From NCBI GenBank assembly GCA_025356695.1, contig JANXSE010000065.1:1-27219 (forward strand): a stretch of 27,219 bases of DNA, given 5' to 3'. A program made the translations under genes and the position numbers. Shown here piece after piece: positions 1 through 27,219 of the stretch. The notes beneath the pieces were generated by a model that was not told the DNA's origin, did no database searches, and saw nothing but the letters and a program-made list of their open reading frames with translations. Within the stretch, counting starts at the first letter, position 1. Every line of letters starts with the position of its first letter. This DNA is from Betaproteobacteria bacterium (GTDB lineage: Bacteria; Pseudomonadota; Gammaproteobacteria; Burkholderiales; SG8-41).

Positions 1-2
1 TC

Positions 3-659
3 CTGATGAAGATCGGCGAGCGCGCCAAAGGCAAGCAGCTGCAGGACAATCAGGCGGCGCAGCCGGGCCGCATTGCCGGCATGGAAGTCGATGAGTCGGC
101 GCGTGAAATCTATCTCGCCGATGGATATTTGAATCGCCGCGTCGCCATCTACGACGCCGATACCGGCGCCTTCAAGCGTGGCTGGGGCGCTTACGGCATT
201 CCCTTGTCCGAAATCGACAACGACACGCCGCCGCCCTACGACCCGGCGGTGATCTCAAAACAGTTCACCAACCCGGTGCACTGCGCGCACATTTCGAACG
301 ACGGTTTCGTTTACGTCTGCGACCGCGGCGGTAACCGCATTCAGGTTTTCACCAAGCAGGGAAAATTCATCAAGGAATTTTTCATCGACCGCGCCATCCG
401 CGAACGCGGCTCGGCCGGCACCCTGCACTTCTCGCGCGACCCGCAGCAGAAATATCTGGTGGTCGGCGACATCATGAACAACGTGATGTGGATACTGCAA
501 CGCGAAGATGGAAAAACGGTCGGCCGCTTCGGCAGCCACGGCCGCAACGCCGGCCAGTTCCACTGGCTGCACGTCGCGACCGAGGATTCGAAAGGCAGTA
601 TCTATACCGGCGAAGTCGACACCGGCAAACGCATCCAGAAATTCGTGCGCGAGAATTAG
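3..659 (+). CDS. NHL-repeat beta-propeller protein (5' end outside window)
   Basis: The reading frame is open to the left window edge, so the true start probably lies upstream; the first ATG seen is at 6. The visible 217 residues contain successive NHL-type blades with the recurring pattern of a hydrophobic strand, YV/LxD, NxRIQxF and a closing KF strand, for example DRGGNRIQVF near residue 107 and GKRIQKF at the C-terminus. Such propellers act as binding scaffolds or as lactonase/lyase-like enzymes; no catalytic residue can be assigned here. The blade count is incomplete because of truncation. The gene converges on the acyl-CoA ligase at 1088-2683, with a repeat-filled gap between them. Family is confident, function unknown. 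Confidence 0.8.
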   Translation: MMKIGERAKGKQLQDNQAAQPGRIAGMEVDESAREIYLADGYLNRRVAIYDADTGAFKRGWGAYGIPLSEIDNDTPPPYDPAVISKQFTNPVHCAHISNDGFVYVCDRGGNRIQVFTKQGKFIKEFFIDRAIRERGSAGTLHFSRDPQQKYLVVGDIMNNVMWILQREDGKTVGRFGSHGRNAGQFHWLHVATEDSKGSIYTGEVDTGKRIQKFVREN

Positions 660-736
660 CGGGGGTCTGTTCCCGGAATACGCTGCACTCCTTCCGGGCT
701 ACAAGACTGCAGAATTAAAAAATTTTCGAGACATTC

Positions 737-976
737 GAGTGCCAATGGTTTTGGCTTCCCCTTGAGAGCCGCCGAGCAGCACAGCCGCGCCGGGGGAAGT
801 CGGCGAGCACTGTCTGAGCCCTCGCAGTTTTATCGCGAGGGCGAGTTGCGCAGCCGCCCGGCGCGGCGAGCAGCGCAGGGGAGTCCGCAGGACCGGCGAA
901 CCAGGGGCCGCTTCTTTTGGTTACTTTTCTTGGCGGTTCAAGAAAAGTAACCAGCCGCCGGGCTGCCCCCGGCGAA
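737..976 (+). repeat. 240-bp dispersed structured repeat, copy 1
   Basis: This block reappears in reverse orientation at 6343-6582. By hand alignment both copies are 240 bp, without net gaps, at about 92% identity (19 differences). Internal structure includes a long-range stem (785-794 with 857-866), a hairpin 818-825/835-842 and a strong hairpin 918-932/939-953. Four of the differences in each long-stem arm pair with changes in the opposite arm. It fills most of the 428-bp gap between two convergent genes; the small ORF across it (762-950) looks spurious. Similar sequence is, to my knowledge, scattered in other proteobacterial genomes, but I could not search. Confidence 0.85.
918..953. terminator. 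Long perfect hairpin inside repeat copy 1
   Basis: A 15-bp perfect inverted repeat (918-932 with 939-953) has a 6-nt loop. The arms carry TTTTCTT and AAGAAAA, so either strand could form a stable stem. There is no U-tract directly after the stem, so classical intrinsic termination is unproven. It lies between the convergent NHL gene and acyl-CoA ligase, where it could end transcription from both sides. The same hairpin with a 13-bp stem is at 6368-6399. Confidence 0.45.
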
Positions 977-987
977 GTTGAAGCACA

Positions 988-1065
988 TAGGGTAGATTGG
1001 GCGCGAAGCGCCGTAACCCGCCGCATCGAACGGTGGGTTACGGCCTGACGGCCTAACCTACCCTA
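988..1065. repeat. REP-like palindromic element
   Basis: Outer arms 988-1002 and 1051-1065 match at 13 of 15 positions as an inverted repeat. Inner arms 1011-1019 (CCGTAACCC) and 1035-1043 (GGGTTACGG) are a perfect inverted repeat. The 'tagggtagattgggc ... gcctaacctaccct' style resembles the element at 9749-9835 and is typical of short intergenic palindromes in beta- and gammaproteobacteria. It lies just past the stop codon of the acyl-CoA ligase and may stabilise mRNA ends. Confidence 0.6.
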
Positions 1066-1087
1066 CAAAACTGCGCCACAGCGGCAG

Positions 1088-2683
1088 CTACGTCGCCTGC
1101 AAATCCACCGCCCGCGCCTGCAGCGTCTTATCCGCCTTCAACTTCTCCTTCGCCACCTTATGCGTCGGCGTGTGCGGCAACTGCTCGACGAACAGCACGA
1201 AGCGCGGCACTTTCATCGCCGCCAGCCGTTCGGCGCACCACGCGCCGATTTCGTCCGCCGTCGCCTGTTCGCCCGGCTTCAGGATGATCGCGACGAGAAT
1301 TTCGTCCTCGCCGAGTTCCGAAGGCACCGCGATCGCAGCGACTTCGAACACCGCTGGATGCGATTGCACGATGCGGTCGATCTCGGCACCGGCGATGTTT
1401 TCACCGCGCCGGCGGATGATGTCTTTTTTGCGCGAAATGAAGGTGTAATAACCATCGGCATCGCGTTTGACCAGATCGCCGGTCATAAACCAGCCGTCGC
1501 GGAACGCGTTCTTCGTCTGCTCCGGATCACGGAAGTAACCCTGCATCACGATCGGATGTTTGACCCAGAATTCACCGACCACATCCGCGCCGACTTCGTT
1601 GCCGTCGTCGTTGACGATTTTGCACTGCGCCCACGGCCGCTTGGGGTCGGGATGCCGCCCGGGCGGCCCCATCGTGCCCTGCTTGTTCGGGCCTTCAAAG
1701 GGATTGCAGCAAACGCCCGGGATTTCGGTCATGCCGAAACCGCCGAGGAGATGCGGAATATGAAACTCCTTGCTGAACACATCGACAATATCGGCGCGCG
1801 CACCATAGAGCTTGGTGACCTTGTGTTCACCGCGGAATTCGCTGCGCGGACGCCTGGCGAGGATGCGGCCGATCGCCTCGATGATATTGATCTGCGTGAT
1901 CCTGTATTCGACCGCGGCATTCCAGAAATCCGACGCGGAAAAACGCTGCATCAATACCAGTGTCGCCCCGGCCGCTAATGCCCCCGCCAACGAATAGAAC
2001 AGCGCGTTGACGTGGAACATCGGCAACACCACCATCATGCGTTCATCGGGCTGCAGCCACAGCCGCGAGATATTGGCTTCTCCGGCAGTGATGAAGTTGC
2101 GCTGGCTGTGCATTGCGCCTTTCGGGAAACCGGTGGTGCCCGAGGTGTAGATGATGAGACAGGTATCGTCGGCGCCGCCGGCGGCCGGCAACGCCGCACT
2201 GCCCGCATGCGCAATCAACTCAAAAAAATCCGGTGCGTCAGATTGCACGCCATCGACCAGCGCGAACCACGGCGCGGGCACAATATCGCGGCTCGCTTCG
2301 CGCGCAATCGCCAGCCCCTCTTCGCCGCAAATGACCGCCGAAACCGCCGCATGCTTCAGCACATAACAGAGTTCCTGCACGCCGTATTCCGGATTGCTCG
2401 GCACCATGATGGCGCCGATGCGCGCGCAGGCGAACAGCAGCAGCACGTGCGCGTCGCTGTTGCGCGCGACGATCGCCACACGATCGCCTTTTTTGATGCC
2501 GCGCCCCGCCAGCACGCACGCAAGCTTTTCCGCCGCGTCGTGAAATGACTGCCACGACCATTGTTTACCGTGATGCAGCAGAAACTCGCGCTGCGGCCCT
2601 GCCTGCAGACGGCTGGCGAAGGCGTCGGCCAGCGTGTAATCGTGCGGCGTATAGAGATTCAGTACTTCAAGCGGCTTCTTCAT
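1088..2683 (-). CDS. AMP-forming acyl-CoA ligase (CaiC/DitJ-like)
   Basis: A 531-residue member of the ANL adenylate-forming superfamily, which activates a carboxylic acid to acyl-AMP and then acyl-CoA. The P-loop signature IYTSGTTGFPKG lies at about residues 178-189, followed by FGMTEIPG and the YFRDPEQT..FRDGWFMTGDL..D region that marks the hinge. The catalytic lysine is probably K509 in THKVAK, where the usual Gly before Lys is His. The N-terminus resembles crotonobetaine/carnitine-CoA ligases; the substrate is not deducible. The frame stays open upstream to 2869, but the ATG at 2683 gives the conserved N-terminus and sits 2 nt after the stop of the SMP-30 gene, implying translational coupling. 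No strong Shine-Dalgarno is visible. Confidence 0.9.
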   Translation of the reverse strand: MKKPLEVLNLYTPHDYTLADAFASRLQAGPQREFLLHHGKQWSWQSFHDAAEKLACVLAGRGIKKGDRVAIVARNSDAHVLLLFACARIGAIMVPSNPEYGVQELCYVLKHAAVSAVICGEEGLAIAREASRDIVPAPWFALVDGVQSDAPDFFELIAHAGSAALPAAGGADDTCLIIYTSGTTGFPKGAMHSQRNFITAGEANISRLWLQPDERMMVVLPMFHVNALFYSLAGALAAGATLVLMQRFSASDFWNAAVEYRITQINIIEAIGRILARRPRSEFRGEHKVTKLYGARADIVDVFSKEFHIPHLLGGFGMTEIPGVCCNPFEGPNKQGTMGPPGRHPDPKRPWAQCKIVNDDGNEVGADVVGEFWVKHPIVMQGYFRDPEQTKNAFRDGWFMTGDLVKRDADGYYTFISRKKDIIRRRGENIAGAEIDRIVQSHPAVFEVAAIAVPSELGEDEILVAIILKPGEQATADEIGAWCAERLAAMKVPRFVLFVEQLPHTPTHKVAKEKLKADKTLQARAVDLQAT

Positions 2684-2685
2684 CG

Positions 2686-3606
2686 TTACAGATGCGAAAA
2701 GAGCTGCTTGCCCGCCACCGGCAGTTGCGCTTTCAGTATTACGCCATGCTCGGCTTCGGTAATGTAGAGCGTTTTGCGGTCGGGCCCGCCGTAGGCAAGA
2801 TTGGTGGTGCGCATGCCGGCGCAGGATTTGATGCGAAACAACGGCTCGCCGAGGCGGCTGAATATCCATACAGTGCCGAAACCAGCGTGCACGATGGCGA
2901 GATTGCCTTCTTCATCCAGCGCCATGCCATCGGGGCCGGTCGGACTGCCCGAGAGCTGGATGAAAATGCCGCACTTGCTCACACCTTCGTAGTCAGGCAG
3001 CAGCGGCAGACTGTTGATACGATTGCGGCGCGTTTCGGCAACGTAAAGAATTTTTTCGTCTTTCGACAACACCAGACCGTTGGGGCCGGCAAAACCTTTG
3101 AACAAGAGATCGAGTTCACCGGTTGTGCGCAAACGGAAAACGCGGCCGCTCGGATCTTCGAGCGCGCTCTGGCCCTGATCGGTGAAATACAAATCGCCGT
3201 TCGAGGCAAAAGTCAGATCGTTGAGGCCTTTGAACCCTTCATGGTGCGGGCGGTTGATCAACACCTTCATTTTGCCGCTGGCGATATCGAACTCGAGCAA
3301 ACCGAGTTTATGGTCGGCGACGAACAGGCGTTTGCCGTCCTTGTGCACGCGCAGGCCGTTCGGTTCACCGTCGAATTCGGCGAACACTTCCCACTTGCCC
3401 TGCGGCGAAATCCTGAAGATGCGGCCGTACGGTATATCGGTGCAATACAAATTGCCGGCACGGTCGAACGACGGACCTTCGAGAAAGGAATGCAGTTTGC
3501 CGGCGCGGCGCTCGGCCACCCACGGTGAATATTTTTCGCTGTTGTGCAGTTCTTTCGGCAGTGAAGTGAAGATTTCGGTTTGAATCACAGGCGGCGCGGC
3601 GTACAT
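2686..3606 (-). CDS. SMP-30/gluconolactonase/LRE family protein
   Basis: A 306-residue six-bladed propeller of the SMP-30/gluconolactonase family, which hydrolyses lactones with a bound divalent metal. Likely metal ligands are E43 (LEGPSF), N129 (GLNDL) or N176 (GPNGL), and D226 (GPDGM), at the family's usual spacing. No signal peptide is seen, so it is probably cytoplasmic. The ATG at 3606 is chosen because a good ribosome site (GAAGGAGC) precedes it; the frame extends upstream to 3690 without family similarity. It is the first gene of a two-gene unit with the acyl-CoA ligase, which suggests that a lactone is opened and the acid activated as a CoA thioester. That pathway link is inference. 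Confidence 0.88.
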   Translation of the reverse strand: MYAAPPVIQTEIFTSLPKELHNSEKYSPWVAERRAGKLHSFLEGPSFDRAGNLYCTDIPYGRIFRISPQGKWEVFAEFDGEPNGLRVHKDGKRLFVADHKLGLLEFDIASGKMKVLINRPHHEGFKGLNDLTFASNGDLYFTDQGQSALEDPSGRVFRLRTTGELDLLFKGFAGPNGLVLSKDEKILYVAETRRNRINSLPLLPDYEGVSKCGIFIQLSGSPTGPDGMALDEEGNLAIVHAGFGTVWIFSRLGEPLFRIKSCAGMRTTNLAYGGPDRKTLYITEAEHGVILKAQLPVAGKQLFSHL

Positions 3607-3675
3607 GGTCGTGCTCCTTCGGCAAGTGGTTACGCGATTACGGTGATGACGCGCGGCGGCGCTGTGAATATCGCC

Positions 3676-3681
3676 TATAAT
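3676..3681 (+). promoter_or_regulatory. Candidate -10 box (TATAAT) for the Bug gene at 3738
   Basis: A consensus TATAAT lies 57 bp before the chosen start codon. No convincing -35 box is found 16-18 bp upstream. The same stretch read on the other strand (AATTATAGG) lies in the leader of the divergent SMP-30 operon, so both promoters probably overlap here. Confidence 0.4.
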
Positions 3682-3737
3682 TTGCGCCAACCGTTCGACA
3701 GAAGCCCGAACTTTACACCACGATGCGGAGTGCCGTC

Positions 3738-4715
3738 ATGATCCCACGCAGCGCAAATGGTCTGATCACAGCAGCCGCAGCACTTACTACATTAATCGCC
3801 GGCAGCGCGGCGGCGCAAACCTTCCCGGCCAAATCAGTACGCGCCGTGGTCGGCTTCGCCGCCGGCTCCAGCACCGATGTCGCCATGCGCCTGATCAGCC
3901 CGCGCCTCGGCGAGCTGTGGGGGCAGACCGTGATAGTCGATAACCGCGCCGGCGCCGGCGGCAATATTGCCGCCGAAGTCACTGCCAAAGCGCCTGCCGA
4001 TGGTTACACATTTTTGTTCGCCAACGGCGGCATCGCCATTGCGCAGTCGTATTACGCGAAGCTGCAGTACAGCGCGCTGAAAGACCTTGCGCCCGTTGCG
4101 CTGGTAACGTCGATGCCGCACATCGTGTGCAGCAATATTTCGTTTCCGGCGAAATCGATCCGTGAACTCGTTGCACTCGCAAAAACGCGACCGAATGAAA
4201 TCATGTTTTCGTCGGCCGGCATCGGCAATTCGGACCATATGGCGGGCGAACTGTTCGGCTATATGACCGGCACCCGCTACACCCACGTGCCGAACAAGGG
4301 CGGGCCGCAGGCGCTGCAGCAGGTCATTTCCGGGGAGGTGGTGTTTTACATGGCTGGCCTGCCGGTGTGTCTGCCGTTTGTAAAAAGCGGCCGCGTGCGC
4401 GGTCTCGCCGTGACCACGGCCAAACGTTCGCCCGCCGCCCCCGATATTCCGACCATGCAGGAATCCGGCGTCACCGGTTACGAACACAGCCTGTGGAACG
4501 CGGTGTTTACGCCCACCGGCACGCCGCCGGCGATCGTTGCGAAGATCAGCGAAGACTTCGCGCGCGCGGTGAAATTTCCCGATGTGCAGGAACGCTTCGC
4601 TTCATTCGGCATCGAAGCCGTACCCAGTTCACCTGCGCAGTTCGAGCAATTCTTCCGCGCCGAAGTCGACAAGTGGGCGCGCGTCATCAAGGCGACCGGC
4701 ATCCACGGCGAGTAA
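3738..4715 (+). CDS. Bug/TctC-family tripartite tricarboxylate transporter receptor
   Basis: A periplasmic solute-binding protein of the Bug family, 325 residues, close to the usual 320-330. Residues 1-27 form a signal peptide ending GSAAAQ. The mature start FPAKSVRAVVGFAAGSSTD matches the family's first strand and binding loop, followed by the VDNRAGAGGNIAAE segment, the THVPNKGG loop and the C-terminal KWARVIKATGI helix. ATG 3738 is preferred over ATG 3723 because GGAG lies 7 nt before it. Bug proteins bind carboxylates, amides or aromatic acids. No TctA/TctB membrane gene is nearby. It diverges from the SMP-30/ligase unit and may serve it. The ligand is unknown. Confidence 0.92.
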   Translation: MIPRSANGLITAAAALTTLIAGSAAAQTFPAKSVRAVVGFAAGSSTDVAMRLISPRLGELWGQTVIVDNRAGAGGNIAAEVTAKAPADGYTFLFANGGIAIAQSYYAKLQYSALKDLAPVALVTSMPHIVCSNISFPAKSIRELVALAKTRPNEIMFSSAGIGNSDHMAGELFGYMTGTRYTHVPNKGGPQALQQVISGEVVFYMAGLPVCLPFVKSGRVRGLAVTTAKRSPAAPDIPTMQESGVTGYEHSLWNAVFTPTGTPPAIVAKISEDFARAVKFPDVQERFASFGIEAVPSSPAQFEQFFRAEVDKWARVIKATGIHGE

Positions 4716-4740
4716 CACCGGGCCTGCGCGTTTTGCTCAC

Positions 4741-4762
4741 ATATGTTCCGTATAGAACATAT
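4741..4762. promoter_or_regulatory. Inverted repeat ATATGTTC-N6-GAACATAT
   Basis: Perfect 8-bp arms (4741-4748, 4755-4762) with a 6-bp spacer lie 25 bp past the Bug stop and about 115 bp before the next gene. No T-tract follows, so a dyad operator for the NTF2-like gene is more likely than a terminator. No known regulator motif is recognised. Confidence 0.4.
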
Positions 4763-4877
4763 ACAGAACCGGAACGTGACATATTCCACATCGGCTCCGT
4801 GATGTGTGCATATCTTCCTGTGTCGGACAACAAAGGCAGCGTATCGTCGCGGCTTCTTTCACACCGATAGGGATATC

Positions 4878-5324
4878 TTGATAAAAACGTTGTATGCAAT
4901 TTTTCTGTTTGCGCTTACCGCATTATCGAACCCGGCGCAGGCGCAGGTTCAGGACGAGATCCGCGCGCTGTTCAATCATTTCATACGCGAATGCAATGCC
5001 CATAACGCTGCTGCCGTCGGGCAGATGCTGCATGACTCAAGGGATTTTCTGTGGGTTGGACCGCGCGGCGCACCCGTAATCGGACGCGATTCGACGCTGC
5101 AGGCGTTGACCACCGCATTTCGCGGTAACTGGCGCATCGAGCCGGAACTATCAGCGCTGAAAATTACGCCGCTCGGCGATTCGGCAGTGCGCCTGCATGT
5201 GCCGGTAAAGTACACGATCGGCGATGCTGCGCAAACAGAGCCCTATTTGTTAACCCAGGTCTATGTAAAAACCGTACTCGGCTGGATTATCTCTTCGAGC
5301 GTGCCGGTGCCGCTGCCGCGCTAA
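4878..5324 (+). CDS. Secreted SnoaL/NTF2-like protein
   Basis: A small protein with an NTF2-like fold signature: an N-terminal helix (DEIRALFNHFIRECNAHNAAAVGQML), a strand containing FLWVGPRG, GRDSTLQALTTAFR, and a final pair of strands ending QVYVKTVLGWIISSS. This pattern fits DUF4440/SnoaL-like proteins of about 120 residues. The TTG at 4878 is taken as the start because it yields a clean signal peptide (IKTLYAIFLFALTALSNPAQA) and AGGGA lies just upstream; an ATG at 4806 would add 24 unlikely residues before it. No catalytic residues can be assigned. It converges on the next Bug gene with a 19-bp gap. Confidence 0.7.
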   Translation: MIKTLYAIFLFALTALSNPAQAQVQDEIRALFNHFIRECNAHNAAAVGQMLHDSRDFLWVGPRGAPVIGRDSTLQALTTAFRGNWRIEPELSALKITPLGDSAVRLHVPVKYTIGDAAQTEPYLLTQVYVKTVLGWIISSSVPVPLPR

Positions 5325-5343
5325 ACGCAGCATAGCGCAGGGA

Positions 5344-6324
5344 TCAATCGGTTTTGATGCCGGCGCTTTTGACGACCCGCGCCCATTTTTCAATTTCGCG
5401 CTTGATGTAAGCGCCGAATTCGGCCGGCGAGTTGCCGCCGGAATCGGTGCCTTCGGCGGCAAGACGTTCGCCGATATCGCGCGCGTGCAGCCCCTTGACG
5501 AGCTCGGCGTGCAGTTTGGTCACAATCGCCGCCGGGGTACCCGCCGGTACGACGATGCCCTGCCATGATGAAGACTCATAGCCGGGCACGCCGGATTCGG
5601 CGATGGTCGGAAACTCCGGCAGCGCGGTCGAACGCTTTGCGCTGGTGATGGCCAATGCACGCACGCGGCCGGATTTCAAATGCGGCAGCACAACCAAAGG
5701 CTGGGTAAAGCTCATCTGGATCTGCCCGGCCATGACTTCGGTGAGCGCAATTGCCGCGCCCTTGTACGGCACATGCACCATATCGAGTCCGGCCATGGCG
5801 CGAAACAGTTCCATCGACAGATGCGCGCCGCCGCCGGCGCCTGACGAGCCGAAGTTCAACTGCCCCGGCTTCGCTTTAGCCAGGGCAATGAATTCCTTCA
5901 GCGTCGCCACATTGAGATTCGCGTTGACGGTGACGAAGTAAGGTGTCGCCGCCGCCAGCGTCACCGGTGCGAAGTCGCGCAGCGGATCGTAGGGCAGATT
6001 TTTGTAAGTGCTGACGTTAGTGGCCAGCGTGCTGATAGTACCCATCAACATCGTGTAGCCGTCAGCCGGCGACTTCGCCGCCATCGTTGCCGCTATGGTG
6101 CCGCCGCCACCGGCGCGGTTGTCGACCACCACCTGCTGGCCAAACGCGTCGGAGAGTTTTTGCGCCAGCGCGCGGGCAATGATGTCGGTGGCACCACCCG
6201 GCGCAAAACCGACGATGAAGCGGATGGGTTTCGTGGGGTAGGTTTGCGCGTGCGCTGCACCGGATGCCGCCATTGCGCCCAGAACGGCAGCCGCAACACG
6301 GCTTGCGAAAGTTTTAAAGACCAT
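5344..6324 (-). CDS. Bug/TctC-family tripartite tricarboxylate transporter receptor
   Basis: A 326-residue periplasmic binding protein. The signal peptide ends ASGAAHAQ, followed by TYPTKPIRFIVGFAPGGATD, VVVDNRAGGGGTIAA, SPADGYT, the HVPYKGAA ligand loop and a C-terminal EKWARVVKSAGIK helix, all standard for the family. The ATG at 6324 is chosen; the frame continues to 6456 only by reading through the neighbouring repeat. That repeat ends 18 bp before the start codon, so it forms the leader or promoter region of this gene. No membrane partner is adjacent and the ligand is unknown. Confidence 0.93.
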   Translation of the reverse strand: MVFKTFASRVAAAVLGAMAASGAAHAQTYPTKPIRFIVGFAPGGATDIIARALAQKLSDAFGQQVVVDNRAGGGGTIAATMAAKSPADGYTMLMGTISTLATNVSTYKNLPYDPLRDFAPVTLAAATPYFVTVNANLNVATLKEFIALAKAKPGQLNFGSSGAGGGAHLSMELFRAMAGLDMVHVPYKGAAIALTEVMAGQIQMSFTQPLVVLPHLKSGRVRALAITSAKRSTALPEFPTIAESGVPGYESSSWQGIVVPAGTPAAIVTKLHAELVKGLHARDIGERLAAEGTDSGGNSPAEFGAYIKREIEKWARVVKSAGIKTD

Positions 6325-6342
6325 TGCACACCCGAAACTAAG

Positions 6343-6582
6343 TTGGCCGGGGGTAGCCCGGCAGCTAGTTACTTTTCTTGAACCGCCAAGAAAAGTAACC
6401 AAAAGAAGCGGCCCCTGGTTCGCCGGTCCTTCGGACTGCCCTGCGCTGCTCGACACATCGGGCGGCTGCGCAACTCGCCCTCGCGATAAAACTGCGAGGG
6501 CTCAGACAGTGCTCGCCGACTTCCCCCGATGTGCCTGCGCTGCTCGGCGACTCTCAAGGGGAAACAAAAACCGTTGGCACTC
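6343..6582 (-). repeat. 240-bp dispersed structured repeat, copy 2 (inverted)
   Basis: The reverse complement of the block at 737-976. It keeps the long-range stem (6453-6462 with 6525-6534), but with different base pairs from copy 1. The local hairpin 6477-6484/6494-6501 is unchanged, and the strong hairpin (6368-6380/6387-6399) is slightly shorter. It occupies most of the gap between the alpha/beta hydrolase and the Bug gene, ending 18 bp from the Bug start. The remaining 6583-6674 carries only a decayed 'gtaga..gaaacccatca' palindrome fragment. Confidence 0.85.
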
Positions 6583-6674
6583 AACCACCCCGATAATCGT
6601 CTAACCTCGCAGATCAGTAGAATAGGTAGAAAGAAACGAAACCCATCATCATCCGTTTGCCATCCAAACGGTTA

Positions 6675-7601
6675 TCAATGTTCCCCGCGGTAAATCGGCT
6701 CGGGCTGCGTAAAGAACGAATGCAGAATGTGATAAACCTGCATATAGTTGATCTGCTGAAAGCTCGCGTGCGAGATGCCGGCCATCACGGTGAACTGCTT
6801 GTCGGTGTTGGGCAGCAGCTTGAAGAATTCGATCAGGTCATCGAAACCGGCGATGCCGTCGAATTCACCGCGCATGACTATCGTTGCCGCCTTGATCTTT
6901 TTCGGATCGACCACCGGCAGCTTCGAGCACATATCGACATAGGTACCGGTCGGCACCGAATCGTCGAGTTCGAGCACACGGTCGGTAAAAATCTCGATGA
7001 CCTTCTGTTCAGCGCAGCCCGGATGGTCGCGCGTGAATACGCTCAACATGAAAGCACGGTCGAGCGGCCGGCGGTTGACATTGATGAACTGCGGCAGCTT
7101 CTTGCGCCGATCGTCGAGCGTCGGGCTGCCTTCGCCCGTCCACACGAAGGCATCGAGCGCCAGGCGCGACACGCGATCCGGATGACGCTCGGCGAACATC
7201 GCGGCGCGCAGCGCTCCCGATGAAATGCCGTAAACAAGAAATTGTTTCACGCCGCGCGTTTTCATGATGTAGTCGCTGGCGGCGGCGGCATCGTCGGCGC
7301 CATTGGAAATATCGCAGTTGATGCTGCGGCTCTTGTCGGAGCGGCCGTAGCCCTCCATGTCAAAACACCAGGTATCGAAACCCTGATCGGCGAAATAATC
7401 CATCACAGACGAATACGGCCGTCCCGGCACCTGCAGATCAAAGGTCGGCTGCGAAGCCATTGATGAGCCGTGCACGAACAATACGGTGCCGCGCTTTTCT
7501 TTGGTGGTCGCCGGTTTTTCGTAAAGAAAGAGTTTGACCTCGCCTTTTTTGGTCCAGTGTTCTTTGCCGGTAAACGATGCGTGAACGATCGGCGTGTGCA
7601 T
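6675..7601 (-). CDS. Alpha/beta-fold hydrolase
   Basis: A 308-residue serine hydrolase. The oxyanion region is VLFVHGSS (about 40-47), the nucleophile elbow GISSG puts the serine at 127, the acid is probably D247 in MRGEFDGI, and the catalytic histidine is H277 in GISHAS. The fold and length fit C-C bond hydrolases, esterases and haloalkane dehalogenase relatives, but the substrate cannot be read. There is no signal peptide. The ATG at 7601 follows AAGGAA at a normal distance. It diverges from the aldolase/acyl-CoA dehydrogenase pair, and shared regulation of a degradation pathway is plausible but inferred. Confidence 0.9.
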   Translation of the reverse strand: MHTPIVHASFTGKEHWTKKGEVKLFLYEKPATTKEKRGTVLFVHGSSMASQPTFDLQVPGRPYSSVMDYFADQGFDTWCFDMEGYGRSDKSRSINCDISNGADDAAAASDYIMKTRGVKQFLVYGISSGALRAAMFAERHPDRVSRLALDAFVWTGEGSPTLDDRRKKLPQFINVNRRPLDRAFMLSVFTRDHPGCAEQKVIEIFTDRVLELDDSVPTGTYVDMCSKLPVVDPKKIKAATIVMRGEFDGIAGFDDLIEFFKLLPNTDKQFTVMAGISHASFQQINYMQVYHILHSFFTQPEPIYRGEH

Positions 7602-7690
7602 ATGAGTTCCTTCGTTGAGTGCGCGTGGCGGGTAAAAGAGCGCGCTAGTCTATTGCCGCCGGCACACAGCGTCAATCGCGCATCCCGAAA

Positions 7691-7720
7691 TTGCCGCTGC
7701 AGCGGCGCGCGGCCTATAAT
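7691..7720 (+). promoter_or_regulatory. Promoter for the aldolase / acyl-CoA dehydrogenase unit
   Basis: TTGCCG (7691-7696), an 18-bp spacer and TATAAT (7715-7720) form a sigma70-like promoter 35 bp before the ATG at 7756, in the divergent gap with the hydrolase. Confidence 0.55.
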
Positions 7721-7755
7721 CTGCGGCTTGTTCCTGCACCGTCAATTGATCCGTC

Positions 7756-8547
7756 ATGAACGCAAACTATTCAACCTTGTTCCCGTCCGTGCGCCAGGAC
7801 GTCAGCGCCGAAGAATGGGAAACGCGCGTCAATCTCGCCGCCTGTTACCGGTTGGTCGACCGCTATGACATGGCGGACCTGATTTACAACCACATCACCG
7901 CGCGCATACCCGGCAGTGACGATCACCTGCTGATCAACCTCTACGGCCTGCTCTACAAGGAAATCACCGCCTCCAATCTGGCCAAGATCGACGTTGAAGG
8001 CAACATCCTGTCGAAACCGGACACGGATTACGGCATCAACAAATCGGGTTACGTGATACACGGCGCCATACACAAGGCGCGTCCCGAAGTGCAATGCATC
8101 ATCCACACGCATACGCGCGCCGGTATGGCGGTGTCGTCGCTCAAAACCGGACTGCTGCCGATGACGCAGACTTCGATGCGTTTCGCCGGCCACACCGGTT
8201 ATCACGATTACGAAGGCCCGGCAGTCGATCTGGCCGAACGTGAACGCCTGGTGCGCGATCTCGGCCCGCACGACGCACTGATCATGCGCAATCACGGTCT
8301 GCTGACTTGCGGCACGACCATACCGCAGGCCTTCAATACCATGTATCAGCTTGAGCTGGCCTGCCGCGCGCAAATCGACGCGATGGCGGCACGCGATGAA
8401 ATCACGCTGCCGCCCGCCGAAGTGCTTGAACACACCGCCAACATGTATCAGCCGGGCACGCGCCGTCCCTACGGCGTGCTCGAATGGCATGCGATGTTGC
8501 GCCTGCTCGCCGCCGAACCCGGTGGTTATCCGCCGTACTATCAGTAA
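7756..8547 (+). CDS. Class II aldolase/adducin family protein
   Basis: A 263-residue protein of the class II aldolase/adducin fold. Zinc-ligand histidines are visible as H117 and H119 (HTHTRAG) and H180 (MRNHGLL), with the preceding SGYVIHGAIHKARP segment typical of the family. Members cleave phosphorylated sugars by retro-aldol reaction, decarboxylate, or are non-enzymatic. This one belongs to the degradation-gene type commonly found beside acyl-CoA enzymes. The acyl-CoA dehydrogenase gene follows 20 nt downstream on the same strand, so they are probably cotranscribed. The start ATG is the first in frame after the TATAAT box; its Shine-Dalgarno is weak. Confidence 0.9.
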   Translation: MNANYSTLFPSVRQDVSAEEWETRVNLAACYRLVDRYDMADLIYNHITARIPGSDDHLLINLYGLLYKEITASNLAKIDVEGNILSKPDTDYGINKSGYVIHGAIHKARPEVQCIIHTHTRAGMAVSSLKTGLLPMTQTSMRFAGHTGYHDYEGPAVDLAERERLVRDLGPHDALIMRNHGLLTCGTTIPQAFNTMYQLELACRAQIDAMAARDEITLPPAEVLEHTANMYQPGTRRPYGVLEWHAMLRLLAAEPGGYPPYYQ

Positions 8548-8567
8548 CGACCAGCGAAGGAAATCCC

Positions 8568-9734
8568 GTGGATTTCAGCATCAGCGAAGAACAGCGCGAA
8601 TTCGTCAATACCGTACGCAAAGCCTGCCAGAAGGAATTCGCACCGCGCGCGATCAAATATCTCGACGGCACCTGGCCCGCCGAAAACATGAAAACGCTCG
8701 CAGACCTCGGCGTGCTCGGCATGTCGGTGCCGCCGGAATACGGCGGATCCGGGCTCGGCATTCTCGACACCGTGCTGGTGCTCGAGGAAATCGGCAAGGT
8801 CTGTTACGTCACGGCGATGGCGGTGCTCGGCGAAGTCGGCACGCAGACGCGCATCATCTCGACTTACGCGCCGGAATCGATCAAGCAGAAAATTCTGCCG
8901 CGCGTCGCCAGCGGCGAAGCCATCCTCGCCATTTGCATGACCGAACCCGATGCCGGCACCGACGTGCCCAATTACACCACCAACACGGTGATCAAAGGTG
9001 ACCGCGTCATTGTTAACGGCTGCAAAACGCTGATCAGCCGCGCCGACATCGCCGAGATGTTCGTGGTGTTTACGCGCGTTGACGGCGTGGCCGGCGCACC
9101 CGGCATCGGTTGCGTGTTGATTCCCGGCGGCACCAAAGGCCTGGTGGCAGAAGCGAAGTACCACACGATGGGTGGCGAGTATTTAAGTGAAGTGCAGTTC
9201 AACGACATCGAACTGCCGCTCGAAAACCTCGTGATTCGCGACAACGGTTTAAAGAAACTGATGAGCGCGTTCAACACCCAGCGCTGCCTTAATCCGGCGA
9301 TCTGTCTGGGGCTCGCTGAAGGCGCACTCGAAGAAGCGGTGAAGTATATGCGCGACCGCCGCGCCTTCGGCAAGGCGATCGGCGATTTTCAGGGCATGCG
9401 CTGGAAAGCCGCCGACATGTACATTCAGATCGAAGCCGCGCGCGGCCTCCTGTACCGCGCCGCCGTCAGCGGCAAACAGTTTCCCGACCCGACGCTGGCG
9501 GCGATGGCGAAAATCTACACTAACGAAATGAGCATACGCGTCACTTCAGAGGCAATTCAGGTGCACGGCGGTTACGGCTTCACGGATGAATACCCGGTGT
9601 CGCGTTTCTTCCGCGGCACGCGCTACGGCAGCCTTGGCGGCGGCACCAGCGAAACGCTGCGTAATTTTGTCGGCAGAAAACTCGTCGAAGACATGGACCT
9701 GGCGAGCGGCATGCTCGGCATGCAGATGTTCTGA
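8568..9734 (+). CDS. Acyl-CoA dehydrogenase family protein
   Basis: A 388-residue FAD-dependent acyl-CoA dehydrogenase-like protein. It has the N-terminal helical domain, the flavin-binding CMTEPDAGTD (123-132), the middle beta domain, RRAFGKAIGDFQGMRWKAADM (264-284) and the C-terminal QVHGGYGFTDEYPVSRFFR (331-349). The GTG at 8568 is the start: AAGGAA lies 5 nt upstream, and the frame before it only overlaps the aldolase. The usual catalytic glutamate before GTSE is Gly358, and the alternative helix-G position reads NTQRC (Gln238). Enzyme activity is therefore uncertain, although the FAD fold is clear. It is the second gene after the aldolase. Confidence 0.92.
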   Translation: MDFSISEEQREFVNTVRKACQKEFAPRAIKYLDGTWPAENMKTLADLGVLGMSVPPEYGGSGLGILDTVLVLEEIGKVCYVTAMAVLGEVGTQTRIISTYAPESIKQKILPRVASGEAILAICMTEPDAGTDVPNYTTNTVIKGDRVIVNGCKTLISRADIAEMFVVFTRVDGVAGAPGIGCVLIPGGTKGLVAEAKYHTMGGEYLSEVQFNDIELPLENLVIRDNGLKKLMSAFNTQRCLNPAICLGLAEGALEEAVKYMRDRRAFGKAIGDFQGMRWKAADMYIQIEAARGLLYRAAVSGKQFPDPTLAAMAKIYTNEMSIRVTSEAIQVHGGYGFTDEYPVSRFFRGTRYGSLGGGTSETLRNFVGRKLVEDMDLASGMLGMQMF

Positions 9735-9748
9735 TCCATCTCAGGCTT

Positions 9749-9835
9749 GTAGGATGGGTAGAGGCCCGCGGGGCCGAAACCCATCGCTTTAACTGACGTC
9801 TGATGATGGTTTTCGCTGCGCTCTACCCATCCTAC
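9749..9835. repeat. REP-like palindromic element
   Basis: Perfect 15-bp outer arms (9749-9763, 9821-9835; GTAGGATGGGTAGAG and its complement) enclose an inner near-perfect pair, GAAACCCATC (9776-9785) and GATGGTTTTC (9804-9813). This is the short 'gtaggatgggta...' palindrome type and is related in style to 988-1065. It sits between convergent genes. Confidence 0.65.
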
Positions 9836-9848
9836 ATTCCTTCTATCA

Positions 9849-9880
9849 AAAAAAATCCCGGGTGGGCCCGGGATTTTTTT
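9849..9880. terminator. Bidirectional rho-independent terminator
   Basis: A 14-bp perfect stem (9849-9862 with 9867-9880) with a TGGG loop has a CCCGGG core flanked by seven A on the left and seven T on the right. It lies between the convergent acyl-CoA dehydrogenase and HtrA-like genes and can terminate both. Confidence 0.9.
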
Positions 9881-9900
9881 GACGCACAGGTTTCCGGCAA

Positions 9901-10920
9901 TCAATAAACACTGCGTGAGCGTAGATAACTCTCGCGATCAATCGATTTAACGCCGAACTTCTGCACCTCGGTGCCCTTCAGCACATTAAGCTCGACTTCG
10001 GTTCCCGCATCACCGCTGGACCAGATTTTCTTGTAGAAATCGGCGTGGCTTTTGAATTGTTCGCCGCGCACGCCGAGTATGATGTCGCCCGCAGCAAGGC
10101 CCGCTTTGTCGGCCGGACTTTCCGGCGAGACGCGCGTGATCATCAATTTACCCTGCAGATCCTGCGTGTTCACACCGAGCCAGGGCCGCGGTTTGTCATT
10201 GGCCTTGCCCTGCGCAATCAAATCGCCGAGGATGGGCTTCAAGAGATCAATCGGCACAAACATATTACCGGGTATCTGGCGCCCGCCCATCGCGTCACCC
10301 ACGGCGAGTGAGCCGACACCGATCAGCTTGCCGCTTTTGTCGATCAGCGCTGCGCCCTGCCAGTTGACTGTCGCCGGTGCAGTGAAAATCGCCTCATCGA
10401 GCAGGTATTCCCAGCTGCCGGCAAACGGCCGCTTCGACACCACGAAAGCGGGAGCCACGCCGTCGAAGCCGACGATCAGCACCGGCTCGCGATCAGCCAG
10501 TTGTTTGGATTCACCGAACGCGATCGGCTTGATGGTCGGCGCCTGCAACGCGCGCAGCAGCCCGAAACCCGTTGCATAGTCGTAGGCAATCACCGTCGCC
10601 GGCGAGCTGCGACCGTCAACCGCGTTGATCTCGACGGTTTCTGCTTCCTGAATCAGATAACCGATGGTCAAAATCAATCCGCTCGAATCGATGACGATGC
10701 CGGTGCCTTCACGATCCCGCCCCAGCGTATTGCGGCTGCGCGCATCGGGCACTGCGCGCGCGTGCAACCTGACCACCGAAAATGCGTCAACCGTCAGCGG
10801 CGGCTTGCCATCCCCCCGCGGCGCATCCGCACTGATCGCCAGCGATGCCGTCAGGCTTAACAGCAGCCCGGTAACGATTTGCCGTACTGCACTGAGTCTG
10901 ATTCCGCCGGTCGATTGCAT
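9901..10920 (-). CDS. HtrA-like S1C protease homologue with PDZ domain, catalytic triad missing
   Basis: A 339-residue exported protein: signal peptide about 1-32, a trypsin-like domain about 45-235, and a C-terminal PDZ domain about 246-325 (PWLGVNTQDL.., SPADKAGLAAGDIILGVRG). The domain order is that of DegP/DegS-type periplasmic proteases. At each triad site the expected residue is absent. The LTNxH motif reads LTIGY (His to Tyr88), the tDLAlL site reads TGFGLL (Asp to Gly118), and GNSGGPL reads NWQGAAL (Ser to Gln188). It is probably a non-proteolytic binding protein or chaperone. The ATG at 10920 is chosen for its GAGG site and signal peptide; the frame is open to 10989. Confidence 0.85.
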   Translation of the reverse strand: MQSTGGIRLSAVRQIVTGLLLSLTASLAISADAPRGDGKPPLTVDAFSVVRLHARAVPDARSRNTLGRDREGTGIVIDSSGLILTIGYLIQEAETVEINAVDGRSSPATVIAYDYATGFGLLRALQAPTIKPIAFGESKQLADREPVLIVGFDGVAPAFVVSKRPFAGSWEYLLDEAIFTAPATVNWQGAALIDKSGKLIGVGSLAVGDAMGGRQIPGNMFVPIDLLKPILGDLIAQGKANDKPRPWLGVNTQDLQGKLMITRVSPESPADKAGLAAGDIILGVRGEQFKSHADFYKKIWSSGDAGTEVELNVLKGTEVQKFGVKSIDRESYLRSRSVY

Positions 10921-11078
10921 GGAGGCCTCGCACCGCGCGGTAAAGGCCGCGCTTTCCATGATCATAGGCTTAGCGGCGGACCACATCAATTGTAATTACA
11001 TGCGAAAATCATGCGCTGTTTCGAACCAAAGCGGGCGCAGTCGACGCCCGCAGCCTGCAATAGCGGAGGTTGGACCCC

Positions 11079-12041
11079 ATGAAATTCCGGATTTGCGCAT
11101 TGGCGCTGCTGCTACCGGCGCTGGCAGCAAGCGCGCAATCGATTTACCCGACCAAACCGATCCGCATGATTGTTCCCTTCCCGCCCGGCGGTCCGAACGA
11201 CATATTGGGTCGCGTGGTTGCAGCCAAACTCACCGAGCAACTCGGCCAGCAGGTCGTCGTCGATAACCGCGGCGGCGCCGGCGGCATTATCGGCGCCGAG
11301 ATTGCCGCGCGCTCGGCTGCCGACGGCCACACGCTGCTGCTCGCCGGCACCGCGTCGATGGCGATCAATCCCGGCCTGCATAAAAAGCTGCCGTACGATC
11401 CGTTGAAGGACTTCGCGCCGATCAGCATGCTTGGCACCGCACCCAGCCTGCTGACCGTGCATCCGTCGCTGGCAGTGAAAACGGTCAAAGACCTGATCGC
11501 GCTGGCGCAGGCGAAGCCGGGCAAACTTAATTTCGTTTCGGCCGGCCACGGTACACCGCCACATCTCGCCGGCGAATTGTTCAAGAACATGACCGGCATC
11601 GACATGGTGCACGTGCCGTACAAGGGCGGCGGGCCGGCGCTGGCCGATCTACTCGCCGGCCAGGTTGAGCTGTATTTCGCCGGCATCTCGTCGGTACTGC
11701 CCTTCGTTAAAGAAAACCGTCTGCGCGGCGTTGCCGTCACCAGCACCAAACGCACCGCGGTGCTGCCCGATACGCCGACCATCGCCGAATCGGGCCTGCC
11801 CGGTTTTGAAGTCGGCAACTGGTACGCGGTGGTCGCACCCGCGGCAACCTCGCCGGCGATCGTCAAACGACTGAACACGGAAATACTGACCGTGCTGACG
11901 AACCCGGAACTGAAAAAACGGTTTTTTGAACTTGCCGCAGATCCCTTCGGCAGCACGCCCGAGCAGCTCGCAGCCTATAATCGCAGCGAAATCACCAAAT
12001 GGGCCCGCGCCATCAAGGCCGCAGGCATCAAACCGGAATAA
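11079..12041 (+). CDS. Bug/TctC-family tripartite tricarboxylate transporter receptor
   Basis: A 320-residue periplasmic binding protein. The signal peptide ends LAASAQ, followed by YPTKPIRMIVPFPPGGPND, VVVDNRGGAGGIIGAE, YDPLKDFAPISML, HVPYKGGGPAL and the terminal KWARAIKAAGIK helix. The ATG at 11079 has GGAGG 9 nt upstream; the in-frame TTG at 11070 directly abuts that site and is unlikely. The dehydrogenase-like gene follows 17 nt downstream on the same strand. The ligand is unknown and no TctAB genes are present. Confidence 0.93.
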   Translation: MKFRICALALLLPALAASAQSIYPTKPIRMIVPFPPGGPNDILGRVVAAKLTEQLGQQVVVDNRGGAGGIIGAEIAARSAADGHTLLLAGTASMAINPGLHKKLPYDPLKDFAPISMLGTAPSLLTVHPSLAVKTVKDLIALAQAKPGKLNFVSAGHGTPPHLAGELFKNMTGIDMVHVPYKGGGPALADLLAGQVELYFAGISSVLPFVKENRLRGVAVTSTKRTAVLPDTPTIAESGLPGFEVGNWYAVVAPAATSPAIVKRLNTEILTVLTNPELKKRFFELAADPFGSTPEQLAAYNRSEITKWARAIKAAGIKPE

Positions 12042-12058
12042 CCATCGAGGAGAAGGCA

Positions 12059-12832
12059 GTGGATCTCGGACTCAAAGGCAAAGTCGCAATCATCACCGGC
12101 AGCACCGAAGGTATCGGCAAAGCCACCGCGCTCAAATTCGCACGCGAAGGCACAAAAGTCGCCATCTGCAGCCGCGACGCTGCCAAAGTTGATAGCGCCG
12201 TTGCAGAACTCAAAAAAGCCGGCGGCGAAGTGTTCGGCATGGTCGCCGACATCAGCAAGGCCGAAGACATTGAAAAATTCATCAACGGCGCGGTCAAGCA
12301 ATTCGGCCGCGTTGATATCCTCGTCAACAACGCCGGCAGTTCACAGCGCGGCGCCTTTCTTGAAACCGATGACGCGAAGTGGGCGTCGGATTTTGAACTG
12401 AAGATTTTCGGCGCCATCCGCTGCACGCGCCTTGTGGTACCGCATATGATCAAGCAGGGCGGCGGCCGCGTTATCAACATCACCAACGTCGCGGCCAAAC
12501 AGCCGGGTGCGGAATCAGGCCCGACTTCGATCTCGCGCGCCGCCGGTCTCGCGTTGACCAAAATGCTGTCGAAGGAATTCGCGCCGCAGAACGTGCTTGT
12601 CAACACGGTGACCATCGGCAAAATCAAATCGGGCCAGCACGAACGCACGCGCAAAAAGCTCGGCCTCGAACCCGACGTCTATTTCAAAAAAGTGGCGTCC
12701 GACATTCCGATGGGCCGCATGGGCGAAACCAACGAGGCGGCCGATGCGATCGTGTTTCTCGCCTCGAACATGGCGACCTACGTCACCGGCACCAGCATCA
12801 ATCTCGACGGCGGCATTTCCGGCGTGTTGTAG
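12059..12832 (+). CDS. SDR-family oxidoreductase homologue with altered active site
   Basis: A 257-residue short-chain dehydrogenase/reductase fold. The cofactor motif is TGSTEGIG (13-20), NNAG lies at 90-93, and the C-terminal dinucleotide-domain end ITSTNLDGG-like segment reads GTSINLDGGISG. The catalytic YxxxK motif is replaced by T156-SIS-R160, and the upstream Ser position is Asn143 (ITNVAAKQP), so classical SDR chemistry is doubtful. The GTG at 12059 is the start, with GAGGAG 6 nt upstream; the frame before it overlaps the Bug gene. It is cotranscribed with the Bug receptor gene, which suggests a shared substrate pathway. Confidence 0.9.
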   Translation: MDLGLKGKVAIITGSTEGIGKATALKFAREGTKVAICSRDAAKVDSAVAELKKAGGEVFGMVADISKAEDIEKFINGAVKQFGRVDILVNNAGSSQRGAFLETDDAKWASDFELKIFGAIRCTRLVVPHMIKQGGGRVINITNVAAKQPGAESGPTSISRAAGLALTKMLSKEFAPQNVLVNTVTIGKIKSGQHERTRKKLGLEPDVYFKKVASDIPMGRMGETNEAADAIVFLASNMATYVTGTSINLDGGISGVL

Positions 12833-12874
12833 GAAAACAGCGTCGCTGACGCGGATTCGACCGGCACAGCGGCG

Positions 12875-13759
12875 CTATCTGGAGTGCATGAACCGGCGTT
12901 CCCAGTCTTCGACGTCGGCGAGATTCAGCACTTCGTTGTATTCCGGCATGGTGAACATGCGATCACGCACGGACGCGGTGGTACCGTCGCGTTTGAGCGC
13001 ACCGAGCGCTTCGCGGATCGCAAAACCCGCCGCATAACGCTCCAGCCCTGGATAAATCGCGATGCGGTAACCGAGCCGCTCTATTTCAGCGACCGCCAGA
13101 TTTCCCAGTATGCCGCCGCCGTCGATATTGATCAGGAAGGGCGCATCAGCGGAATCCGTCACGCGTTTCATATCGTCAAGTATGGTCGCGCTGGTTTTCA
13201 GTTCGACAAACAATATATCGGCGCCGGCTTTATGGAATGCCTGCGCCCGTTCGATCGCCGCTGCCACACCCTGCCCCGACGCCACGTCGGTGCGCGCGAT
13301 GATCAGAAAATCGGGATCGCGGCGCGCCGCGACTGCGGCTTCTATCTTGCCGACCGCCTCGCCAAGCTCAATGACCGGGCGCGCGCCGGGCAAATGCCCG
13401 CAGCGTTTAGGCGTCACCTGGTCTTCAATATGAATAGCCGCCACGCCTGCCGCCTCGAACTCACGCACTGTTTGCCGCACATTCACCGCATTGCCGTAAC
13501 CGGTATCGGCATCGCAGATGACGGGAATATTGACGCGCGCGGCAATGCGGTGCGCCTGCTGCGAAAGAATAGTCAGATCAATCAGACCGACATCAGGCCG
13601 GCCGAGTTGTGACGCCGAGACGCCGTTGCCGGTAAGGTAGGCGGCTTCGAAACCTGCCTGTTCAACCAGGCAGGCGCCATAGGCATCGTAGATGCCGGGC
13701 GCAACGATCAACTGCGCGCGCTGAACGCGCTCTTTAAAACGTTTCCTGATTGATTCCAC
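12875..13759 (-). CDS. Isocitrate lyase/PEP mutase family enzyme
   Basis: A 294-residue TIM-barrel protein of the isocitrate lyase/phosphoenolpyruvate mutase superfamily. The signature KRCGH lies at 118-122 and the Mg-binding strand ICDADTGYGN at 81-90. The length fits 2-methylisocitrate lyase, oxaloacetate decarboxylase or carboxy-PEP mutase relatives rather than the long isocitrate lyase. The exact reaction (C-C lyase or decarboxylase) is not resolved. The start is GTG at 13759, with GGAA upstream. The Bug gene at 13799-14749 lies 39 nt upstream on the same strand, so the pair probably handles uptake and cleavage of one organic acid. Confidence 0.9.
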   Translation of the reverse strand: MESIRKRFKERVQRAQLIVAPGIYDAYGACLVEQAGFEAAYLTGNGVSASQLGRPDVGLIDLTILSQQAHRIAARVNIPVICDADTGYGNAVNVRQTVREFEAAGVAAIHIEDQVTPKRCGHLPGARPVIELGEAVGKIEAAVAARRDPDFLIIARTDVASGQGVAAAIERAQAFHKAGADILFVELKTSATILDDMKRVTDSADAPFLINIDGGGILGNLAVAEIERLGYRIAIYPGLERYAAGFAIREALGALKRDGTTASVRDRMFTMPEYNEVLNLADVEDWERRFMHSR

Positions 13760-13798
13760 TATTGCTTTCCTTGTGTTTATTGGCGATGCGTTGGCGGG

Positions 13799-14749
13799 TC
13801 ACTGCGCGACGCGGAATTTCTTCTTGATGGCATCGAATTCCCGGATATCGGTCAACAGTACCCCTTTGAAATCGTCCGGCCCCAGATAGCCGTCGAGCTG
13901 CACCACCTGCTCCAGAAACGCTTTCCATTCCGGGGTCTGATGTACCTTCTGTATAGCGGCAACGAGGCGATTAAGTACCGGTGCGGGCAACCCCGCTTTC
14001 GCCATCATGCCGCGCCATTGGTAGCGCACGATATCCCAGCCGCGCTCCTTGTACGTCGGCACGTTGGGAAAATCACCGAGTCGTTTGTCCGCCGAAATCG
14101 CCAGCAAGCGCACTTTTCCGCTCAGTACATGCGGCTTCGCCTGGCCCGGATTATTCTGCGCGGCATCAACATGCCCGCCGGCGACTGCCAGCATCGCCGG
14201 CCCGCCGCCTTTATACGGAATCCAGGTGGTCTTGATCTGCGCGAGTTGCGAGAAAGTTTCCCAGAACACGCGGTGCGCGCCGACCTCGAATGCGCCGCCC
14301 ACCGTAATCTTGTTCGGATACTGGCGCGCGTACCTCACCAGCTCCTCGACCGTCTTGAACGGAATCGAGGCCGGCACAATCAGCGCATAGGGGTCAACCT
14401 GCGACCGCGCGATCATTTGCAATTCGTCCGGCTTGAAATTCACATTGGGCTCGCCGAACAGCGACGCCAGAGACAGCGAGTTGGACGCGATCGTGTAGCC
14501 GTCGGCAGGCGCTTTCAGCAGGGTATTGATCATGATCACACCGTCGGCGCCCGGACGGTTTTCAACAATCACGTTCTGCCCCAATTCCTTCGTCAGCAAT
14601 CTGGCCATGGCGCGCGAATACAGATCGATCGGCGAACCGGGTTCGGCCCAGCACAGTATGGTCACCGGTTTGGCGGGAAACTCCTGCGCAGCGGCATGCA
14701 ACGACACGCAGGCGAATATGGGCAATACGTACCTTAGCAGCGAAATCAT
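13799..14749 (-). CDS. Bug/TctC-family tripartite tricarboxylate transporter receptor (divergent)
   Basis: A 316-residue periplasmic binding protein with a signal peptide ending SLHAAAQ, then FPAKPVTILCWAEPGSPID. The usual PGG binding loop reads EPGSP, unlike the other three copies. VIVENRPGADGVIMI and TWIPYKGGGPAM are conserved. The ATG at 14749 is preceded by GGAGG at 6 nt; the frame runs to 14848 without support. It is first in a two-gene unit with the isocitrate lyase/PEP mutase family gene. The divergent loops suggest a different ligand. Confidence 0.92.
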   Translation of the reverse strand: MISLLRYVLPIFACVSLHAAAQEFPAKPVTILCWAEPGSPIDLYSRAMARLLTKELGQNVIVENRPGADGVIMINTLLKAPADGYTIASNSLSLASLFGEPNVNFKPDELQMIARSQVDPYALIVPASIPFKTVEELVRYARQYPNKITVGGAFEVGAHRVFWETFSQLAQIKTTWIPYKGGGPAMLAVAGGHVDAAQNNPGQAKPHVLSGKVRLLAISADKRLGDFPNVPTYKERGWDIVRYQWRGMMAKAGLPAPVLNRLVAAIQKVHQTPEWKAFLEQVVQLDGYLGPDDFKGVLLTDIREFDAIKKKFRVAQ

Positions 14750-14944
14750 GACACGCCTCCTCAAATCAAAACTTCGTCGTTTTATGTTTTTATGATTTTG
14801 TTTAATGCGGACCGCGCCTGCTGCTTCGGATACAGCATATGGTCGCATAAAACCGGCAAATATCGCTTAAAGCATCGTTGACCAAATGCTTTGGCAATAC
14901 GCTCGCGACACATCAGCCGGGGAAAATGAAAGTGCATGGCGATA

Positions 14945-14971
14945 AAAAAGCAGCCGAACAGGCTGCTTTTT
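14945..14971 (-). terminator. Rho-independent terminator of tRNA-Thr
   Basis: An 11-bp stem (14945-14955 with 14961-14971) with core GCAGCC/GGCTGC and a 5-nt loop. On the minus strand it ends in a T-run and lies 8 bp downstream of the tRNA 3' end. Confidence 0.85.
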
Positions 14972-14979
14972 CATGATTT

Positions 14980-15055
14980 TGGTGCCGCTGCCCGGATTCG
15001 AACTGGGGACCTTCGCATTACGAATGCGCTGCTCTACCAACTGAGCTACAGCGGC
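14980..15055 (-). tRNA. tRNA-Thr (anticodon CGT)
   Basis: A 76-nt cloverleaf on the minus strand including an encoded CCA. The acceptor GCCGCTG pairs perfectly with CAGCGGC, the D arm is GCTCAGTTGGTAGAGC, and the anticodon loop TTCGTAA gives CGT. The T arm TTCGAAT loop has one A-C mismatch in its stem. The anticodon region matches the E. coli thrW type, a known integration target. A terminator follows at 14945-14971, and a -10 box lies upstream at 15101-15106. The first 34 nt recur at 26279-26312. Confidence 0.95.
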
Positions 15056-15067
15056 GATACCGGTTTG
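15022..15067 (-). repeat. Direct repeat, left copy (5' half of tRNA-Thr)
   Basis: 46 nt identical to 26279-26324 in the same orientation, covering tRNA nucleotides 1-34 and 12 nt of leader. The identity stops inside the anticodon loop. A second identical block, 15085-15111, matches 26337-26363; the spacer between blocks differs (17 versus 12 nt). This is a candidate attachment-site half of an island. Confidence 0.75.
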
Positions 15068-15084
15068 GCGATTTGGACTTGCGG

Positions 15085-15111
15085 ACCGGAAGCGGAGCGG
15101 ATTCTACCACG
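15085..15111 (-). promoter_or_regulatory. tRNA-Thr promoter region
   Basis: On the minus strand this reads TGGTAGAATCCGCTCCGC, with a -10-like TAGAAT at 15106-15101 and a GC-rich discriminator, giving a leader of about 40 nt before the tRNA. The -35 box is not clear. The 27 nt are repeated exactly at 26337-26363. Confidence 0.55.
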
Positions 15112-15301
15112 AGGTGAAATTCAGGGGCGCCGACCCGGAATTGCGTGCGTTAACCGCGTGTTACCAGGTCGGTTCGCCCGATTTTCCTACTTTCTTTGCC
15201 AATAAAATCGAATACGAAATATTCCTTCACTAAACTTGTCTTTAAAGGCAATGTCACATCCAGCCTGCGTCGAATCAAACCACCGGCGAACTATTCCACA
15301 G

Positions 15302-15709
15302 ATGATTTTCACGCAAAAAGCGCAAACGGATTTGAAAGCGTCCAGTGCACTCAGGTATCTAAGTCTTCTGATTGCCGGCGTCGTGGTGTTCAATCTGTTT
15401 TATCTCGGCTCAAAGCCGGTGGCAGTAGGGCTGTTTCTGCCGCCCTGGGACAAGGTTGCTCACGCTCTGGCCTTTTCGGGCATTACCGCATTGCTCTGGT
15501 TTGGCGTGAACGGCCGTCTGCCGTTTGCGGTCGTGCTGCTGGTCGCGGTAATCGGTGCTGCCGACGAAATTCACCAGTCAACGCTGCCCGGGCGCGAAGC
15601 CGACGTGCTGGATTTCGCGACGGACGCGGCTGCAGCATTGTGCACTGCCTGCTTGCTGCATTGGTACAATCGCTGGCGCCAGCATAGAGCGGCCGTGCAA
15701 AATAAATAA
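15302..15709 (+). CDS. VanZ-like membrane protein
   Basis: About 135 residues with three or four hydrophobic segments and the VanZ-family pattern PPWDKVAHALAFSGITALLW, then ADEIHQSTLPGREADVLDFATDAAAA. The acidic and histidine residues near the membrane (DKxxH, DExHQ, R, D) are the conserved ones. The function of VanZ-like proteins outside glycopeptide resistance is poorly known; they occur often in exopolysaccharide loci. The start is uncertain: ATG 15302 gives a sensible N-terminus, but the frame is open from 15236. The gene converges on galE, with a terminator at 15932-15971 downstream. Confidence 0.75.
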   Translation: MIFTQKAQTDLKASSALRYLSLLIAGVVVFNLFYLGSKPVAVGLFLPPWDKVAHALAFSGITALLWFGVNGRLPFAVVLLVAVIGAADEIHQSTLPGREADVLDFATDAAAALCTACLLHWYNRWRQHRAAVQNK

Positions 15710-15805
15710 CGCGGGCGCCAGCGCAAACCGCCGCAGAACCGCCATTGCGCGCCCCGCCATCAAACAAACGGTGGGTTTTGATTGTTACGGAAAAATATCA
15801 TTCAG

Positions 15806-15821
15806 TAGTCCGAACGGACTA
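15806..15821. promoter_or_regulatory. Palindrome TAGTCCGAACGGACTA, copy 1
   Basis: Perfect 7-bp arms around AA, in the 348-bp gene-free gap 15710-16057. A 15-of-16 match occurs at 20732-20747, upstream of rfbB. It resembles a dimeric regulator site. Apart from this and the terminator at 15932-15971, nothing else is seen in the gap. Confidence 0.5.
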
Positions 15822-15931
15822 TACCGACTGATACAAACTCTGCCGTTACCGGTATGTGCAAAGCGATGCCGCCAGCCCGATGTGATCAGCCGAACAACGG
15901 CCACACAAAGTGCAGCGAGTCAGCCAGCCCG

Positions 15932-15971
15932 AGGGGCGTAACGCCAGATGGCGTTGCGCCCCTGATTTTTT
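15932..15971 (+). terminator. Rho-independent terminator after the VanZ-like gene
   Basis: A stem of about 14 bp (from AGGGGCGTAACGCC at 15932 to GGCGTTGCGCCCCT ending 15963) with a tight loop, followed by GATTTTTT. The direction fits transcription from the plus-strand VanZ-like gene. Confidence 0.75.
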
Positions 15972-16057
15972 CAGGGCCGGGATTTGCCCCGGTGATTGCG
16001 GTTTGATCCGCAAACCGCCGACGCCCGCACAAGTTCATTTAATCGCGGCAACGATGC

Positions 16058-17074
16058 TCATTTCATGGAACAGTTGCGCTGCCAGCGCCAGGTGTCGATA
16101 CACATCTGATCCAGATCCCGCTGCGCCTGCCAGCCGAGCAGTTCACGCGCCCGCGTAGGATCGGCATAACATTGAGCGATATCGCCGGGCCGTCGATCGA
16201 CAACGCGGTACGGTACGGGACGACTGCTCGCCCGGGCAAGCGCACCGACCAGCTCCAGCACACTGTAGCCGCGGCCGGTGCCGAGATTCAGCGTCAGTAC
16301 ACCCGGCTGTTCGCGCAATACGCGCAGCGCCGCGACATGACCGAGCGCCAGATCGACGACGTGTATGTAGTCGCGCACGCCGGTGCCGTCGGGTGTCGCA
16401 TAGTCAGCACCGAAAATCGACAGTTGCGGACGTTTGCCGGCAGCGACCTGCACTGCAAACGGCATCAGGTTATTGGGAATACCAACCGGCTCTTCGCCGA
16501 TCAACCCCGAAGAATGCGCGCCGACCGGATTGAAATAACGCAGTAGCGCAATCCGCCAGGCCGGATCCGATCCAGCCAGATCGCGCAGCATTTCTTCGAT
16601 CATCAGTTTCGAGCGGCCGTACGGATTGGTAGCCCGCAGCGGAAAATCCTCGCGTATCGGCACCACATGCGGATCGCCGTAGACGGTGGCCGACGAAGAG
16701 AAGGCCAGCGTCCTGACGCCCGCAGTCGCCATCGCCTCGGCAAGAACCAGCATGCCGGACACATTGTTATCGTAATAAGCCAGCGGCCTCGCGACCGATT
16801 CGCCGACCGCCTTCAGTCCGGCAAAATGAATCACGGCGTCGATACGATGACTGTCGAACACCGTGCGCATAGCCGTGCGGTCACGCACATCGGCCCGCAC
16901 GAACGCCGGCGTCCTGCCTGCAATCGCCGCGACGCGCTCGATCACGGACGCCCGGCTGTTGCACAGATTGTCGACGATCAGAACATCATGGCCGGCAGCC
17001 AGCAGTTCGACCGCCGTGTGGGATCCGATATACCCGGCGCCACCGGTAACAAGTATGGATTGTCGTTCGCTCAC
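16058..17074 (-). CDS. galE: UDP-glucose 4-epimerase
   Basis: 338 residues, the canonical length. The NAD motif is GGAGYIG (11-17), SSSATVYG lies at 126-133, and the catalytic YxxxK is Y152/K156 (NPYGRSK). The substrate-binding RYFNPVGAHSSGLIGE and the C-terminal GTGRGYSVLE and PGDIAQCYADP are typical of GalE. It interconverts UDP-glucose and UDP-galactose in the cytoplasm. The frame starts with GTG at 17074; the ribosome site is weak. It follows rfbD by 42 nt and closes the sugar-nucleotide operon. Confidence 0.96.
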   Translation of the reverse strand: MSERQSILVTGGAGYIGSHTAVELLAAGHDVLIVDNLCNSRASVIERVAAIAGRTPAFVRADVRDRTAMRTVFDSHRIDAVIHFAGLKAVGESVARPLAYYDNNVSGMLVLAEAMATAGVRTLAFSSSATVYGDPHVVPIREDFPLRATNPYGRSKLMIEEMLRDLAGSDPAWRIALLRYFNPVGAHSSGLIGEEPVGIPNNLMPFAVQVAAGKRPQLSIFGADYATPDGTGVRDYIHVVDLALGHVAALRVLREQPGVLTLNLGTGRGYSVLELVGALARASSRPVPYRVVDRRPGDIAQCYADPTRARELLGWQAQRDLDQMCIDTWRWQRNCSMK

Positions 17075-17116
17075 GGATTTTCTGAAAACGCGACCCGTTA
17101 AACCCGCGAATACTCT

Positions 17117-18061
17117 TTATTGCGACGCTTCATGCGCCGCCACCAGGCTCGCCGCAACGGGCGGCCTGGCCATGCCGCCGATTTCGTCCATGACCAGCTG
17201 CAGGCTGCTGTCCCATGCCGGCATTTTCAGTGCATATCTGCCTTCCAGTTGCGCGCAAGACATCCTGGAATTCTCCGGCCTTGTTGCCGGTAGCGGATAT
17301 TGCGCACTCGTAATCGGCGTTAACTGGCGGCACTTGAATGACATGCCGCGCTCATGCGCCGCGGCGAGAATCGCCGTGGCAAAACCGTGCCAGCTGGTGA
17401 CCCCGGACGCGGTCAGGTTCAACAACGAACTTTCGAACGCCCCCACGCTGCGCATCGCAAGATTGTGTTGCAATACCAGCGCGGTCGTTTCGGCGACCAG
17501 CCGCGACCAGGTCGGCGCACCGATCTGATCATCGACTATCCGCAACACTTCGCGCTCGGCGGCCAACCGCAAGATGGTTTTGAGGAAATTTTTGCCGCGT
17601 GAAGCGTAGACCCAGCTCGTACGGAAAATCAGATGATCGGCGCCGCTTGCACGAATCGCCTGCTCGCCGGCCAGTTTGCTGCGGCCGTAGGCATTGAGCG
17701 GATTGGGTGTATCCGTTTCGACATAGGCTGATACCTTGCTGCCGTCAAATATGTAGTCCGTCGAATAGTGCAGGAGCAACGCTGCGTGCTTGCGCGCCGC
17801 AGCAGCCAAAACCGCCGGTGCATCCGCGTTTACCGTTGCCGCCAATACCTGTTCGCTTTCGGCCTGATCGACCGCGGTATAAGCCGCCGCATTGACGATG
17901 ATCTGCGGGCGCACTTCATCGACCAGACGGGCAAGCGATTGCGGCTGCGCCAGATTGCATAGTTCACGCCCCGGTGCCGTCACGGTTCCCAAAGGCGACA
18001 GTGCGCGCGCGAGCTCCCAGCCGACCTGCCCGCTCGCACCGGTCAGCAATATCGTATTCAT
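17117..18061 (-). CDS. rfbD: dTDP-4-dehydrorhamnose reductase
   Basis: 314 residues. It reduces dTDP-4-keto-L-rhamnose to dTDP-L-rhamnose with NAD(P)H, the last step of the pathway. TGASGQVG (7-14) binds the cofactor, STDYIFDG (100-107) is the family hallmark, and NAYGRSK gives Y125/K129. The start ATG overlaps the rfbC stop by 4 nt (ATGA), showing translational coupling. The C-terminal 20 or so residues are Ala-rich and look less conserved. Gene order is rfbB-A-C-D. Confidence 0.96.
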   Translation of the reverse strand: MNTILLTGASGQVGWELARALSPLGTVTAPGRELCNLAQPQSLARLVDEVRPQIIVNAAAYTAVDQAESEQVLAATVNADAPAVLAAAARKHAALLLHYSTDYIFDGSKVSAYVETDTPNPLNAYGRSKLAGEQAIRASGADHLIFRTSWVYASRGKNFLKTILRLAAEREVLRIVDDQIGAPTWSRLVAETTALVLQHNLAMRSVGAFESSLLNLTASGVTSWHGFATAILAAAHERGMSFKCRQLTPITSAQYPLPATRPENSRMSCAQLEGRYALKMPAWDSSLQLVMDEIGGMARPPVAASLVAAHEASQ

Positions 18062-18603
18062 GCAAACACCTCGGCCTCAGCGAGCGCGACGCCTTTGGCG
18101 TCCTTGGCGGAAACGGTAGGCTCGCCATCGAGCGGCCACCGCACACCGAGCGCCGGGTCGTTCCAGAAAATACAGCGTTCGTGTTCGGGCGCCCAGTAGT
18201 CCGTCGTTTTGTAGAGAAAATCAGCGACGTCTGTCAGTACGACAAAGCCGTGCGCAAAACCCGGCGGAATCCAGACCTGCCGCTTGTTCTGCGCCGACAA
18301 GTGGTTACCGACCGCGCGGCCGAAAGTCGGCGAACTGCGGCGCAGATCAACCGCTACATCGAAAACCTCGCCTTCGATGACGCGTACGAGTTTGCCCTGC
18401 GGCTGGCGAATTTGATAATGCAGGCCGCGTAACACACCGCGCGCCGAACGTGAATGGTTGTCCTGAACAAACGGCCGGGCCATGCCGGTCAATTCGGCAA
18501 AACGGCGCTCGTTATAACTTTCGAAAAAGAAGCCGCGCTCGTCGCCGAATACCGCGGGTTCGATCAGCAGCACGCCGGGCAGCGATGTTTCGAGAATTTT
18601 CAT
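18058..18603 (-). CDS. rfbC: dTDP-4-dehydrorhamnose 3,5-epimerase
   Basis: 181-residue cupin-fold epimerase. The active-site base is H62 in GVLRGLHYQ, with K71, and the acid is Y131 (FLYKTTDYW). IPPGFAHGF (112-120) is the conserved barrel strand. It converts dTDP-4-keto-6-deoxyglucose to dTDP-4-keto-L-rhamnose. Both ends overlap neighbours by 4 nt (ATGA with rfbA upstream and rfbD downstream). Confidence 0.97.
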
Positions 18604-19490
18604 GCTGAAATCACCCGATCACGCAAGAGCGCCAGCAAGTACTGCCCGTAACTGTTTTTCGCCAACGGTTGGGCCAGCCGTTCAAGCGCCGCCGCATCGA
18701 TCCAGCCGGCACGCCACGCGATCTCCTCGGGACAGGAAATCTTCAAACCCTGGCGCTTTTCGATTGTCGCAATGTAAAGCGAGGCGTCGATCATCGATTC
18801 ATGCGTACCGGTATCCAGCCATGCATGGCCGCGGCCCATCACCGTGACCTCAAGCGCATCGCTTTCAAGATAGCTGCGGTTGACATCCGTGATCTCGAGT
18901 TCGCCGCGCGCCGATGGCTGCAGATTCGCCGCAATATCGAGCACGCGGTTATCGTAGAAATACAAACCGGTCACCGCGTAACGCGACTTCGGATGCAGGG
19001 GTTTTTCCTCAAGACTGACGGCGCGGCCAGTGTCATCGAATTCGACCACACCGTAGCGTTCGGGATCGTTGACGGCGTAAGCGAAAACTGTCGCACCGTC
19101 GCGCCGCGCCGCGGCCTGGGCAAGTTGCTTGCCCAGTTCGTGACCATAGAAAATATTGTCGCCGAGCACCAGCGCCGAGTGATCACCGCCGACAAATTCG
19201 CGGCCGATGATGAATGCCTGCGCGAGACCGTCCGGCGACGGTTGCACCGCGTAGGAAATGTTTAATCCCCACTGGCTGCCGTCACCGAGCAGTTGGCTGA
19301 AACGCGGCGTATCCTGCGGCGTTGAAATGATCAGAACGTCGCGAATGCCGGCAAGCATCAGCGTCGTCAACGGGTAATAAATCATCGGCTTGTCGTAGAT
19401 CGGCAGCAACTGCTTGGAAACAGCCACCGTCACCGGATAGAGCCGTGTGCCGGAACCGCCGGCAAGTACAATACCTTTTCGATTGCTCAT
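18600..19490 (-). CDS. rfbA: Glucose-1-phosphate thymidylyltransferase
   Basis: 296 residues. It transfers dTMP to glucose-1-phosphate, the first step of dTDP-L-rhamnose synthesis. The nucleotide-binding signature [13 protein letters not shown] is at about 10-22, with the [16 protein letters not shown] segment after it; DNIFYG and the [10 protein letters not shown] motif are present. The length is normal. The ATG at 19490 lies 16 nt downstream of the rfbB stop, and the 3' end overlaps rfbC by 4 nt. Confidence 0.97.
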
Positions 19491-19506
19491 ACGGAATTCT
19501 CTTGCC

Positions 19507-20619
19507 TTAACTCAATAAATTTTTTTGTTCGTGGCTGACATCAACGCCGCGACCGTAATGCAGGCTGACCCACTGCCGGTAGGCGCCGCTGGTGACTGCG
19601 GCCACCCACGCCTGGTTATCCATGTACCACTGCACTGTCTTGCGCATGCCGGTCTCGAATGTTTCGGCCGGCCGCCATTGCAGTTCGCGCTGTATCTTGC
19701 GCGCATCAATCGCGTAGCGGCGGTCGTGCCCGGGCCGGTCGGCGACAAATGCGATCTGATCGCCGTAGCTTTTGCCGTCGCCGCGCGGACGCAGCTCGTC
19801 GAGCAGCGTGCACAACACGTGCACAACGTCGAGGTTGGCTTTTTCATTATCGCCACCGATGTTGTAGGTTTCACCGATGCGGCCGCCATCGAGCACGCAG
19901 CGGATGGCGCTGCAATGATCCTGCACATAGAGCCAGTCGCGCACTTGCTGGCCGTCGCCGTAGACCGGCAGGGTCTTGCCGGCCAGCGCATTGGCGATAA
20001 TCAGCGGAATCAATTTTTCCGGAAATTGATACGGCCCGTAATTATTCGAACAGTTAGTAGTGAGCACCGGCAGGCCGTAGGTATGGTGATAAGCGCGCAC
20101 GAGATGATCGGACGCAGCCTTCGATGCCGAATACGGACTGTTGGGTGCGTAGTTGTTCTCTTCCGAGAACGGCGGCTCAAGCGGCCCGAGCGTGCCGTAG
20201 ACCTCGTCCGTGGATACGTGCAGAAAGCGGAAGCGCTCGCGCTCGCTCGTGCCGAGACTGCAGTAATAACCGCGTGCCGCTTCGAGCAATGCAAACGTAC
20301 CGTTGATGTTGGTGCGGATAAATTCGCCGGGCCCGTGGATCGAACGGTCAACATGCGACTCGGCGGCAAAATTCACGATCGCGCGCGGCCGCAGCTGCGC
20401 GAGAAGATTACCCAGCAATGCACCGTCGCAGATATCGCCTTGTACGAAGGCGTAGCGCGAATCGCTTTCAAGTCCGGCGAGGTTCTGCAGATTGCCGGCG
20501 TAGGTCAGCTTGTCGAAATTGATGATGGCGTCGCCGTCTGCGCGCAGCCAGTCATGCAAAAAATTGGCACCAATGAACCCGGCGCCACCGGTAACGAGAA
20601 TTTTTGAATTGAAAGACAT
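19507..20619 (-). CDS. rfbB: dTDP-glucose 4,6-dehydratase
   Basis: 370 residues of the extended SDR family. GGAGFIG (11-17) binds NAD, STDEVYG (136-142) supplies the catalytic Thr-Asp-Glu, and YSASK gives Y163/K167. It makes dTDP-4-keto-6-deoxyglucose. ATG 20619 is chosen because it starts the conserved N-terminus; the frame is open to 20691. It is first in the rfbBACD-galE operon. The 205-bp gap upstream contains the palindrome at 20732-20747, which may control the operon. Confidence 0.96.
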
Positions 20620-20731
20620 TGGAGCCGCTGGATGAAGGAGTGAAACGATGCAACGGGCGCAATAATAGTCATGCGAATCTGACAGCGTCATGACAACGGA
20701 GCCGCCGGCGACGCGGGCATCGCGTTCAAAA

Positions 20732-20747
20732 TGGTCCGAACGGACTA
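20732..20747. promoter_or_regulatory. Palindrome TGGTCCGAACGGACTA, copy 2
   Basis: Shares 15 of 16 bases with 15806-15821, keeping the GTCCG-AA-CGGAC core. It lies about 113 bp upstream of the rfbB start, between rfbB and the glycosyltransferase gene, a position suited to an operator. Confidence 0.5.
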
Positions 20748-20824
20748 CATCGCGTAATCAGCACGTAATCAACGCTGGAATATGCAACCGCGGTTCCGCC
20801 ATTCGGCCCAACCACTCCGGAAAA

Positions 20825-22078
20825 TCAGCGCATTGCCGGCGTCGCGCTTACGCGCTGTTGAAGCCTCTTTTGCCACGCCGCGTCGATCAGCACGGCGCGT
20901 TCTTCATGCATGCGTTCATGCGAATGCGCGGCGGCTGTTTCGATCGCCTGACACGCGCACGCCTCAAGCACGCTGCAATTGCGCGCCAGCCTCGTCAGTC
21001 GCTGCGCCATTGCGGAAGCATCTCCGGTCGGAAACAACCAGCCGTCGCGACCGTCACTCACGCACTCGGCCAGCGCGGAGGTATCACTGGCGAGCACCGG
21101 CACGCCGCGCGCAAATGCGTCGAACACGATACGCGGCTGCTCGACCGACAGGCTGGGCACCACAACCAGATCCCAGGTATCTACTTCTTTGTAAAAATCC
21201 GCTCCGTATTCGACCATGCCGAGCATTTTGATCGTTACCCTGCTGTCCGCAGGCAACGCGAACTGCCGGATCTCGTCGTAAAGTTCGCCGGTGCCAAGCA
21301 CTTTGACCGTCATCGCCACACCGGCTTCGATTCTGCCCAACGCCTCGAGTAAAACCCGCACGCCTTTTTCAGGCAGAAGGCGTGCCGCAAATCCGACCAC
21401 AAGCGGCCGTTCCCGCGACCGCAACTGAAAACGCGCATTGAGTTCGCTGCGCGGCAGAATTTGTTCGCGCGTCACCCACACCGCTTTGAAAACATGAGCA
21501 TCGTGCTGCCCGGCCGGCACCATCGAATTGCGATAGGCCGCGGATGTAAACAACGTCAAATCGGCATTGCGCGCCATTAAACGCGCGATGCTTTCCATCG
21601 CATGACAGCGCAACCGCCTGCCGACGGAACTGCGCGCGCCGGGCACGAGGCGCCACGGCGAAGATTCCATTACATCGATAAAAAAGCGCCGGCGCAGACG
21701 CGACGAAATAAAAGCATAGTAGCCAAGAGGAATGGGCCAGCCGATTGCGCTGGCGTGCACGATATCGCTAGCGGCAACCGCCCGGTCTACGCAACGGAAA
21801 TCGGCCAGCGACCGCAGCAATGCCTGCCACATCGAATTTGCCGGACGCCGCCCCAGAACCCGCAGGCCACCGAACCCGGCGCCCGCATCAAGCGGCACCA
21901 TGTCGGCCGGCGGGCGCCCGTTTTGCATCGGGCACAGCAATGTCAGTTGCGCAATATATCCGAGATGCCGGCGTAAATCGTGCGCCCACAGCTTGTCGGC
22001 GTAATAGCACCCCTCCCACTGATACAACGGAATGTTGATCACCAGCAGATAACGCATCGCGAGTGCAGGAATATTCAT
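20825..22078 (-). CDS. Glycosyltransferase family 4 protein
   Basis: 417-residue GT-B glycosyltransferase. The N-terminal domain has NIPLYQWEG; the C-terminal domain has GFAARLLPEKGVRVLLEAL (229-247), VKVLGTG (258-264), and the donor-site segment SVEQPRIVFDAFARGVPVLAS (311-331). This last is a variant of the EX7E motif (E313, D320). It probably adds a sugar to a lipid-linked exopolysaccharide precursor; rhamnose or galactose donors would come from the adjacent genes. The start is ATG 22078, with ATG 22057 possible. It follows epsI by 55 nt on the same strand. Confidence 0.88.
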   Translation of the reverse strand: MNIPALAMRYLLVINIPLYQWEGCYYADKLWAHDLRRHLGYIAQLTLLCPMQNGRPPADMVPLDAGAGFGGLRVLGRRPANSMWQALLRSLADFRCVDRAVAASDIVHASAIGWPIPLGYYAFISSRLRRRFFIDVMESSPWRLVPGARSSVGRRLRCHAMESIARLMARNADLTLFTSAAYRNSMVPAGQHDAHVFKAVWVTREQILPRSELNARFQLRSRERPLVVGFAARLLPEKGVRVLLEALGRIEAGVAMTVKVLGTGELYDEIRQFALPADSRVTIKMLGMVEYGADFYKEVDTWDLVVVPSLSVEQPRIVFDAFARGVPVLASDTSALAECVSDGRDGWLFPTGDASAMAQRLTRLARNCSVLEACACQAIETAAAHSHERMHEERAVLIDAAWQKRLQQRVSATPAMR

Positions 22079-22133
22079 GCTGCAAACCTTGGTTTCGACG
22101 AGTCGCCGCGCAGACGCTCAAACCTGTGCCCGC

Positions 22134-22814
22134 TCAGGAGTCACCAAGCCCGCTCAGGCGTTTGCGTTCTTCCTGCGGAACCGCGCGCAACAGCTGATCG
22201 ACAAATTGTTCCTGAAACTGGTAAGCACGGCCGGTATCGGCGTCGATGGAAGAAACGCGGAACAACATGCCGTCGGGTATGCGGCCGGTCAGGCCGAAGC
22301 GCAATTCAATGAGTTTTTTCTGCGTCTTGCCCTGCACGGCGGTGTCACCGACCGTAAACCAGTAAGTAACCGGTTCGCGCCGCGCCCCCAGCACGCCAAG
22401 CAGATGCCGCGCCGGAATTTCACCGAAGGCGGTAGTGAGCTGCGCGGCTTCGTTCTTCTCAAGACTGAAACCCTGCGCGGGATAACAGACTTCCGGTTTG
22501 TGCGCCTGCATTTCGCCGCGCTGGTCGCTGCCGTAGGCGAGCGACAGCATGATGCGATAACCGGCCGTGTTCACGTAAGTACGGGTCAGTATCTGGCTGT
22601 AGAGTTTGTCGAGCAGTTCCTGGGTTTGCGGATTCACCACTTGCACAAAACGCTCGGTTGACTCACGCCAGTCGCCGAAGGTCTTGGGCACGATCGCTTC
22701 CAGCGATATCGGCGCGACGTCGGCCACCTTGACCGTCGGGCGCGCCACCACGGCGCCTATACTCGCCGCGAACATGAGCGCGGCAATTAACAATGCAATT
22801 TTGTTGGTAACCAT
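22134..22814 (-). CDS. epsI: EpsI family protein (exosortase-associated, DUF3485)
   Basis: 226 residues with an N-terminal membrane anchor (about 5-24), then the EpsI domain: FGDWRE (46-51), LAYGSDQRGEMQAHKPEVCYPAQGF (92-116) with conserved H105 and C110, and a C-terminal strand pair. EpsI occurs beside or fused to exosortases in exopolysaccharide loci and is linked to PEP-CTERM protein sorting. No exosortase gene is in this window, so the partner would be elsewhere. It starts at ATG 22814 with no strong ribosome site. It is the first gene of the unit with the glycosyltransferase. Confidence 0.88.
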   Translation of the reverse strand: MVTNKIALLIAALMFAASIGAVVARPTVKVADVAPISLEAIVPKTFGDWRESTERFVQVVNPQTQELLDKLYSQILTRTYVNTAGYRIMLSLAYGSDQRGEMQAHKPEVCYPAQGFSLEKNEAAQLTTAFGEIPARHLLGVLGARREPVTYWFTVGDTAVQGKTQKKLIELRFGLTGRIPDGMLFRVSSIDADTGRAYQFQEQFVDQLLRAVPQEERKRLSGLGDS

Positions 22815-22999
22815 GGAGAGTAATGTTGTGTTATGAGAACCGAACCGTCTGTCGCGGCAACTTCCTTGTATTTTAAAATGCCCAGCTTACGTGTCTGTGA
22901 CAGTTGTATGACTAATTCGGATTGAGGCATTTTACTGCGGCAGCCCGTCAACGAAGCTGCGGGGGTGCAGATCATCGATTGCCGAACTGTCATAAAGGT

Positions 23000-23623
23000 T
23001 CAATGCCGGCGGCCGAAAATCGGCTTGCGTAGCGGAGCGCCGCGTCGCCAATCGAAAAATACGGGGTTCCGCTTGAAATATAGTATCTGGGTCGGATTGC
23101 TGCTGGCGGCACTACCGCTCTCCGGCCAGGCACAATTGGCCGCACTGCGTTCGCCGGTCTCCTGTACCCACAAAGAATAAATGCCGCTGGGAAGCGCGTT
23201 TGTAAAGGTGATGAAGGGCAGGATATCGGTGCCTATCAAGTCGTTGCCATAGTGCGCAAACCCCAGCAGGTTTTCAACGCCCGCACCCGTTGGAGAAACC
23301 GTAAGTTGAGGGCCGGCTTGGATAGCGATAAACGAGGCGCTGCCGGATACGGAAGTGTTGTTCAGCAGCATGATAGAGGTCAGCGTCGCGCCTACGGGCA
23401 CCGTGAAACTGAAATAGTCGCGGTCGACGCCGTTGCCGCTGTTGCCTGTAGATCCGAAAACGCGATTGGACCCGGCAAACACAACAAGCGAAGTTGGCGA
23501 TAACCCGTCGTTGGAAAAATCGCCGTTACTATTTTCGTCCCAGACTGTGGCAGCTTGTACAGCAACGGCACACATACTGAGCAGAGCGACTGCCCAACAC
23601 TTCAAAATCATCCGTGATTTCAT
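23000..23623 (-). pseudogene. Secreted PEP-CTERM-like protein, C-terminus lost
   Basis: The ATG at 23623 opens a signal peptide (about 1-24, ending VAVQAA) and a beta-rich region (DRDYFSFTVPVGATLTSIMLLN, then YSLWVQETG) typical of the pre-peptidase-like domain of PEP-CTERM and related exported proteins. After about residue 155 the sequence turns basic and low in hydrophobicity, with no VPEP motif, helix or RR tail. The DNA there reads instead as a signal peptide on the opposite strand (23073-23180). I infer a rearrangement near 23145-23160 that replaced the natural C-terminus. The frame is open up to 23725. Confidence 0.6.
23073..23180 (+). pseudogene. Orphan signal-peptide fragment facing the broken secreted gene
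   Basis: From TTG 23073 (GGGG upstream) the plus strand encodes KYSIWVGLLLAALPLSGQA followed by QLAAL, a textbook Sec signal peptide, then meets a stop at 23178-23180 after about ten unrelated residues. Coding sense is lost where the opposite-strand gene starts to make sense. It is probably the 5' end of a gene cut by the same rearrangement. The gap 22815-23072 shows only an AT-rich stretch, possibly the epsI promoter. Confidence 0.45.
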
Positions 23624-23796
23624 CGCACTTGCCCCCCTGGTTGGCTGCGATGCTACGTCGCGCAGATGACGCAGGCGTGAAGACGAGGGAGGAATTCCAT
23701 AGGTCCAATGGACGGCTCGGCGCAATCAACTCCGTAACTACGTAAGGCTGATTTGTGCCGGCGCGAATTCGCCATCGCACGACCATTCGGCATTAG

Positions 23797-24109
23797 TCAT
23801 GCCCATTTATATCTATCTGCAGTTTTAAAGCGAACCGAGTAACGCGCGTTCGAGCCTCGTTTCTTGACAACCAAAACCCAAAACTCCTCGCGCCTCTGTT
23901 CATCGAAGAAACTACCGCGAACGCCTCGACCACCAATAGCTTTCAGTGGTCGCCCACCGAAATAGACCGCACCCCGACATCGAAAAAGTCATCCACCCAA
24001 TACGAGCCTGCACACCCGCAAGCACCTCGTCCTTATTCTCAAGGTACATGACTCGACGCTCTAGTCCTTGAGTGAGCTGATTCAGCTTCTTGAGACTTAA
24101 CGTTTCCGA
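23797..24109 (-). pseudogene. Frameshifted remnant of an unknown gene
   Basis: Within the 634-bp gap 23624-24257 the minus strand has two overlapping open frames that read as protein. One runs from 24109 (LKKLNQLTQGLERRVMYLEN, then KDEVLAGVQARIGW); the other ends at 23797 (GRGVRGSFFDEQRREEFWVL, then VVKKRG, ending RYKWA). The bridge in the third frame reads DFFDVGVRSISVGD. This suggests one gene broken by at least two indels, with no start codon left. The family is not recognised. The rest of the gap shows nothing clear except the promoter region before 24258. Confidence 0.4.
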
Positions 24110-24228
24110 TCACCAGCGCACTCCCTAGGTCGGATCGCGCCATTCTCCGATTCGGCGGGTGACAACTATTGATTTATTATCAATATCTTAAATTACTCTT
24201 AATCGCCTTATGTAGGTATAAATTGTCC

Positions 24229-24263
24229 TTGACAACTTGTGCGATTTATAGCACATTATGTGC
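24229..24263 (+). promoter_or_regulatory. Promoter and half-site array over the XRE gene start
   Basis: TTGACA (24229-24234) is a consensus -35 box. Three alternating half-sites follow: TGTGC (24238-24242), GCACA (24251-24255) and TGTGC (24259-24263). The last two form GCACATTATGTGC over the ATG at 24258. A further -10-like TATAAA lies at 24217-24222. Autorepression by the XRE protein is the simplest reading. Confidence 0.5.
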
Positions 24264-24614
24264 ATGAATTCGCACCTCTCATCGGCGATCAAAGCACGGC
24301 GTAGGATGCTCGAAATGTCTCAGCAAGAACTAGCTGAGCGGGCTGGATTGCGTCGCGAAAAAGTTAATCGTTTTGAGAGCAAGGGGGAAGACATCAGCCT
24401 TAGCGATCTATGCAGACTGCTTGACGCAGTTGGCTTCGAACTCATCGCCTCCCTAGCAAACAAAGATGCTCCAAAGCTAATGCAACAACCCGCCTGGCGC
24501 TCCTCCGCTCTCGTCTTACACGAACCAGCATTAGCTCCACAAAGCTTTAAAAACGCTCGCTTTATGGATGGCTCAAAAGCTAAAGTCGTTTCGTGGGGTA
24601 AGGTGCCTCGTTGA
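24258..24614 (+). CDS. XRE-family HTH regulator, putative antitoxin
   Basis: 118 residues. A Cro/C1-type helix-turn-helix covers about 6-60 (KARRRMLEMSQQELAERAGL, then REKVNRFESKGEDISLSDLC), followed by a C-terminal extension of about 55 residues that may bind the partner. The start is ATG 24258 or ATG 24264. No Shine-Dalgarno is seen, and if the TTGACA box is used the transcript could begin at or near the start codon. Its stop overlaps the next gene by 4 nt, as in toxin-antitoxin operons. Codon use and base composition are more AT-rich than in the catabolic genes, suggesting transfer. Confidence 0.85.
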   Translation: MCMNSHLSSAIKARRRMLEMSQQELAERAGLRREKVNRFESKGEDISLSDLCRLLDAVGFELIASLANKDAPKLMQQPAWRSSALVLHEPALAPQSFKNARFMDGSKAKVVSWGKVPR

Positions 24615-25393
24615 CGTTGAAGAAAGCAGATGCGAACACTCTCATTCGAGAGACCGCATCTACGAGGAGCATCTTACTGGGCGGACAGGCAGTTGCATTC
24701 TGGGCTGACTACTTTCACATTCAACCAAAGCTACCCGCTCTCACTCGCGACATTGACTATCTCGCAACTGCTGCAGAAGCAAAACGCGCAGCTGCCAAAC
24801 TGAGTTTCCCCGTCCAGCTGAAAATCGCCACATTCGACGATGCCACACCCAATTCCGCAGTCCTGACCGTCACGCTGGATGGCTATGATGAGCCAGTAAT
24901 TGTTGATTATTTAATTAATATAATCGGGCCAACACGCAATCAAATCGAGAAAACTTCTGTGGAAGTCGAATACGGTGGGAATCGCATTCGCATCATCCAT
25001 CCATTGCTACTCCTACAATCGAAGATTGCAAACATACATAAACTCGAATCCAAGCGCACTCCAGAAGCAATTGAGCAAGCGCGTCTCGCCATAGCAATCG
25101 TTGCTGCATTTATAGATCAGCGATTCAGAGAAAAAGCAGCGCGGCGAGAGCTATTGAAGATGGTGCAATCGATCACCAAGTACGCAGCCACGCAATCGGC
25201 GCAATATGTGCGAAAACATTACGGGTTGAAATGTATTGATGCAATTCCAGCGTCTGTGATGGCACCCGGGGTGTTGCCGGATGCATTTCATGAGCGTCAA
25301 CTCCCACGCCTTATGGGCACCATTGAACGAGCACACGATGGTGAAAAATCTGCCAAGCATAAAATATCACGTACAGCGAAAGTAAAACGCTAA
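24611..25393 (+). CDS. Nucleotidyltransferase-fold protein, putative toxin (AbiEii/DUF6036-like)
   Basis: 260 residues. LLGGQAVAFWA (22-32) is the GG helix turn of the DNA polymerase beta-like nucleotidyltransferase fold. TRDIDYLA (45-52) gives D47 and D49, and D99 (VIVDYL) is the third metal ligand, so the active site looks intact. HPLLLLQSKIANI (residues ~136-148) resembles the substrate-side helix of AbiEii-type proteins. The C-terminus is basic. It starts with TTG 24611, overlapping the XRE stop (TTGA), and is clearly coupled to it. By analogy with MenA/AbiEii it may modify tRNA or another RNA; the specific family is my inference. Confidence 0.8.
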   Translation: MTLKKADANTLIRETASTRSILLGGQAVAFWADYFHIQPKLPALTRDIDYLATAAEAKRAAAKLSFPVQLKIATFDDATPNSAVLTVTLDGYDEPVIVDYLINIIGPTRNQIEKTSVEVEYGGNRIRIIHPLLLLQSKIANIHKLESKRTPEAIEQARLAIAIVAAFIDQRFREKAARRELLKMVQSITKYAATQSAQYVRKHYGLKCIDAIPASVMAPGVLPDAFHERQLPRLMGTIERAHDGEKSAKHKISRTAKVKR

Positions 25394-25411
25394 CTATTCG
25401 TGCGTCAATCG

Positions 25412-25428
25412 AAGCGCGTAGCGCTTTT
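25412..25428 (+). terminator. Short hairpin terminator after the XRE-NTase pair
   Basis: AAGCGC (25412-25417), loop GTA and GCGCTT (25421-25426), running into TTTT. It lies 18 bp past the NTase stop; the stem is only 6 bp, so moderate strength. Confidence 0.5.
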
Positions 25429-25531
25429 AGCTAACAATAATCCAACGTTATCGATAGTTGATTTGAGGTTAATATCCAACTGACCTGATCTTACCCACGA
25501 ACAGCGGACGCCTTAACGAGGGGTTGGTCAA

Positions 25532-25702
25532 GTGCCTCAAATGCTAACGGAGTTTCATAGTTCAGTGTTGAATGACGACGCTGGCGGGGTGCAGGTCAAT
25601 AGAGGCGAGGTGCTGCAAGTCTCTTCCGGTATCGAGTTTATTGTCGGCGTCGAATCCGTTCGCGTCACTCACTGTCTGCGCATTCGGGCCGGTACCGGAT
25701 GA
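25532..25702 (+). CDS. Short ORF (56 aa), possible N-terminal part of a frameshifted gene
   Basis: It starts at GTG 25532 with GAGGGG 8 nt upstream, the best ribosome site in this stretch. The product reads as ordinary protein (VQVNRGEVLQVSSGIEFIVG, then VESVRVTHCLRIRAGTG) and stops at 25700-25702. Downstream, plausible protein continues in another frame (see 25572-26042). It is either a small independent gene or the first half of a gene with a frameshift near 25690-25700. The family is not recognised. Confidence 0.4.
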   Translation: MPQMLTEFHSSVLNDDAGGVQVNRGEVLQVSSGIEFIVGVESVRVTHCLRIRAGTG

Positions 25703-26042
25703 CGAAGTCCTGGCCTACCGATTCTTCCTCGATTCCTGTCGCCAACGCACCGCTAACGCTGCCCTGCGCCAGATCGAAGACAAGAGAAAACGTGACAAAT
25801 ACCGCCGCAAGCTGGTACGCAACCTTCGAACGACGTGGTGGGTCCCGGAAGCGGTCTGGCAGGCATTACCGGCAGCGATACGTGGTCTGGAACTGTTTCC
25901 CGAAAGCGCGCTCCACGGACCTGACAGAAGCCTGAAGCCGGCATCAAATGTCGATCATCGCGCAGATGACAACGATGAGAGCGACGCCCTAAATGTCCAC
26001 GCGCCGATACCTGACGACGAGTACGACGAGGATGATCGGTGA
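25572..26042 (+). CDS. Hypothetical protein, basic helical core with acidic tail
   Basis: 156 codons from ATG 25572 with no ribosome site. The first 38 residues are Ser/Cys-rich and look like an off-frame reading of the 56-aa ORF. From about residue 42 the sequence is convincing: DDEVLAYRFFLDSCRQRTAN, a Lys/Arg-rich helix (RQIEDKRKRDKYRRKLVRNL), TTWWVPEAVWQALPAAIRG, then an Asp-rich tail (DDNDESD .. DDEYDEDD). The charged layout suggests a nucleic-acid- or partner-binding protein, but no family is recognised. It is probably the 3' part of a gene starting at 25532. Confidence 0.45.
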   Translation: MTTLAGCRSIEARCCKSLPVSSLLSASNPFASLTVCAFGPVPDDEVLAYRFFLDSCRQRTANAALRQIEDKRKRDKYRRKLVRNLRTTWWVPEAVWQALPAAIRGLELFPESALHGPDRSLKPASNVDHRADDNDESDALNVHAPIPDDEYDEDDR

Positions 26043-26067
26043 GATAGGGACAGCATGTAGGTAAGAG

Positions 26068-26094
26068 CGCGCCAGAAACGATCCTGGCGCGTTT
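26068..26094 (+). terminator. Hairpin after the hypothetical gene
   Basis: CGCGCCAG (26068-26075) pairs with CTGGCGCG (26084-26091), followed by TTT. It lies 25 bp past the stop at 26042. The T-run is short, so this is a modest candidate. Confidence 0.5.
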
Positions 26095-26278
26095 CACATC
26101 ATGCCGCAGGTGCTACACCGCTATCTAGCGGCACAGATTTACTTTGCCACCATTCAAAAAATGCTCGTTCGTCAATCAATAGCCGCCTCCTGCCGACACG
26201 TTTGATCGCGGCGGCAAGACCGTTCGGGGGAATGATCTGACCCGTGTTATCTTTCCTTTGAACCGCATGAAAAATGCT

Positions 26279-26312
26279 GAATGCGCTGCTCTACCAACTG
26301 AGCTACAGCGGC
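26279..26312 (-). pseudogene. Truncated tRNA-Thr (nucleotides 1-34 only)
   Basis: Exact copy of the first 34 nt of the tRNA-Thr at 14980-15055, in the same orientation; homology ends inside the anticodon loop. With 12 nt of leader it forms the 46-bp direct repeat 26279-26324. No 3' half follows, so it cannot give a tRNA. It is a candidate right-hand island boundary within the otherwise gene-free gap 26043-26394. Confidence 0.8.
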
Positions 26313-26324
26313 GATACCGGTTTG
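26279..26324 (-). repeat. Direct repeat, right copy (5' half of tRNA-Thr)
   Basis: 46 nt identical to 15022-15067, in the same orientation. Confidence 0.75.
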
Positions 26325-26336
26325 CAACGTCTGCCA

Positions 26337-26363
26337 ACCGGAAGCGGAGCGGATTCTACCACG
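26337..26363 (-). promoter_or_regulatory. Duplicated tRNA promoter segment
   Basis: 27 nt identical to the tRNA-Thr promoter region 15085-15111, including TAGAAT on the minus strand. The spacer to the tRNA fragment is 12 nt instead of 17. It may still start a short transcript leftward across the truncated tRNA. Confidence 0.5.
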
Positions 26364-26394
26364 GGCCGGCAGCGCCGTCGGACGGCGCTGGCGA

Positions 26395-27219
26395 TTATGC
26401 GGCGGCAAATTCCTGCATCAGGTCTTTGCCCATGGCATCAAGCGCATCCTGTGTAAGCCCGATCTGCGCCAGTGCGAATTCACTACCGCGCGACCACTCC
26501 GCGTCGGTGACACCCATTTTGTTGCGGCAATAAATGTATTGTGCGGCGAGCGTCACCGCGATATTTCCCGCGCCGGTCGGCGACACGCCGGCGCTGCCGT
26601 CGGCGAGCGCGGCGTAATCGTGATGCCACAATATCGCCGCGCAAATGTCGTCGGGCAACAGCCAGGTCTGCGCCATTCGGCTGCCGAGACGCGCGTGGTT
26701 CATGTTGTAGAGTTTGTCTTCCAGTTCGGTAATGCTGCCCTCGCCTTCCTGTTTCGAGCCGGGCAGTTTCGGTTTATAGCCTTCGAAATTGCCGAGCATG
26801 GCGAGCATGCCGCAGTCGCGGAACAGCGCAAAGGTGTAGGCCTCGTCGCGGCCCATACCGCACTGCTTGCGCGCCAGCAGCGCGCTCATCGCGGCGATCG
26901 CCGACGACACTTCCCAGTATTCTTCGAGCACGTCGCTGGCGCCGCCGGTGAACGTCTGGCGCAGCAGGAGACCGGTGACAATCTGCGCAACATTGCGCAA
27001 ACCGAGCAGCGTGATGGCCTGCTGCACCGAGGTGGCCCGGTTGCGCAATCCATAAAACGGCGAGTTGACTGTTTTCAGCATCGCGGCGGCGAGACTGACA
27101 TCGCTGCCGATCAGCTTACCGAGCTTGACGAAATCGGCGTCGTCGCTGCGCATCTCGCGCATCAGTGTCGTCAAAATCGCCGGACACGGTGGAATGCCGA
27201 TGTCGTTGATGATTTCTTC
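26395..27219 (-). CDS. HDOD domain protein (5' end outside window)
   Basis: The frame is open to the right window edge. Its first visible residues, INDIGIPPCPAILTTLMREM, match the usual HDOD start, so the TTG at 27174 is not the true start. The remaining residues carry the domain: DDADFVKLGKLIGSDVSLAA, VNSPFYGL, LGLRNVAQIVTGLLL, FRDCGML and HARLGSRMAQTWLLP then WHHD. HDOD proteins are catalytically inactive HD relatives that act in signalling (two-component, c-di-GMP, chemotaxis) through protein contacts. No other domain is visible in this part. It lies immediately beyond the truncated tRNA, so it probably belongs to the ancestral chromosome. Confidence 0.9.
   Translation of the reverse strand, partial: EEIINDIGIPPCPAILTTLMREMRSDDADFVKLGKLIGSDVSLAAAMLKTVNSPFYGLRNRATSVQQAITLLGLRNVAQIVTGLLLRQTFTGGASDVLEEYWEVSSAIAAMSALLARKQCGMGRDEAYTFALFRDCGMLAMLGNFEGYKPKLPGSKQEGEGSITELEDKLYNMNHARLGSRMAQTWLLPDDICAAILWHHDYAALADGSAGVSPTGAGNIAVTLAAQYIYCRNKMGVTDAEWSRGSEFALAQIGLTQDALDAMGKDLMQEFAAA

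Follow-up and report, generated by a model that had tools for sequence, protein, structure and literature searches.

The stretch of DNA analysed here, referred to as the window, comprises 27,219 nucleotides of contig JANXSE010000065.1 from a Betaproteobacteria bacterium, and carries two copies of a 240-bp repeat in inverted orientation, at 737-976 on the plus strand and at 6343-6582 on the minus strand. A preliminary description had counted 19 differences between the copies and had placed eight of them in two separated arms, as compensatory changes of a long stem. A base-by-base recount gave exactly 19 of 240, of which eight lie inside the arms 785-794 and 857-866 and form four paired changes, with pairing kept in all four. 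Three of these are the Watson-Crick switches read earlier (787-864 and 789-862 from G-C to A-T, 790-861 from C-G to T-A), and the fourth, 785-866, passes from C-G to a G-T wobble, as claimed. The view that the local hairpins are unchanged stands for the apical hairpin 818-842, which is without difference, but not for the 3' hairpins, which are changed at 952, 956, 965 and 974. The pair 952-965 is an additional C-G to T-A switch that had been overlooked, and it covaries across the family copies. When 19 changes were placed at random, at least two double-changed, still-paired positions appeared in the named stem in 57 of 200,000 trials, against the four observed; this control is specific to the named stem and leaves the choice of that stem uncorrected, which the family data make good.

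The homology is slightly longer than 240 bp (repeat arms of 265 nt, 89%), and positions 756-981 are the extent common to copy 1 and a very similar copy in another genome, G001. Covariance model R1 matches copy 1 at 769-880 (123.6 bits) and copy 2 at 6439-6550 (124.2 bits). A comparison of the whole window with Rfam (4227 models) returned only a tRNA and no family for the repeat, and copy 1 at E ≤10 gave three chance-level matches, all below the gathering cut-offs. A protein reading of the repeat was rejected, as the ORF at 715-1026 belongs to no Pfam family and has five database relatives, and the length of the apical hairpin varies irrespective of frame. The features of the two copies are collected in Table 1.

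Table 1. Half-units and parts of the proposed fold in the two copies of the window
Feature	Positions	Strand	Basis
Copy 1, one half-unit, single copy	756..981	+	97.3% identity over 756-981 to the unrelated-site copy in G001
Copy 2, one half-unit, single copy	6338..6563	-	Model R1 match; other halves or remnants at the site in relatives
Freely varying rod stem, copy 1, arms 784-794 with 857-867	784..867	+	Covariation
Counterpart rod stem, copy 2, letters differ and pairing maintained	6452..6535	-	Comparison of the two copies
Conserved core GTCGGCGAGCACTGTCTGAGC / GCGAGTTGCGCAGCCGCC around apical hairpin 818-842, copy 1	799..857	+	Invariant columns; core pair C-G or G-C
Small hairpin P2 (GTCC GCA GGAC), copy 1	883..893	+	Seen by eye here and in many copies
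Proposed closing helix P0, copy 1, 758-761 with 904-907	758..907	+	Inferred from the sequences
3' hairpin P3, copy 1, 919-932 with 939-952	907..952	+	Loop covaries with upstream segment near 907-911
P4, copy 1, 952-955 with 962-965 and 957-961 with 969-973	952..973	+	Outer stem covaries; second stem seen in the sequence

Two further repeats are present in the window. Immediately 3' of copy 1, a palindromic stretch at 985-1075 (of the TAGGGTAG ... CTACCCTA type) resembles a separate dispersed repeat, and comparable ones lie next to copies in other genomes. An identical 46-nt stretch occurs at 15022-15067 and 26279-26324, 11.3 kb apart, and covers part of a tRNA-Thr gene (14980-15055), as if bounding an inserted island with putative sugar-nucleotide genes, their roles being read from the ORFs.

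The covariation was followed in an alignment built from 126 core matches, 21 of which were dropped as cut off or without a second core; 61 of the 105 left remained after removal of near-duplicates. Alignment A1 holds 46 of these 61, with 15 excluded for longer or differently arranged arms, and A2 holds 45, the copy in L044 carrying an arm insert. Across the 45 diverse copies 96.9% of 1389 cells are paired, both-sided change is found in 14 of 31 pairs, and 167 double-change cells are observed as against 49.1 in shuffles and 22-44 with the partner slid. A tree-aware null was also applied: a tree was built, the changes of each column were redistributed over its branches in 200 simulations, and E ≤0.05 was reached by 6 of 4950 column pairs. 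Five of the six are drawn pairs and the sixth (56-84) would extend the apical hairpin, the remaining drawn pairs individually missing E 0.05. The variable stem displays 107 distinct 7-nt arm sequences in 144 copies. The core covaries as well; among 200 distinct matches, many of which could not be parsed, the two commonest matched types are GAGCAC with GTTGCG, found in 88, and GAGGAC with GTTCCG, found in 36, and a single match is crossed.

The 3' hairpins behave similarly. The P3 loop matches the segment 5' of the hairpin by at least 5 bp in 67 of 111 hairpins (shuffled mean 21.8, maximum 32). Pairing of the P4 outer stem is kept in 79% and 71% of the 52 sequences (27% in shuffles), its support coming from the 32 sequences with common spacing, of which 31 (inner) and 30 (outer) are paired. 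Among 14 sequences with the longer 3-nt spacing only 5 (inner) and 2 (outer) are paired, with 11 A-C outer cells, so either the chosen register or the P4 helix fails there. As read from the letters of copy 1, the two P4 stems overlap, and either a pseudoknot or alternative pairings are proposed. Each half folds into a long rod, in which the internal loops are fixed and one stem varies freely, followed by a small hairpin and two 3' hairpins, the loops of which pair elsewhere. A few outer variants (L010, L031 and some others) have longer arms or different core letters, e.g. GGCGAAAG / TTCTTTCGCC, and suggest additional subfamilies that are weakly scored by model R1.

The preliminary description had attributed the paired changes to selection on the folded form, with independence of the two arms in a larger alignment as the outcome that would speak against it. 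The larger alignment was made and the changes in the two arms were not independent; the many-copy covariation under the tree-aware null, the strand bias given below and the P3 loop pairing all favour the attribution. It is strongly supported that one strand of the repeat is kept folded by selection, changes in the stem being matched on the opposite side.

The folding strand is evident from the mispaired cells. In 144 copies with 1152 arm cells, Watson-Crick pairs fill 990 of the cells, G-T or T-G wobbles fill 80, and A-C or C-A mismatches account for only 4, whereas re-dealing of the 3' arms gives 41.8% Watson-Crick, 12.7% G-T and 8.7% A-C. G-A and G-G cells similarly number 64, as against 8 C-T and C-C cells. 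The count covers 144 of 146 copies with the register picked for best pairing, yet one offset is common to 135 of the 146; the p-value of 2e-19 for the wobble bias is indicative only, because the copies are related. A cruciform in double-stranded DNA, or mere copying of one arm onto the other, would give equal G-T and A-C, and the strand oriented as in copy 1 is therefore the strand selected as a single-stranded fold. Template switching within the hairpin, with the covariation as its by-product and without selection, would yield paired changes without broken pairs, and copying between halves may occur at L278, where the halves contain the same insertion in mirror order. The reading was rejected on the wobble asymmetry, since processes on double-stranded DNA should leave both mismatches alike, and a conserved core pair is also switched, from C-G to G-C; it is considered very improbable.

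The same tolerance of wobbles and of G-A and G-G mismatches on one strand only would be expected of a transcribed, protein-bound structured non-coding RNA, for example the RNA component of a mobile system that is guided or templated by RNA. The compensatory change would then mirror the function of the RNA, and the DNA would spread along with it. The layout of the 240 nt, in which internal loops are conserved and two hairpins are loop-paired, is also like that of structured RNAs. Against this, promoters are not in excess 5' of the copies (score ≥9 in 6 of 142 upstream stretches and in 8 of 142 after shuffling), the copies favour neither strand with respect to adjacent genes, and Rfam gives no match. 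The half-unit as such an RNA is therefore a possible but rather unlikely explanation.

The copies occur predominantly as divergent pairs. Among neighbouring copies less than 700 bp apart, 49 of 50 pairs are divergent, and in ten genomes searched whole, 97 matches form 38 neighbour pairs within 1.5 kb, of which 35 are divergent, three same-strand and none convergent. Eleven measured units are 527-702 bp long. A full unit would consist of two half-units of about 240 nt, arranged divergently around a short spacer that sometimes holds a small gene, and the folding strand of each half would be the one read outwards from the spacer. The two halves are often unlike. When halves were grouped by a clustering forced to two clusters, all 17 dimers of G090, G162, G133 and G199 combine one half from each group, with 71-89% identity within the dimer and 82-99% to the best match in another dimer; mixed-group dimers account for 4 of 7 in G054 and 1 of 5 in G171. 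Selection against perfect palindromes, which is discussed for REP heterodimers in PMC3733652, and distinct left and right ends would explain the unlike halves equally well. In the L278 dimer, one and the same sequence, in mirror order, interrupts the outer parts of the two halves at a matching point, which hints at copying between halves.

Relatives keep different halves or remnants at both sites of the window, so that the window copies look like lone survivors of dimers. At the site orthologous to that of copy 2, a truncated half in the same orientation and of a different core type is present in G308, the opposite half together with the final hairpin of its partner in G001 and G003, and a final hairpin alone in G002; at the site orthologous to that of copy 1, the opposite half is present in G308. 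Dimers would decay to single halves through loss of one side.

That the repeat might be a transposable hairpin had been offered as one of two possibilities, and mobility is supported by near-identical copies at unrelated sites, a filled and empty site, and variable copy number. Copy 1 shares 97.3% identity over 226 nt with the G001 copy while the flanks are unmatched; the orthologous blocks common to the window and G001 reach only 78-84%. Two dimers at different sites of G090 share 98.5% identity along 471 nt, and at one site the element is present in L072 and L093 and absent in L029. In the gap between ribF and ileS in one family, presence or absence was judged by eye from the sequence at 30 loci (L180-L209), giving a dimer in 12, hairpin remnants in 2, none in 14 and an uninformative result in 2. 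Orthologous sites are common to several species, and many copies are therefore old. The short ribF-ileS gap is a hotspot in this family, with another ORF in 5 of the 30 loci, presumably encoding an ORF6N-type protein. In L171, L029, L083, L065, L094 and L097 other short palindromic sequences are inserted within element copies, so the element would seem to act as a landing place for smaller repeats.

The placement of the copies was determined with a crude custom gene caller, which left 85 of 93 units outside its gene calls. The 58 units that could be classified comprise 35 between co-directional genes, 20 between convergent genes and only 3 between divergent ones. This distribution, together with the very stable hairpins formed, is also what cis-acting RNA hairpins at gene ends would show if they stabilised mRNA or served as terminators, a role that has been proposed for REPs. 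However, single halves between co-directional genes are on the same strand in 10 cases and on the opposite strand in 13, where a strand-specific fold should favour one strand, and a dimer offers both strands to any transcript. A cis-acting role is thus improbable, and the placement is more in keeping with a mobile element that is tolerated than with an mRNA signal acting in cis.

The explanation preferred here, with a probability near an even chance, is that both repeats are halves of a non-autonomous betaproteobacterial mobile element that is moved as folded single-stranded DNA, in a REPIN-like manner. It builds on the covarying fold and its strand bias, the divergent pairing, the similar copies at unrelated sites, the filled and empty site and the mostly intergenic placement. 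A protein acting in trans would recognise the unit and move it while it is folded as single-stranded DNA, much as for REPINs; the dimer would move as one unit, and selection for the fold would operate via mobility. The 12 of 17 units with both ends located showed neither a target-site duplication nor a defined insertion site, the flanking direct repeats being 0-7 nt long and patternless. A RAYT encoded next to the element was rejected, as none of 20 Y1_Tnp loci (from 42 Y1_Tnp matches in 12 element-bearing genomes) carries an adjoining copy, and 15 of 56 element-bearing genomes, element-rich ones included, are without any Y1_Tnp. Y1_Tnp is nevertheless found in 41 of 56 element genomes against 82 of 144 others (p = 0.036), a weak association that lends some weight to a RAYT working from another place in the genome. 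The lack of an adjoining Y1/RAYT and of target duplication, together with the old shared sites, counts against the preferred explanation, as do the size of the element and its two loop-paired hairpins, unlike any REP, and the strong G-T tolerance, which suits RNA at least as well as DNA.

Genes are enclosed between the halves at nine distinct loci (L014/L164, L096, L098, L160, L161, L162, L163, L256 and L257), where the divergent pairs are 830-1845 bp apart, eight of them at 830-1183 and the ninth at 1845. The enclosed ORFs are small and mutually unrelated. The L098 ORF encodes a DUF4357 protein whose GIY-YIG match falls short of the cut-off, and its PADLOC match to PDC-S14 (E 1.7e-103) makes it a phage-defence candidate. 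L162 encodes an 8xMP protein, above the cut-off, and L257 gives a weak PD-(D/E)XK match (E = 1.6e-06); the other enclosed ORFs have no family above its cut-off. As the loci are few and five same-strand pairs lie within 1.3 kb, gene carriage is treated as a lead only.

If the structured divergent halves were the ends of a true transposon that normally holds one gene, the short-spacer dimers would be internal deletions. Six of the 35 divergent pairs of the ten genomes are spaced 830-1183 bp apart, and the nine loci with their PDC-S14, 8xMP and weak PD-(D/E)XK products would agree with it. Yet the 10 proteins scanned from the nine loci include no recognisable recombinase, same-strand pairs occur at similar distances (three and two in two data sets), and the three pairs that flank genes in G171 consist of nearly identical halves (93-97%), which may be separate insertions. 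Such a transposon is quite improbable. A novel class of mobile element is a broader reading, and a doubtful one. It would have two divergent single-strand folds of ~240 nt as its ends, a free stem, loop-paired 3' hairpins and no target duplication, and would sometimes carry one orphan gene, including at least one phage-defence candidate.

Among known systems, REP/REPIN repeats are the closest in organisation to the folded, REPIN-like element preferred here. Both are dispersed, mostly intergenic, strand-specific hairpins (for REP/REPIN, PMC3733652, PMC3116915, PMC2817692) that form head-to-head inverted dimers, remnant singletons and dimers with unlike partners, and the element likewise displays no target duplication. 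REP/REPIN sequences carry GTAG or CGTC tags and go with RAYT (TnpA-REP) transposases. REP/REPIN sequences are about 20-40 nt with one imperfect hairpin, whereas the half-unit has ~240 nt and several helices; they have GTAG or CGTC at the foot of the hairpin, whereas the element is without an invariant tag and its half begins near TTCCCC, as read from alignment A1; and a RAYT flanked by the repeat defines them, whereas the element adjoins no Y1_Tnp locus in the set above. Compensatory change over many copies and an occasional gene in the spacer further set the element apart from REPs. Because size, tag and flanking RAYT are three REPIN-defining features that the element does not share, it is not filed as a REPIN member and is called here a novel form among dispersed palindromic, REPIN-like repeats.

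TIRtrons/TIRYT, described (PMC3733652) as RAYT-like genes between long terminal inverted repeats, are similar as long inverted-repeat families in a dimer arrangement but differ in that the element flanks none of those Y1_Tnp loci. The Beta-proteobacterial repeat element (BRE) of Bordetella (PMC3110155) is 75-91 bp long, often tandem and overlapping detected transcripts; like the element it is multi-copy, mostly intergenic and from Betaproteobacteria. It is a possible relative that its published description sets apart by size and tandem layout. MITEs (PMC10969869) share short non-coding sequences, inverted ends and intergenic scatter, but the element is without target duplication (12 units) and has a strand-specific covarying fold. 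No autonomous parent with element ends was seen in the examined loci, for which the systematic search was that for Y1_Tnp. Integron attC sites are recognised as a single-stranded fold in which the letters of the stem are free and pairing is kept; the element resembles them in this respect but does not lie in cassette arrays. The open-licence PMC literature yielded no description of the element, BRE being the nearest, and short element sequences used as queries there gave unrelated matches only.

The family is widespread. A 21-nt core pattern gave 99 matching stretches in a collection of bacterial genome contigs; the titles of 80 of these name 58 betaproteobacterial sequences, 11 assigned only to Proteobacteria, 10 from one Chitinophaga-labelled bin and 1 from an Elusimicrobia-labelled bin. 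Betaproteobacterial taxa among the matches listed include Sulfuricella, Gallionella, Thiobacillus, Dechloromonas, Hydrogenophilus and Burkholderiales, among others; Sulfuricella sp. T08 and Aquabacterium sp. A7-Y are carriers available in culture. By genome placement the Chitinophaga-labelled bin (G002) falls in the same family as G001, so its label is wrong, and the Elusimicrobia-labelled match is presumed to be contamination. BLAST found 4 to 39 matches per genome in 20 genomes selected for carrying the core pattern. Model R1 found matches in 56 of 200 genomes of the order, at 1 to 16 per genome, these copy numbers being lower bounds as 19 candidates were scored in each genome. Copy 1 gave no match in plasmid and phage records, nor did a 27-nt core pattern in viral contigs.

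These observations reveal a covarying family that roughly one in four of the genomes sampled from a large bacterial order carries, and that is without an Rfam entry. The wobble asymmetry provides a clean sequence-based test for the folding strand, which is applicable to other repeats. An open question on REP-like DNA is also made testable, namely whether large folds spread without a RAYT and whether such ends carry genes. If the element does represent a new class, the free stem would be a pure shape requirement of a strand-specific recombinase or of an RNA-protein machine.
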